DNA of 64,000 bases from Pelagibacteraceae bacterium AG-349-L17 (GTDB lineage: Bacteria > Pseudomonadota > Alphaproteobacteria > Pelagibacterales > Pelagibacteraceae): contig QCDC01000001.1 of NCBI GenBank assembly GCA_003278805.1, forward strand, positions 62,001 through 126,000, read 5' to 3'. The position numbers and the translations under genes were made by a program. This document shows positions 1-64,000 of this stretch, piece by piece. How positions within the stretch are numbered: position 1 is the first letter of the stretch; every line of letters begins with the position of its first letter. The notes under the pieces were generated by a model that had not been told where the DNA came from, ran no database searches, and saw only the letters and a program-made list of their open reading frames with translations.

Positions 1-1073
1 TCAGGATCGATTGGATTTCCTTCTATTTTCTTAGAAATCACACCTGCTTTTTCTCTAATTGCCATTTCAATTTCTGCAGCAACTTTGGGATTTTGAGCTA
101 GATAAGTCTTAGCATTCTCTCTACCTTGACCAATCTTCTCTCCTTTATAAGCATACCATGCGCCTGATTTTTCAATTATATCTGCTTTAGAACCAAGATC
201 GACTAGTTCGCCCATCTTGCTAATTCCTCTTCCATACATCAAATCAAATTCAACAACTTTGAATGGTGGTGCTACTTTATTCTTAACTACCTTCACCCTT
301 GTAGAGTTACCAATAATTTCGTCTTTATCTTTGATGGCACCAATTCTTCTAATATCCATTCTTACAGATGAGTAAAACTTAAGTGCATTACCACCTGATG
401 TTGTCTCTGGACTTCCAAACATAACTCCAATTTTCATTCTGATTTGGTTAATGAAAATCATCATTGTATTTGTATTTGAAATTGAACCTGTTAATTTTCT
501 TAAAGCCTGACTCATTAATCTAGATTGAAGACCAACATGATGATCTCCCATCTCTCCTTCAATTTCTGCTTTTGGAGTTAAAGCTGCAACTGAGTCAATA
601 ACGATTACTGAAATAGAGCCTGATTTTACTAGTGTATCAGCTATTTCTAACGCTTGTTCACCAGTGTCAGGTTGTGAAATTAAAAGTTCTTCAGTATTTA
701 CACCTAATTTTTTTGCATAAACTGGATCTAACGCATGCTCTGCATCAACGAATGCACAAATACCTCCAGATTTTTGAGCTTCTGCAACAACTTGTAATGC
801 TAAAGTTGTTTTTCCAGATGACTCTGGTCCGTAAACTTCAATAATTCTTCCTTTTGGTAATCCACCTATACCTAAAGCTAAATCAAGACTTAAAGAACCT
901 GTTGAAACAGACTCAATATCCATCGCTTTTTTTTCACCAAGCTTCATTACAGAGCCTTTTCCAAAATTATCTGTAATTTGAGCTATCGCAGCATCTAACG
1001 CTTTGTTCTTTTCTTTAACGTCCATTTCTTGATCTTTAGTAGATTTAACTACTTTTAGGTTATTTTTCGTCAT
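1..1073 (-). CDS. recA: Recombinase RecA (3' end truncated by window edge)
   Basis: Not in the ORF track because it is open at the left edge. Reverse-strand translation from ATG at 1073 gives [46 protein letters not shown]...[20 protein letters not shown]...[10 protein letters not shown]...; Walker A GPESSGKT. Confidence 0.98.
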
Positions 1074-1122
1074 TTTTTGCCTCTTTTTTTAAATTTTTTA
1101 ACACTCGAATCATGAAATAAAT

Positions 1123-1137
1123 GTACACATTTTGTTC
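1123..1137 (-). promoter_or_regulatory. Putative LexA/SOS box upstream of recA (GAAC-AAAATGT-GTAC, one mismatch to GAAC-N7-GAAC)
   Basis: Reverse strand gaacaaaatgtgtac, 50-64 bp upstream of the recA ATG; alphaproteobacterial SOS boxes are known as GAACN7GAAC/GTTCN7GTTC. Confidence 0.6.
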
Positions 1138-1181
1138 TCATTAGCAATATATTTATTTTTTTGGCCTTAAAAATCAAATAA

Positions 1182-2474
1182 TTACTTAAGTTTTAGATAT
1201 TGGCTGTTTAGCAAGCCTACTGCCTTAAGCAGATTATATTGAGCCATTAAATAGTTTTTCTCAGAACTTGCTAAAGAAATTTGAGCTGAAAGTAATAATG
1301 CATTTGATTGGATAACATCTAAAGTAGTTCTGGAACCTCTTTCGTACTCTGCTGCTATTCCTTCATTAGCAATTTGGGAAGCTCTTACTTGAACTTTAAC
1401 AGAGTTTAAAAAACTTTCAGAAGATTCGAGGCTAGACCAAGCACTTGCTACATTTGTTTCATTTGTTCTTACAGCATCATCTAACAATAATCTTTTTCTT
1501 GTAGTCAAATTTGAATTTTTTGAGATAGTTGATCTTTTTTTTCCGCCTGAATAAAAAGGCCAATTAACAGTTGCCTTCAATACGTCTTTTTCTCTTTCAT
1601 CATAGGTAGAACTTAGATCGTCAGTATAAGATCTTTCTAAAGATAAAGAGGCTGTTGGTTTCAAATCTGACTCTGAAATTGCTAATTCTTTTTCAGCTTT
1701 AGCTAAGTCAAATTTTGCTATTTGAATATCAGGATTATTTTGTTTTGAAATACTAATTGCTTCATTTAAAGATTTTGGAATACTAACTATTGCATTTGAA
1801 TTTTTCTGAAGTTGGTTTGGATCACTTATTTTACCAATAATATTTTCATAATTAAGTTTACTAATTAATAAATCACTTTTAGCTTTCGCAAACTGAGCTT
1901 GTGCACCTGCAAGAGAAGACTCGGATTGTGCTAGGTCAGTATTTGTAATTTGACCTCTATCTCTTCTAATTTTATCATTTTCAACTTGTCTAATTAATAA
2001 ATTTAAATTTTTTCCATTAATATCTAAAGTTTCTCTAGATAAAATTAAACTTGTAAACGCATTAATTGCATTATGTAAAATATCTTGTTCTTTTTTAATT
2101 AACTGTGCTTTAGCTAAGTTTAATGCGGTAATGTTTTTCTGAAGGGTTAAATCTCTTCCAAAATCTAACAAAGTTTGTTCTAATTTAATTGAAGTGGTGA
2201 ATGGATCCACATCAGTTACACTTGCATCACCTCCACTTTGGTTGGTAAGTTTGTTGGTATCCTCAATACTTTTTGATCCACTTAATGTTAATGATGGTTT
2301 GTAGTCTGCCTTTGCAATATTCACATCTTCCTCTGAAGCTTTAATGTTTTCTCTTTCAGCATTTAATTGAATATTATTTTTGTAAGTTTGATTTAATGCA
2401 TCAAGAAGTGTAACTGCTAAAGCATTACTAAAATAAAATATTGATACGATTACTATTAAAAATATTTTTTTCAT
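1182..2474 (-). CDS. tolC: TolC-family outer membrane efflux protein
   Basis: Signal peptide; TolC/OEP-like coiled-coil repeats (LLDALNQTYKNNIQLNAERENIKASEEDVNIAKADYKPSLTLSGS; RGSRTTLDVIQSNALLLSAQISLASSEKNYLMAQYNLLKAVG). Confidence 0.9.
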   Translation of the reverse strand: MKKIFLIVIVSIFYFSNALAVTLLDALNQTYKNNIQLNAERENIKASEEDVNIAKADYKPSLTLSGSKSIEDTNKLTNQSGGDASVTDVDPFTTSIKLEQTLLDFGRDLTLQKNITALNLAKAQLIKKEQDILHNAINAFTSLILSRETLDINGKNLNLLIRQVENDKIRRDRGQITNTDLAQSESSLAGAQAQFAKAKSDLLISKLNYENIIGKISDPNQLQKNSNAIVSIPKSLNEAISISKQNNPDIQIAKFDLAKAEKELAISESDLKPTASLSLERSYTDDLSSTYDEREKDVLKATVNWPFYSGGKKRSTISKNSNLTTRKRLLLDDAVRTNETNVASAWSSLESSESFLNSVKVQVRASQIANEGIAAEYERGSRTTLDVIQSNALLLSAQISLASSEKNYLMAQYNLLKAVGLLNSQYLKLK

Positions 2475-3400
2475 TTTGATTTATATACAGCAGTTTTTAT
2501 TTGATGGTTACTGTTTAAATTTAAAATTATGGATGCATATTTATTCATATTTTTGAACATATTTTGAGTAATTCTTTGGTAAGTTTGCATAAAATTAATT
2601 ACATCGCCTTTGCTCATTATTTTATGACTGCCCTTTTTCTTTGTTTTTAACCATAGTTTATGTTCCTGCTTTAATCTCCACTTTTGCAATAAACTAAAGT
2701 TTTTTGCCTTTAAGTAAATCATACAATTTAGCTGAGAATATAGCTTTTTATATTTGGTCTTTAATTGCAGATTAACATATTTTCTCCAAACAAGTTTATG
2801 ATCATTTGCTTTTTCCATAGAATTAATTGATTTTTTTAATGTCTTGTTGGTTTCTGCTCTTGCTCCAACACACCATCCTTCGAAAATAATTATATCTGGT
2901 CTTTTATTAATTTTATTCCATTTATTTTTAGGAAATCTATCATCAATTGCCTTATTAAATTTTGGCAGTTTCATATTTTTAAATTTTTTTGCTTTTGATT
3001 TTTTAAAAAAATCCAACATCATATTGATATCATGAGTTCCAGGAACACCTCTAGTCAATAACATTGGGTGTACTTTTTTTGATAAACCTTTTCTTTCTTT
3101 TCTAGTTTTATAAAAGTCATCAATCGAAATTTTAAATACTTTTAACTTAAAATATTTTTCTAATATTATTTTTATTATTGAGCTTATTGTTGTTTTTCCT
3201 GTTCCTTGACCGCCGGCTAATCCAACAAAGTAGGGTTTTTTGTAATCTGATTTTTTTGCAATCCAAAAACATATAGGGATTAAAAAATTCTTAACCATCC
3301 TTTCTTTATTACCGAACTTTTCAGTTGAGGTTTCTTGTGATTTAATAAACTTAAAACAATCTTTTTTAACTTTATAAAAACACTCTTCAGATAATTTCAT
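2471..3400 (-). CDS. D-glycerate 3-kinase-like P-loop kinase
   Basis: P-loop GLAGGQGTGKTT, ISIDDFYKTRKER, LLTRGVPGTHD, IIFEGWCVGA: signature of plant/yeast-type glycerate kinase. 4 bp overlap with tolC start. Confidence 0.75.
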   Translation of the reverse strand: MKLSEECFYKVKKDCFKFIKSQETSTEKFGNKERMVKNFLIPICFWIAKKSDYKKPYFVGLAGGQGTGKTTISSIIKIILEKYFKLKVFKISIDDFYKTRKERKGLSKKVHPMLLTRGVPGTHDINMMLDFFKKSKAKKFKNMKLPKFNKAIDDRFPKNKWNKINKRPDIIIFEGWCVGARAETNKTLKKSINSMEKANDHKLVWRKYVNLQLKTKYKKLYSQLNCMIYLKAKNFSLLQKWRLKQEHKLWLKTKKKGSHKIMSKGDVINFMQTYQRITQNMFKNMNKYASIILNLNSNHQIKTAVYKSK

Positions 3401-3406
3401 TGGGGT

Positions 3407-3772
3407 TTATTTTTCTTGATCCATTGGATGATTAAGACCATCGAAGAAAGCTACTTCTTTTAAATCTTCTACTTTTACTTCATCCACACAACCTAGATTA
3501 AATCCAGTCATAGTTGGTGCACTTCTTGGATTGTGATGAGTGTAAATTCCACACTCAGTACAAAAGTAGTGGTTAGCAACTTTAGTATGGTATTGATAAA
3601 GTTTTAATTTATCTGCTCCTTTAGTATTTTTAAAATCTTCATTTTTAACCATTCCCATTGTTGCATTTTTTCTTTTACAAATCGAACAGTTGCATCTTAC
3701 AATTTTTACAAATTCGTTAACACTAGCATTAATTTCTGCTTCTACAGCTCCACAATGACAATTTAATTTCAT
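3407..3772 (-). CDS. GFA/CENP-V domain protein (zinc-binding)
   Basis: CHCGAVEAEI...CNCSICKRKNA...YFCTECGIYTHHNPRSAP motif of the GFA family. Confidence 0.85.
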   Translation of the reverse strand: MKLNCHCGAVEAEINASVNEFVKIVRCNCSICKRKNATMGMVKNEDFKNTKGADKLKLYQYHTKVANHYFCTECGIYTHHNPRSAPTMTGFNLGCVDEVKVEDLKEVAFFDGLNHPMDQEK

Positions 3773-3784
3773 ATATCTCCTTTT

Positions 3785-4168
3785 TTATTTTAAAACACTT
3801 TTAGCTGCAATCTTATTTCCATCTAAGTCACGAATATAAGCATAATAATTTCCATCTTTTCTGACCCCTGGGCCTCCTTCATCCACTGCACCCTTAGAAA
3901 TTGCAATATCATAAAATTTTTCAACCGCTTCTTTAGAGTCTGCTAATAAAGTAATTTGTGTTCCATTGCCAAAAGTTGCTGGTTTACCATTTACTGGGTT
4001 TGTAATATAAAAAATTACTTTTTCTGGTTCACCTAAATGAGAATAACCAATATATTTTTCAGTCTTTAAAATTTTTTTTAATTTTAATGGTTCAAGTATA
4101 ACATCATAAAACTCACTAGACTTTTGATAGTCATTAGACCCCACCATTACAAAATCTAAAATATTCAT
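3785..4168 (-). CDS. VOC/glyoxalase superfamily protein
   Basis: MNILDFVMVGSNDYQKSSEFYDVILEPLKLK...DGNYYAYIRDLDGNKIAA. Confidence 0.85.
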   Translation of the reverse strand: MNILDFVMVGSNDYQKSSEFYDVILEPLKLKKILKTEKYIGYSHLGEPEKVIFYITNPVNGKPATFGNGTQITLLADSKEAVEKFYDIAISKGAVDEGGPGVRKDGNYYAYIRDLDGNKIAAKSVLK

Positions 4169-4184
4169 GATTTATATTTATTTA

Positions 4185-4535
4185 CTATTCTCCCCATTTT
4201 CCATGAAACTCATAAACTACCGCAGGTTTATCACCTACTACCCAACCATCATGACCTGGTTCAATTGAGTATGCATCACCAGCTTTATAAGTTAATTCAG
4301 TTCCATCATCATGTTTTGCGCAAACTGCCCCTGAAACAATTACGCCAAAATGTTTTGCTTTGCAGCTATCTGTGCCAACTGTTGGTTTAATATCTTGTGA
4401 CCATTTCCAACCTGGTTGTAAAACTAATCTCATAACTCTTTGATCTCCTACTTTCACAATATCTATTTTGGCATTTTTAAAATTCGTGTTACTTTCGTCT
4501 GGATTGTCAAAAGTTTTGACTTCAATTGAACTCAT
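4185..4535 (-). CDS. Cupin-domain protein
   Basis: KHFGVIVSGAVCAKHDDGTELTYKAGDAYSIEPGHDGWVVGDKPAVVYEF cupin-like pattern. Confidence 0.75.
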   Translation of the reverse strand: MSSIEVKTFDNPDESNTNFKNAKIDIVKVGDQRVMRLVLQPGWKWSQDIKPTVGTDSCKAKHFGVIVSGAVCAKHDDGTELTYKAGDAYSIEPGHDGWVVGDKPAVVYEFHGKWGE

Positions 4536-4704
4536 TATTTTTCTCCTTTTATAATTAAATTAGAATTTAAAACTATCCTTGGTTAGAGTTATCCACAAGC
4601 ATACAAAATGTAGTTTGGATGTTCACGTTTTGATTCACTTTTGATTCAATTACGGACTCAAAACACAACCTCTTGAGTGTATTAAATAAATAGGCTATAA
4701 ATTA

Positions 4705-4719
4705 GAACAAAACAAGAAC
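4705..4719 (+). promoter_or_regulatory. LexA/SOS box (GAAC-AAAACAA-GAAC), abutting the umuD ATG
   Basis: gaacaaaacaagaac followed directly by ATG at 4720; perfect alphaproteobacterial GAACN7GAAC. Confidence 0.8.
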
Positions 4720-5115
4720 ATGAAGCTAACAATCCCTTATTATTTACATAAAGCAGGCGCTGGTTTTCCTTCCCCTGCTACTGATTATATAGAAGAAGAT
4801 ATTGATCTGAACATGCATTTAATAAAAAATGTTCCAGCAACTTTTATCATCAGAGTTCAGGGTAAATCCATGGTCGATGTTGGGATTAATGATGGCGATT
4901 TATTAGTTGTCGATAAAAGTTTAAAACCAAAAAATTTTTCAACAGTGATTGCAAATGTTCATGACGAACTTGTAGTTAAAACTTTGGTTCAAGAAAGAGA
5001 TAAAAAATTTTTAACTTCTGGGTCTAAAGAGTTTTCTGATAGAATTTTAATTAACGAAGAGCAAGATATTTTTATTTGGGGAGTTGTTACTTATGTCATC
5101 CATTCTACGTACTAA
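4720..5115 (+). CDS. umuD: UmuD-like SOS response peptidase S24 subunit
   Basis: [18 protein letters not shown]...[23 protein letters not shown]...VVKTL; aligned by eye to UmuD; precedes umuC. Confidence 0.93.
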
Positions 5116-6370
5116 AAAAATAGCATTAATTGATTGCAATTCTTTTTACGTCTCGTGTGAAAGATTATTCAATCCAAAAATAAGAAGAAAACCTGTGGTC
5201 GTTTTATCTAATAACGATGGCTGTATCATTTCAAGATCAAATGAAGCAAAAGCTTTAGGAATTAAAATGGGAGAACCTTATTTTAAAGCAAAAGATATTA
5301 TTCTTAAAAATAAAGTTGAAGTTTTCTCTTCTAATTATTCTTTATATGGAGATTTATCTAGAAGAGTGATGCGAACTCTTAAAAGATTTAATTCAGAAAT
5401 AGAAGTTTACTCCATCGATGAAGCTTTTTTAGATTTATCAAACTTTCCTGATAGTGAAGTAGAAAAAGTTGGAAAAGAAATTAGAGAAACAGTTTTACAA
5501 TGGACCGGTATTCCAACCAGTATTGGAATAGCCAATACAAAAACTTTAAGTAAAGTTGCAAATCATATTGCAAAGAAAAAACAATCAGGAGTGACAAGTT
5601 TAATTGGAATAGAAAACTTAGATCCTATTTTAGAAAAAGTTGAAATTAATGATGTCTGGGGTGTTGGAAGACAACTAACTAAGTTTTATCAAAAACATGG
5701 AATTTATAATGCTAAACAATTAAAAAATAAGTCTAATACCTGGATCAAAAAATCTTCAAATGTTTTAAGTTCAAGAACCGCAATGGAACTTAGAGGAATT
5801 TCTTGCATAGGTTTGGAGACAACTACAACAAAAAGAAAGAGCTGTGTAGTTTCAAGATCATTTGGAAAAAGAATTGAAACATTCCAAGAATTAAAAGAAG
5901 CAGTTGCAAATTATTGTTTAAATGCGTCTGAAAAAATTAGATCAGAGTCTTTAGTTGCAAAAGCAATTACTGTATTTGTTAGAACAAGTCCTTTCCAAAG
6001 AAACTTTGGATATTATTCAAATTCAAAGACTATTGATTTTCCAATTGCAACAAATAATAGTATTGAAACAGTTAAAACAGCAGTTTCAATTTTAGAAAAC
6101 ATTTTTAAAAATGGTTACCGTTATCAAAAAGCAGGTGTCATGCTGACAGGACTATCGAATGCTAGTGACAAAACAAATTTATTTACATCTGAAAAAGATG
6201 AAAAAATTAACAGCTTAATGCGATCAATTGATAATACAAATCATCGATATGGAAGATCTACCTTGAGTGTTGCAAGCGCTGGAGTTCATAAGAAGTGGAA
6301 TATGCGAAGACAGTATTCTTCTAAAATTGATACGGCTGATTTCTATTGCTTGCCAACAATTAGAGCTTAG
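5084..6370 (+). CDS. umuC: UmuC, DNA polymerase V catalytic subunit (Y family); likely true start slightly downstream (MSSILRTKK...)
   Basis: [63 protein letters not shown]. Confidence 0.96.
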
Positions 6371-6380
6371 ATCAAAAACT

Positions 6381-6992
6381 CTATAGTCCACCTGATGAAA
6401 ATAAAAATTTAGCAACATCTTCAACACCAATTTGCTTTTTCATCTGGCAAAAAACATAAGGTAAGCCATTTCGGGCCTTTTTTACGTCTTCTTTCATGGT
6501 TTCAAGATTAACATCCACATGAGGAGCTAAATCTGTCTTATTGATAATTAATAAGTCTGACTTTTGAATAGCAGGACCACCTTTTCTTGGAATATCTCCA
6601 CCCATTCCAACATCAATAACATAAATGGATAAATCAACTAATTCAGGACTAAAAGTTGCTGCTAAATTATCTCCACCAGATTCGATTAAAATCAAATCAA
6701 GATCAGGAAATTTTTTTTTCATATTTTCAACAGCAAGCATGTTGATTGAAGCATCTTCACGTATTGCAGTATGTGGACACCCTCCTGTTTCAACTCCTTT
6801 AATTCTCTCTAAAGGTAAGGCTTGGACTTTCATCAAAAATTCTGCATCTTCTTTTGTATAAATATCGTTTGATATTACAGCCATAGAAATTTTTTTTGAT
6901 AAAAATTTGCACAGTTCAGCAGTCAAACTTGTCTTTCCTGCACCAACAGGTCCACCTATTCCAACTTTTAATGGGCCATTTATATTTTTCAT
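6381..6992 (-). CDS. ureG: Urease accessory GTPase UreG
   Basis: [66 protein letters not shown]. Confidence 0.98.
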
Positions 6993-7669
6993 GTTTTATA
7001 AATTCGTGTTTTCAAATTTTCATGCTTAATACTGTAGATATCACTATTAAAACAAATTCCGCCTAAGTCTTCTAAATTTAAATTTTCACTTTCTTTTTCT
7101 ATTTCTCTAATTAAATCATAAGTCTGAATTATACAGTCTTGACCAATTTTTTGTCCAATTGGTATATGTTTAATACAAACATTAATTTGATTTGATACAA
7201 AGGATTGTAGATAAGATACTATCGTTAGGTTTAAAGGTATACAAAAGTATTTAGCAGCTTTAGCAACTGCAATTGGATAAGCAGTATTTTCCTCAATTTT
7301 AAAATTCCAACTATCAGCCAAAACTTTTCTAAATGCATTACCCATTTCAATAGATTCTATTTTTCTTTCCTTACTTGGACAAAGTGAAAGAGCAAGCTCA
7401 TTTAACTCTTCTCCCTGATAGGTATATTTCATTAAAATTATATCATTTCTACCAGTTCCATATTTTAAGATACATTTTAAACAATCCAAAATATCTTCTT
7501 TTGACTTAATTAAATTATCATTAATCATGGCTTCTAAACCATGAGAATATGAAAAACTTCCAATAGGAAATGATGGTGAAAACCAAGTTTGAAGAATTTG
7601 CAAAGACTCTTTCAAATTTTTTTTATTTTTTAATTTAGTGTTTATGGCTGTGGGTTCTACCAATTCCAT
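6989..7669 (-). CDS. ureF: Urease accessory protein UreF (start may be internal)
   Basis: [24 protein letters not shown]; position in urease cluster. Confidence 0.93.
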
Positions 7670-8078
7670 ATGCTCCTCCCTCTGGTTTAAAAGGTCTTAA
7701 AACTTTCTTAACCTTTCCACCTAATTTTAATATCATTTTTTTTATTACTTCATCATATTTTATAAAAATTCTATCTTTTTCAATTTGGCATGGCATATGT
7801 CTATTTCCGATATGCCAGATTAATTGCATTAAATTTTTTCCTTTTATTTCTAATAAACTTTCCTTTTTGTTTTTTATTAAAATCAAATTTCCACTTTGAA
7901 GTCTAAATGCTTGATTTTCTGAAAGTGATTTTGTCTCTGGTAAATTGACTAAAAATTCAAAACCATTATCTGAAACAAGTTTTTTTCTTCTTAAAAATCG
8001 CTCATCATAGGATAAAGATATATGATCTTTAGCTCTATTTTTGGCAATTTTATTTACAATTAAAAAACAATTATCCAT
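7635..8078 (-). CDS. ureE: Urease accessory protein UreE (Ni metallochaperone), short His tail THSHKH
   Basis: IWHIGNRHMPCQIE...[14 protein letters not shown]; position in cluster. Confidence 0.93.
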   Translation of the reverse strand: MDNCFLIVNKIAKNRAKDHISLSYDERFLRRKKLVSDNGFEFLVNLPETKSLSENQAFRLQSGNLILIKNKKESLLEIKGKNLMQLIWHIGNRHMPCQIEKDRIFIKYDEVIKKMILKLGGKVKKVLRPFKPEGGAYGIGRTHSHKH

Positions 8079-8082
8079 AAGT

Positions 8083-9789
8083 TTAAAACATAAAATATCT
8101 TTGTGCTAAAGGAAGTTCTTTAGCTGGTTCACAAGTAATTATTTCACCATCAGCCTTTACTTCATAAGTTTCAGGATTAACTTCAATCTTTGGACACTTA
8201 TTGTTTAAAATCATATCTTTTTTTGAAATAGCTCTTGTGTTTTCTACAGGTAATAAGTCTTTTCTAATACTTGCATCTTTTAAAGAATTCTTTTCAAGAG
8301 CTAGTTTGCTTGTGAAAATTACAGAAGATTTCTCCAAAGAAGTTCCAAATGATGAAAACATTGGTCTAGTGTATACTGGCTGAGGAGTTGGAATTGATGC
8401 ATTTGGGTCTCCCATTTGTGCACAGGCTATACTTCCTCCTATTAGTATCATTTCTGGCTTTGCACCAAAAAATGCTGGGTCCCATAAAACTAAATCTGCA
8501 CGTTTATTTTTTTCAATACTTCCAATATGTTTTGAAATCCCATGAGCAATTGCAGGATTAATTGTATATTTTGCTAAATATCTTTTAACTCTAAAGTTAT
8601 CATTGTCTCCTTTTTCCTCTGGTAAACTTCCTCTTTGAACTTTCATTTTATGTGCTGTTTGCCAAGTTCTAATTATAACTTCTCCAACTCTACCCATAGC
8701 CTGACTATCTGAAGCAATAATTGAAAAAGCACCCATATCATGAAGAATATCTTCTGCTGCGATTGTTTCTCTTCTTATTCTACTTTCTGCAAATGCTACA
8801 TCCTCTGGAATAGATTTATCAAGATGGTGACAAACCATTAGCATATCTAAATGTTCTTCTATTGTATTAACCGTATATGGTCTGGTTGGATTTGTTGAGG
8901 AAGGAATAACATACTCTTCTCCACAAACTTTAATTATATCTGGTGCATGTCCACCGCCAGCACCTTCTGTATGAAAAGCATGAATAGTTCTTTTGTTAAT
9001 TGCTTTGATAGTATTTTCTACAAACCCACTTTCATTTAAAGTGTCTGTATGAATCATTACTTGCACATCGTTTTTGTCAGCAATATTTAAACAATTATCA
9101 ATTGCTCCAGGAGTGGTTCCCCAATCCTCATGTAGTTTAAGTGCTGAGGCTCCGGCTAGAATTTGTTCCTCAAGACCTTCTGGTAATGAAGAATTTCCTT
9201 TCCCAGCAAAAGCTAAATTCATAGAAAAACCATCAGCAGATTGGATCATTCTTTGTATATGCCATGGTCCCGGTGTACATGTTGTTGCAAGTGTACCATG
9301 AGCAGGTCCAGTACCTCCTCCAAGCATGGTCGTGATACCTGAGTGTAAAGCATCATCAATTTGTTGTGGGCATATATAATGAATATGACTATCAAAACCC
9401 CCTGCTGTTAAAATTTTTCCTTCACCTGCAATTATCTCTGTTCCTGGACCAATAATAATATTTACTTCAGATTGAGTGTCTGGATTTCCAGCTTTACCAA
9501 TTTCAAATATTTTTCCATCCTTTAAACCAACATCAGCTTTATAAATTCCATTTACATCAACTATTAAAGCATTAGTTATAACTGTATCTGCAGCTCCTTT
9601 TTTTCTACTAATTTGAGATTGACCCATCCCATCTCTAATTACTTTTCCACCACCAAACTTTACCTCTTCACCATAAGTTGTTAGATCGTTTTCAACCTCA
9701 ATAATCAATTCAGTATCTGCGAGCCTTACTTTGTCTCCTGTTGTGGGCCCATACATATCCGCATAAGCTGCTCTAGAAATTTTAGCCAT
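8083..9789 (-). CDS. ureC: Urease subunit alpha
   Basis: [54 protein letters not shown]; 568 aa. Confidence 0.99.
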
Positions 9790-10094
9790 TATAATTTACC
9801 CATAACTTTATTATTGAACCCGTATATTTTTTTTGATCCTTTAATTTCTATAAGCTCAACATCTTTAGATTGACCTGGTTCAAATCTTACAGCAGTTCCT
9901 GAAGGTATATTTAATCTTTTTCCATATGATAATTCTCTGTCAAAAACTAAATACTCATTTGTTTCAAAAAAATGATAATGGCTTCCAACTTGTACAGGTC
10001 TATCTCCAGAATTAGAAATTTTTATCTTAGTAACTTTGGTGTCTTTATTTAATTCTATATGCTCGTTTTTTGTAATTACTTCACCTGGCTTCAT
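9789..10094 (-). CDS. ureB: Urease subunit beta
   Basis: MKPGEVI...[11 protein letters not shown]...[23 protein letters not shown]. Confidence 0.98.
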
Positions 10095-10101
10095 AATACT
10101 A

Positions 10102-10404
10102 TCATCTAATAGGTTTGTGCACTGTTACTAATTTAGTTCCATCAGGAAAAGTAGCTTCTACTTGAACTTCCTTCACCATGTCTGGAATACCTTCCATACA
10201 ATCCTTTTTTTTAATAACATGAGCTCCTGCCTCCATCAGTTCTGCAACACTTTTACCCTCTCTAGCTCCCTCGACAACAAAATCTGTTATTAAAGCGATA
10301 GCCTCTGGATAATTCAATTTTATACCTTTTGATAACCTATTTTTAGCGACAATCGCTGCAAGGCTTATTAAAAGTTTATCTTTTTCTCTAGGAGTAAGTT
10401 TCAT
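10102..10404 (-). CDS. ureA: Urease subunit gamma
   Basis: [57 protein letters not shown]. Confidence 0.98.
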
Positions 10405-11217
10405 TTATATATTCCATACTTTTGGTATCTTTGAACCTTCAAAAAAATAAGACAAAATTTTATCAATTGCAAATTTAAGATTATAACTATCTTTAGATAA
10501 AAGTCTTACTATCAATTTATTATCCCAATGTGAATAATTTGAAGTTGTATTTTCATTGTTAGTTAAAGTTTCAGACAGATTATTGACGTTATTCAAAAAC
10601 TTATTTCCTACAATAATAATTGTCGCAACTGCAGAATTATTATTTAATGTCGAAAAACTATTCAAATATTTTTTTTCGAATAAACCTGTATTTATTGCTT
10701 CTGTATGAATTAATTTTTTATCAATATTAATATTCCAAAAATCTGAAAAATATCCCTTTTCAAACTCCTCCTTCATAGAAGTTCGTCCAAAAATAATATT
10801 TTCGCAAAGAAGTAAATTTGAGTCTTTTGATAAATTAAAATTAATTTTTCTTTTTAAGTTACAATTATTAAATAAAATTAATTCTTTAGGTAACCAAAAT
10901 AAATTTGAATTGTTTGATAAATTTAAATTAATTACTAAGTTTGCTGGATCTTCAAACCCGCTATAAATCTTTTCTGCAGCTTGAGTTGAAATACAGAGAT
11001 CGGATTTTTCGATCTCCATATAGTAATTGTATTCATCTCCACTAGTAATTCCACCAGCAGTATTGATGAGCATTAATTGTTTTAAATTTTCATGAAAATC
11101 TGGCATCAATGCTTTTAAAGATCCTTGTTGATAAAGTTTTTGTAAGTTTTGATCTTTTATTTTTATTTCTAATCTGCCTTTAGATTTTTCTAATTTTTTT
11201 TGACTTATATTCATCAC
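10405..11217 (-). CDS. ureD: Urease accessory protein UreD
   Basis: LINTAGGITSGDEYNYYMEI...STQAAEKIY; upstream of ureA. Confidence 0.92.
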   Translation of the reverse strand: MMNISQKKLEKSKGRLEIKIKDQNLQKLYQQGSLKALMPDFHENLKQLMLINTAGGITSGDEYNYYMEIEKSDLCISTQAAEKIYSGFEDPANLVINLNLSNNSNLFWLPKELILFNNCNLKRKINFNLSKDSNLLLCENIIFGRTSMKEEFEKGYFSDFWNINIDKKLIHTEAINTGLFEKKYLNSFSTLNNNSAVATIIIVGNKFLNNVNNLSETLTNNENTTSNYSHWDNKLIVRLLSKDSYNLKFAIDKILSYFFEGSKIPKVWNI

Positions 11218-11299
11218 ATCATCCTAGCACAAAAAAACCTCTTTATAGTTTGCCAATTTTATAGCTTGAATTATTTACCTTTTTAAATAAAAAGAGCGC

Positions 11300-11539
11300 A
11301 TGCAGAACCAAGAAATAGTCAAAATAATTGAAAACCTTAAAGGGCGAAGAAATTATGAGCAAAAAAGAGCCTCTAAATTAGGTTTTGCCTCTCTTTATGA
11401 TTACTTTGAAGACAAAATCTCAAAGGAACAAAAAGCTATTGAAGACGAACAAAAAGAATTAGAAGCTACAAAAGCTGATAATCAACCAAAAGCTGATAAT
11501 CAACCAAAAGCTGCTAAAAAAAGCTGTGGTTGTTGCTAA
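11300..11539 (+). CDS. Small hypothetical protein with KADNQP repeats and C-terminal CGCC
   Basis: 79 aa ORF divergent from ureD; C-terminus ...KAAKKSCGCC. Confidence 0.7.
   Translation: MQNQEIVKIIENLKGRRNYEQKRASKLGFASLYDYFEDKISKEQKAIEDEQKELEATKADNQPKADNQPKAAKKSCGCC
11470..11513 (+). repeat. 18-bp in-frame tandem repeat (about 2.4 copies, aaaagctgataatcaacc)
   Basis: Copies start at 11470 and 11488, partial at 11506; encodes KADNQP. Confidence 0.9.
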
Positions 11540-12687
11540 ACTTTAAAAAGTTTGTCAGATAAATTTTGTAAATTTTCTCCCCAGAAAACTTCTTTGGAAA
11601 TTTTTTTGAAATCTACATCAAATACAGTAGACATTGCGGAAGCATAAATTGCTCTTGAATCTATTGTAGAATTTAAATCTCTTCCTTCAAATAACTCTTT
11701 TTTCTTTAAGCCTGGCCAATCAGTATGAACTTGTGCTTTTTTAACTAATCCACCTGCCATTAAGATAGCTGACCCGTAACCATGCTCAGTTCCATTACTA
11801 CTATTCTGCTTAATTGTTCTTCCAAACTCTGTTAATGTTAAAATTAAAGTATTATCAAAAGCTTCCTCAGTCATTGAGGATTTAAGAGATCTAAAAATAT
11901 TATCACAATCTCGAAGACAATCAGCATGAGCTCCATCAGTTGCACCTTGCGCTGCATGTGTATCAAATCCATCAACTTCAAAAACAGCCACACTTGGACC
12001 ATCAGGTTTTGAGAGTTCATTGGCAGCATTCGATGCAAGAACCCAACTATGATCACTTGCTGTATTACTAAATTCTCTTGTTTGTATTATCTCTAAATTC
12101 TCACTCAATAATTGTTCATCATACTCTTTATATGCATCCTGAATCATTTTAAGAGTTTGTGGATATGGCAATTTATATCCAACAGGAAAATAATTATTGT
12201 TCATTGGAACACCTCTAATCAATAAAGGCATTGGTAAAGCTAATGCTAATCCATTTCCTGTTAATCCAGCAATTTTCATTCCTCTTCCAAGCCAACCTGT
12301 TTTTTCTTGATAAGGTATTTTACCTCCAGACTCCATTAAGTTTTGCCCATCAAAGTGTGACCTACCTGTGTAAGGAATATTTGTTGCATGGACTGCTGCA
12401 CTTTGATTTTGATCCCAAAGATTTTTAAATGTTTTTAATGCTGGATGTAAATCAAAATCTGAGGTTAATTTTAAGGTTCTATCAAGATTAATTTTGCTTC
12501 TTAGCTTTTCAAAGTTTTTATCTCCTTTAATAGGAATAGCACATAAACCATCCATTCCTCCACGAAGCATTATAATTACTAAATTTTTCTTATTTCTTGA
12601 ACTTGCATAAGTTTGTCCACCAAACCCTGCAAAATATAATGATGTAAGCGCTGTGGTCTTTAAAAAATCTCTTCTTGTTATTTTCAT
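11536..12687 (-). CDS. DUF1501 protein with Tat-type signal
   Basis: MKITRRDFLKTTALTSLYFAG twin-arginine leader; LVIIMLRGGMDGLCAIPI; LTLTEFGRTIKQNSSNGTEHGYGSAILMAGG. Confidence 0.9.
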   Translation of the reverse strand: MKITRRDFLKTTALTSLYFAGFGGQTYASSRNKKNLVIIMLRGGMDGLCAIPIKGDKNFEKLRSKINLDRTLKLTSDFDLHPALKTFKNLWDQNQSAAVHATNIPYTGRSHFDGQNLMESGGKIPYQEKTGWLGRGMKIAGLTGNGLALALPMPLLIRGVPMNNNYFPVGYKLPYPQTLKMIQDAYKEYDEQLLSENLEIIQTREFSNTASDHSWVLASNAANELSKPDGPSVAVFEVDGFDTHAAQGATDGAHADCLRDCDNIFRSLKSSMTEEAFDNTLILTLTEFGRTIKQNSSNGTEHGYGSAILMAGGLVKKAQVHTDWPGLKKKELFEGRDLNSTIDSRAIYASAMSTVFDVDFKKISKEVFWGENLQNLSDKLFKV

Positions 12688-14117
12688 GATCTTAAAAACT
12701 CTGGGTGATTAAAAAGTAAAGTTTGTTTTTCAACAATTCTACTTTTTTGATTTAAATATTTCATTATTTTATCGGGGTTATCAAAGTTTTTTTCAACTAT
12801 ATTTTGATAATACATCTCATTATTATTTTGCATTTTCGAAAATGAATGACTTAATTTTGCATAAACAAGTCTTCTTATTAGTAACTCTGGAGAAATCCAA
12901 TCATCAGAATGATCAGACCAACCATTAGGTTGTTTTGCTCTATAAGGATGTTGACCTATATTTCTTAATAATCTCTCAGGGGATCTTTGTTTTTTTGTTG
13001 GTTTAACTCCTAATTCAAAAGAATCCATTGTTTCAGGTGAAGGAGGCCACTCTAAATCTCCCAATTTAGCAACTTGAATAAACCAATTTTCTGGTGTTTG
13101 AAATTTTTTAAATTTTTCGTTGTTATCAAATGCCACCTTTATTGCTGCTTTGTGTATCTCTGGTAAATGTCCATCAGATTTTTTGAAAGCATCAATAATA
13201 GGTTGTTTCATGTCTTTTGTAGGTTCATCTGTAATTAAATATCTACAAAGTCTTTCAGCAACAAAATCTCTGCAATTTGGATGATTTACCAGATCCTTGA
13301 TCACAGCTGCTAAAGCTTTTTTTCCTCTCTTATATTCTTTCCCTAAAACAGTTTTTTTTCCTCTTTGATGATACTCAGAATTAAACCAAACATTCCCTGT
13401 TTCTAAATTTTGTTTGCTCCATCTATGTTGCCAACCTGTCATAATATATGCTAATTGAATAACATCTTCTTGAGTGTATCCAGCTTTCGGTGAAACTGTA
13501 TGTAATTCTAAGAGCTCTCTTCCGTGATTTTCGTTAATTGTTGCAGGTTCTTTTTTTCTACGTCTCCACTCTTCACCAGCAGTAACACTCTTTGGTCCAG
13601 CACTTTCGCTATTATCTAAGTGATGGATCATTGCCCAAGAAGTCGTTACATCATAAACCATTTTTTCAAATGATTGATTTAAATTTGGTCGAATAATTTC
13701 TCTTTGATATGCGCCTGTTGAATAATTTGCTAAAAAATCTTTTTCGCTAATTGCAAAAAAATTCCCCCAAAACATCCAAAGTTTAGCTAACACAGGATGG
13801 TTACTATTGATACCTTCATTATGTCTGATTGATATTTCTAGAGACTCCCAAAATTTTTGACCAGTCTTGTGTCTTAAAATATCTTTGTGTGTTTTATAAA
13901 GAGTTTTATTGTCTTTATATTTTTTTCGTAAAACTTTTCTATCACCATAAACCCAATCTCTATAATGTTTCCTAAGTTCTTTTTCAGAGTATATTTTTCC
14001 TTTCCACGAAAAGTCTGGAATTTCATCGACTTGATTGAGTGCCCAATTTAATGGATCTAAAGGAATATCTTCATTTGGTCCAATTCCAAATGCGACTTTT
14101 CTAAAAAAGTTTTTCAT
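12684..14117 (-). CDS. DUF1800 protein
   Basis: NENHGRELLELHTVSPKAGYTQEDVIQLAYIMTGW hallmark; 4-bp overlap with DUF1501. Confidence 0.9.
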   Translation of the reverse strand: MKNFFRKVAFGIGPNEDIPLDPLNWALNQVDEIPDFSWKGKIYSEKELRKHYRDWVYGDRKVLRKKYKDNKTLYKTHKDILRHKTGQKFWESLEISIRHNEGINSNHPVLAKLWMFWGNFFAISEKDFLANYSTGAYQREIIRPNLNQSFEKMVYDVTTSWAMIHHLDNSESAGPKSVTAGEEWRRRKKEPATINENHGRELLELHTVSPKAGYTQEDVIQLAYIMTGWQHRWSKQNLETGNVWFNSEYHQRGKKTVLGKEYKRGKKALAAVIKDLVNHPNCRDFVAERLCRYLITDEPTKDMKQPIIDAFKKSDGHLPEIHKAAIKVAFDNNEKFKKFQTPENWFIQVAKLGDLEWPPSPETMDSFELGVKPTKKQRSPERLLRNIGQHPYRAKQPNGWSDHSDDWISPELLIRRLVYAKLSHSFSKMQNNNEMYYQNIVEKNFDNPDKIMKYLNQKSRIVEKQTLLFNHPEFLRS

Positions 14118-14120
14118 ATT

Positions 14121-14990
14121 TTATTTAATTTTATCAATATCGTGAATATTTGTTAAGCAATTATTAAATTCTTCAATATTTTCTCTTAAAGCTAAACTGG
14201 AAATTGAATAAATCATTATTAACAAGAAAACTAAAGGTAACGATGTAATTACCGATGCATAACTTTTAATAAGTAAAATATAAAAAATTATAAATAAAGC
14301 TGACCGAATAAGAACAGTTTTTCTGAATACACTAATTATTGAAAAAGAATGCTTTAGTAAATTAAAGAAGCTCATTTGAGATGGTCCAAAATATCTTTTG
14401 CCTCTTATGGATGGAATAGAAATTAAATCTTTTTCTATTTTTTTTAATGAGCCAGAAAAACTATTCCAGGTAGCCTTTTCTTCTAAAAGTTTTTTTACAG
14501 TTGATTTTGACAAACAAGTAAAGTTGCCAAATTTAATTGATTTTCCTGTAAATGCATAAGTTAAGAATTTGTGAAACTGATAACATAATTGAAAAAATAA
14601 ACCTTCAGATCTCTTAACTCTTTCACCAATAATTGATCTTTCGCTTGATTGTTCTGAAAGTTGAATGAAACTTTTAATTTCTTCAGGTCTATCTTCGCCA
14701 TCACCATCCATTGGAATTACAAAATCAAAATCTTTCTTTTCAAATATATACTTTAAACCAGAAGCAATACATCTTGCATGGCCTCTATTTTCTTTCATAT
14801 TTATTATTTCTATAGAGCTAATATTTTCTGTATTTAGATAAGTATCAATTATCTGTTGGGATGACGCATCATTAATAACCACTAATGAAATATCATGATT
14901 TAAATTATTTATTTCATTGTTAATATTCTCAATCAGAAGTTTTAATGACTCTCTGTCATTATAAATGGGAATTAATATCACATATTTCAT
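14121..14990 (-). CDS. Family 2 glycosyltransferase (polyprenyl-phosphate sugar synthase-like) with C-terminal TM segments
   Basis: VILIPIYNDRESLKLLIENIN...LVVINDASS...ENRGHARCIASGLKYIFEKKDFDFVIPMDGDGEDRPEEI. Confidence 0.88.
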   Translation of the reverse strand: MKYVILIPIYNDRESLKLLIENINNEINNLNHDISLVVINDASSQQIIDTYLNTENISSIEIINMKENRGHARCIASGLKYIFEKKDFDFVIPMDGDGEDRPEEIKSFIQLSEQSSERSIIGERVKRSEGLFFQLCYQFHKFLTYAFTGKSIKFGNFTCLSKSTVKKLLEEKATWNSFSGSLKKIEKDLISIPSIRGKRYFGPSQMSFFNLLKHSFSIISVFRKTVLIRSALFIIFYILLIKSYASVITSLPLVFLLIMIYSISSLALRENIEEFNNCLTNIHDIDKIK

Positions 14991-16313
14991 CTATCTTGAT
15001 CCTACACAAACATTATCAAGGCACATGTAATCTTTCAATTGATCGAGTTTTTCTCTTTCAACAAAACCATCCCAAACTGGTCTGGATTTTAAATGATAAG
15101 ATAAGTTTCCAGCACTCCACTCATCACCTAAAACTACATTAATTTTTGAGTTAAATTGTTGATCCCAGGCATATTGTGTTTTAACTGCGATTTCTTTTCC
15201 TGGATAATCAGTTCTCTTATCATCTTTTGAAATCGAAACATAAGCATAAAGCACAGGTGATAAAAAAAAGAAGAAAATAAATCCAACCATGAATGGTTTT
15301 AACATCTTAAGATTAATTTGAGCTTGAAACAAATAAACAGTTAATGTGCCAAAAAACAAATAGAATGGTGTCATCCACATCGTTCTAATTTTTGATCCAG
15401 TAATTAATGATGTTAAAAACATTAAAATAATTGGCAAAATATTAATTGCTAATAAAAATAGTAATTTTTTATCTTTAAACTTTAAATTTAATTTAATTTT
15501 TTTAACTAGTAACCAGGATAATATTAAAAAAGGAATTAATATACCTACTTGTTTTAACAAAAAGATTATTGGAAATTTAATATGATCTATAAAGCTAGAT
15601 TGTTCTAAGCCAGTTCTGGCTAATCCATATGTAATAGTAATAAAATCGTTGTTATATAACCATATAAAATGTGGAACTAAAACTACTAAAAAAACCTCAA
15701 GAGTGATTAGATATTTAAAATCGAATTTTCTCTCTTTTTTGAAAAAAATTAAATAAATTAATAAAAAATCGATGGATGCTAACAAATAAATAAACAAATA
15801 TTTTGATAGAAAGCCAAAAGCAGCAAATAGACCTACTAAAAAACAATCTAAAAACTTTATTTCTTTACTGCTATAAATTTTCCATGAATAATAAATTGTT
15901 AAAGACCAGAAAGGTAACTGGCAAACATTCACATTAAATTCTGGAGTGGTGAAATTATAAAAATAAATAGCTTCGATTAATAAAACAGAAACTAAACCTA
16001 ATAATTTATTATTAAATATTTCATTTGAAAATTTAAAAACATAATAAAAAGAAATAATTACAAAAATTTGACTTAATAAATAATATGCCCAATCTTGAGA
16101 TCCAAAAATTTTAAAAAATACTTCTGGAAAGAAAGCACTCATGGGTGGATGTTTATTAAAACCCCAATCTAAATTACTCCCCCAAGCTAAAGCCTCAATA
16201 GTATCTAGCGGTAAATTATGATTTGTAAGTGATGGAATCAAAGTCCAAAAAATTAGATGAGTTGTAACAAAAATATAAAAAACATTATTGATATTTTTGT
16301 TATTAATGGTCAT
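14991..16313 (-). CDS. ArnT/PMT-like (GT39/GT83) polytopic membrane glycosyltransferase
   Basis: DTIEALAWGSNLDWGFNKHPPMSAFFPEVFFKIFG plus many TM segments. Confidence 0.8.
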   Translation of the reverse strand: MTINNKNINNVFYIFVTTHLIFWTLIPSLTNHNLPLDTIEALAWGSNLDWGFNKHPPMSAFFPEVFFKIFGSQDWAYYLLSQIFVIISFYYVFKFSNEIFNNKLLGLVSVLLIEAIYFYNFTTPEFNVNVCQLPFWSLTIYYSWKIYSSKEIKFLDCFLVGLFAAFGFLSKYLFIYLLASIDFLLIYLIFFKKERKFDFKYLITLEVFLVVLVPHFIWLYNNDFITITYGLARTGLEQSSFIDHIKFPIIFLLKQVGILIPFLILSWLLVKKIKLNLKFKDKKLLFLLAINILPIILMFLTSLITGSKIRTMWMTPFYLFFGTLTVYLFQAQINLKMLKPFMVGFIFFFFLSPVLYAYVSISKDDKRTDYPGKEIAVKTQYAWDQQFNSKINVVLGDEWSAGNLSYHLKSRPVWDGFVEREKLDQLKDYMCLDNVCVGSR

Positions 16314-16342
16314 TTATAAATATTTATATCAATTAAGCTTGC

Positions 16343-16370
16343 TTGACACCCATAATTTGCTGAATATACT
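16343..16370 (+). promoter_or_regulatory. Sigma70-like promoter for dksA (TTGACA-N16-TATACT)
   Basis: ttgaca 16343-16348, tatact 16365-16370, ATG at 16392. Confidence 0.6.
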
Positions 16371-16391
16371 GCGAGCGATTAATATTAAGCT

Positions 16392-16907
16392 ATGCCAAAG
16401 ACTGCTAAAGCAAAGAAAAAAGTATCAAAACCAAAAACAAAAGTTGCGATTAAGCCAAAACCAGCTTTGGCCAAGGTTGTATCTAAAGGACCTATAAAAA
16501 TTTCAAAAACTTATGTTCCTAAAGATACTGAAAAATATATGTGTGAAAAACATAAAGTATATTTCAGAATGAGACTAACTGAATGGAAAAAGGAATTAAT
16601 TAAAGCTAATAACGAAGCTCTGTACAATGGTAGCATGGATGATAACAATATTTCTGCTGACATTGTGGATCAAGCAAACTCGTATATTGATAGCAATGTA
16701 GAAATGAAAGCAATTAATCGTCAAATTAAATTAATATCAGAAATTGATAAAGCATTGAGAAGAATTAGAGAAGATACTTATGGTTATTGTTTGGATACAG
16801 CAGAACCAATTGGATTAAAGAGATTAATGGCAAGACCTGTCGCCAAATACACCATAGCCGCACAAGAAAAGCATGAAAAAGATGAAAAAGTTCATGCAGA
16901 TGACTAA
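16392..16907 (+). CDS. dksA: DksA/TraR-family transcription factor (alphaproteobacterial type)
   Basis: ISEIDKALRRIREDTYGYCLDTAEPIGLKRLMARPVAKYTIAAQEKHEK. Confidence 0.88.
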   Translation: MPKTAKAKKKVSKPKTKVAIKPKPALAKVVSKGPIKISKTYVPKDTEKYMCEKHKVYFRMRLTEWKKELIKANNEALYNGSMDDNNISADIVDQANSYIDSNVEMKAINRQIKLISEIDKALRRIREDTYGYCLDTAEPIGLKRLMARPVAKYTIAAQEKHEKDEKVHADD

Positions 16908-16909
16908 AA

Positions 16910-17026
16910 ATGAAAAAAAAACCATCTAAACAAAATTCAATCTCATTCCTATTTGCTAAAAAATATATTTATTTTTACTATCCTTTCTTTTGGATTGTGC
17001 TGTTGCTATATTTATTTTTAAAATGA
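16910..17026 (+). CDS. Putative 38-aa single-pass membrane microprotein
   Basis: MKKKPSKQNSISFLFAKKYIYFYYPFFWIVLLLYLFLK; directly downstream of dksA. Confidence 0.45.
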   Translation: MKKKPSKQNSISFLFAKKYIYFYYPFFWIVLLLYLFLK

Positions 17027-17118
17027 ACAAAAAATTAGTTTTAATAATTATAATAATTGTGGCTATTGAGTTCTCTGGATATGGAATTCTTAGTACTTTG
17101 TACAGATTGTTTGGATAA
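17023..17118 (+). CDS. Putative 31-aa membrane microprotein
   Basis: MNKKLVLIIIIIVAIEFSGYGILSTLYRLFG; ATGA overlap with previous ORF. Confidence 0.4.
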   Translation: MNKKLVLIIIIIVAIEFSGYGILSTLYRLFG

Positions 17119-17122
17119 ACCT

Positions 17123-17749
17123 TTAAGGTTTAGGAATTTTGGCTTTCTTATCCATAAAAGCATAACCTTTTACAACAGCTTCTCTGTCAGCTATTTCTAG
17201 ATACCATCGTGATAAGTTTTTATAATTTTTTAAGCCAATATCATGCCATTCATGTCTTGCCATCCACGGCCAGGTTGCAATATCAGCAATTGTATAATCA
17301 GTGCCAGCAAGAAATTTCGATTCCATTAATCTTGCATCCAATTCTCCATAAAGTCTTTTTGTAATTTTAAAATATCTTTCCTCACCAAAATCACTTTTAC
17401 CTGGATTGTAGTGATGAAACTGATGATGTTGACCAATCATTGGACCTACAGTTCCCATTTGAGCCATTAACCATTGATTAACAACCAGTCTATCCTTTTC
17501 ATTATAAAATTTTCCACTTTTATCGCCTAGATACATCAATATTGCACCAGATTCGAAGATGCTTTTATTGTTCTCATGATCAATGATTACAGGAATTTTT
17601 CCAAATGGACTGATTTTTAAGTAATCTGGTTTAAATTGTTCATCTTTACCTAAATCAACTTTGGTTACTTTGTACTCATAACCAATTTCTTCAAGCATAA
17701 TACTTATTTTCCATCCATTGGGAGTATTGGCAGAAAATAGTTCTATCAT
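17123..17749 (-). CDS. Glutathione S-transferase family protein (YfcG-like)
   Basis: NTPNGWKISIMLEEIGYEYKVTKVDLGKDEQFKPDYLKISPFGKIPVI. Confidence 0.92.
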   Translation of the reverse strand: MIELFSANTPNGWKISIMLEEIGYEYKVTKVDLGKDEQFKPDYLKISPFGKIPVIIDHENNKSIFESGAILMYLGDKSGKFYNEKDRLVVNQWLMAQMGTVGPMIGQHHQFHHYNPGKSDFGEERYFKITKRLYGELDARLMESKFLAGTDYTIADIATWPWMARHEWHDIGLKNYKNLSRWYLEIADREAVVKGYAFMDKKAKIPKP

Positions 17750-18762
17750 TTTTTAATTCCAAGTCTTTCTTGTGCAGCTTTAGAGGTTGTTGTGAATTCA
17801 AATCTTAATTTTTCATCTGGTTTAGCATATTTAAAACAACCTCTTGCTGCTAATGCACCTTCATGAAACCCTGAAAGAATTAATTTTAATTTTCCTGGAT
17901 AAAAACAAATATCACCAATTGCAAATATTCCCTCTATATTGGTTTCAAAATTTTCAGTGTTAACTCCAACAGTTTTTTTATTTATATTTAAACCCCAATC
18001 TAAAATTGGCCCAAGCTGCATGATTAAACCAAAGAAACCTAATACATAATCAGATTTAATTTCTTTAATTTCACCTTCATCATGTTTTATTTTAATTTTT
18101 TCAATTTGTTTATCTCCAGTTACAGAGTCCATTTGATATTTCGTAAATAAATTTAACTTTCCTTGATCATTAAGATCTTTTACTTTTTGAACACTAGACT
18201 CTGCTCCACTAAACCCATCTCTTCTATGTATTAAATTTACTTTTGAAGTATTTGATAGCTCTATAGCCCAATCTAAAGCAGAATCTCCTCCCCCAAATAT
18301 TGAAATAGTTTTATCTTTAAATATTGATTTATCTTTAATTGAGTAAAATAATGAATTGCCTTCAAATTTTTCACATTCTTTTACTGAAAATTTTCTAGGC
18401 TCAAAGGAACCAACGCCACCAGCTATTACAATTGCTGCAACATCAAACTTTACTCCACCAGAGGTTTTAACATGCCATCTATTTTGATTTTTTTTTAATT
18501 CTTCTACTCTTTCATTTAAATGAAATTTGACATTGAAAGGTTTAATTTGTTTTAAAAGATTATTGGTTAGCTCTTCTCCAGTACATTCAGGTACGGCTGG
18601 GATATCATAAATTGGTTTATCAGGGTAAAGCTCGATACATTGACCACCTGCTTTATCAAGATTATCTACTATCTCACAACTCAATCCTATAATTCCAAGT
18701 TGATGAGCACAAAATAATCCTGTTGGCCCTGCTCCAATAATTAATACATCTGTTTTATTCAT
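17746..18762 (-). CDS. Ferredoxin--NADP reductase (thioredoxin-reductase-like)
   Basis: VLIIGAGPTGLFCAHQLGI...DNLDKAGGQCIELYPDKPIYDIPAVPECTGEEL...ISIFGGGDSALDWAIELS. Confidence 0.92.
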   Translation of the reverse strand: MNKTDVLIIGAGPTGLFCAHQLGIIGLSCEIVDNLDKAGGQCIELYPDKPIYDIPAVPECTGEELTNNLLKQIKPFNVKFHLNERVEELKKNQNRWHVKTSGGVKFDVAAIVIAGGVGSFEPRKFSVKECEKFEGNSLFYSIKDKSIFKDKTISIFGGGDSALDWAIELSNTSKVNLIHRRDGFSGAESSVQKVKDLNDQGKLNLFTKYQMDSVTGDKQIEKIKIKHDEGEIKEIKSDYVLGFFGLIMQLGPILDWGLNINKKTVGVNTENFETNIEGIFAIGDICFYPGKLKLILSGFHEGALAARGCFKYAKPDEKLRFEFTTTSKAAQERLGIKK

Positions 18763-19083
18763 TTAACCTTGCTTTGATGGAATATTAACTTCTAAACCAT
18801 CCAACTCATCTGAAACTATTAACTGACAACTTAATCTACTATTATTTTTTGGTTCAAACGCCATATCAAGCATATCTTCTTCACCATCTTCTTTTGCTGG
18901 AAGCTTATTTAACCATTCCTCTTTGACATAAACATGGCAGGTAGCACAAGCCATTCCACCTCCACAATCTGCATCAATTCCTGGAATATCGTTTTGTATA
19001 GCGCCTTCCATCACAGTTAAACCATTTTGAATATCGATTGTGTGTGTTTTATTATCGTCGGTATGATATGTAATTTTTGCCAT
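18763..19083 (-). CDS. 2Fe-2S ferredoxin (adrenodoxin-like)
   Basis: [21 protein letters not shown]...RLSCQLIV. Confidence 0.95.
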
Positions 19084-19144
19084 GCGTTATATATAGTTCC
19101 TTATCCAAATTGAACAAGTAAGTAAAATCATACTTAGTATATTT

Positions 19145-20146
19145 TTAAATATTTTGAGGCTCGGGCAGCTCTTTTTTTATAAAATAGCTTGTATCTTCTT
19201 TTTGTTTCATTAGTGCTGGAATAATTTCTTTATAAGCATCAATTAATCCATCATTTGGTTTTGGTAATTGATCTTTAATATGGTGATGTAATTTATCTAA
19301 ATTATAAGATGGAACTGTGGGAAACATATGATGAGTTAAATGATATTCCATTTTCCAATATAAAAAGCTTAATATTGGATTTAAATACATTTCACGTGAT
19401 GTAACTCTGTGATCTTTTATATTCCTTGCAAGTCCTGCATGTTGAGTGAATGCAACAAGTTTATGTAAAGTTTTTCCATAAAATTGTGGTAGTACAAAAT
19501 ACAATAAAGGCATCCAAGAAGAAACGATTATAGACCACAAAATAATTAAAAGCCAAATAGCAACATAAAATCTTGAAATAAAAATTGCTTTTGCATGTGC
19601 ATTTTCTGGAATGCTATCTTGCATGACTTTTGTTTTTATTCCTAAAGCGTGTTGAATAATTTCAAATGAAATATGTTTTTTAAAAAAAACTAAATCTAAA
19701 AATGGAATTATATTTATAATTAATCTTTTAGGTGTTTCTTTTAAATCATTTCCATATTCAATCTCGTGATCAAAAGGATTTTCTGTTGAATAAGTATTTC
19801 CATGATGAACAAAGTGTGTGTATCTCCATCTAGTTGGTTCAAAGTTAGCCATGTAAGACGAGATATAATAAAAAAATTCGTTTAAAAATTTTGATTGAAA
19901 AGCAGTTTTGTGACCTGTCTCATGCCATAATGGGTTAGAGAATGAATAAATGTTTCCATAAACTAAAAACCAAAATACTGACCACCATGTGCCCCAAGTT
20001 TCATACGCAAGAATTCCAGTTACTAACAGCAATCCAAAAAAAACTAAAACATGTTGAAGTCCTTTTATATCTGATTTCTTAGAAAGCTCTTTAAGAACTT
20101 CTTTATCAACTTGGCATTTGTGCCATTTTTCTAATTTAACATCCAT
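19145..20146 (-). CDS. Membrane fatty acid desaturase
   Basis: Three His boxes: HETGHKT, HFVHHGNTY, HLTHHMFP; TM segments. Confidence 0.88.
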   Translation of the reverse strand: MDVKLEKWHKCQVDKEVLKELSKKSDIKGLQHVLVFFGLLLVTGILAYETWGTWWSVFWFLVYGNIYSFSNPLWHETGHKTAFQSKFLNEFFYYISSYMANFEPTRWRYTHFVHHGNTYSTENPFDHEIEYGNDLKETPKRLIINIIPFLDLVFFKKHISFEIIQHALGIKTKVMQDSIPENAHAKAIFISRFYVAIWLLIILWSIIVSSWMPLLYFVLPQFYGKTLHKLVAFTQHAGLARNIKDHRVTSREMYLNPILSFLYWKMEYHLTHHMFPTVPSYNLDKLHHHIKDQLPKPNDGLIDAYKEIIPALMKQKEDTSYFIKKELPEPQNI

Positions 20147-20191
20147 AGATAAAAATTATGTATAGTTATTATACATAATTTTAATAAAGGT

Positions 20192-20227
20192 AAAAAAAAA
20201 GGGCAAGTACAAAAATTGTACCTGCCC
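20192..20227 (-). terminator. Intrinsic terminator of proteorhodopsin gene
   Basis: On minus strand GGGCAGGTAC-AATTTTT-GTACTTGCCC followed by a T-run; directly after the stop at 20248. Confidence 0.85.
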
Positions 20228-20247
20228 TTAATTTAAATTTTAGCTAA

Positions 20248-21021
20248 TTACTTAGCTCTTCTTCCGGCAGAACTAGTTGCAGCAGCCCAAATTACTAGAC
20301 CAAATGCAATTTTGTTAATGAAGTCAGCTAAGTTGTAAACGACGTTAAGTGAGTTAGCGTCTACTCCACCAGTTAAGTAACCAAATACATAACCTAATGG
20401 GTAAATTGCCCAACCTACTGTAACGATCATTCTCATTGCACCAAAAGCAGTCACAAGAGCCTTGTTACCACTTTTCGCTGCAGCTTTACCAGCTTCACCT
20501 GAGAATACTTCATAAAGAATGTATACCCAACCTGCCATTCCGATGATGAAACCAAGTGTAGCATTAATGTAACCTGCTTCACCTAAGTATCCACCGATTA
20601 GCATTACTAATGAACCAATTAACAATCTCCAGAACATTCCAGAATTTGCTTTGTTAATAGCTGCTAGAATTAAATAGAATTCTACCATTTGTAATGGCAC
20701 AGTGATTAACCAGTCAATGTATCTGTAAACAGTTGGCGAGTCTCCAGTAGCAACCCATACTTCTCTCATGTACATGTAGTGTATGAATGCAATACCAGTT
20801 ACTAGACCAGCAACAATAACTGATGTTCTCCAGCCTGATGCGACATTGCCTGCTTCCATGAAAAAGAAAGCAGTAGCTGCTAACATTCCCATAGAGATAA
20901 CCCAGAATGAAATTCCTACGAAGTCATCTTGCATCAACATCGTTGCGTCTGCTGCAATAGCTATACCTGAAAATCCAATCAGAGCCATAGCTGCTAAAGC
21001 AAACAGTTTAAGTTTTTTCAT
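20248..21021 (-). CDS. Proteorhodopsin (predicted blue-absorbing H+ pump)
   Basis: YRYIDWLITVPLQMVEFYLIL (D97, T101, Q105, E108 in GPR numbering), NLADFINKIAFG (Schiff-base Lys); preceded by AGAGGGAG Shine-Dalgarno. Confidence 0.97.
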   Translation of the reverse strand: MKKLKLFALAAMALIGFSGIAIAADATMLMQDDFVGISFWVISMGMLAATAFFFMEAGNVASGWRTSVIVAGLVTGIAFIHYMYMREVWVATGDSPTVYRYIDWLITVPLQMVEFYLILAAINKANSGMFWRLLIGSLVMLIGGYLGEAGYINATLGFIIGMAGWVYILYEVFSGEAGKAAAKSGNKALVTAFGAMRMIVTVGWAIYPLGYVFGYLTGGVDANSLNVVYNLADFINKIAFGLVIWAAATSSAGRRAK

Positions 21022-21051
21022 AAAAAACTCCCTCTTCGTTAGTTTTTATTT

Positions 21052-21067
21052 TAGTTTATATAAACTA
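21052..21067. promoter_or_regulatory. 16-bp perfect palindrome TAGTTTATATAAACTA upstream of proteorhodopsin
   Basis: Exact symmetry, 31-46 bp upstream of the proteorhodopsin ATG. Confidence 0.55.
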
Positions 21068-21231
21068 GACTTAAGTTACCTTAAGCCAATTTCGTGGTTA
21101 AATAGCAAATTAAAATAGTTTTATGAAGACTTAATTGTCACTAATAAGCATTGATTTTACTTAATTTTTAAAATTAAATACAATTTATAAGTTAAAAACC
21201 AAAAAAAATAAGGAATTCGAATCAATTTTTT

Positions 21232-23133
21232 ATGTCTTCTAAGTTTAATGAAATTTACGAAAATTCTATAAAAAATCCTGAAATATTTTGGCAAGAAGCC
21301 TCGGAAGATATCTTTTGGTTTAAAAAACCAGTAAAAATTTTAAATAAATCTAACCCACCTTTCTATAAATGGTTCGAAGATGGGGTCACAAATACATGTT
21401 ATAACGCTTTAGACATCCATATTGATCAAGGAAGAGGTCAAAAAACAGCTTTAATCTACGATAGTCCTATTACAGGTAATAAAAGTAAGTTCACTTATGA
21501 GGAATTAAGGTCAAAAGTTTCTAAATTTGCTGGGGCATTGAAAGCTCAAGGGGCCAATAAAGGAGACCGAGTGGTTATTTACATGCCAATGATCCCTGAA
21601 GCAGTGATTGCTATGCTTGCTTGTGCAAGAATTGGTGCAATTCACTCTGTTGTCTTTGGTGGGTTTGCTTCAAATGAGCTTGCAAGCAGAATAGACGACA
21701 GTAAGGCAAAGATATTGGTGACTGCTTCATGCGGTTTTGAGCCCGGAAGGACAGTTGAATACAAGCCGCTTGTGGATGAAGCTATTAAAATAGCTAATCA
21801 CAAAATTGAAAAGATGATTTTGTTTCAAAGACCTGGTAATGAGGTTAAATTAAATGCTCCAAATGAGGTCAGTTGGGAAGAGGTGGTCTCTAATGCTAAG
21901 AATGCAGACTGCGTGGAGATGAACTCCAATGAGTTTGCTTATATTTTGTATACTTCAGGAACAACCGGAACTCCTAAAGGTATAGTAAGAGATATTGGAG
22001 GTCACATTGTTGCTCTCAAATGGACCATGAAAAATATCTACAACATTGATACAGATGATATTTGGTGGTCAGCAAGTGATATTGGTTGGATTGTAGGGCA
22101 CTCATATATTGTCTACGCTCCATTGTTCAAAGGATGCACAACAGTTTTATTTGAGGGTAAGCCAGTAGGAACTCCAGATGCTGGGGCTTTCTGGAAAATA
22201 ATATCTGACTATAAGGTAAAGTCTCTTTTTACAGCTCCGACAGCTTTTAGAGCGATTAAAAAAGAAGATCCTGACGGTAAATTTTTCTCAAAATATGATT
22301 TGAGCAGTTTTGAAAGCTTATTCCTTGCTGGAGAGAGAGCCGATCCAGATACTATTAAGTGGGCTGAAAATTTACTTAAAGTTCCTGTGATAGATCATTG
22401 GTGGCAAACTGAGACTAGTTGGGCGATCAGTTCAAATTGTACTGGTATTGAAATGATGGAAACGAAATATGGTTCAGCCTGCAAAGCTGTTCCTGGATAT
22501 GATGTAAAAATAATTAAGCCAGATCAATCTTTAGCAAAACCAAATGAAATGGGAGACATTGTTGTTAAACTGCCTTTGCCTCCTGGCACTTTCCCAACAT
22601 TATGGAATGCAGATCAAAGATACAAAGAAAACTATATGTCTAATTATGAGGGATTTTACCAAACATATGATGCAGGTCATATCGATGATGATGGTTATAT
22701 TTGGATCATGTCTAGAACTGATGACATTATAAATGTGGCTGGTCATAGATTATCTACAGGTGCAATCGAAGAAGTATTGTCCGAACATCAATCTGTTGCT
22801 GAATGCGCGGTTCTTGGTATTGCGGATAAATTGAAAGGTCAATTGCCTATAGGTTTAGTAGTTTTAAAATCTGGAGTGGATAAAGATAATGAGACTATAT
22901 CTAAAGAATGTGTACAAATGGTGAGAGACAAAATAGGCCCGGTTGCTGCATTTAAAGTAGTGATTGTTATTAAAAGGTTGCCAAAAACAAGATCGGGTAA
23001 AATATTAAGAGGAACAATTAGAAAAATTGCAGATAATGTAGAATATAAAGTGCCTCCCACAATTGACGATCCAGCAATTTTAACAGAAATAAAAGAAGAT
23101 TTAATTCAACATAAAATTTTAAGTAATGATTAA
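21232..23133 (+). CDS. prpE: Propionyl-CoA/acyl-CoA synthetase (PrpE-like)
   Basis: AMP-binding signature YILYTSGTTGTPKGIVRDIGGHIVAL; WWQTETSWAI; GHRLSTGAIEEVL; PKTRSGKILRG. Confidence 0.85.
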   Translation: MSSKFNEIYENSIKNPEIFWQEASEDIFWFKKPVKILNKSNPPFYKWFEDGVTNTCYNALDIHIDQGRGQKTALIYDSPITGNKSKFTYEELRSKVSKFAGALKAQGANKGDRVVIYMPMIPEAVIAMLACARIGAIHSVVFGGFASNELASRIDDSKAKILVTASCGFEPGRTVEYKPLVDEAIKIANHKIEKMILFQRPGNEVKLNAPNEVSWEEVVSNAKNADCVEMNSNEFAYILYTSGTTGTPKGIVRDIGGHIVALKWTMKNIYNIDTDDIWWSASDIGWIVGHSYIVYAPLFKGCTTVLFEGKPVGTPDAGAFWKIISDYKVKSLFTAPTAFRAIKKEDPDGKFFSKYDLSSFESLFLAGERADPDTIKWAENLLKVPVIDHWWQTETSWAISSNCTGIEMMETKYGSACKAVPGYDVKIIKPDQSLAKPNEMGDIVVKLPLPPGTFPTLWNADQRYKENYMSNYEGFYQTYDAGHIDDDGYIWIMSRTDDIINVAGHRLSTGAIEEVLSEHQSVAECAVLGIADKLKGQLPIGLVVLKSGVDKDNETISKECVQMVRDKIGPVAAFKVVIVIKRLPKTRSGKILRGTIRKIADNVEYKVPPTIDDPAILTEIKEDLIQHKILSND

Positions 23134-23458
23134 AACTTATTTATTTCTTGCAGGTGCAGTACTTTTTGAAGTTGCTGGTACAATGTTATTACCTATAACT
23201 CAAAATTTTACTAAACTTATCCCAACAGTTGCTCTTGCATTCTTTTATCTTTGTGCATTCTATCTTTTAACTTTTGTAGCAGACAAAATTCCTATCGCTA
23301 TTATGTATGCAACATGGAGCGGTCTTGGAATTTTTACTATTGCAATCCTTGGATATATATTTTTTAAACAAACTTTAGCTTGGCAAGCAATAATGGGACT
23401 ATTCTTAATAGTGATAGGTATAATTTTAGTAAATAGTTTTACTGGAAAACTTAGCTAA
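23126..23458 (+). CDS. SMR-family (EmrE-like) small multidrug transporter
   Basis: FLAGAVLFEVAGTMLLPIT...IPIAIMYATWSGLGIFTIAILGYIFFKQTLAWQAIMGLFLIVIGIILVN. Confidence 0.88.
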   Translation: MIKTYLFLAGAVLFEVAGTMLLPITQNFTKLIPTVALAFFYLCAFYLLTFVADKIPIAIMYATWSGLGIFTIAILGYIFFKQTLAWQAIMGLFLIVIGIILVNSFTGKLS

Positions 23459-24758
23459 ACTGTAAAGGTGTTCCATCAGGATCACCTAAAATTTTCCCAT
23501 CCTGCATTTTAATTTTTCCTGCAATAATCGTATGGGTAGGTGTTCCTTTAAATTTAAATCCATTAAATGGTGACCATTTACATTTGCTCTCTATATTTTC
23601 ATTTTTAATCTCAATTGTTTTATTCATATCTACAATAGTAAAGTCAGCATCATAAGCTTCTTTAATAAATCCTTTATTTTTAATTCCAAAAATCTTAACT
23701 GGATTTTCACATACAAAATTCATTAATTGGTTAAGAGATAATTTTCCATCATTTATGTGATTAAGCATTATAGGCATTAAAGTTTGAACTCCTGGCATTC
23801 CTGAAGGTGTGTTTGGATATACCTTATCTTTATTTTCTTTTAAATGAGGAGCATGATCAGATCCAATCGTGTCATTAAAGTTATTTCTCACTCCATACCA
23901 TAATCGATCATAATGAGATTTATCTCTTAATGGTGGGTTCATTTGAGCGTAAGTTCCAAGCTTGTCATAACAATCTGGTGCGTAAAGAGTTAAATGCTGA
24001 GGAGTGATCTCAAATGTAATATTTCCCTTATGTTGAGATAGAAAATCTATTTCCTCTTTTGTTGTAATATGAAGTACATGGGCTTTTTTATTATACTTTT
24101 CTGCAATTCGAACAATTCTTCTAGTAGATGCAATTGCACATTCTGCACTTCTCCAAACTGGATGTGTATGAACATCACCCTTTTTTATTAGTTTCTTATT
24201 TACTTTTAAAATTGCCTCATCCTCAGAATGAACCGCTACTACTTTTGATGCATTTTGAAAAACCCTATCTATATCATCTTCCTCAGCAACTAATAAATTA
24301 CCAGTTGAAGATCCTGCAAAAAGTTTAATACCACAACAGCCTTCTAAACCCTCTAAACTTGCTAAATCATCAGCATTATCTGCTGTTGCTCCAAAATAAA
24401 AAGCATAATTGCAATACATTCTATTTTTTGCAAGATCTAATTTTCTTTGAAATTCCTTCATATTAGAAGTTGGTGGATTTGTATTAGGCATTTCAAATAC
24501 ACTTGTAATACCTCCTGCAATTGCTGCTCTACTCCCTGAATGAAGATCCTCTGTATCAGTTGATCCTGGTTCTCTAAAATGTGTTTGCGTATCTATGCAA
24601 CCAGGTAATACTGTATGGCCTTCTGCATTAATTGTTTCTTTTGCTTCTTCTGAAATTTGCCCAATCTGTTGAATTTTTTCATCTTTTATAGCAACATCAA
24701 CATCTTTTAATTCACCATCGATGTAACATTTTCCATTTTTAATTATAAGATCTAACAT
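23451..24758 (-). CDS. pyrC: Dihydroorotase
   Basis: LPGCIDTQTHFREPGSTDTEDLHSGSRAAIAGGITSVFEMPNTNPPT; GSDHAPHLKENK. Confidence 0.88.
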   Translation of the reverse strand: MLDLIIKNGKCYIDGELKDVDVAIKDEKIQQIGQISEEAKETINAEGHTVLPGCIDTQTHFREPGSTDTEDLHSGSRAAIAGGITSVFEMPNTNPPTSNMKEFQRKLDLAKNRMYCNYAFYFGATADNADDLASLEGLEGCCGIKLFAGSSTGNLLVAEEDDIDRVFQNASKVVAVHSEDEAILKVNKKLIKKGDVHTHPVWRSAECAIASTRRIVRIAEKYNKKAHVLHITTKEEIDFLSQHKGNITFEITPQHLTLYAPDCYDKLGTYAQMNPPLRDKSHYDRLWYGVRNNFNDTIGSDHAPHLKENKDKVYPNTPSGMPGVQTLMPIMLNHINDGKLSLNQLMNFVCENPVKIFGIKNKGFIKEAYDADFTIVDMNKTIEIKNENIESKCKWSPFNGFKFKGTPTHTIIAGKIKMQDGKILGDPDGTPLQFS

Positions 24759-24801
24759 TTTGAGAAATTGTTATTATATTACAATCTATAATTAATCAAT
24801 T

Positions 24802-25692
24802 ATGAATATCAAAAACGTTTACATTTTAGATAACAGAGCTATTCTTTATATTAATGGAGAAAATGCAAAAGAGTTTCTTCAAAATCTTATCAGTAACGAT
24901 ATAAACAAAGTAAGTGATGTAAATAGTTGTTTCAGTTCATTACTAACACCCCAAGGTAAATTTTTATATGAATTTATAATTGTAAAACATAAGTCTGGAT
25001 ATCTTTTGGATTGTGAAAAACCTCAGGCAGAGGAGTTATTCAAACAATTATCGTTATATAAATTAAGATCAAAAGTTGAAATTCTAAATTTAAGTAATGA
25101 ATTTGTTGTAGCAGCATTTTCTCATGAAAAATTCTTAACTTTTGATGAAGTAAAAGATCAACCTGGATACACAATTAAATATAGAGAAGATCCAATATTT
25201 TTAGATCCAAGAAATAAGGATTTGGGTGCGAGATTAATAATTAATTTAGAAAAACTTTATTTATCTTTAAAAAAACTAGATCTTCATGATGCTGATCTTA
25301 AAGAATATTATTCATTAAGTCATAGACTTGGAATAGTTCCAAAAGATTTAAATAAATTAAAAGACAAATTGTTTGGTATTGAATGTAATTTTGAAGAATT
25401 AAATGGAATTGATTTCAAAAAAGGTTGTTATGTTGGCCAAGAAAATACAGCGCGAATTAAATTAAAGAACAAGCTTTCAAAAAGATTGTTTCCAATTAAT
25501 GTAATTAATGGAAAACTATACGAAGGTGAAAGTATTTATAATAATGAAATAGAAATAGGTAAGGTTTTAATTGATAGCGACTACCCTTTTGCATTAATTA
25601 AATACTTAAACGAAAACTTTAATGAAAAAGCAAATTTTAAAACTAAAGAAGCTTCAATAAATATTAATAAACCGGATTGGATAAAAAACTAA
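24802..25692 (+). CDS. ygfZ: YgfZ/GcvT-domain folate-binding protein
   Basis: FLQNLISNDINKV...LTPQGKFLYEFII...KGCYVGQENTARIK (KGCYxGQE motif). Confidence 0.93.
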   Translation: MNIKNVYILDNRAILYINGENAKEFLQNLISNDINKVSDVNSCFSSLLTPQGKFLYEFIIVKHKSGYLLDCEKPQAEELFKQLSLYKLRSKVEILNLSNEFVVAAFSHEKFLTFDEVKDQPGYTIKYREDPIFLDPRNKDLGARLIINLEKLYLSLKKLDLHDADLKEYYSLSHRLGIVPKDLNKLKDKLFGIECNFEELNGIDFKKGCYVGQENTARIKLKNKLSKRLFPINVINGKLYEGESIYNNEIEIGKVLIDSDYPFALIKYLNENFNEKANFKTKEASININKPDWIKN

Positions 25693-25697
25693 TTTTC

Positions 25698-25859
25698 TTA
25701 TTTAAATATATAAACAACCATTAAAATTATTAAAACTATTATGATCCAGATACTGAGATTTTTAAGAAATTGTTTGAATTGAGAATTTGATTGTAAAAAA
25801 CTTGGTAATACTAGAAGCAAAACTCCAACCATAAATATTACTGAAATTAATTTATCCAT
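25698..25859 (-). CDS. Putative 53-aa two-TM membrane protein
   Basis: MDKLISVIFMVGVLLLVLPSFLQSNSQFKQFLKNLSIWIIIVLIILMVVYIFK; fills the gap between ygfZ and tRNA-Leu. Confidence 0.5.
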   Translation of the reverse strand: MDKLISVIFMVGVLLLVLPSFLQSNSQFKQFLKNLSIWIIIVLIILMVVYIFK

Positions 25860-25885
25860 CAAAAACTCCTATATAAAATTCACTT

Positions 25886-25971
25886 TGGTGCGGTCGGAGA
25901 GACTCGAACTCTCATGGATTAGGTCCACACGGCCCTCAACCGTGCCTGTCTACCAATTTCAGCACGACCGC
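25886..25971 (-). tRNA. tRNA-Leu (anticodon GAG), CCA encoded
   Basis: GCGGTCGTGCTGAAATTGGTAGACAGGCACGGTTGAGGGCCGTGTGGACCTAATCCATGAGAGTTCGAGTCTCTCCGACCGCA-CCA. Confidence 0.96.
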
Positions 25972-26026
25972 AATATGTCCCATAATAAATGAATGACAAT
26001 CATGATTCAAATTGGTAAAAATCCTC

Positions 26027-27016
26027 ATGGAATTTACACAAGAAGTGCGTAAAGCAACAGATCCTATTTATCAAAAAATTTCTAAGGTTATGCCTGAAAT
26101 TGAATGGTCATTTCATGCTCCGTATATTCATGAAATCAATAAATTAAAAAAAGAAAAGAATGCTGTAATTCTTGCTCATAACTATCAAACACCTGAAATT
26201 TATCATGGTGTAGCAGATTTTTCTGCAGACTCTTTAGCATTGGCAATTGAAGCTTCAAAAACTTCGGCTGATATTATTTTAATGGCTGGAGTTCATTTTA
26301 TGGCAGAGACTGCAAAATTAATGAGTCCTAGTAAAAAAGTTATTCTACCAGATATGGATGCTGGTTGTTCTTTGTCATCATCAATTACTGGTAAAGATGT
26401 TAGGCTATTAAAAGAGAAATACCCAGGAGTACCTGTTGTATCTTATGTAAATACTTCTGCTGAAGTAAAAGCTGAAACAGATGTTTGTTGCACATCAGCA
26501 AATGCAGTTAAAATAGTTAAATCACTTGGGGTAAATAGAGTGATATTTTTACCTGATGATTATTTAGCTAAATATGTTGCTTCTCAAACTGATGTTGAAA
26601 TTATTTCTTGGAAAGGAATTTGTATTGTCCATGATCAGTTTAATAAAAAGGAAATAGAGGATATAAGAAAAAATAACCCAGGAATTAAAATTATTGCACA
26701 TCCAGAATGTCCTCCTGATGTAATTGAAGCAAGTGATTTCGCTGGATCAACATCTGGAATGATAAAATATGTAAAAGATAATCAACCTAAAAAAGTAATG
26801 ATGGTTACCGAGTGCTCAATGAGTGACAATATCCAGATAGAAAATCCAAATGTAGACTTTGTTAAACCATGTAATATGTGCCCTTACATGAAAAAAATTA
26901 CACTTCCAAAAATATTAGATTGTCTAGAGAATGAAACTGGTGAAATTATCATGGACAAAGAAACGATTGATAAAGCCAGAATATCTGTAGAGAGAATGGC
27001 AGCCATTGGCAGATAA
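26027..27016 (+). CDS. nadA: Quinolinate synthase
   Basis: AVILAHNYQTPEIYHGVADFSADSLALA; CCTSANAVK; MVTECSMSDN; CNMCPYMKKITL. ATG at 26027 preferred over the TTG at 26012. Confidence 0.97.
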   Translation: MEFTQEVRKATDPIYQKISKVMPEIEWSFHAPYIHEINKLKKEKNAVILAHNYQTPEIYHGVADFSADSLALAIEASKTSADIILMAGVHFMAETAKLMSPSKKVILPDMDAGCSLSSSITGKDVRLLKEKYPGVPVVSYVNTSAEVKAETDVCCTSANAVKIVKSLGVNRVIFLPDDYLAKYVASQTDVEIISWKGICIVHDQFNKKEIEDIRKNNPGIKIIAHPECPPDVIEASDFAGSTSGMIKYVKDNQPKKVMMVTECSMSDNIQIENPNVDFVKPCNMCPYMKKITLPKILDCLENETGEIIMDKETIDKARISVERMAAIGR

Positions 27017-27020
27017 TTAA

Positions 27021-27854
27021 GTGTCAAAAATAAAACTAAGCAAAGAATTTATCAAAAGTACTGTTAAGCTAGCATTAAACGAAGATCTTTATCCTTCAGG
27101 AGATATCACTTCAAATTTGATTAAAGATGATAAAATTGTAACGGTTAAATTAATTGCAAATCAAAGTGCAATTATTGCAGGATTGTTATTTTCAAAACAA
27201 ACTTTTGCATTAATTGATGATAAAATAAAATTCATTATTAAGAAAAAAGATGGTTCTAAAGTTAATAAAGGAAACTTAGTAGCTTTAATTAAAGGTAAAG
27301 CAAACAATATTTTAATTGCTGAAAGAGTAGCTTTAAATTTTTTATCTCATATTTCTGGAATAGCAACTAAAACAAATGAATTTGTTAAATTAGCTGGAAA
27401 AAAAACCAAAATTTGTTGTACAAGAAAAACAATTCCTAATTTAAGAGTTATACAAAAATATGCAGTTAAATTAGGAGGTGGTACAAATCATAGATTTAAC
27501 TTAAGTGATGAATATTTAATCAAAGATAACCATATAGCAATTTCAGATTTAAAGAGCTTGGTTTTAAAAGCAATTAAAAATAAAAAAAGAAAAAAAATTA
27601 CTGTTGAAGTTGATACAGTCAACCAACTTAAATCTATATTAGGTCTAAAATTTAATACTGTTCTACTAGACAACATGAGTATTAGAAACTTAAAAGAAAG
27701 TGTGAAAATTGCTAAAAAGTATTATAAAACTGAAGCGTCAGGAAATGTTACTTTAAAAACTGTTAAAGCTATTGCATCTACTGGAGTAAACAGAATTTCT
27801 GTAGGAAGTATTACACACAGTGCTCCTGCTGTTGACTTTAAGTTAGAGATTTAA
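27021..27854 (+). CDS. nadC: Nicotinate-nucleotide pyrophosphorylase (GTG start)
   Basis: LNEDLYPSGDITSNL; AERVALNFLSHISGIATKT; CCTRKTIPNLRVIQKYAVKLGGGTNHRFNLSDEYLIKDNH. Confidence 0.96.
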   Translation: MSKIKLSKEFIKSTVKLALNEDLYPSGDITSNLIKDDKIVTVKLIANQSAIIAGLLFSKQTFALIDDKIKFIIKKKDGSKVNKGNLVALIKGKANNILIAERVALNFLSHISGIATKTNEFVKLAGKKTKICCTRKTIPNLRVIQKYAVKLGGGTNHRFNLSDEYLIKDNHIAISDLKSLVLKAIKNKKRKKITVEVDTVNQLKSILGLKFNTVLLDNMSIRNLKESVKIAKKYYKTEASGNVTLKTVKAIASTGVNRISVGSITHSAPAVDFKLEI

Positions 27855-28222
27855 TTTACGAATTTTGAAAGGTCTGGTTTAAAATAGTTTGGACCTTTCA
27901 TAACTTTTCCAGACTCATTATAAATAGGGTTTCCATTTTCGTCTAACTTACTCATATTGGAATTTTGAACTTCTTCAAAACATTTATCCAAATCAATTCC
28001 AAAGGCATGCCCTGCTCCATAAGTTACATATAATATGTCTGTTAACGCATCAGCTACTTCCAATAAATCCTTATTATTCATGGCTTCTGTAAGTTCTTCT
28101 AATTCCTCTTTGATTAGGTCTAACCTTAATTTATTTATTTTATCAGTGCTAAATGACGGTTTAGTTTTAACCTCCTGACCAAAAGTTTTCATGAAAGTAC
28201 CTACTTTGCTAAAATTCGACAT
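27851..28222 (-). CDS. MazG-like nucleotide pyrophosphohydrolase
   Basis: LRLDLIKEELEELTEAMNNKDLLEVADALTDILYVTYGAGHAFGI (ExxE-xnn-ExxD). Confidence 0.85.
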   Translation of the reverse strand: MSNFSKVGTFMKTFGQEVKTKPSFSTDKINKLRLDLIKEELEELTEAMNNKDLLEVADALTDILYVTYGAGHAFGIDLDKCFEEVQNSNMSKLDENGNPIYNESGKVMKGPNYFKPDLSKFVN

Positions 28223-28289
28223 AATGCTCCTATATGTTTTTAAAAATTTATTGTATGTTAATAATTATTTGTTACTTAAAAATTAATCA

Positions 28290-29678
28290 ATGAAATTAAG
28301 AAAAGAATTTGACAGTATTGGAAGTATAAATGTCCCAAATAATAAGTACTGGGGTGCTTCTACTCAAAGATCTAATAAATTTTTTAATATTGGAAAAATT
28401 TTAGTTAATATTTCAATCATTAAATCAATTGCAATTATAAAAAGATCAGCTGCAATAGTGCACGCTAAAGATAAATTAATTGATGGTAGAATTTCTAAAG
28501 CAATAATCAAAGCGTCAGACGAGGTAATTAAAGGTAAATTTGATGAAAATTTTCCTTTAAAAGTTTGGCAAACAGGTTCTGGCACACAAACAAACATGAA
28601 TGTAAATGAAGTTATTGCTAACAGAGCAATAGAAATTTTAGGTGGAAAAAAAGGAACAAAAAAACCTGTACATCCAAATGATCATGTAAATAAATCCCAA
28701 TCTACAAATGATGTTTTTCCAACTGCAATGCATATCTCTATAGTTCAACAGACAATAAGTAAAATGCTGCCAAGCTTAAAAATTTTAGAAAAAGAGTTAA
28801 AAAGAAAATCTAATGAATTTAAAAATATAGTAAAAATTGGAAGAACACATCTTCAAGATGCAACTCCATTATCTCTTGGACAAGAATTTTCAGGATATCA
28901 TTTTCAAATAAAAAAAAGTATTGAAAGAATAGAATATGCTTTAAAAGAAATATTGTTTCTTGCGCAAGGAGGTACAGCCGTTGGTACTGGAATAAATTCA
29001 AAAAAAAATTTTGATAAAAAAATTGTTAAAGAGATAGCAAAATTCACAAAATTAAAATTTAAACCTGCTCCAAATAAATTTGCTGAACTTGCTGCTCATG
29101 ATGCAATAGTAAATTTTTCAGGCACTCTAAATACATGTGCAGTTGCCCTTATGAAAATTTCAAATGATATAAGGTTTTTAGGCTCAGGTCCTAGAGCTGG
29201 TTATGGAGAATTAATTCTTCCTGAGAATGAACCAGGCTCATCAATAATGCCAGGAAAAGTAAATCCAACACAATGTGAAGCTGTAACTATGGTTTGTGTT
29301 AAAGTTATTGGAAATCATAACGGAATAACAATGGCAGGATCGCATGGACATTTTGAACTAAATGTTTTTAAACCTTTAATTGCACATAATATTTTACAAT
29401 CAATTGATTTAATTGCTGACAGCACAAAAAATTTTGCTTTTTATTGCGTTAAAGGAATAAGGGCTAATAAAAACAAAATTAAAGAACATTTAGATAATTC
29501 TCTGATGTTGGTAACTGCACTAGCTCCTCATATTGGATATGATAATGCTGCTAAAATTGCAAAAACTGCATTAAAAAATAATACTACTCTCAAACATGAA
29601 ACTTTGAAAACAGGATTAATAAACGAGAAAGATTATAAAAAAATAGTCGATCCTAAAAAAATGATCTATCCAAAATAA
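28290..29678 (+). CDS. fumC: Fumarate hydratase class II
   Basis: [72 protein letters not shown]. Confidence 0.97.
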
Positions 29679-31165
29679 TTCTTAATTGCTTGATTCAATA
29701 AGTTCTTAAAATAGATTTTATTTTGAAGATTATCTTTTTTTAAAATCACGTTATTTAAAATCTTATTAACATTTTGATTAATTTTGTTATCAACTTTAAT
29801 ATCTTTTAACTCAGCTGTTTTTTGATCAAAATTATAAGTAAAATTTAAATCAATTTGACTTATTTTATTTCTATAATTTTTTGGTGTTAGTAGAAACTTG
29901 TAAATTTCATTATAATTATTAATATCTATCTTTAATTTCCCATCTAAAACTAATTCTCCATCCCTTACAAAGATTAAACTTTCTAATAATTCGAAAGTTG
30001 CAAAATTCCTCCATTCAAATTTCGTCTTATCCGTATCAATAAGACCATCTTGGATTTTAGATTTTAAATTAATATTTGTAAAATTTGAATTATCATAAAT
30101 ACTATCTGCATTTATATTTAATTTAAAATCTATATTTTTACTATTAAGCACACCTGTCTTCAAAAACTCCGAAATGATAGCATTAGTTCCAAAAAGATAA
30201 TTTAAGTTTATTTCTGCTGCATCACCTTCTAAACTTGCATAAAATGGTTTAAAATTAAATTTTCCATCATATCTTATATTTGGTTGATCTACTTTATCTG
30301 AGATTTGAAAATTAAAATAATTTTTTTTAATTTGATAATCTGCAAAACGTTTAATTTTATTTATGTTAAATTCAGTTTTTCCTACTTTTATATTTTTATC
30401 AATTTTTAACTCATTTTTAATTTTAAGTTTAATTAAATCAATATTTATTTCAGAAAAAAACTTACTTTTGTCATTATTAAAATAAGACTTCATTGAGAAT
30501 GGAATATTAAAAATTTCGTTGTCTAAATAAAAAATATTTTTGAGTTCTTTAGGCTCATAAAAATATTTCAATTTTAAAATTTTGTTTATAAACAAAACTT
30601 CATCCTCTAAATTTCGAAAAAAAACATTGCTTTTCTTAATAGTTAAATTTCCATCTTTAAAGCTTTTATTTAAAAGATTTAGAAAAAAATTATAATTTTT
30701 TTTATTTATGTTAAAATTTGCATTTTCAATAATTAAATCTTTAATTTGAATATTTTTAAATGAAAATAAGTTATCAAAGGATATAAAAATTTTAAAATTT
30801 TTAATTTTTGAAATTTTAGTTTGTTCATCATTAACAATTATATTAGTCGTTATAAAATGAGGTCTTGGAAAAAAATTATATTTTATATCTTTTGAAAATT
30901 CGAAATTAAGGTCTAACTTTTTTTGAAGCTCAGTATTTAATACTTTTGAAATATCTGATTGTTTATAAAAACTAGGTAAGAGCAAGTAAGATATAAATAT
31001 AACAAAAAGTGCGACAATAGTTAAAATTATTTTATTATTTTTAAATAAATAACTAAGATTTTTAAAATTTATCTTGTTTAAATTTTTTTCTAAAAGACTA
31101 TTAATGAATTTATTTATGTTATTTAAATATTTTACAAAAAAATTTGTTTTACGCATAACAACCAA
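29666..31165 (-). CDS. AsmA-like protein
   Basis: N-terminal TM anchor followed by long beta-rich AsmA-like region ([53 protein letters not shown]). Confidence 0.7.
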
Positions 31166-31190
31166 GAAAACTTATAAAGTATTATTTTAA

Positions 31191-33227
31191 ATGATAAACA
31201 GAGATTATTTAAATAATTTAAATGAAGCTCAAAAAGAAGCTGTATTGTACCTTGAGGGGCCGCTTTTAATTGTTGCAGGAGCTGGATCTGGCAAAACTAA
31301 AGTTTTAACATCGAGAATTGCAAATATAATAGAAAAAAAGAAAGCTTTTCCCAATCAGATCTTAGCGGTCACATTTACAAACAAAGCTGCCAAAGAAATG
31401 CAAAATAGAGTGAGTAAGTTACTTGGCTCTACTGCAGTCGGACTTTCATGGCTAGGTACATTTCATTCTATTTGTGCAAAATTATTGCGAAAACATGCAT
31501 CTGCTGCAAATCTTAATTCCAATTTTACTATTATTGACTCAGACGATCAGATCAGACTTGTTAAAAATATTTGTAAGGCTGAAAATATTGACATCAAACA
31601 ATTGTCTCCAAGGTTTATATTAGCAATAATTGATCGTTGGAAAAATAAAGGATTTTATCCAAATGAAGTAATAATAAATAATAAAGATCTTTATGAAAAA
31701 ACAATTCTTCCACTCTATAAAATTTATCAACAAAAATTAACAGATCTTAACTCTTGTGACTTTGGTGATCTTATATTGCATGCAGTAAAAATTTTGGAAT
31801 TTAATTCAGACATTAGAGAAATATATTCAAAAAATTTTAAATATATTCTTGTCGATGAATATCAAGATACAAATTTTATTCAAAGTAAATGGCTTAAACT
31901 CCTTTCAGAAAAAAATAAAAATATATGCTGTGTGGGGGATGATGATCAATCGATCTATAGTTGGAGGGGTGCGGAAATAAAAAATTTTTTAGAATTTGAT
32001 CAAGTTTATAAAAATACAAAAGTAATAAGATTAGAGCAAAATTATAGATCTTCGCAGAATATTTTATCTGTGGCTTCAAATCTTATTTCTAATAATCAAA
32101 ATAGAGTTGGAAAAACATTGATTACTACAATGGAAGAAGGTGATCCAGTGCAATTAAACTGTTTTAAAAATGGTAAAGATGAAGCAATTGGGATTTCTGA
32201 TGAAATTGAAAAAAAAATAAAAAAAAAGTTTTCGTATAATAATATTGTAATTTTAGTTAGAGCCATTTTTCAGACACGTGAATTTGAGGAAAGATTTCTA
32301 AAAATTGGTATGCCTTATAGAATATTGGGTGGTACAAAGTTTTACGAAAGAGCCGAAATTAAAGATTGTGTTGCATACTTAAGATTAATTCATCAAGAAA
32401 AAGATGACTTAGCTTTCGAAAGAATAGTGAATAACCCTAAGAGATCGATAGGTGATAGTACTTTAAAAAATATTCATGAGTTTGCTAAAGAAAATAATTT
32501 AAATTTGGAGAGGGCATCAATAAAAATGCTTGAGCAAAATTTAATTAAACCAAAAGCTAAAATTGGTCTTAGTTTATTTATTAATTCTTTGATGAAGTGG
32601 AGGAACGATTTAATTGTAAAAAAATCAAGTCATATAAAATTATTACAAATTGTTTTGGATGAATCAGGATATTCAGCAATGCTTAAAAATAAAAAAGATT
32701 TAGATAATGAAAATAGGCTAGAAAACATTAAAGAGTTGTTAAGTGCTATGAAAGAATTTGATAATTTAGAAAGTTTTTTAGAACACGTATCTTTGGCAAC
32801 TTCAGTTGACCAAGAGTGGGAAGGCCAAAAAGTTAACATGATGACAATGCATGCTGCAAAAGGATTAGAATTTGATGTTGTATTTTTACCTGGATGGGAA
32901 GAGGGGTTATTTCCACATCAAAAATCTATCGAAGAAAAAGGTCAAAATGGCTTAGAAGAAGAAAGGCGTTTAGCATATGTGGGTGTTACTAGAGCAAAGA
33001 AAAAAGCTATTATATCTTTTTCAATGAATAGATTTTATCAAGGAGATTGGGTTGATAGTATGGCTTCAAGATTTATTGATGAATTACCTGAAAAACATAT
33101 AGAAAAAAATTCTTACTTTGATGAGGAAATTAACAATGATGATGATTTCGAATTTAATCAGGATTTTGAAATTGAGGAGGGTACAAGAAGTCCTGGGTGG
33201 ATAAGATATCAAAAGAGAATTAAATGA
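31191..33227 (+). CDS. uvrD: UvrD/PcrA superfamily 1 DNA helicase
   Basis: LNEAQKEAVLYLEGPLLIVAGAGSGKTKVLTSRIANII; VDEYQDTN; VGDDDQSIYSWRGAE; MTMHAAKGLEFDVVFLPGWEEGLFPH. Confidence 0.96.
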   Translation: MINRDYLNNLNEAQKEAVLYLEGPLLIVAGAGSGKTKVLTSRIANIIEKKKAFPNQILAVTFTNKAAKEMQNRVSKLLGSTAVGLSWLGTFHSICAKLLRKHASAANLNSNFTIIDSDDQIRLVKNICKAENIDIKQLSPRFILAIIDRWKNKGFYPNEVIINNKDLYEKTILPLYKIYQQKLTDLNSCDFGDLILHAVKILEFNSDIREIYSKNFKYILVDEYQDTNFIQSKWLKLLSEKNKNICCVGDDDQSIYSWRGAEIKNFLEFDQVYKNTKVIRLEQNYRSSQNILSVASNLISNNQNRVGKTLITTMEEGDPVQLNCFKNGKDEAIGISDEIEKKIKKKFSYNNIVILVRAIFQTREFEERFLKIGMPYRILGGTKFYERAEIKDCVAYLRLIHQEKDDLAFERIVNNPKRSIGDSTLKNIHEFAKENNLNLERASIKMLEQNLIKPKAKIGLSLFINSLMKWRNDLIVKKSSHIKLLQIVLDESGYSAMLKNKKDLDNENRLENIKELLSAMKEFDNLESFLEHVSLATSVDQEWEGQKVNMMTMHAAKGLEFDVVFLPGWEEGLFPHQKSIEEKGQNGLEEERRLAYVGVTRAKKKAIISFSMNRFYQGDWVDSMASRFIDELPEKHIEKNSYFDEEINNDDDFEFNQDFEIEEGTRSPGWIRYQKRIK

Positions 33228-34918
33228 GAAATTATATAAAAATTTTAAGAAGTAAATTTAAAAAATATGAAATTGATGGTTACGTAATTCCAAAAAATGA
33301 TGATTTTTTTACAGAATATTCAAAATTAAATAGATTAGAAGTTATTTCAAATTTTAGTGGATCCGCTGGGTTAGCTATTATTCTTAAAAATAAAAATTAT
33401 TTATTTACCGACGGAAGATACACAATTCAGAGTAGGATTGAGAGTGGAAAAAATTTTAAAATTTATGGATTTGAAAAATTAATAAATTGCAGTTTATTTA
33501 AAAATCTTACACTCGGTATTGATCCAAAATTATTTACCAATACTCAAATAAAAAATTATTTTTTGAAATATAATAAAATAAAACATGTTGAAAAAAATCT
33601 AATTGATGCAATTAAAAAACAAAAAAAAAGAAAGAATATCCCATTTTTTTCTCTAGACAAAAAAGTCATTGGGGAAAGTGTTAATTCTAAATTAAATAAA
33701 ATATCTAAATATTTAAAAAAAAATAGATCTGATTACATTTTTATTAGTGCACCTGAAAATGTTGCGTGGACTTTAAATATAAGGGGTGGTGATAGCCCGA
33801 ATAGTCCTGTGCCTAACTCAAGATTAATAATAAGTAAATCAAAAAAAATATTACTTATAACTACTCTTAAAAAATGTAAAAAATTATTAAAGAATAAAGT
33901 TATCAAGAAAGACGAATTTTTAAACGTAAATGATTTATCAAAAAAAATATTAAAACTTAAAGGAAAAAATTTTATTGTAGACGATAAATCTTGCTCAATA
34001 TTTTTTGAAAATTTAATTAAATCAAAATTTAAGATTATAAATAGAGAAGATCCAACTTATCTTTTAAAGGCAATTAAAAATAAAACTGAAATAAAGAATA
34101 TGACTGATGCTCATATTTCTGATGGAGTAGCATTAACAAAATTTTTATTCTGGATTAAAAAAATTAATAAAAAAAAAATTACTGAAGTAGAGGCTGCTAA
34201 GAAATTAGAAAATTTTAGAAAATTAAATAAGAACTTTCTATATCCTAGTTTTGATACAATTGCAGGTTCGGGTAAAAATGGTGCTATTGTACATTACCGT
34301 GCTAAAAAAGGAAATTGCAGAACTATTAATAAAAAAGATATTTTTCTTTGTGACTCTGGTGGGCAATATAAATATGGTACTACCGACGTTACAAGAACAA
34401 TTTGTTTTTCAAAACAAAAACAAAAAGTAAAAAATATTTTCACTAAAGTTTTAAAAGGTCATATTGCTGTAGCTATAACAGACATAAATAAAGAATATAT
34501 TGGTAAAAAAATTGATAAAAGAGCGAGAAAATTTTTAAATGAAAGTAACTTAGATTACGCACATGGTACTGGACATGGTGTTGGTTTTTTTCTTAATGTT
34601 CATGAAGGACCTCAATCAATTACAAAAATAAACACAGTAAAAATAAGAGAAGGTATGATATTAAGTAATGAGCCTGGGTATTATAAAACTAATCAGTATG
34701 GAATTAGGATTGAAAATTTAGTTTATGTAAAAAAAATAAATAAAAAATTATTATTCCAAAATTTAACTATGGCACCTATAGAAAAAGATTTAATCAATTT
34801 TGATTTATTAACAGTTAATGAAAAAAACTATCTATTTAAATATCATTTAGAAATTTATTCAAAGATATCAAAATATTTAAATCCAAATGAGAAAAAGTGG
34901 TTAGCTAGTTTTATTTAG
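33224..34918 (+). CDS. Xaa-Pro aminopeptidase (M24)
   Basis: LFTDGRYTIQSRIE; FDTIAGSGKNGAIVHYRA; LCDSGGQYKYGTTDVTRTI; HGTGHGVGFFLNVHEGPQSI; MILSNEPGYY. Confidence 0.94.
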   Translation: MRNYIKILRSKFKKYEIDGYVIPKNDDFFTEYSKLNRLEVISNFSGSAGLAIILKNKNYLFTDGRYTIQSRIESGKNFKIYGFEKLINCSLFKNLTLGIDPKLFTNTQIKNYFLKYNKIKHVEKNLIDAIKKQKKRKNIPFFSLDKKVIGESVNSKLNKISKYLKKNRSDYIFISAPENVAWTLNIRGGDSPNSPVPNSRLIISKSKKILLITTLKKCKKLLKNKVIKKDEFLNVNDLSKKILKLKGKNFIVDDKSCSIFFENLIKSKFKIINREDPTYLLKAIKNKTEIKNMTDAHISDGVALTKFLFWIKKINKKKITEVEAAKKLENFRKLNKNFLYPSFDTIAGSGKNGAIVHYRAKKGNCRTINKKDIFLCDSGGQYKYGTTDVTRTICFSKQKQKVKNIFTKVLKGHIAVAITDINKEYIGKKIDKRARKFLNESNLDYAHGTGHGVGFFLNVHEGPQSITKINTVKIREGMILSNEPGYYKTNQYGIRIENLVYVKKINKKLLFQNLTMAPIEKDLINFDLLTVNEKNYLFKYHLEIYSKISKYLNPNEKKWLASFI

Positions 34919-36940
34919 CATTTTCATAAATACATCTTGATCTATAACATTTATTTTTAGCTGTTTAGCATTGTCAATTTTCTTTTTTGTTGGCTTGTCC
35001 CCAATTATTAAATAATTTAATTTCTTAGAAACACTACTAACAGTTTTTCCAGAATTTTCTTCAATCAAAGATTTTAATTCTGCTCTACTAATTCCATTTA
35101 ATTTTCCGGTTATTAAAAAAGTTTTATTTTTCAATAAACCATTATCAGAATTTTGAATAGCATTTTTAACTGTTAAAACTTTTTCTAATTCATCCAAAAC
35201 TCTTATGTTAGTTTTATTTGAAAAAAAAATTTTTATAGAATTTACTTGTGTTTCACCAATGCCATCAATGTTTAACAAATCTTCATAATCACTATTAATG
35301 GATAAATTTTTAAATTTTGAGAATGATGTGAAATGTTTTGACAACAACTTTGCATTCTCTAATCCTATATGCCTAATTCCTAACGAATAAATTAATCTTT
35401 CTAGAGAAATATTTTTTTTTTGATTAATTGAATATATCAAATTTTTGACAGATAATTGGCCCCAGCCATCTAGTTTCTCAATTTTTGAATAATTTAATTT
35501 AAATATATCTTGAGGATATTTTATAAATTTTAATTTCCAAAAATTTTCGACTATTTTTTTTCCAAAACCGTCTATATTAAAAGCCTCTTTTGAAACAAAA
35601 TGTTTTAATTTTTCAATCGATATTTTATCACAATAATAACCTTCGCTAGAACATCTCCTAACTGCATCAACTTTTTTTGTTATCTTATTAAATTCTTTAA
35701 TTGTTTTTGATCCACAAGAAGGACAATTTTCTGGAAAAATAAATTTTTTAGAATTTTTTAATCTTTTTTTTATATCTATAGAAAGTATGTGCGGTATGAC
35801 ATCTCCTGCTCTCTCTATAACAGCCGTATCACCTACTCTAATATCTTTTCGGTTGATTTCATCTTCGTTATGCAATGTAGCATTTGAAACTAAAACTCCA
35901 CCAATATTAATTGGCTTTATCTTTGCAACTGGCGTTAAGGCACCAGTTCTTCCAACTTGGATCTCTATGTCTAAAATTTTAGAAATAGCTTTATTTGATG
36001 AAAATTTGTGAGCAATAGCCCATCTAGGTGCGTTAGCTACATTTCCTAATCTTTTTTGGATTGCAAAATCATTAACTTTATAAACTATCCCGTCTATATC
36101 AAAATCTATATCAGCTCTTTTTTTTTCTAATTCATTGTAATTTTTAATTAAATTTTTAATTCCAGTTATTTTTTTATTAAATGGATTTGTTTTAAATCCC
36201 CAATCACTTAATTTTTTGAGAAAATCAATTTGATTATAAATTAACAAACCCTTTTCATGCCCAAAGGTATAAGCGATAAATTTTAAAGGTATTTTTCTTG
36301 TATCATCTGGATTTTTTTGTCTTAAACTACCTGAGGCGGCATTTCTTGGGTTGGCGAATTTATCTTTAAGATTTTTAAAGTCACTGTTTTGAATAAATAC
36401 TTCTCCTCTGATATCAATCTCTTGAGGAAAATCTTTATATAAAACTTTTCTTGGAATATCTTTTAATGTTTTAAGATTTTCAGTTATATCCTCGCCTTCC
36501 TTGCCATCACCTCTGGATAAGCCTTTTTCTAATTTACCATTTTTATAAATTAATGAGGCGGAAATACCATCAATTTTGGGTTCTGAGCTATAGGATATGG
36601 TAAAATTATCATTTTCAGATAAATAATTTTTTATTTTTTTTTCAAAATTAATTAAATCATTTTCACTAAATGCATTAGCTAAAGACAACATTGGAACTTT
36701 GTGTCTAACTTTTTTAAAGTTTTTAGATGGTTTGAAGCCAACTTGTATTGTAGGGGTGTTTAATGTTTTTAAAAAACTATATTTTTCCTCTATCTTCTGT
36801 ATTTCCTTTTTGAATAAATCATAATCAGCATCAGACAATTCAGGCTTACTTTCATCATAATATTTTTTATTGTAATGGTTTAATAATTTTATTTTCTTTA
36901 AATATTCTTTTTTGATCAAGTCAATTTTCATATTAATCAA
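34901..36940 (-). CDS. ligA: NAD-dependent DNA ligase LigA
   Basis: KIDGISASLIYKNGKLEKGLSRGDGKEGEDITENLKTLKDIP; FANPRNAASGSLRQ; C-terminal BRCT. Confidence 0.98.
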   Translation of the reverse strand: MINMKIDLIKKEYLKKIKLLNHYNKKYYDESKPELSDADYDLFKKEIQKIEEKYSFLKTLNTPTIQVGFKPSKNFKKVRHKVPMLSLANAFSENDLINFEKKIKNYLSENDNFTISYSSEPKIDGISASLIYKNGKLEKGLSRGDGKEGEDITENLKTLKDIPRKVLYKDFPQEIDIRGEVFIQNSDFKNLKDKFANPRNAASGSLRQKNPDDTRKIPLKFIAYTFGHEKGLLIYNQIDFLKKLSDWGFKTNPFNKKITGIKNLIKNYNELEKKRADIDFDIDGIVYKVNDFAIQKRLGNVANAPRWAIAHKFSSNKAISKILDIEIQVGRTGALTPVAKIKPINIGGVLVSNATLHNEDEINRKDIRVGDTAVIERAGDVIPHILSIDIKKRLKNSKKFIFPENCPSCGSKTIKEFNKITKKVDAVRRCSSEGYYCDKISIEKLKHFVSKEAFNIDGFGKKIVENFWKLKFIKYPQDIFKLNYSKIEKLDGWGQLSVKNLIYSINQKKNISLERLIYSLGIRHIGLENAKLLSKHFTSFSKFKNLSINSDYEDLLNIDGIGETQVNSIKIFFSNKTNIRVLDELEKVLTVKNAIQNSDNGLLKNKTFLITGKLNGISRAELKSLIEENSGKTVSSVSKKLNYLIIGDKPTKKKIDNAKQLKINVIDQDVFMKMLNKTS

Positions 36941-37772
36941 AAAGTTTTTTAAATTTTTCTATTACACCCTTTTTATCTTTATTGATTTTTTTTGGAACTA
37001 TCTCCTTGTAATCTTTATTAAATACTTTATAAGATTTTTTGTACCACTCACTAGATTGATAATTATAACCTAAAAGACTTGCATATTTTTTTGACTCTTC
37101 AATTAGTCCAATTTTATAATTTGTTTCAACTAATCGATGCAAAGCTTCTTCAACATAAATGGTTTTATCATATTTCTCTACAACAATTTTGTACCTATTT
37201 ATTGCTGCAATCCATTTATTTTTTTTTTGATAATGCCTTGCTAAATACATCTCTTTTGAAGCTAATATATCTTCGATTAAATCTAGTTTAAATTTTGAAT
37301 CCATTGCAAAGTCTGTGTTAGGATAATCTTCCATCAATAATTCAAATTTATTTTTGGCTTTCAATAAAGGTTCTATATCTCTTTTTTCATCCTCTATCAT
37401 CTCATAATAACAAATTCCAATTAGATAATGAGCATAAGAAACTCCTTTATCTTTTGGATAAGTTATTAAATATCTTTCAAGATTTGATAAAGCTTCAGAA
37501 TAATAATTTTGAAGATAATAAGAATATGAGGCCATTAAAGCAGATTTAGGCGCCCAAGATGATTGTGGAAATAGAAGCTCAGCTTCTAAAAATTTTTGTG
37601 CTGCATTGTAAGTATCATTTTTATTTAGCTTGTCCAATCCATCTTTATAAGCTTCAATCATTTCTAATTCTTGGGTTTTTTTTTTTATATTTTGGGAAAT
37701 TGGTTGCTCTTTTGTGCATGATATTAAAATTATCAAGAATAAAAAAAATAAAACAATTTTGGAATAACTCAT
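36933..37772 (-). CDS. bamD: Outer membrane assembly lipoprotein BamD
   Basis: Lipobox-like LISCT; TPR-like YNAAQKFLEAELLFPQSSWAPKSALMASYSYYLQNYYSEALSNLERYL; upstream of ligA. Confidence 0.9.
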   Translation of the reverse strand: MSYSKIVLFFLFLIILISCTKEQPISQNIKKKTQELEMIEAYKDGLDKLNKNDTYNAAQKFLEAELLFPQSSWAPKSALMASYSYYLQNYYSEALSNLERYLITYPKDKGVSYAHYLIGICYYEMIEDEKRDIEPLLKAKNKFELLMEDYPNTDFAMDSKFKLDLIEDILASKEMYLARHYQKKNKWIAAINRYKIVVEKYDKTIYVEEALHRLVETNYKIGLIEESKKYASLLGYNYQSSEWYKKSYKVFNKDYKEIVPKKINKDKKGVIEKFKKLFD

Positions 37773-37819
37773 AAAATATTTATATAATTTTCGACGATAA
37801 TTTGAAAGTTATATATATT

Positions 37820-38740
37820 CTATGCTATGGATTTCAAAATACTTCTATTAACTAAAGTGTGGGGTAAATTTCTCTCTTTGATTTCTATAATTGAAAAATT
37901 TTCACTTTTTTGAAACACTTTCCTTAACAATTCATTTGTCAAATAATGACCACCCCTATAACAATTTATGCTACCAATTATTCTATATCCCGATGTATAT
38001 AAATCACCAATACAATCTAGGATCTTATGATTAACAAATTCCTTGGGATTTCTTAATCCACCTTTGTTTAAAATCTCTTTATCTTTAACAACTATTGCAT
38101 TATTTAGACTTCCACCTTTAGCCAATCCAATTTTTTTAATTGCTTCAATATCCTCGTATAGGCAAAAAGTTCTTGAGTTTAAAATATCTTCTAAATTATC
38201 TTCATAAACATTAATTTTATTCTTTTGATTTCCAATTACAGGATTTTCAAAACATAGTTCAAAATTAATATCCAGACTTAGCTTTGAAGGTTCAATATAT
38301 ATATATCTATTCCCATCTTTAAATTCTATTTTTTTATTAATTTTTATTATTTTTATCGGGGCTTCACTTATTTCAAAACCAGCTGGTACAATTTTTTCAA
38401 TAAACTCTTTAGCTGAGCCGTCTAAAATTGGAACTTCCTCATTGTCTAGTTCTATCAAAGCATTATCAATACCAAGACCAAATAAAGCTCCCATCAAATG
38501 TTCTATAGTTGAGATTTTAACTCCAAACTCATTTGATATAGTTGTATTTAATGAAGTGTTACTTACATTGAGAAAATTGGGATAAACTATATTATTATTA
38601 TCTATATCAACCCTTTTGAATATAATTCCAGTGTCTGGAATTGCAGGTTTGATAGTTACATTTACATCAACTCCAGTATGTAAACCAATTCCACTAAATG
38701 ATATAGAGTTTTTAATAGTTTTTTGATTTAAATATGACAC
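37820..38740 (-). CDS. lpxC: UDP-3-O-acyl-N-acetylglucosamine deacetylase
   Basis: QKTIKNSISFSGIGLHTGVDVNVTIKPA; STIEHLMGALFGLGIDNALIELDNEEVPILDGSA; HKILDCIGDLYTSGYRIIG. Confidence 0.98.
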   Translation of the reverse strand: MSYLNQKTIKNSISFSGIGLHTGVDVNVTIKPAIPDTGIIFKRVDIDNNNIVYPNFLNVSNTSLNTTISNEFGVKISTIEHLMGALFGLGIDNALIELDNEEVPILDGSAKEFIEKIVPAGFEISEAPIKIIKINKKIEFKDGNRYIYIEPSKLSLDINFELCFENPVIGNQKNKINVYEDNLEDILNSRTFCLYEDIEAIKKIGLAKGGSLNNAIVVKDKEILNKGGLRNPKEFVNHKILDCIGDLYTSGYRIIGSINCYRGGHYLTNELLRKVFQKSENFSIIEIKERNLPHTLVNRSILKSIA

Positions 38741-38804
38741 AATGAACTTATAATTGGGTGTGATTGTTTAATAAAAACAACTAATGTTACGAGAAAAAAC
38801 AATA

Positions 38805-39503
38805 CTAACTAAATAATTGAAAAAATTTTTCAAAAATACCCCTATTTTTGCTAATTTTTGGGATTAATTGGACTTCATTTAAATTTGATCCATTTAAAAT
38901 TTTATAAACCATAACAGGAAATTTAATTTTTTGATCTTCAAAGAAACTACTTACGTATTCTTTATCTAGATACTTGTTAATCTTAATTTGATATTTTTCT
39001 AACAAATTTTCTAAGGGATATGACAAGTTTTCTGGAATTGAAATAAAGTTTATAATCAAACTTAAATCCTCTGCTTGAATTTCTTTTTTTAGGTATTCAA
39101 AATTTTTGCCATTTATCAAGTAATTATTAACAATAATATGCATTATTTTTTGATCTTTGTAACTTTTTTGAAACAATTCTTTTGACTCTACAACCAAACT
39201 TTTAATAGCATTGTAATTTAATACTTTATTGTAATTTTTTTTTTTAATTCCAATATGTGTCCTAAATAATTGCTCATTTTCAATTATTATGAATATATTT
39301 TTTACAAATTTACCAATTAACTTCTCTATTTTTAAAATATTTTCATCAAGAAAATTATCAAGACTTGTGTAATCTAAAGAATTATTTTCAATTATAATTT
39401 CATTGCTGTATAAATTCTCAAACCTTATAACATCAAATAAATAAATTTCTAATTTATTACTTGAAATACATAAGTAGGTTTCTGTATTTGACTCTTCATT
39501 CAT
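38805..39503 (-). CDS. Truncated FtsA-like protein (1C/SHS2-like region plus C-terminal amphipathic helix; actin-like ATPase half absent)
   Basis: 232 aa at the ftsA locus between ftsQ and lpxC; by-eye match to the FtsA N-terminal half; ends RGIFEKFFQLFS. Confidence 0.55.
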   Translation of the reverse strand: MNEESNTETYLCISSNKLEIYLFDVIRFENLYSNEIIIENNSLDYTSLDNFLDENILKIEKLIGKFVKNIFIIIENEQLFRTHIGIKKKNYNKVLNYNAIKSLVVESKELFQKSYKDQKIMHIIVNNYLINGKNFEYLKKEIQAEDLSLIINFISIPENLSYPLENLLEKYQIKINKYLDKEYVSSFFEDQKIKFPVMVYKILNGSNLNEVQLIPKISKNRGIFEKFFQLFS

Positions 39504-40167
39504 TTAAAATAATTTGGTTTTCTATTCTAGCATCAATTAAAGTAAATTTCTCTCCGTCATAATTTTTTAAAAATTTATTCAAATTATTTAAGGTTTCTTG
39601 TTTAAAATTTTTTGGTAGTTTTAACAAAATATTGCTTTTTAGTTTTAAATCCCATCTCTTTGAGGGAAAAAAATACAATTCCTCAATTTGTTCATATAAA
39701 AAATTTGATTTATCTATTTTTTTTTTGAAATTAAGAAATTCATTTATATTTGGTTTACCAAATATAAATGGTAAATCATGGTTATTAAATTTAGCAGGTG
39801 TTAGTTTACCATTTGATCCAATTAAAAAAGTTTTGCCATTTTTATTTATTTGTGCAAAGAAATTTGTTTTTTCAATTTTTACATCAATAGTATTTGGGTA
39901 TATTTTAAATATTTCATATTTTTCAATTAAAGAATTTGAATTAATCAATTCATTTAAATTATTTTTATTTATAAAAAAAATGTTTTCTAAATCTAATTTT
40001 TCAATTTTATTCAAAAGAATTTGATTATTTTTTTGATCTAGACCGGATATAGTAATATTTTTGATCTTATCAAATTTTAAATTTTTAATAGCATTGTTAC
40101 TTGTAGAAGAAACAACTATTAGTAAAAAAAAATAAACTAATATTTTTTTATTTTTTTTTTGATGCAT
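39496..40167 (-). CDS. ftsQ: Cell division protein FtsQ
   Basis: N-terminal TM, POTRA-like IKNITISGLDQKNNQILLNKIEKLDLENIFFINKNNLNELINSNSLIEKYEIFKIYPNTIDVKIEKTNFFAQINKNGKTFLIGSNGKL; position. Confidence 0.85.
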   Translation of the reverse strand: MHQKKNKKILVYFFLLIVVSSTSNNAIKNLKFDKIKNITISGLDQKNNQILLNKIEKLDLENIFFINKNNLNELINSNSLIEKYEIFKIYPNTIDVKIEKTNFFAQINKNGKTFLIGSNGKLTPAKFNNHDLPFIFGKPNINEFLNFKKKIDKSNFLYEQIEELYFFPSKRWDLKLKSNILLKLPKNFKQETLNNLNKFLKNYDGEKFTLIDARIENQIILNE

Positions 40168-41062
40168 CTTTCAACATCCATTCAATTAATTTTAAAAAAG
40201 TAATTCCCTTGTACGTTGCAATCTCAGGAACAAGAGATAATTTGGTCATACCAGGCTGGGTATTAATTTCTAATAAATAAAATTTTCCTTTAAAGTATTT
40301 AAAATCTGATCTTGTAACTCCTCTACAGCCAATAATTTTATGAGCGTGATAAGCGATATTCATTAATTTTTTTAATTTAAATTTTGGTAAATCAACAGGA
40401 ATTATATGTTTTGTCTTTGCTTTTGAATTATATTTTGCTTGATAATCGTAAAATTTTCTTTTTGGTCTAAGTTCAATAGCTCCTAATTTTTTATTGCCCA
40501 TAATAGCAACTTGAATCTCTCTTCCTGCAATAAATTCTTCAATCAAAACCTTTTTATAATTTTTTAATCTATTAATGATTTTACCTAAATTTTTCTTCCC
40601 ACTTATATAAACATTTACGCTTGAGCCTTCATTTAAAGGTTTAACTACGACTGGAAAATTTAGTTTTTTATTTATTTTTTTAATTAAATTAAGTTTTGTT
40701 TCGTCATAAGAATATGTAAAAAATTTTGGAGTTTTTATTTTATTTTTGATAAATAATTTTTTTGAAATTTCCTTATCCATTGCTATTGATGATGAAATTA
40801 CACCTGAATGGGTATATGGAATTTTGTATCTCTCTAATATAGTTTGGATATATCCGTCTTCACCAAACTGCCCGTGCAATGCATTGAAAATTACATCAGG
40901 TTTAAAAATTTTTATATTTTTTTCTAAATTATGGTCAGGCTCAGAAATTTTAACCTTATAACTATTTTTTTTTAATTCTTTAGCAACTTGGTAACCTGTA
41001 TCAAGGCTAATCAACCTCTCTTTAGAAATTCCACCTGACAGTATAAGTATTTTTTTTTTCAA
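40148..41062 (-). CDS. ddl: D-alanine--D-alanine ligase
   Basis: ILSGGISKERLISLDTGYQVAKEL; NALHGQFGEDGYIQTILERYKIPYTHSGV; NEGSSVNVY; EINTQPGMTKLSLVP. Confidence 0.97.
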   Translation of the reverse strand: MKKKILILSGGISKERLISLDTGYQVAKELKKNSYKVKISEPDHNLEKNIKIFKPDVIFNALHGQFGEDGYIQTILERYKIPYTHSGVISSSIAMDKEISKKLFIKNKIKTPKFFTYSYDETKLNLIKKINKKLNFPVVVKPLNEGSSVNVYISGKKNLGKIINRLKNYKKVLIEEFIAGREIQVAIMGNKKLGAIELRPKRKFYDYQAKYNSKAKTKHIIPVDLPKFKLKKLMNIAYHAHKIIGCRGVTRSDFKYFKGKFYLLEINTQPGMTKLSLVPEIATYKGITFLKLIEWMLKDASKKK

Positions 41063-41063
41063 T

Positions 41064-41999
41064 TTATTCTAATATTTTTATTTCTTTTTCCAACTTAACC
41101 CCAGTCTTTTTAAAAACACTATCTGAAACAAAATTAATTAATTTTTTCATATCCTCAAACTTAGCATTACCTTTATTTACAAAAAAATTACAGTGTTTTT
41201 CAGAGATACAGGCATCTCCAAATGATTTTTCAAGTGGAACAGACTCTCTAATTAATTCCCAAACCTTTTTGTCTGATTGATCAATAGGATTTTTAAAAGT
41301 ACTACCACTAGTCTTTATTCTTGTTGGTTGTGCCTGTTCTTTTTTCTCTTTAAGTAATTGTATCTCTTTTTTGATAATATCTTTATCTTTTTTGAATCCT
41401 TTAAATGAGGCACTTAAGAAAATAAGATCATCCGATAATCCACTATCTCTATATTTAAAATTAATATCTTTAGAAGGTATAGTAATTACTTGTCCTGATT
41501 TATTGAGTGCTTGGATAGAAATTAAAATATCTTTAAACTCCCTATTAAAACACCCTGCGTTCATTTTTATACCTCCACCAATTGAACCAGGTATGCATGA
41601 AAGAAACTCAAAGCCACCTAGACTGTTTTCCATTGCAAACTCTGATAATGATTTATCAGTAACAGCACTCCCGGCTATAATAATTTCGCTTTTGAGTAGA
41701 GATATATTGTTAAAATTACTTGTAAGCTTAATAACAACTCCATTAAATTGTTTATCTGAAATTAATGTATTTGAACCAGCTCCTAAAACAAATATCTTTT
41801 CTTGATTTTGAATTGTTTTAAGAAATTTAATTAGTTCTTTTAAACTATCTGCCTTATAGAAAGCTTTTGTTTTTCCTCCTATATTAAACCAATTTTTTTT
41901 TTTTAAATCATGATCTAATTTTAAATTATTACCAAATTCTTGAACTAAATCTTTCAAATCAATTTTCATAATAACAATTGAGGTAATTCTCGCATCCAA
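41064..41999 (-). CDS. murB: UDP-N-acetylenolpyruvoylglucosamine reductase (start likely MKIDLKDL at 41969)
   Basis: WFNIGGKTKAFYKADSLKEL; VLGAGSNTLISDKQFNGVVIKL; CIPGSIGGGIKMNAGCF; GSTFKNP. Confidence 0.97.
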   Translation of the reverse strand: MDARITSIVIMKIDLKDLVQEFGNNLKLDHDLKKKNWFNIGGKTKAFYKADSLKELIKFLKTIQNQEKIFVLGAGSNTLISDKQFNGVVIKLTSNFNNISLLKSEIIIAGSAVTDKSLSEFAMENSLGGFEFLSCIPGSIGGGIKMNAGCFNREFKDILISIQALNKSGQVITIPSKDINFKYRDSGLSDDLIFLSASFKGFKKDKDIIKKEIQLLKEKKEQAQPTRIKTSGSTFKNPIDQSDKKVWELIRESVPLEKSFGDACISEKHCNFFVNKGNAKFEDMKKLINFVSDSVFKKTGVKLEKEIKILE

Positions 42000-43363
42000 C
42001 TTGAGATAGTGCCTGCGCCCATTCCTATAACAATTTTTTTTCCATAGATATTTGCTTTAATAAATTTAGCTAATTGAAATTTATCATCTACTAAAAATAA
42101 TTTAACTTTTGAATTTTTAATTATTTCCTTTGCAAAATTTATATAACTAAATCCAAGCTTTAATTTTTCTCCAGCAGTATAAATTGGAAACAAAATAACT
42201 TTATCTGCATTTTTAAAGGCAAAGGTAAATTCTTTTTTTAAATCTTTTAATCTTGATACTCTATGTGGTTGGAAAATACATATTTTTTCATAATCTTTAT
42301 AAACATTTTTTAAGCCGTCTAGCACCTCTTTAATTTCAGTAGGATGGTGGGCGTAATCATCATAAAAATCTACATTATTAAAATTGAAAATTTTATTAAA
42401 TCTTCTTTGAACCCCTTTAAAATTTGCAAGTCCTTTTTTAATATTTTTTATTGGTAGACCCACAGTCAACGCTAATGCTGCTGCAGCTACAGAATTTTTA
42501 ATATTATGAATTCCTAATAAAGGAATTTTAAATTTTCTAATTAATTGATTTTTTTTATTAGGTAATTTTATACTTAAATCAAACTCAGATAATTCTTTTA
42601 GTTGTTTTATATTTTTAATGCAAAAATTTGATTTTGTATCCAAACCATATGTATAAAAGTTTTTATTTTTTATATTTTTAATTAATTTTTTATTATTTTT
42701 ATCGTCTAAACAAATAAATGATTTACCAAATGAAGGAACCTTATTAACAAAATTTTCAAAATACTTATTTAATTTATCCATAGTACCATAATAATCCATA
42801 TGCTCTCGATCTATGTTTGTTATTATTGAATATGTTGGTGGGATGAAAATAAAACTTCCATCAGACTCATCTGCCTCTAATATAGACCAATCACTTTTCC
42901 CAAGCTTTGCAGAATTGTCTATTGAATTTATTACACCTCCATTAATAATAGTGGGATCGATTTTTGTTTCTTGGAATATAGATGCTATTAATGATGTTGT
43001 TGTGGTTTTGCCGTGTGATCCTACTACCACAATATTTTTTGATAAAGAAACAATATTGGCTAACATCTCTCCTCTTTTATAAATCGGTAATTGTTTTTTT
43101 TTAGCTGCAGCAAGCTCTGAATTATTTTTTTTAATAGCTGAGGATATAACTAGGATAGTTCCTTTATCTACATTTTGTTTCTTATGTCCAATAAAAACTT
43201 TTATTTTTTCTTTTCTTAATCTCTCAATATTTTTATTATTTGAAATATCACTTCCTTGAACTTTAAATCCTTTTCCTTTCATTATTAATGCTAGGCCACT
43301 CATGCCTATTCCACCTATACCAACAAAATGAATCAGTTCAGATTTTGCTAATTTAATTTTCAT
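41966..43363 (-). CDS. murC: UDP-N-acetylmuramate--L-alanine ligase
   Basis: HFVGIGGIGMSGLALIMKGKGFKVQGSDI; VVVGSHGKTTTTSLIA; YDDYAHHPTEI. Confidence 0.98.
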   Translation of the reverse strand: MKIKLAKSELIHFVGIGGIGMSGLALIMKGKGFKVQGSDISNNKNIERLRKEKIKVFIGHKKQNVDKGTILVISSAIKKNNSELAAAKKKQLPIYKRGEMLANIVSLSKNIVVVGSHGKTTTTSLIASIFQETKIDPTIINGGVINSIDNSAKLGKSDWSILEADESDGSFIFIPPTYSIITNIDREHMDYYGTMDKLNKYFENFVNKVPSFGKSFICLDDKNNKKLIKNIKNKNFYTYGLDTKSNFCIKNIKQLKELSEFDLSIKLPNKKNQLIRKFKIPLLGIHNIKNSVAAAALALTVGLPIKNIKKGLANFKGVQRRFNKIFNFNNVDFYDDYAHHPTEIKEVLDGLKNVYKDYEKICIFQPHRVSRLKDLKKEFTFAFKNADKVILFPIYTAGEKLKLGFSYINFAKEIIKNSKVKLFLVDDKFQLAKFIKANIYGKKIVIGMGAGTISSWMRELPQLLL

Positions 43364-44417
43364 TAATTACATCCAGTATTTTTTGATTAACATTATTCCA
43401 CGTGTTTTGATAATTTAATTTCTGCAAATTATTTTTTTTTGTCATGTAATCTTGACTTTTATTTACCAATTCTAGTAAAAAATTTTCAAATTTTTGTTCA
43501 TCAAAATTTTTTTGATCAATTATCCAACAGCAACCCTGTTCTTTATAATATTTTGCGTTTTCATACTGATGATTATCTTTTGATGATGGAAGTGGTATTG
43601 CTACAAATGGAATATTTAAGAAGGATAATTCAGCTAAACTAGATGCGCCCGCTCTTGTTATACATAAATCACCTTGTTTTAGAACTTTATTAAGATTGTG
43701 ATCATAACTGAAAACTTTATTTGCAACATTGTTTTGAGAATAAAAATTTTTCAAAATATTAATATTTTTCTCACTTGTTTGATGAATAATTTTAATAGAA
43801 ACCTGTTTTGCTATACTTATTAAGGATTTATTTAAAAGTTCATCAAAGATTTTTGCACCCTGACTACCTCCGATAATTATAATTGTGAATAAATTATCTT
43901 GTTTTTGATACGTTCCAGAATCATAATATTCTTTCCTTATCAAAGGTTTAATAGTAGTTAATTTATGGTTAATTCCAGAAGGCAAATTAATTAAATTTTT
44001 TGAATAGCATATTAATTTTCTTGAAAAATTTAAAAAAAATTTATTAGCTCTTCCAAGAACCATATTTGGTTCAATTAAAAAAATTTTAATTCCCAAAATT
44101 TTAGCCGCTAAACATAACGGCAAAGACATATACCCACCTGTAGAAATTAAAATTGAAAAATTATTTTTTTTTAAAAGAAAAAAAGATTTAACAGTTAGAA
44201 ATAATATTTTTAAAATTGAAAAAGGAAGTAGAAAATAATTATTTAATTTTGGGGTGTTGATTAATACTGTTTTATAATTTTTATCTATATATGCAAGACC
44301 TCTTAAGTCAGTAGAAATCAATATTTCGTGGGTATTCTTTAAATGATTATAAATTGTTATCGCTGGTATTACATGTCCTCCAGAACCACCTGTGGATATC
44401 AAAACTTTTTTTGTCAT
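43353..44417 (-). CDS. murG: UDP-GlcNAc:undecaprenyl-PP-MurNAc-pentapeptide GlcNAc transferase
   Basis: VLISTGGSGGHVIPAITIYNHL; IIGGSQGAKIFDELL; ITRAGASSLAELSFLNIPFVAIPLPSSKDNHQYENAK. Confidence 0.97.
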   Translation of the reverse strand: MTKKVLISTGGSGGHVIPAITIYNHLKNTHEILISTDLRGLAYIDKNYKTVLINTPKLNNYFLLPFSILKILFLTVKSFFLLKKNNFSILISTGGYMSLPLCLAAKILGIKIFLIEPNMVLGRANKFFLNFSRKLICYSKNLINLPSGINHKLTTIKPLIRKEYYDSGTYQKQDNLFTIIIIGGSQGAKIFDELLNKSLISIAKQVSIKIIHQTSEKNINILKNFYSQNNVANKVFSYDHNLNKVLKQGDLCITRAGASSLAELSFLNIPFVAIPLPSSKDNHQYENAKYYKEQGCCWIIDQKNFDEQKFENFLLELVNKSQDYMTKKNNLQKLNYQNTWNNVNQKILDVINEN

Positions 44418-44420
44418 TTT

Positions 44421-45542
44421 TTAAGTTATTTTTCTTTTTGTTAAATTTAAAATAATTCCAGCTAAAATTGATGTACTAATTATTGATGAACCACCATAAC
44501 TTAAAAAGGGCAATGTCATTCCAGTAGTTGGAAATAATCTTATATTAACTCCAATATGAATAGTGGCTTGCATTAATATTAAACTAATAGATCCAATTAA
44601 AATAAGTTTAACTTTTTCATTTGTTTCAAAATTTACTTTTTTAAAAACCATATAAATAAAGATCAGAAACAATAATAATATTAAGATTATGGCAACAACA
44701 CCAAACTCTTCAGAAATTACTGAAATAATATAGTCAGTATGGGCCTCTGGAACTCTAGTTTTAAGAACCCCCTCGCCTATACCTTTGCCAAAAAAACCTC
44801 CACTCGTTATTGACTCTATAGCTTTATCAGATTGAAAATTATGAGTTCCTAATTCTCTGTTAAAAAAAGAAAAAATACGTGCCTGAATATAATCAAACTT
44901 AGGAACATAAATAATCAAGTAAGTTAACAAAGAAGTTCCCAAAACAAATATTGCTAAGAGAATATATATATTAATACCTGACGTAAAAATTAAAACACCC
45001 CAAGAAAAAACCACTAATAATGTTTGACCAATATCTGGTTGCATTATTAAAAGCAAAGAAACAACACCTATCAAAATAGTTGATATCAAATACTTTAATA
45101 AAATATTTGATCTACTGCTGCATAAAATAGTTGATAAAATAATTATCAAAAATGGCTTTAAAACTTCTATTGGTTGAAATCTTGGTAAGAAAAATAAGTC
45201 TATCCATCTTTTAGAACCTTTAACTTCAACACCAATGAATGGCACTAAAAATAAAGAAATAAGAGAAATAAAAAAAAGAAAAATAGAGTATTTATATAAT
45301 TGTTCTGAATTTAACGAGGAAAATATAAAAATAAGTGATATTCCAATTAAAACATAAAACAAATGTTTAAAAAAAAAGAAGTAGCTATTGGTATCTAACC
45401 TATCAGAAGCTATTAAAGAAGTTGAAACTAAAGAAAAAAATAAACCAATAATAAATAATAAACTTATTAATGTAAGAATAGACTTATCTATATTTTTCCA
45501 CCATTGATAATAAAATTTATAGATAAAACTATTGGTTTGCAT
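44421..45542 (-). CDS. ftsW: FtsW peptidoglycan polymerase (SEDS)
   Basis: KGSKRWIDLFFLPRFQPIEVLKPFLIIILS; QPDIGQTLLV; LPFLSYGGSSIISTSILAGIILNL. Confidence 0.96.
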   Translation of the reverse strand: MQTNSFIYKFYYQWWKNIDKSILTLISLLFIIGLFFSLVSTSLIASDRLDTNSYFFFFKHLFYVLIGISLIFIFSSLNSEQLYKYSIFLFFISLISLFLVPFIGVEVKGSKRWIDLFFLPRFQPIEVLKPFLIIILSTILCSSRSNILLKYLISTILIGVVSLLLIMQPDIGQTLLVVFSWGVLIFTSGINIYILLAIFVLGTSLLTYLIIYVPKFDYIQARIFSFFNRELGTHNFQSDKAIESITSGGFFGKGIGEGVLKTRVPEAHTDYIISVISEEFGVVAIILILLLFLIFIYMVFKKVNFETNEKVKLILIGSISLILMQATIHIGVNIRLFPTTGMTLPFLSYGGSSIISTSILAGIILNLTKRKIT

Positions 45543-46884
45543 TTGTGTACTTTTTAATTATTTGATTAAAATAATATCCTCTATCCTCAAAATTTTTAAA
45601 TTTATCAAATGAGGCCCCAGCTGGACTGAAAAAAATAATATTTTTTTTAGATTTCTCACTATTAATTTCTGAAAAGATAACCTTAAGGGTCTCCTGCAAA
45701 TTTCTGAAAGTTTTTACATTTAATTTATTTTTTAAGATACTCAAAAATTTATTTCGATGTGTTCCAAAAATATAGACTTTAAAATTTTTATTTTTTATTT
45801 TTGATAATTTAAATTTGTCTCCCTTTTTTGGAATTCCTCCCAATATCCAATAAGCATTATTCAAATTTTGTAATACATTTTCTGAAGAAGCAAAACTTGT
45901 AGATTTAGAGTCATTGATTATAGTAAGGTTTTTTTTATCAAATATAATTTGTTGTCTATAATTTAGGCCTTTAAATTTATTAATAGTTTTAATCAATTTT
46001 TTTTGATTAAGTTTTAATTTTGAAGCAATTTTAAATATAAATGATAAATTTTCTTTATTACCTTTTGAAATAAAATATTTATTTTTAACTTTTAAGAACT
46101 CTTTATTTAAATTTGAAGTCTGAACTTTATAAATTTTCGCTTTGTATTTACTTTTTTTTATTTTTTTATTAATTATATCATCTTCTTTTTTAACATAAGC
46201 AAAAGATCCTCTAATTTGAGATTTTAATAATTTAAATTTTGCATTTACATAATTTTTTAAAGTTTTATGTCTTTCAATGTGATCAGAAGTTATATTAAGA
46301 ATTACAGCAAATTTTGATCTAAAAATTCTACTATAATCTAGCTGATAAGAAGAAGCCTCTATTACAAAGATTGTTTTTTTTGTAATATTTTTTTCTGATA
46401 AAACTGGATTGCCTATGTTACCAATTAGCCTTGAATCTCTTTTTTGATCGATCAAAGCATCATGTAAAATTTTTGCAGTTGTGGATTTACCATTGGTTCC
46501 AGTAATCGTAATACTTTCATTGTTAAAAAATGAAAACAAAACGTCAAGATCAGTGTAAATTTTTTTTAAATTTTTTTTTAAAAATTTTGATAATTTACAA
46601 TTTGAGATATCGATACCAGGACTAATAATAATTCTATCAAAATTTATTTTTTGAATTTCATTTGGTTTAACTATTTTTTTTTTGTATTTTAAATTAACTT
46701 TTTGATTGTCGTCAAATAAATATACATCAGACCTATTTTTTAAAAAATTATAGGTTGAAATACCACTCTTTCCTAAACCATAAATTAATATTTTTTTTTC
46801 TAAAAAAATATTATTAAATATTTTCATTATCTTAATTTTAAGGTGGCTAAACCAATCATAGCTAGAATTATGGAGATAATCCAA
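45529..46884 (-). CDS. murD: UDP-N-acetylmuramoylalanine--D-glutamate ligase (start probably internal)
   Basis: KKILIYGLGKSGISTYNFLKNRSDVYLFDD; ITGTNGKSTTAKILHDAL; INDSKSTSFASSENVLQ. Confidence 0.95.
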   Translation of the reverse strand: MDYLHNSSYDWFSHLKIKIMKIFNNIFLEKKILIYGLGKSGISTYNFLKNRSDVYLFDDNQKVNLKYKKKIVKPNEIQKINFDRIIISPGIDISNCKLSKFLKKNLKKIYTDLDVLFSFFNNESITITGTNGKSTTAKILHDALIDQKRDSRLIGNIGNPVLSEKNITKKTIFVIEASSYQLDYSRIFRSKFAVILNITSDHIERHKTLKNYVNAKFKLLKSQIRGSFAYVKKEDDIINKKIKKSKYKAKIYKVQTSNLNKEFLKVKNKYFISKGNKENLSFIFKIASKLKLNQKKLIKTINKFKGLNYRQQIIFDKKNLTIINDSKSTSFASSENVLQNLNNAYWILGGIPKKGDKFKLSKIKNKNFKVYIFGTHRNKFLSILKNKLNVKTFRNLQETLKVIFSEINSEKSKKNIIFFSPAGASFDKFKNFEDRGYYFNQIIKKYTNANQ

Positions 46885-47912
46885 AACCTAATTACAACTG
46901 TGGACTCTGGCCAACCTTTTTTTTCAAAATGATGATGAATAGGAGCCATTCTAAAAATTCTTTTTCCAGTAAGCTTGAAGGATATCACCTGAACCATTAC
47001 TGAAACTGCCTCCAGTACAAAAAGTCCGCCAGTAATAGCTAAAACAATTTCATGCTTTGTGATAATTCCTACTGCACCTAAAGATCCTCCAAGAGATAAT
47101 GAGCCTGTGTCACCCATAAAAATTTTAGCAGGTGGTGCATTAAACCACAAGAAACCTAAACAAGAACCGATAATTGCCCCACAAAAAATTGCTACTTCAC
47201 CTGTTCCTTCGATGTAGGGAATTTGTAAATAATTTGAAAATACAATGTTTCCTGTAACATAACTTATAAAAGCAAAGCATGCTGCAACTAATATTACTGG
47301 CACTGTTGCTAAACCATCTAATCCATCAGTAAGATTAACAGCATTAGATGAGCCTATGATCACGAATATTGCAAATGGTATAAAAAACCATCCGAGATTT
47401 ACGATCAAATTTTTAAAAAAGGGAAAATATAAATTATTTAAATCTTGATAATCATTTAAAAAAACAAAAAAACTTACACCAATAATTGCTAATATTATTT
47501 GTGAAGTTATTTTAAACTTTGAAGAGATACCTGATGAGTTACTATTTTTAATCTTCTTAAAGTCATCATATGCTCCCAATAAACCGAAACTAATTGCTAT
47601 GTAAATACAAAATAAAATATTAATATTTGATAAATCTGCCCAAAATATTACTGATACCAACAAGCCGAATAAAATTATTAAACCTCCCATAGTTGGTGTA
47701 CCAATTTTTTTAATTATATGATCTTCTGGTCCATCATCTCGAATAGGGTTTAAAATTTTTTGTTTAGAAAAAAATTTAATAAAAGGACCCCCAATAATTA
47801 GCACAATAACTAACGAAGTAAAAAAAGATAAACCTGTTCTAAAAGTTAAATATTTAAAAACATTTAAAAAACTTAAATCATCAACAAAATTTAATAAAAA
47901 TTGATAAAGCAT
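46827..47912 (-). CDS. mraY: Phospho-N-acetylmuramoyl-pentapeptide transferase
   Basis: KKIGTPTMGGLIILFGLL; GSSNAVNLTDGLDGLA; FMGDTGSLSLGGSLGAVGIIT; FRMAPIHHHFEKKGWPE. Confidence 0.98.
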   Translation of the reverse strand: MLYQFLLNFVDDLSFLNVFKYLTFRTGLSFFTSLVIVLIIGGPFIKFFSKQKILNPIRDDGPEDHIIKKIGTPTMGGLIILFGLLVSVIFWADLSNINILFCIYIAISFGLLGAYDDFKKIKNSNSSGISSKFKITSQIILAIIGVSFFVFLNDYQDLNNLYFPFFKNLIVNLGWFFIPFAIFVIIGSSNAVNLTDGLDGLATVPVILVAACFAFISYVTGNIVFSNYLQIPYIEGTGEVAIFCGAIIGSCLGFLWFNAPPAKIFMGDTGSLSLGGSLGAVGIITKHEIVLAITGGLFVLEAVSVMVQVISFKLTGKRIFRMAPIHHHFEKKGWPESTVVIRFWIISIILAMIGLATLKLR

Positions 47913-50756
47913 CTAAATTAATCCTCTCAGACTTTTTACAATGTCATTGAATCCTGTCGCAAGTGAGGCTTTAATCATTAAATAATCATTATTATTTAAA
48001 TCTTTGCTAATCAATTCAATAATTTGTGATTTATTGGATAAAATCTTTCCCCTTTTTCTCTTTGAGATGTTTTCAAATATTATTGAAGCTAATTTTCCTT
48101 TAACAAATACCTTGTCTATATTGGTTTGATTAATTATTGGAGCAATAGATTTATGGAGTTTTTTAGAATGACTACCAAGCTCTAACATGTCACCAATTAG
48201 TAAATATTTATTTGATTTTTTTGAGTTTATTTTATCAAAATTTTTTATTGCTGATTTTAATGAAAGAGGATTTGAATTATAACTTTGGTCAATTAAATTA
48301 ATTTTTTTATTATTAATTTTTACTACTGAATGGTCTCCTCTTCCTCTGGGAATCTTGAAATTTAGAAAAATATTTTCATTAAGTTCGAATATATTTTTAT
48401 AAATACTAATAATAGCTAGAGCAGCAAGTGTATTGTATATACTGTTTTGAAAATCGTTTGATAATATGAAATTTTTTTTTTTATTTTTTAACTTAACTTT
48501 AATTTTAAATTTTTTTCCAAAAGTCTTTACATTAATTAATTTAATGTCTGCTTTCTGACTTTTGATACCAAAAGAAACAATTTTAATTTTCTTTTCTTTG
48601 GCAATTTTTCTATGTAATTGAAAAAAACTGTCATCTGCATTCAATACAACATAACCATTGGTTTTTATGTTGTTAATAATTTCAGATTTTGCCAAAGCAA
48701 TTTGATTGATATTTTTAAAATTTTTAACATGTGCATAATTTATATTTGTTATTACTCCAACATCTGGTTCTATTATTTTTGATAAATAATCAATTTCACC
48801 TTTTTTATCCATTCCAACTTCTAAAATTCCAAATTCATCATTTTGTTTTAAATTAAAAAGACTCAAAGGTACCCCAAATTTATTGTTATAAGATTTTGGA
48901 GAAATACTTACTTTCGCAATTTTACTTAATACATTTCCCAACAATTCTTTAAGTGTAGTTTTGCCACAACTGCCTGTGATAGCTACAATATTTGTATCAA
49001 TACTTTTTCTAAAAGTTTTTGAAATATCTGCTAAGAATTTTAAAGTATCTTTAACTTTAATCTGACGACTTTTATTTAATTTATTTTGAATTTTGTTTAC
49101 TACAGCTAGAGATGCTTTTCTATTAAATGATTGTGAAACATATTTATTACCATCATTTTTTTTTCCTTTAATAGCAAAAAAAATATCATTTTTAGTAACT
49201 TCTTGAGAATTAATTCTTGCAGTTTTTAAAGATATGGAGGGAGATAATTTTTTATTTTTAATTGCCTCTTTAATGACATTTAATTTTAAATTATCTGATA
49301 AAGTATTATTTTTATTCTTAATAGCATTTAAAATTACCCTTCTTTCTGAAAAGAAAATTTTCTTATTTCCAATATCTTGTGTTTTCTCATGACCCTTTCC
49401 AGCCACTAACAAAATATCACCTGAATTCAAATTGTGAATAGCATGTGTTATTGCAATTGCTCTATTAGATATTTCAACAAATTTTTTTTTTTTAATTCCC
49501 TTTTTTATATCTCTTCTAATTTTTTGAGGATTTTCAAATCTAGGATTATCATTTGTAAGAATAATATTATCTGCAAAATCACTAGCTATTTTTCCCATTT
49601 TGGATCTTTTATTTTGATCTCTATTTCCCCCACAACCGAATAGCACTGTGATTATTTTATTAGGAAATTGCTCTCTGAGATTTAAAAGACACGTTTTTAA
49701 AGCATCAGGTGTATGAGCATAATCGAGAATTACTTTTGATTGATTTTTAATTTTACCAATTTTTTCAAATCTTCCCTCAACTGGTTTCAATTTTGGGATT
49801 ATGTTTAAAATTTTATCTAAACTTAAACCACTATATTTTGCTGCAATTATTGCCATTAAAACATTTTTTAATTGTATTTTTCCAATTAAATTTAAATTTA
49901 GATCCCTTATCGAACTATTTGATTTAATTCTAATAAATTGACCCTCTCCTTTAAAATTGTGGTATTGGAGCTCTATATTATTTTTCTTATCACTTAATGT
50001 ATGCAATTTTAATTTCTTATTAATTGTAATTTTTTTTATGAGTTTAAACTCTGGTATTAATTGATCTGAAATTACATTGCCTCTTTTTTGGATTAAGTTT
50101 TTAAATAAATAAAGTTTTGCATTTAAATAATTTTTAAGATTTTTATGATAATCAAGATGGTCCTGAGATAAATTAGTAAATATACCTGAATTAAACTTTA
50201 AACCATCTAATCTATTTTGCTTTAAACCATGACTAGAGGCTTCCATAATTACATTTTCTATTTTTTGACTTTTTAGCTTACTCAAAATTTTAGCCAATTT
50301 AATTGGATCTATTGTGGTATTAGATAAATTCAAATTTATAACTTTTGATTTAACGCCCAATGTTCCAATTGAAGCAACCTTTTTATTATTTAATTTTAAT
50401 ATTTGATAATAAAAATCTGCAACTGATGATTTTCCGTTAGTACCTGTAACTGCAATTAAATTTTTTGGTTTTTTATTATAAATTTTAAAAGCAATTTCAG
50501 CTAATAATTTTCTTACATTGTCTGTATGAATATATAAAATTCCATTTAGGAATTGATTTACTTTCTTTTCAGTTACAATAATTTTAGATCCTTTTTTAAT
50601 TGCTTTCGGAATAAATTTATTTCCATCAACACTATTTCCTTTGATTGCAAAAAAAATATTATTTTGTTTAATACTCCTCGTATCAAATGAAATTCCTGAG
50701 AAAGAAAAATTTTTATAATTTTTATTTATGTTATGAAAATAATTTCCTAGAAGCAT
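47913..50756 (-). CDS. murE-murF: MurE-MurF fusion ligase (947 aa)
   Basis: MurE half: VTGTNGKSSVADFYYQIL...HGLKQNRLDGLKF...LDYAHTPDALKT...TNDNPRFENPQ. MurF half: VAITGSCGKTTLKELLGNVLS...NNKFGVPLSLFNL...GDMLELG. Single uninterrupted frame. Confidence 0.95.
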   Translation of the reverse strand: MLLGNYFHNINKNYKNFSFSGISFDTRSIKQNNIFFAIKGNSVDGNKFIPKAIKKGSKIIVTEKKVNQFLNGILYIHTDNVRKLLAEIAFKIYNKKPKNLIAVTGTNGKSSVADFYYQILKLNNKKVASIGTLGVKSKVINLNLSNTTIDPIKLAKILSKLKSQKIENVIMEASSHGLKQNRLDGLKFNSGIFTNLSQDHLDYHKNLKNYLNAKLYLFKNLIQKRGNVISDQLIPEFKLIKKITINKKLKLHTLSDKKNNIELQYHNFKGEGQFIRIKSNSSIRDLNLNLIGKIQLKNVLMAIIAAKYSGLSLDKILNIIPKLKPVEGRFEKIGKIKNQSKVILDYAHTPDALKTCLLNLREQFPNKIITVLFGCGGNRDQNKRSKMGKIASDFADNIILTNDNPRFENPQKIRRDIKKGIKKKKFVEISNRAIAITHAIHNLNSGDILLVAGKGHEKTQDIGNKKIFFSERRVILNAIKNKNNTLSDNLKLNVIKEAIKNKKLSPSISLKTARINSQEVTKNDIFFAIKGKKNDGNKYVSQSFNRKASLAVVNKIQNKLNKSRQIKVKDTLKFLADISKTFRKSIDTNIVAITGSCGKTTLKELLGNVLSKIAKVSISPKSYNNKFGVPLSLFNLKQNDEFGILEVGMDKKGEIDYLSKIIEPDVGVITNINYAHVKNFKNINQIALAKSEIINNIKTNGYVVLNADDSFFQLHRKIAKEKKIKIVSFGIKSQKADIKLINVKTFGKKFKIKVKLKNKKKNFILSNDFQNSIYNTLAALAIISIYKNIFELNENIFLNFKIPRGRGDHSVVKINNKKINLIDQSYNSNPLSLKSAIKNFDKINSKKSNKYLLIGDMLELGSHSKKLHKSIAPIINQTNIDKVFVKGKLASIIFENISKRKRGKILSNKSQIIELISKDLNNNDYLMIKASLATGFNDIVKSLRGLI

Positions 50757-50758
50757 AA

Positions 50759-52450
50759 TTAATTAACCTCTATATATTTTGTGGCTAAAATAGGCCCAAT
50801 TTTATCTATGACTTTTCCAGCTACCTCTACTGAGGTCCAGCCAGCTGTATTATAAAGTGTGCCCTTCCACCCTCCTTTTTGATGTCTATACTTGTAATAA
50901 TAATCTTTAGATTTTTTTGGAGTATCTAGCATTACAACAAAAACAAATTGTGGATTTGATGTAGGAAAAATAGAAGCAAAAGTATTTATTTTTGCCTCAG
51001 AATATGCTCCTCCCTCAGGTTGATCAGCAGTTCCTGTTTTTCCACCAATTTCATAATTTTGAACATCTGCAAATTTAGCTGTACCTTCCTCAGTATTTAC
51101 AATTTTTCTTAAAGCACTAACAACTTGTTCTGAAATACCTCTGTTTAAGATTCTTTTAATTTTTTTATTAAATTTATTTTCTTTATAAATTAATGTTGGC
51201 TTAATTTCATAACCGCCATTTGATAAAATAGAGTAACCTTTTGCTAATTGAAGAATTGTAGTTGCTATTCCATGTCCAAAAGAAGCTGTAGCCAATCTAC
51301 ATTTTCCAAAATCATAATTTTTTTGTGGTGCAATTTCTTCAATATCAAAATCAATATCACTTAACACACCAACTTTTTCTAAAAATAATTTAAATTTTTC
51401 TGAGCCAACTTTTTGGGCAATTTTTACTGATCCTATGTTTCCAGATCTAACTAAAATTTGCTCTGCAGTTAAATTTGATGGTATTTCATTGTCATACTCA
51501 CCTATTCTGTATTTATCACATTTAATTGATTTGGGTAAATCTAAAAATTCAGTCTCTGGTTTAATTACCTTTTCATTTAGGGCGCTAGCAAAAGTAAATG
51601 CTTTAAAAACAGAACCAAACTCATATGTTCCTTTAGTTACCCTATTAATATAATTTACATCAGTTATATTTTGTCTTTCATTTGGATTGAAATCTGGCAA
51701 GGAAACTAATGATAGAATATTGCCGTTATTGACATTCATTAGAATAGCCGCACTACCTTTGCTTTTAAAAATTTTTTGATATTTAATTAATTCTTTTCTT
51801 ATTAAAAATTGAATATCTTTATCTAAAGTAAGTCTAATGGGCTTTTTTGATTGTCTAAGTTCCTCATTCAATGATTTTTCCAATCCAGAAATCCCATTAT
51901 TGTCATCATCTATCTGACCCAAAACGTGGCTAAAAAGATTTTTTTGAGGGTACATTCTAAGGACTTTTTCCTCCGGTATTAAAGACTTGTCGCCTAATTT
52001 CATTATTTTCTCAAAATTTTCTTCTGAAATTTTCTTCTCTAAATAAAAAAATTTCTTACTTTCAATTTTTTTTTCGATTTCATCAAAATTTTTATCTGGA
52101 AAAATTATATTTAAACTAAGAAGTAATTTTTTTTTATTAATTATATCCGAAGTTTTTAATCCTATATCTATGGATTTTACTGTTTTAGCTAAATAATTTC
52201 CATTTATATCTGTGATATCTGCTCTATAAAGTTTATTTGAAGATACAGTGAGATTGCTTCTTTCTACCGAGTTCTCTTTTCGAGAACCTAGATGAATCAA
52301 ATGTATTGCGTAAATCAAATAAATAACGAAAAAAACAAAGAAAATAAAAGCTACACGATTAAATTGGATATTTAATCCATTCTCTGTTTTCTTAAATATA
52401 AAATCACTTCTATAGTCTTCTATAGTTAATTTTGATTTATTATCAGTCAT
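50759..52450 (-). CDS. ftsI: Peptidoglycan D,D-transpeptidase FtsI/PBP3
   Basis: YEFGSVFKAFTFASAL (SxxK), RSGNIGSVKIAQ (SxN), GGKTGTADQPEGG (KTG). Confidence 0.96.
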   Translation of the reverse strand: MTDNKSKLTIEDYRSDFIFKKTENGLNIQFNRVAFIFFVFFVIYLIYAIHLIHLGSRKENSVERSNLTVSSNKLYRADITDINGNYLAKTVKSIDIGLKTSDIINKKKLLLSLNIIFPDKNFDEIEKKIESKKFFYLEKKISEENFEKIMKLGDKSLIPEEKVLRMYPQKNLFSHVLGQIDDDNNGISGLEKSLNEELRQSKKPIRLTLDKDIQFLIRKELIKYQKIFKSKGSAAILMNVNNGNILSLVSLPDFNPNERQNITDVNYINRVTKGTYEFGSVFKAFTFASALNEKVIKPETEFLDLPKSIKCDKYRIGEYDNEIPSNLTAEQILVRSGNIGSVKIAQKVGSEKFKLFLEKVGVLSDIDFDIEEIAPQKNYDFGKCRLATASFGHGIATTILQLAKGYSILSNGGYEIKPTLIYKENKFNKKIKRILNRGISEQVVSALRKIVNTEEGTAKFADVQNYEIGGKTGTADQPEGGAYSEAKINTFASIFPTSNPQFVFVVMLDTPKKSKDYYYKYRHQKGGWKGTLYNTAGWTSVEVAGKVIDKIGPILATKYIEVN

Positions 52451-52755
52451 TAATCTTTAATAATTTTAAAATTTTGGATTTTATTTACATCATCTGAAAT
52501 TTTGTAAATTTTTATGTCGTTTATATTTTTTTGAATTAACTCATCATCAAAATACTGAGATTGATATTCAAGTAATCTTTCTGCAGAACTTAAATAATCG
52601 AACTCTAAAGATGCATTTTCAAATTCAGACTTTAAAACTCTAATATTCTCTTTTGCTGTAAATATTTCATCTTCAATCTGTTTAGTTGTATTTTTTATTA
52701 TTGCAGTTGATAAGACTAAAAAAAAAATCACTGCTGCTAAAGCAAACTTATTCAA
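52450..52755 (-). CDS. ftsL: Cell division protein FtsL-like
   Basis: 101 aa, N-terminal TM plus coiled-coil, between ftsI and rsmH. Confidence 0.8.
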
Positions 52756-53762
52756 AGTTTGTCTCCATAATTTTCAACTTCAATATAATTTCCAAATTGG
52801 TCCAATATATCAGTGTCAAAATTATAAAAATCAGTTTTTTTTATTGCGTATCTAAATTTAGCAGATCTAGATGGTGGATTTTCGCTTAGTTCTTCATCTG
52901 TGGGGGTTATTGGTTTTTTTTGAATTAGATTAAATAATGTATCTGCTTGTTTTACAACTGGGCTATACCGTGAAATACTTTTATTTTGGGAAAGACTTTT
53001 AAAAAAATATTTTACTATTTTATCCTCTAACGAATGAAATGTAACTACCCCTAAAACACCACCTTTTTTTAAAACTTTAGCGGCATTAATAAGTCCAAAA
53101 ATTAACTCGCTTATTTCTTTATTTACAAATATTCTCAGAGCCTGAAAAACCTTGGTCGCATTATGAACTTTAAAATTTTTTCTTTTTTTTGATCTATCTA
53201 TAATTTCAACTAAAGATTTAGTATCAATTTTATTTCTAGATCTCTCTTTTATAATATTTCGTGATATATATTTTGCTTCTTTTTCATCTCCAAAAAATTT
53301 AAAAATCTTTTCTAATTGTTTTTCATCGAGTTTATTAATTACATCTTCTGCTGAATAACTATTCAAACCCATCTGCATATTTAATTTGCCACTATCAGAG
53401 AAAGACAATCCTTTTTGTGGGTTTTTTATTTGAGTATAAGAATAACCAAGGTCAAAAATCACTCCTTTTATATTTTCGTTTTTTAGCTTTAAATTATTTA
53501 ATTGACTGAATTTGATATTTTTAAAAATAAATCTATCTTCAAATTTTTCTTTTAATTGGTTAGCAATTTTCGCACTCTCTATATCTCTATCTAAAGCAAT
53601 TACATTTGTATTTTCAAACTCTAAAATTTTTTTGGTATAACCCCCTTGGCCAAAGGTACAATCAATAAATGTGCCACCATGTTGAGGGGAAATAACGCTA
53701 ATAATTTCATTTAGCAGTACCGGATAATGCTTTTGCATTTTCGATACTATGGTGGCGTCCAT
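52752..53762 (-). CDS. rsmH: 16S rRNA (cytosine1402-N4)-methyltransferase
   Basis: [82 protein letters not shown]. Confidence 0.97.
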
Positions 53763-53780
53763 TTATTTCTTGGAAGACCA

Positions 53781-55262
53781 TTAATTTTTTTGTCTTCTTA
53801 AGAATGCTGGTATTTCAAGATCATCCTCTTCATCCTCATTTGAGGACAGTAAATCTTCAGGACTTGAATTTTCAGGTTCTGAACTAAATAAATCTGGCGC
53901 ATCAGAATCAACTCCAAATTCTTTCAGATCATTAGAAGTTTCATCCTCAAAATTGCTTTCATGAGTTTCTTGATTAGTAGTTTCTATGGCCTCTTCTGTA
54001 AAAGATTTTTCCATTTCATTAACAGAACTATCTTCAACTATACTTTCGCTTTCCATTCCAGTGTTCTGAACAACTCCCTCACTCATCATTTGATCATGAG
54101 AACTTTCAGTTTGTTGTTCTTGGATAATCTCGTTTTCAAGCTTTAAAGCATTAGCACCATGTGTGATTGGGTTTGATGCTGTTGTATTAGAAAAATTAAA
54201 AGATTGAGATGATCCAATGTTTGAAAAATCAGAGTAACCAGGATTTCGGTTTTGAATTCGATGAACCATATTTACTACAGATTTTGATTCAGGTTGTTGA
54301 CCATCTAATGATGTTGCAACAATTGAAACTCTCATTTTTCCATCCAACTCTGTATCAGTGATTGCTCCAATAATTAACTCTGCTTCAGGATCAACCTCTG
54401 CTCTTACTTTATTTACAGCCTCATCAACTTCAAAGAGTTTAAGATCTTTACCACCAGTTATATTTACTAGTAATCCTTTCGCACCTTTTAAAGTATAATC
54501 ATCAATTAATGGGTTGCTAATTGCCATCTCTGCGGCTTTTAGAGCTCTACCTTCTCCCTCAGCTTCGCCAGTTCCCATCATAGCTTTGCCCATTGCAGCC
54601 ATAACAGTTTCAACATCAGCAAAGTCTAAGTTGATTAAACCAGGTCTTACCATCAAGTCAGTTATACTTTGAACGCCATGCATTAAAACATTATTTGATA
54701 AATTAAAAGACTCTTCAAATGTTGTTTGCTCGTTAGCTATTTTAAATAAGTTTTGGTTTGGAATAACAATGATTGTATCTACATGTTTTCTTAACTCTTC
54801 TAAACCTTGTTGTGCTCTTCTCATCCTAGAGGGGCCTTCATATAAAAATGGAAGAGTCACAACACCAACAGTTAATATATTTAATTCTTTAGCAGCTCTT
54901 GCGATGACATGGGCAGCACCAGTGCCCGTTCCACCACCCATTCCTGCTGCTATAAAAACCATATTTGCACCTTGAAGTGTATTTATAATTTCATTTAAAG
55001 ATTCATCGGCAGCTGCTTGACCAATATCAAGTTTAGCTCCAGCCCCTAAACCTTTTGTTAAATTTAGACCTATTTGAATTCTTGTTTTCGCTTTACTTAA
55101 TTTTAAATCTTGAGCATCAGTATTGACTGCTATAAATTCTACCCCTTGTAAATTGTTTTCAATCATTTCGTTAATTGCATTGCCGCCTGCTCCACCAACT
55201 CCCAAAACTAATAATCGTGGTTGTAATTCTTTTATTTCTGGTGCTTTAAAATTAATTGTCAT
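53781..55262 (-). CDS. ftsZ: Cell division protein FtsZ
   Basis: [35 protein letters not shown]-terminal conserved peptide [10 protein letters not shown]. Confidence 0.99.
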
Positions 55263-55272
55263 CTTTTATCCC

Positions 55273-55731
55273 CTATTGTTTGTTATGTTGAAGCTCCCAT
55301 TTAAGATTACCACGATTAATATTTGCTTTTTTCCTCGCTGTTATCTTAAATTTTTCAAAAGTTGTTGGTTCCCATATTTGAAATGTTTGTCCTTGACCAA
55401 CAAACAACATGCTATTTTTTATTTTTGCATGTTTTAATAATTTTGATGAAAGTGAAATTCTGCCCTCACTATCAAATTGTAAATTTATACTTTCTGCTAA
55501 TATTGATGTAGCAAAATAATCTCTTTTTTCTTCAAAAGGATTTAAGGAGTCAATTGCTGAAGAAATTTTTTCAATTCTATCTTGGGAACATGCTTCTATA
55601 GATGAGTTATTAAATGATGGATAACAAATAACACCATTGTAACCTAAGTTGGATAAATGTGACCTAAAACTAGCAGGCACAGATACTCTCCCTTTTTTGT
55701 CTAATTTGTTTTCGTATGTTGATAAAAACAT
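55273..55731 (-). CDS. mraZ: Transcriptional regulator MraZ
   Basis: MFLSTYENKLDKKGRVSVPASFRSHL; LQFDSEGRISLSSKLLKHAKI (two AbrB-like motifs). Confidence 0.93.
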   Translation of the reverse strand: MFLSTYENKLDKKGRVSVPASFRSHLSNLGYNGVICYPSFNNSSIEACSQDRIEKISSAIDSLNPFEEKRDYFATSILAESINLQFDSEGRISLSSKLLKHAKIKNSMLFVGQGQTFQIWEPTTFEKFKITARKKANINRGNLKWELQHNKQ

Positions 55732-55751
55732 AAAACATAAATTCCTTTATT

Positions 55752-55786
55752 CCCATATAAATGGGAATTTATGGGATATTATGGGT
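55752..55786. promoter_or_regulatory. MraZ-box-like array: TGGG(A/T) at 10-bp period x3 plus one inverted copy
   Basis: tcccatataaATGGGaatttATGGGatattATGGGt; ATGGG starts at 55761, 55771 and 55781; inverted CCCAT at 55752. Confidence 0.65.
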
Positions 55787-55911
55787 TTTATAACTAGACG
55801 TCAATACCTATTATTTTAGTAATATTATTGTTTTAGTAATAAAGAAAATAGACAATGAAAAATATAAAATGAGAACAAACTGAGAAACTTATAGTGATAT
55901 TTTGATTTGAA

Positions 55912-56270
55912 GCGCCAGATAAACTATAAGCCGGGTTCTGTCATTTAAACTTATCATTTGTCTAGACTTAAGATCACTCTTAAGCTCAAGCAACTAACCC
56001 TGATGACTAGCCAAGGACGGCTTTTAGTTTTTCAACAATGTCATCTCTACTTAGTTTTGCTCCCAGTGGGGTTTTCCAGCGTTCATTGTTACCAATAGAA
56101 CCGGTGCGCTCTTACCACACCTTTTCACCCTTACCATGTTATGGCGGTTTATTTTCTGTGGCACTATCCCTAGGGTTTCCCCCGCCAGGTATTACCTGGC
56201 ACTGCGTCCTTGTAGAGCCCGGACTTTCCTCTTTAAATTAAATTAAAGCGATAAGTCATTTATCTGGCAT
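55912..56270 (-). ncRNA. rnpB: RNase P RNA (bacterial type A)
   Basis: Minus strand contains AGAGGAAAGTCCGGGCTCTACA near 5' and ACAGAACCCGGCTTATAG near 3'; P1 helix GCCAGATAAA/TTTATCTGGC pairs 56259-56268 with 55914-55923. Confidence 0.95.
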
Positions 56271-56308
56271 ATTTAATCTAGTACTAATTTTAAAAACTTC
56301 AAGAAATT

Positions 56309-57052
56309 TTATGAAAATTTTTTTGCTAAATTATTGCTAATAATTAAACATTCTTTATCGAGCTTACCATTAACTAATTCTTGTCTAAATCTTCTTTGAA
56401 AAGCTTTGACAATATAATTATTAAATTTTCTATTTTTTGGGTTATCAGTTCTTTTTATCCTATACCCAATTTTTGATAAATTATTATAAAACATTTTTTT
56501 ACTAACTTTATCTAATTCAATTTTTCTATTTTTTTTTAGTAATTTAATAGATAGCGAATGCCACAAGCCTATACTTTTCTTTGAGAGCTCTTTCCAAGGA
56601 AATTTTTCTCCTGGATCTCTCTTTCTTTCTGGAGCTACGTCCGAATGTCCCAAAATATTTTCAGAATTAATTTTATATTTTTTTATTAATAATTTGCTTA
56701 ACTTTATTAGAGATTGAATTTGTTTTTTAGAAAATTTTTTATAATTAAAATCATGTCCTGGATTGTTGATTTCTATACCAATAGAATATCTATTTAGAGA
56801 TTTATAATGTTTCCACCTCGATTTACCAGCATGCCATGAAACATATAAATCTGGCACCATAACGAAAGTTTCGCCGTTATTTTTTATAAAATAATGACAG
56901 CTGACATCAGATTTAATATTAGTTAATTTATTAATGGCATCGGACTCTTTCTTCATTCCTGTATAATGAAAAATTAAAAATTTAATTTGAGTTTTATGTC
57001 TTTTAATTGGGTAGAAATTTGGTGAGTAATTAGAAAAAATTTTTAATCTCAT
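56309..57052 (-). CDS. N-acetylmuramoyl-L-alanine amidase (AmpD/AmiD-like)
   Basis: FLIFHYTGMKKESDAINKLTNIKSDVSCHYFIKNNGETFVMVPDLYVSWHAGKSRW; ILGHSDVAPERKRDPGEKFPW. Confidence 0.93.
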   Translation of the reverse strand: MRLKIFSNYSPNFYPIKRHKTQIKFLIFHYTGMKKESDAINKLTNIKSDVSCHYFIKNNGETFVMVPDLYVSWHAGKSRWKHYKSLNRYSIGIEINNPGHDFNYKKFSKKQIQSLIKLSKLLIKKYKINSENILGHSDVAPERKRDPGEKFPWKELSKKSIGLWHSLSIKLLKKNRKIELDKVSKKMFYNNLSKIGYRIKRTDNPKNRKFNNYIVKAFQRRFRQELVNGKLDKECLIISNNLAKKFS

Positions 57053-57153
57053 TTTAGTTGTATTGTTAGATTATTTTAAGCCATATTTAAGACATTTTTA
57101 GTACTAAATGTTGATTTACTTTAGGTCGATATACACTATATAATTGAGTCTAA

Positions 57154-57945
57154 ATGATTAAATTTTTAAAAATTATTTTTTTGTTTACTTTCCTTACATC
57201 AAATGCTGTAGCAGGATCTGATGGTGATTTAAAGCTTTCAAGTAAAAGTGAGTCTACTAAAGATTGTTTTGAGCCACTAAACCGAGCAACTTTTGCATTC
57301 AATCAGGGCTTAGATCGAGCCATTTTAAAACCGGTAGCTAAAGGGTACAGATCTCTACCTGCCCCAATAAAAAAAGGAACTGGAAATGTTTTAAATAATC
57401 TATCAACTTTGATAACTATTCCAAATAATGTGTTACAGGGTGATTTTAAACTAGCAGCAATCAATTCAGGAAGACTAGTTGTAAATACAACGCTTGGAAT
57501 ACTAGGTATATTTGATCCTGCATCTGAAATGGGTTTTCCCAAATATGTTAAAGAAGATTACGGACAAACATTAGGGGCTTGGGGAGTTGGTCCAGGTTGT
57601 TATTTAGTTTTGCCAGTTTTAGGGCCATCTTCAATTAGGGATACAGCAGGTATGTTTGTTAATGTTATGGGTGGGGATCCTTATTACAATATTTCAGTAA
57701 ATGGTAATAATGAATATTTAGACGGAGAGCTGTTCGCTGTTACAAAAATTCTATCAGGTGTAGAATTCAGAGCGGCTAATATCGAGTCTTTAGATAATTT
57801 AGAGGCAAATTCTGTAGATTTTTATGCTTCGGTTAAAAGTTTGTACACCCAAGATAGAGAAAACAAAATTAAAAATATTCAAAGAGGAAGCATAGAAGTA
57901 ATTTACAAAGAAGACGGGGATTGGGAAGAGATAGATAATAAATAA
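57154..57945 (+). CDS. mlaA: MlaA/VacJ-family protein
   Basis: CFEPLNRATFAFNQGLDRAILKPVAKGYRSLPAPIKKGTGNVLNNLSTLITIPNNVLQGDF; EDYGQTLGAWGVGPGCYLVLPVLGPSSIRDTAG. Confidence 0.95.
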   Translation: MIKFLKIIFLFTFLTSNAVAGSDGDLKLSSKSESTKDCFEPLNRATFAFNQGLDRAILKPVAKGYRSLPAPIKKGTGNVLNNLSTLITIPNNVLQGDFKLAAINSGRLVVNTTLGILGIFDPASEMGFPKYVKEDYGQTLGAWGVGPGCYLVLPVLGPSSIRDTAGMFVNVMGGDPYYNISVNGNNEYLDGELFAVTKILSGVEFRAANIESLDNLEANSVDFYASVKSLYTQDRENKIKNIQRGSIEVIYKEDGDWEEIDNK

Positions 57946-57956
57946 ATAAAAATCAA

Positions 57957-58550
57957 ATGAAAAGAGTATTTATTTTTAATCTGTTTTATATAATTTTTTT
58001 TACAAATTTTAATATTTCATATTCTATTTCACCTGATGTATTTATTCAATCTACAGTTAATAGAGCTTCTCAGGTATTATCTGAAAATATTTCCAGAGAA
58101 GAAAAAATAAGTAAACTCAAAATAATTGCAAAGGAGACTGTGGATATACGTGGTGTTGGTTTTTACTCTTTAGGTTCTGCAAGAAATCAGCTCAATGATG
58201 AACAGAAAAATACTTATTCTAATTTATTTGAGCAATATTTCTTAAAAAGTTTTTCAAGTAGATTGGCAGAATATACCAATCCAGAAATTGAAGTTAAAAG
58301 CAAACAAATTTTAAATAATAATTATACTATGGTTAATAGTATTTTAATTGCTACTAATGACAGACCTGAGGTAAAAATTGATTGGAGAGTTTATACAAAA
58401 AATCCAGAAAATCCTTTAATAAGAGATTTAATTATAGAAGGTCTTAGTCTAGCAAGGACACAAAAAGAGGAATTTAATTCAATTTTAAATTCTAATGATG
58501 GTAATATAAATTCTCTTTTTAAAATTTTAGAGGAATTTTCAAACAAATAG
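57957..58550 (+). CDS. mlaC: MlaC-family (Ttg2D) phospholipid-binding protein
   Basis: Signal peptide; LKIIAKETVDIRGVGFYSLGSARNQLNDEQKNTYSNLFEQYFLKSFSSRLAEYTNPEIEVKS; follows mlaA. Confidence 0.88.
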   Translation: MKRVFIFNLFYIIFFTNFNISYSISPDVFIQSTVNRASQVLSENISREEKISKLKIIAKETVDIRGVGFYSLGSARNQLNDEQKNTYSNLFEQYFLKSFSSRLAEYTNPEIEVKSKQILNNNYTMVNSILIATNDRPEVKIDWRVYTKNPENPLIRDLIIEGLSLARTQKEEFNSILNSNDGNINSLFKILEEFSNK

Positions 58551-58565
58551 AGTTGTTAGTTTTAT

Positions 58566-58642
58566 TGGTGGGCCCGCCAGGACTCGAACCTGGGACCAAT
58601 ACATTATGAGTGTACTGCTCTAACCAACTGAGCTACAGGCCC
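58566..58642 (-). tRNA. tRNA with CAT anticodon (elongator Met or Ile-lysidine type), CCA encoded
   Basis: GGGCCTGTAGCTCAGTTGGTTAGAGCAGTACACTCATAATGTATTGGTCCCAGGTTCGAGTCCTGGCGGGCCCA-CCA. Confidence 0.95.
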
Positions 58643-58701
58643 AAAAATTAAGAATTAAATATATCATTTTTTTATACTTATCAATTGAAGATAATCATAA
58701 A

Positions 58702-58776
58702 TGGTGGGCCGTGTTGGTTACGCTCCAACTACCCCTGCAATGTCAATGCAGTACTCTTCTATTGAGCTAACGGCCC
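58702..58776 (-). tRNA. tRNA-Val (GAC), CCA encoded, non-canonical D- and T-loops
   Basis: GGGCCGTTAGCTCAATAGAAGAGTACTGCATTGACATTGCAGGGGTAGTTGGAGCGTAACCAACACGGCCCA-CCA; acceptor, D, anticodon and T stems all pair (D stem with one G-T at 10-25); T-loop AGCGTAA. Confidence 0.85.
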
Positions 58777-58781
58777 AAATT

Positions 58782-60605
58782 TTAACTTTCTAAAAAACTT
58801 TTTAATTGTTTTGATCTACTTGGATGCTTAAGTTTTCTTAAAGCTTTAGCTTCAATTTGTCTTATTCTTTCTCTAGTTACAGAAAACTGAAGACCAACTT
58901 CCTCGAGTGTATGATCAGTATTCATTCCTACACCAAATCTCATTCTAAGCACTCTCTCTTCTCTTGGAGTTAATGTAGACAAAATTTTTGTTGTTGCTTC
59001 TCCAAGATTTGATTTTATAGCTTGCTCAAGAGGTGCAAGGGCTTTTGTGTCTTCTATAAAATCTCCTAAACTGCTGTCCTCCTCGTCTCCAACAGGTTTT
59101 TCTAATGATACCGGTTCTTTAGAAATTTTTAAAACCTTCCTTACTTTATCAAGTGGCATTCTTAATTTTTGAGCTAACTCTTCTGGAGTAGCCTCTCTAC
59201 CAAATTCGCTTAAAATTAATCTTTGAGTTCTAACAATTTTATTTATTGTTTCTATCATATGAACTGGAATTCTTATTGTTCTAGCTTGATCTGCAATTGA
59301 TCTTGTAATTGCTTGTCTTATCCACCAGGTTGCATATGTTGAAAATTTATATCCTCGTCTATATTCAAATTTGTCAACTGCCTTCATAAGGCCAATATTT
59401 CCTTCTTGAATTAAATCTAAAAATTGAAGACCTCTATTAGTGTATTTTTTAGCAATTGAAATAACAAGTCTTAAGTTTGCTTCAACCATTTCTTTTTTAG
59501 CAATTCTAGATTCTTTTTCTCCTTTTTGAATTCTGCTCACTAATTTTTTAAAATCAGTAACAGATATTCCAAGTTTATGGCTTATTTCAATTAATCTTTC
59601 TCTAATATTTTTAAATTCATCTTTATATTTACTAAAAAATTGCTTCCATATATTATTTGTATCTAAAAATTTTTTTAAATTAGGATTTATTTCATTTCCT
59701 ACGTAAAATTTAATAAATTCACTTCTTTGAATTTTATGATCCAGAGCAAATCGTAGTAAATTACCTTCAAGAGATATTATTTTTTTATTTTCAACATAAT
59801 GTTTTTGAACAAGTTCCTCTAAAACCGATGGAGAGAGCTGAAGTGATTTAATATTTTCTAAAATATCATTTACGATTTTCTCATAACCTTTTTCTTTGGC
59901 AGGTGAAAAGTTTCTAGAATTCAATACACATTCTAGCTTTTCTTTCTGGTATTTTATTAATTTATTATATTCTTTGGTGAGAATATTAATAGTTTTTAAA
60001 ACTTTTGGTTTAATTTCAGTTTCCATGGCAGCAAGCGTGGGATTAAAATCATCATCCTCATCTCCAGAACTTTCTTCTTTATCAGTTTCTCCTGAATTTT
60101 TTTGTTTAGCACTAGGACCAGTAGACTCGTCTTCCATATAATTTGTATCAATATCAATTATTTCTCTCACTAAAATTTCATCTCTGTTGAGTTGATCATT
60201 CCATTCAAAAAATTGTTGAGCAGTTATTGGACTTTGAGAAAGAGCAATTAGCATCACATCTTTTCCGGCCTCAATTCTTTTTGCAATTGCAATCTCGCCC
60301 TCTCTAGAAAGCAACTCAACTCCACCCATCTCACGTAAATACATTCTGATTGGATCATCACTTTTTTCAATTGTTTTTCCCTCTTCCTTACTAGAGTTTT
60401 CTTTTTTTCTTAAAACTTTATAATCTGATTTTTTTTCTACTAAATTAATCTTCTCATCCAAAATATGAATAAATGCTTGAGATAAATTTTCATCAGACAA
60501 ATTTCTTTTACCTAGAGATTTAGATAGCTCTTCATATGTAATAAAGCCTCTATGGGTCCCACGCCCCATTAATCTAGCAAATGATTTAGTAATAATTCTT
60601 TCCAC
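58782..60605 (-). CDS. rpoD: Primary sigma factor RpoD
   Basis: [102 protein letters not shown]. Confidence 0.99.
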
Positions 60606-60672
60606 GATAATTTGAGTTTAGAGATCTTATATAGTGTCAATTATATAAAAATCTATTACTAATTTGGTCAGT

Positions 60673-62448
60673 TTAATTGAGATTCTGCTTTTTTTTGAGC
60701 TCTTTTAGCTCATTGAATGTAGACTCGCTCATATCCACAGAAAACTTCGATTCTAATTCCTGGATTCTGAACTCAAGATCATAATTCATTAAATCTCTAG
60801 AGATGTCCTCTAATAACTCTATTATTTTTTGATCATCATGAGATTGATTTTTTAGAATATGTTTGATTGGAGCAAATTTATTTATTTTTTCTGCTAATTG
60901 ATTATCCAAGTTAAGATCTTGAATTGTAATTTGTGAACCAGATTTTAATTTTTCAATAATCATTTCAAATATTTTTTTATTAAACTCCGTAAAAAATTTA
61001 ATGTTTTCAATCAAATGAATATTTGCCTGAAACAAATCTAGCTTATTTATGACCAAATATAATATGGAAAACTCTTTCAACTCAACACCACTCAAAGACT
61101 GACTTTCTTTAAAATATTTTTTTGTAGTTTCTAAAGATTTTATTTTCTTTGAGTAAAATCTATTATTATTTTGATTGGAATGTGGTGTTAACTCGGCAAT
61201 TTTCTCTAAAAAATATTCCAAAACATATTTTTTTATAAAATCATCTTTTATTGTATTTGCAATTCCTCTTAGTTTTTTCTCAAAAATAGCCATCGATGAA
61301 GGATTATTTTTTGTTTGTTTTTTATAATGACTAAAAATAAATTGATGAATAGGTAATTTGCTCTGCTTTGTAAAATCTACAAAATTAGCCTTACCATTTT
61401 TATTTACATAGCTATCCGGGTCTTCTTTATCTGGCAGAAATAAAAATGAAATTTGTTTTTCAGGTTTCAATTCCTTTATTGAATTTTCAGCGGCTCTAAC
61501 AGCAGCTTTATATCCACTTTCATCACCATCAAAGCATATTATGATGTCATCAAAAAATTGATTTAAAGTTAAAATTTGTTTGTCAGTTAAAGATGTGCCA
61601 AGGTTTGCTACCGCATTATCTATTCCATTTTTACTTAGACCTACAACATCCATGTATCCTTCAACCAGATAAATATGATCGATTTTATTTGAAAGTTTTC
61701 TTGCTAAGTCTAAATTATATAAATTTGATCCTTTTTTAAAAAAATTTGTTTCAGGTGAATTTATATATTTTGCTAGATAATCTAAATTTTCAATTATTCT
61801 TCCACCAAGAGCAATTGGTTGACCTGAAATATTATTTATTGGAAATATTAATCGACCTCTAAATCTTTCAACATAAATTTTTTTTTTCTCGTCTAAATAG
61901 AATAAACCAGTTTCTGCTAAAGTTTGTTCACTATAATCTTCTTTTAATTTTTTAAAAAAATTTGGATTTTTTTCTATGTACCCTATTTTAAATTTTTTTA
62001 CTTCATCTTTACCTAGTGATCTATTTTTTAAATAATCTCTAGCAATTGAATGTGCTTCATTTTTTAAAAGTTCATTGTGATAAAAATCTACATAATGAGT
62101 AAAAATAGATTTGTACTCATTCCATTTTTTCTCTCTTTCTTCATCTTGTTTAGAGAACATATGGGGTTGCATACCCGCTAATTGAGCTAAATATTTAACA
62201 GCTTCGCCAAATTTTAAATTTTGAGTTTTTATAACAAAATCAAAAATATTGCCATGTTCTGAAGTTGCGAAACAATGATAAAATTCTTTTTCATCATTTA
62301 CAGTAAATGATGGTGTTTTTTCATTTTTGAAAGGTGATAAACCTACAAATTCTTTACCTCTTTTTTTTAAAGAAACAGTTTTTGATACTACCGTTGAAAC
62401 TTTCAACCTATTTTTAATTTCATCAAGATACTCTTTTGGGTATTTCAT
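60673..62448 (-). CDS. dnaG: DNA primase DnaG
   Basis: LSPFKNEKTPSFTVNDEKEFYHCFATSEHGNIFDFV; RFRGRLIFPINNISGQPIALGGRII; VEGYMDVVGLSKNGIDNAVANLGTSLT. Confidence 0.97.
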   Translation of the reverse strand: MKYPKEYLDEIKNRLKVSTVVSKTVSLKKRGKEFVGLSPFKNEKTPSFTVNDEKEFYHCFATSEHGNIFDFVIKTQNLKFGEAVKYLAQLAGMQPHMFSKQDEEREKKWNEYKSIFTHYVDFYHNELLKNEAHSIARDYLKNRSLGKDEVKKFKIGYIEKNPNFFKKLKEDYSEQTLAETGLFYLDEKKKIYVERFRGRLIFPINNISGQPIALGGRIIENLDYLAKYINSPETNFFKKGSNLYNLDLARKLSNKIDHIYLVEGYMDVVGLSKNGIDNAVANLGTSLTDKQILTLNQFFDDIIICFDGDESGYKAAVRAAENSIKELKPEKQISFLFLPDKEDPDSYVNKNGKANFVDFTKQSKLPIHQFIFSHYKKQTKNNPSSMAIFEKKLRGIANTIKDDFIKKYVLEYFLEKIAELTPHSNQNNNRFYSKKIKSLETTKKYFKESQSLSGVELKEFSILYLVINKLDLFQANIHLIENIKFFTEFNKKIFEMIIEKLKSGSQITIQDLNLDNQLAEKINKFAPIKHILKNQSHDDQKIIELLEDISRDLMNYDLEFRIQELESKFSVDMSESTFNELKELKKKQNLN

Positions 62449-62909
62449 TATTTATTTAATAATTCTTTAATCATTGATCCTGCTTTGGAAAAATCAATTT
62501 CGTCTGCGTGAGTTTTTTTGAGTTCACCCATAACTTTTCCCATATCTTTTAATGAATTTGCTCCAATTTTCGAAATAACATCAGCACAAATTTTCTTAGT
62601 TTCCTCTTCACTAAGTTGCTTTGGTAAAAAACTTGTTAAAATATCATATTCATTTTGTTCAACCTCTAAAAGATCTGTCCTGTTATTTTTTTTATAAATA
62701 TCAATCGATTCGGCACGCTGTTTAACCATTTTTTTTAAAAGTTTCTTAATATCCTCATCATCAGTCTCCTTTTTATTAGGGCCCGATCTGTTAACAATGT
62801 CTAAATCCTTAATAGAAGATAATATTAACCTATAGGTTGATATTTTATTTTTATCTTTAGATTTAAGAGCATTTTTATATTCGTTTTCGATGGTTTGTTT
62901 TAATGACAT
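62448..62909 (-). CDS. GatB/YqeY-domain protein
   Basis: MSLKQTIENEYKNALKSKDKNKISTYRLILSSIKDLDI...FLPKQLSEEETKKI...MGKVMGELKK. Confidence 0.93.
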   Translation of the reverse strand: MSLKQTIENEYKNALKSKDKNKISTYRLILSSIKDLDIVNRSGPNKKETDDEDIKKLLKKMVKQRAESIDIYKKNNRTDLLEVEQNEYDILTSFLPKQLSEEETKKICADVISKIGANSLKDMGKVMGELKKTHADEIDFSKAGSMIKELLNK

Positions 62910-63035
62910 AATTTTTTAATCTACTTTAAAGAAAAAATTCTTCAAAAGAAAAATTGTTTTTTTACAATTTTATATTACATCTCTGTTGCGATAATAAAGC
63001 AATTATTGTATTAACCTTTAACTCATGAGTTGTAA

Positions 63036-64000
63036 TTGATCAAAAAAGCAAAAAAAAATAACTCAAAAATAAAATCTCAAATCAATACAGGCGTTTTAGT
63101 TCTTGAAAATAAAAAAGTATTTAAAGGAATTGGAATTGGATACCAAGGAGAAGCTACAGGCGAGGTTTGCTTTAATACATCATTAACAGGCTATCAAGAA
63201 ATAATTTCAGATCCATCATACGCGGGACAAATTATTAATTTTACCTTTCCACATATAGGAAATGTTGGAACAAATAAAGAAGACCTTGAATCTGATAAAA
63301 TTTGGGCAAGAGGAGTGGTAATTAACTCAGAAATAACTTCACCCTCAAATTATAGATCGTTCCTGCATTTAGATGCTTGGCTAAAGAAAAATAAAATTGT
63401 TGGAATTACTGGTTTAGACACCAGAAGCCTTACTAACTTGATAAGAGACAAAGGTGCTCCCAAAGGAACGATTAGTTATTCAAAAAAAGGAAAGTTTAAT
63501 ATTAATAAATTGATTAATTCTACAATCAAATGGAGTGGATTAAAAAATCTTGATCTAGCAGAAGTAGTTTCAACTCAGAAAAATTATATTTGGAAAGGTC
63601 TTAAAACCTGGAAAAAAGAATTTGGATATAAAAAAAATAATAAGAACTCATTTCATGTTGTTGCAATTGATTATGGAATAAAAAAAAATATCTTAAGATA
63701 TTTCTCTGACTTTAATTGTAAAGTTAGTGTCGTTTCTTGTAAAACTAATGCACAAAAAATTTTAGCTTTAAAACCAAATGGAATATTTTTATCAAATGGT
63801 CCTGGAGATCCAGCTGCAACAGGGAAATATGCAATAGAAATTATTAAAGATCTTATAAAAAAAAATTTACCAATTTTTGGTATATGTTTAGGTCATCAAA
63901 TTTTAGCATTAGCATTAGGTGGTAAAACAAAAAAAATGAAGCTTGGTCATAGAGGAGCAAATCATCCTGTTAAAAATTTAATTCACGACAATGTAGAAAT
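63036..64000 (+). CDS. carA: Carbamoyl-phosphate synthase small subunit (3' end beyond window; probable TTG start)
   Basis: Not in ORF track (open at right edge). Translation ...TGVLVLENKKVFKGIGIGYQGEATGEVCFNTSLTGYQEIISDPSYAGQIINFTFPHIGNVG...IFGICLGHQILALALGGKTKKMKLGHRGANHPV. Confidence 0.97.
   Translation, partial: MIKKAKKNNSKIKSQINTGVLVLENKKVFKGIGIGYQGEATGEVCFNTSLTGYQEIISDPSYAGQIINFTFPHIGNVGTNKEDLESDKIWARGVVINSEITSPSNYRSFLHLDAWLKKNKIVGITGLDTRSLTNLIRDKGAPKGTISYSKKGKFNINKLINSTIKWSGLKNLDLAEVVSTQKNYIWKGLKTWKKEFGYKKNNKNSFHVVAIDYGIKKNILRYFSDFNCKVSVVSCKTNAQKILALKPNGIFLSNGPGDPAATGKYAIEIIKDLIKKNLPIFGICLGHQILALALGGKTKKMKLGHRGANHPVKNLIHDNVE

Follow-up and report, generated by a model that had tools for sequence, protein, structure and literature searches.

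A natural FtsA descendant reduced to domain I and a C-terminal helix in the division cluster of Pelagibacter

Pelagibacter and other SAR11 bacteria are among the most abundant bacteria of the ocean, and the reason why bacterial division needs an actin-like ATPase is still debated. In this paper we ask what occupies the place of ftsA in a Pelagibacteraceae genome whose gene at this position is only about half as long as a usual ftsA. The stretch of DNA analysed (the window, 64,000 nucleotides) carries between ftsQ and lpxC a minus-strand ORF of 232 aa (38805-39503, ATG at 39503), while the plus strand is full of stops. A first-pass annotation had proposed that this ORF, being 232 aa instead of 400 or more, is a reduced FtsA.

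The ORF overlaps ftsQ (39496-40167, minus strand; identified by Pfam POTRA_1 and FtsQ_DivIB_C) by 8 bp. The ORF coordinates confirm the 64 bp reported between its end and the start of lpxC (37820-38740, minus strand), which was named from its translation and serves as synteny anchor. Beyond this slot the cluster holds ddl, murB, murC, murG, ftsW, murD, mraY, a fused murE-murF, ftsI, mraW and ftsZ, with all gene names except ftsQ and ftsZ read from translations. The ftsZ gene (53781-55262, minus strand; PF00091, E 4.8e-50) lies about 14 kb upstream of the short ORF. The murE-murF gene is a single ORF of 947 aa (47913-50756), an apparent fusion; the ORFs that match it in other genera (G001, G032) have about 456-461 aa, which suggests separate genes there.

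Descent of the short ORF from FtsA

Searched alone, the window ORF has 0 matches in Pfam, 0 in NCBIfam and no significant sequence match in the PDB. As no single-protein library search recognises it, the protein would probably receive a hypothetical-protein annotation. Synteny, alignments, profile comparison and structure prediction followed by a fold search all identify it as an FtsA. In profile-profile comparisons, the short forms (minis) match full-length FtsA of the same genus with an E-value of 7.5e-31 and FtsA from other genera with 9.6e-17. A profile of 42 minis also matches E. coli FtsA (7q6d, E 2.6e-4), with profile positions 47-190 aligned to residues 54-195, and the longer FtsAs of the same genus match T. 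maritima FtsA (1e4f) across residues 5-343. The Pfam family PF02491 (SHS2_FTSA) is matched by 14 of the 42 minis, two of them above the gathering cut-off; the window protein alone stays below threshold.

Structure prediction, which had been set beforehand as a check, gives the FtsA IA+IC fold. The AlphaFold2 model computed on the mini alignment has a pLDDT of 87 and a pTM of 0.81; confidence drops to low values solely towards the termini, the C-terminal helix included. In a Foldseek search of the PDB its best 19 matches are all FtsA, followed by PilM and GspL, and the top match is 7q6i, an FtsA-FtsN complex entry (TM 0.67). The earlier assignment of the middle of the protein to the FtsA 1C/SHS2 domain is thus supported by PF02491, by the model and by the fold match. 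That an unrelated protein took over the ftsA slot and only resembles FtsA would fit the empty library searches with the window protein, but we reject this as extremely improbable, given the profile homology to same-genus FtsA over IA and IC and separately at the C-terminus, the FtsA fold match and the SHS2_FTSA matches. The mini gene is a true ftsA descendant.

The part that was lost is internal. Alignments of the minis to full-length relatives show a match that runs from the N-terminus along most of the mini length and resumes over the last ~45 residues. The longer-form profile (392 positions), searched against 8 mini genomes with the genome of the window among them, matches only at about 1-194 and 346-391; the absent positions 195-345 are domain II, that is IIA, IIB and two nucleotide motifs. 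From these matches it follows that the excision of domain II begins where the second IA segment ends and reaches to the C-terminal part. Because the extreme C-terminus too matches full-length relatives, this is an internal excision, and plain C-terminal truncation is rejected. The deletion left domain I (IA and IC) and the C-terminal membrane helix, and the claim that the IIA/IIB half is missing holds.

The first IA segment covers approximately residues 1-78 (39270-39503, minus strand), an approximate boundary taken from full-length FtsA alignments and the AlphaFold2 model, in which it forms strands at residues 7-13, 17-24, 29-37 and 69-74 and a helix at 45-63. Its phosphate-1 motif is decayed, as the first-pass annotation had noticed: where FtsA has D-x-G-S/T (DIGSSKI type), we find CISSNKL, and the stretch varies among the minis. 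Subdomain IC/SHS2 follows at about residues 79-150 (39054-39269, minus strand), again with an approximate boundary, based on the PF02491 matches and the profile comparison with E. coli FtsA. The second IA segment, at about residues 151-190 (38934-39053, minus strand; profile alignment to E. coli FtsA), stops where domain I of full-length FtsA runs into IIA. The junction left by the excision lies at about residues 188-196 (38916-38942, minus strand), as placed by the absent profile positions and by the junction spacing, which stays at 26-28 residues across the four mini groups. With domain II missing from the 8 mini genomes, the phosphate-2 and adenosine motifs are missing too, and the site on IIB for the FtsZ C-terminal peptide is gone with IIB.

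At the C-terminus we find the amphipathic helix GIFEKFFQLFS (38808-38840, minus strand), a probable membrane-targeting sequence. Residues G222, F224, E225, F228 and F231 are invariant or nearly so among 42 minis, the pattern GFFEKFFxxF is nearly invariant, and full-length FtsA ends in a homologous C-terminus; conservation and homology therefore bear out the FtsA-type helix first read from the sequence. Its hydrophobic moment is 0.55, and moments exceed those of shuffled sequences at p<0.05 in 28 of 44 minis, a modest test on such a short peptide.

Distribution, selection and the only recognisable FtsA of the cell

Our sample comprises 148 genomes of the order Pelagibacterales, 76 of them from the same genus. 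The window protein as query finds matches in 73 of the 148. The same-genus ORFs fall into two kinds, of ~220-245 aa and ~370-391 aa: among the 76 genomes about 51 have the mini (a count that includes several ORFs cut at contig ends and one frameshifted), 23 have a longer form (368-391 aa) and 2 are assigned to neither. By size, the ORFs in the slot form classes of 220-244, 368-369 and 383-391 aa, and of 393-410 aa in other genera; the ORF of G013, for example, is a mini of 233 aa and that of G011 a longer form of 369 aa. Across Pelagibacterales, one FtsA-type ORF lies between ftsQ and lpxC at every locus with both flanks, with a gap of ~49-73 bp to lpxC. Intact ORFs of 220-244 aa occupy the slot in 44 cases, ending 61-69 bp before lpxC, and this rules out chance truncation or an assembly break as the cause of the 232-aa length.

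The named records that the mini profile retrieves belong to Pelagibacteraceae and Candidatus Pelagibacter. A scan of 395 genomes of the class, whose sensitivity is limited so that unrelated mini forms elsewhere could escape it, finds all mini-profile matches outside the genus in ORFs of 400-452 aa. The TIGR01174 equivalog cut-off (175.85 bits) is passed by 9 of the 148 order genomes and by no genome of the genus.

Close pairs of minis have dN/dS values of 0.14-0.31, similar to ftsQ and higher than lpxC, which indicates that the gene is functional. Residues E60, E210 and F228 are invariant among the minis (n=42). The mini gene is under purifying selection. A decaying remnant on its way to being lost might be suspected from the fast evolution of the protein and from the complete genome G026, where mini-ftsA is frameshifted. 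We consider this highly improbable, since 44 intact ORFs persist genus-wide with the dN/dS values, the three invariant residues and the helix residues just described, and a pseudogene is rejected by the dN/dS values and the intact ORFs. In G026 itself, the next frame is open past the frameshift and its sequence is typical of minis, which fits a homopolymer indel. The frameshift of this gene (L127:1266-1962) lies in a T7A8 run; it could be a true lesion or an indel introduced by sequencing.

No second gene that could take over was found. In the genome of the window, which is 90% complete, no full-length ftsA turned up elsewhere, and the PF14450 match there is MreB. The check for a full-length copy elsewhere thus did not refute the first reading. 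The 8 mini genomes include four that are single-contig and 99% complete; apart from the mini ORF, none of the eight has a match to the longer-form profile, even at E<=1. The mini-FtsA is thus the only recognisable FtsA of the cell. A partner with likeness to domain II could complete mini-FtsA in trans, either from a split gene or by MreB lending its domain II, and MreB is indeed present. This is very unlikely, though, as the missing part of the profile is unmatched in the 8 genomes even at E<=1, so that domain II on a separate gene is rejected, and MreB-size ORFs with the same partial match also occur in lineages with full-length FtsA.

A proposed role without ATP

In other bacteria, the retained IA/IC module is the part that binds the tail of a divisome protein and makes lateral FtsA contacts; mini-FtsA has lost the ATP site along with the interface for protofilament formation and the FtsZ site. 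From this division we infer an ATP-independent adaptor role. We propose, with a probability of roughly 0.6, that mini-FtsA is an ATP-free, membrane-bound adaptor that recruits divisome proteins, while FtsZ is held mainly by another reader of its C-terminal peptide. Its C-terminal helix would hold the product at the inner membrane. As the ATP site and the IIA and IIB faces are gone, it would be unable to form actin-like filaments; in FtsA the longitudinal filament contacts are IIA-IIB and the lateral ones IC-IC (PMC7613929). Divisome proteins of the membrane would dock with their cytoplasmic parts on the IC domain and in the IA-IC cleft, and a second mini-FtsA might do so as well. FtsN, for example, docks in the IA-IC cleft, chiefly on the IC domain (PMC7613929).

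In T. maritima the FtsZ peptide contacts FtsA subdomain 2B (PMC5256927). With this documented site in the lost IIB, mini-FtsA would not link FtsZ to the membrane by the known mode. One might expect the peptide to have been lost along with domain II, but it is kept: the window FtsZ retains its C-terminal peptide of 14 residues, and the core EIPAFLRRQ is invariant in 21 of 21 mini genomes checked. It is because the known site is gone and the peptide kept that we propose another reader as the main anchor of FtsZ to the membrane. In Caulobacter FtsA arrives late at midcell, so that in alphaproteobacteria other factors would have to hold FtsZ, which favours a reading with another tether.

It is possible, at clearly lower odds, that mini-FtsA is still the main FtsZ tether, in which case a new surface on IA or IC would take up the C-terminal peptide of FtsZ, or the FtsZ core, in place of the lost IIB site. 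The gene shares a cluster with ftsZ, its membrane helix is kept and the FtsZ peptide is conserved. Moreover, SepF and ZipA, both candidates for a substitute tether, were not detected in mini or longer-form genomes, whereas ZapA is present in the genomes searched. The search for a tether, which covered SepF and ZipA but not FtsEX, FzlA or FzlC, turned up no other membrane anchor for FtsZ, and this speaks against the adaptor reading that we prefer. Against a tether role of mini-FtsA stands the position of the known peptide site in the deleted 2B (PMC5256927). Furthermore, longer-form lineages conserve the peptide just as well (EIPAFLR(R/K)Q in 20 genomes), so that no adaptation to a new receptor is seen in it.

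For the adaptor role that we prefer, the question arises which partners are available. A SPOR search in the genome of the window and 11 others of Pelagibacter gave at most one match per genome, and no SPOR-type FtsN was recognised. The single match inspected, in the genome of the window (L335:964-1725), looks like an RlpA-type lipoprotein and has mltB- and dacA-like genes next to it. The best-known IC partner may therefore be missing, a point against the adaptor role.

Mini-FtsA shares with FtsA (TIGR01174, PF14450, PF02491; 7q6d, 7q6f, 7q6i, 1e4f, 4a2a) its descent, gene position, IA, IC, C-terminal helix and predicted fold. It differs in having half the length, a degenerate phosphate-1 and neither IIA, IIB, phosphate-2 nor the adenosine motif. 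To judge from its sequence, it would bind no ATP in the usual cleft, build no protofilaments through IIA-IIB contacts and offer FtsZ no site of the known kind. As it lacks these defining features of an ATP-binding actin, mini-FtsA is best kept apart from ordinary FtsAs despite its descent.

A comparable reduction is seen in the cytoplasmic domain of GspL/EpsL from type II secretion (1w97, 4pht), a relative of the FtsA/PilM fold with ~225-230 residues. GspL is not known to have kept nucleotide binding. It is found in our fold search (E 3e-6 to 5e-6), but the match is weaker than to FtsA (TM 0.37-0.41 against 0.67), and GspL belongs to another pathway and is not encoded in a division operon, whereas mini-ftsA sits in the division cluster. 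Corbin et al. in 2004, as cited in PMC7613929, reportedly made laboratory use of an isolated FtsA subdomain; theirs was an engineered fragment in E. coli, while here the reduction is natural and extends across much of a genus. The FtsA-like PilM of the type IV pilus (5eox, 2ych) binds the short cytoplasmic tail of PilN with its IC subdomain, in the IA-IC cleft (PMC7613929), but retains both lobes and its nucleotide and is a weaker fold match (TM 0.42-0.46). We found no unusual FtsA in SAR11, and nothing like mini-FtsA, in the open-licence literature searched, subscription papers being outside its scope.

We put at about even chances that much of Pelagibacter divides with an FtsA of domain I only, with no ATP, no actin-like protofilament and no known FtsZ contact. 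If this is true, nature has separated the recruiting role of FtsA from its actin role, and FtsZ is anchored by a yet unfamiliar protein or contact. As the ATP half and the FtsZ docking site were lost while selection kept the rest, part of the job of FtsA may be independent of ATP. Buchnera strains with almost no other division genes still keep FtsA (PMC10591338). A natural FtsA without domain II offers a direct test of which functions need ATP, polymerisation or FtsZ contact, and cultured relatives would allow a paired comparison, presumably between HTCC7211 (mini, 233 aa) and HTCC1062 (longer form, 369 aa).

History of the excision

In a tree of 13 genes of the cluster, a longer-form group that includes G011 falls within the minis, and a single mini clade is rejected (p 4.9e-47). 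A tree built from the retained columns of ftsA unites the minis in one clade with weak support (83/59), and these data do not reject the species-tree placement (p 0.13). The junction, too, has nearly the same length in every mini group. Either domain II was excised repeatedly at one structurally permitted place, or it was excised once and ftsA was later exchanged by recombination. The disagreement between the ftsA and cluster histories over the G011-type group hints at such an exchange or at repeated excision. Even the longer FtsAs of the genus (L093-L095 and L096-L114; 368-391 aa) have undergone a shortening of their own, located between adenosine motif and C-terminus, and all of them score below the TIGR01174 cut-off.
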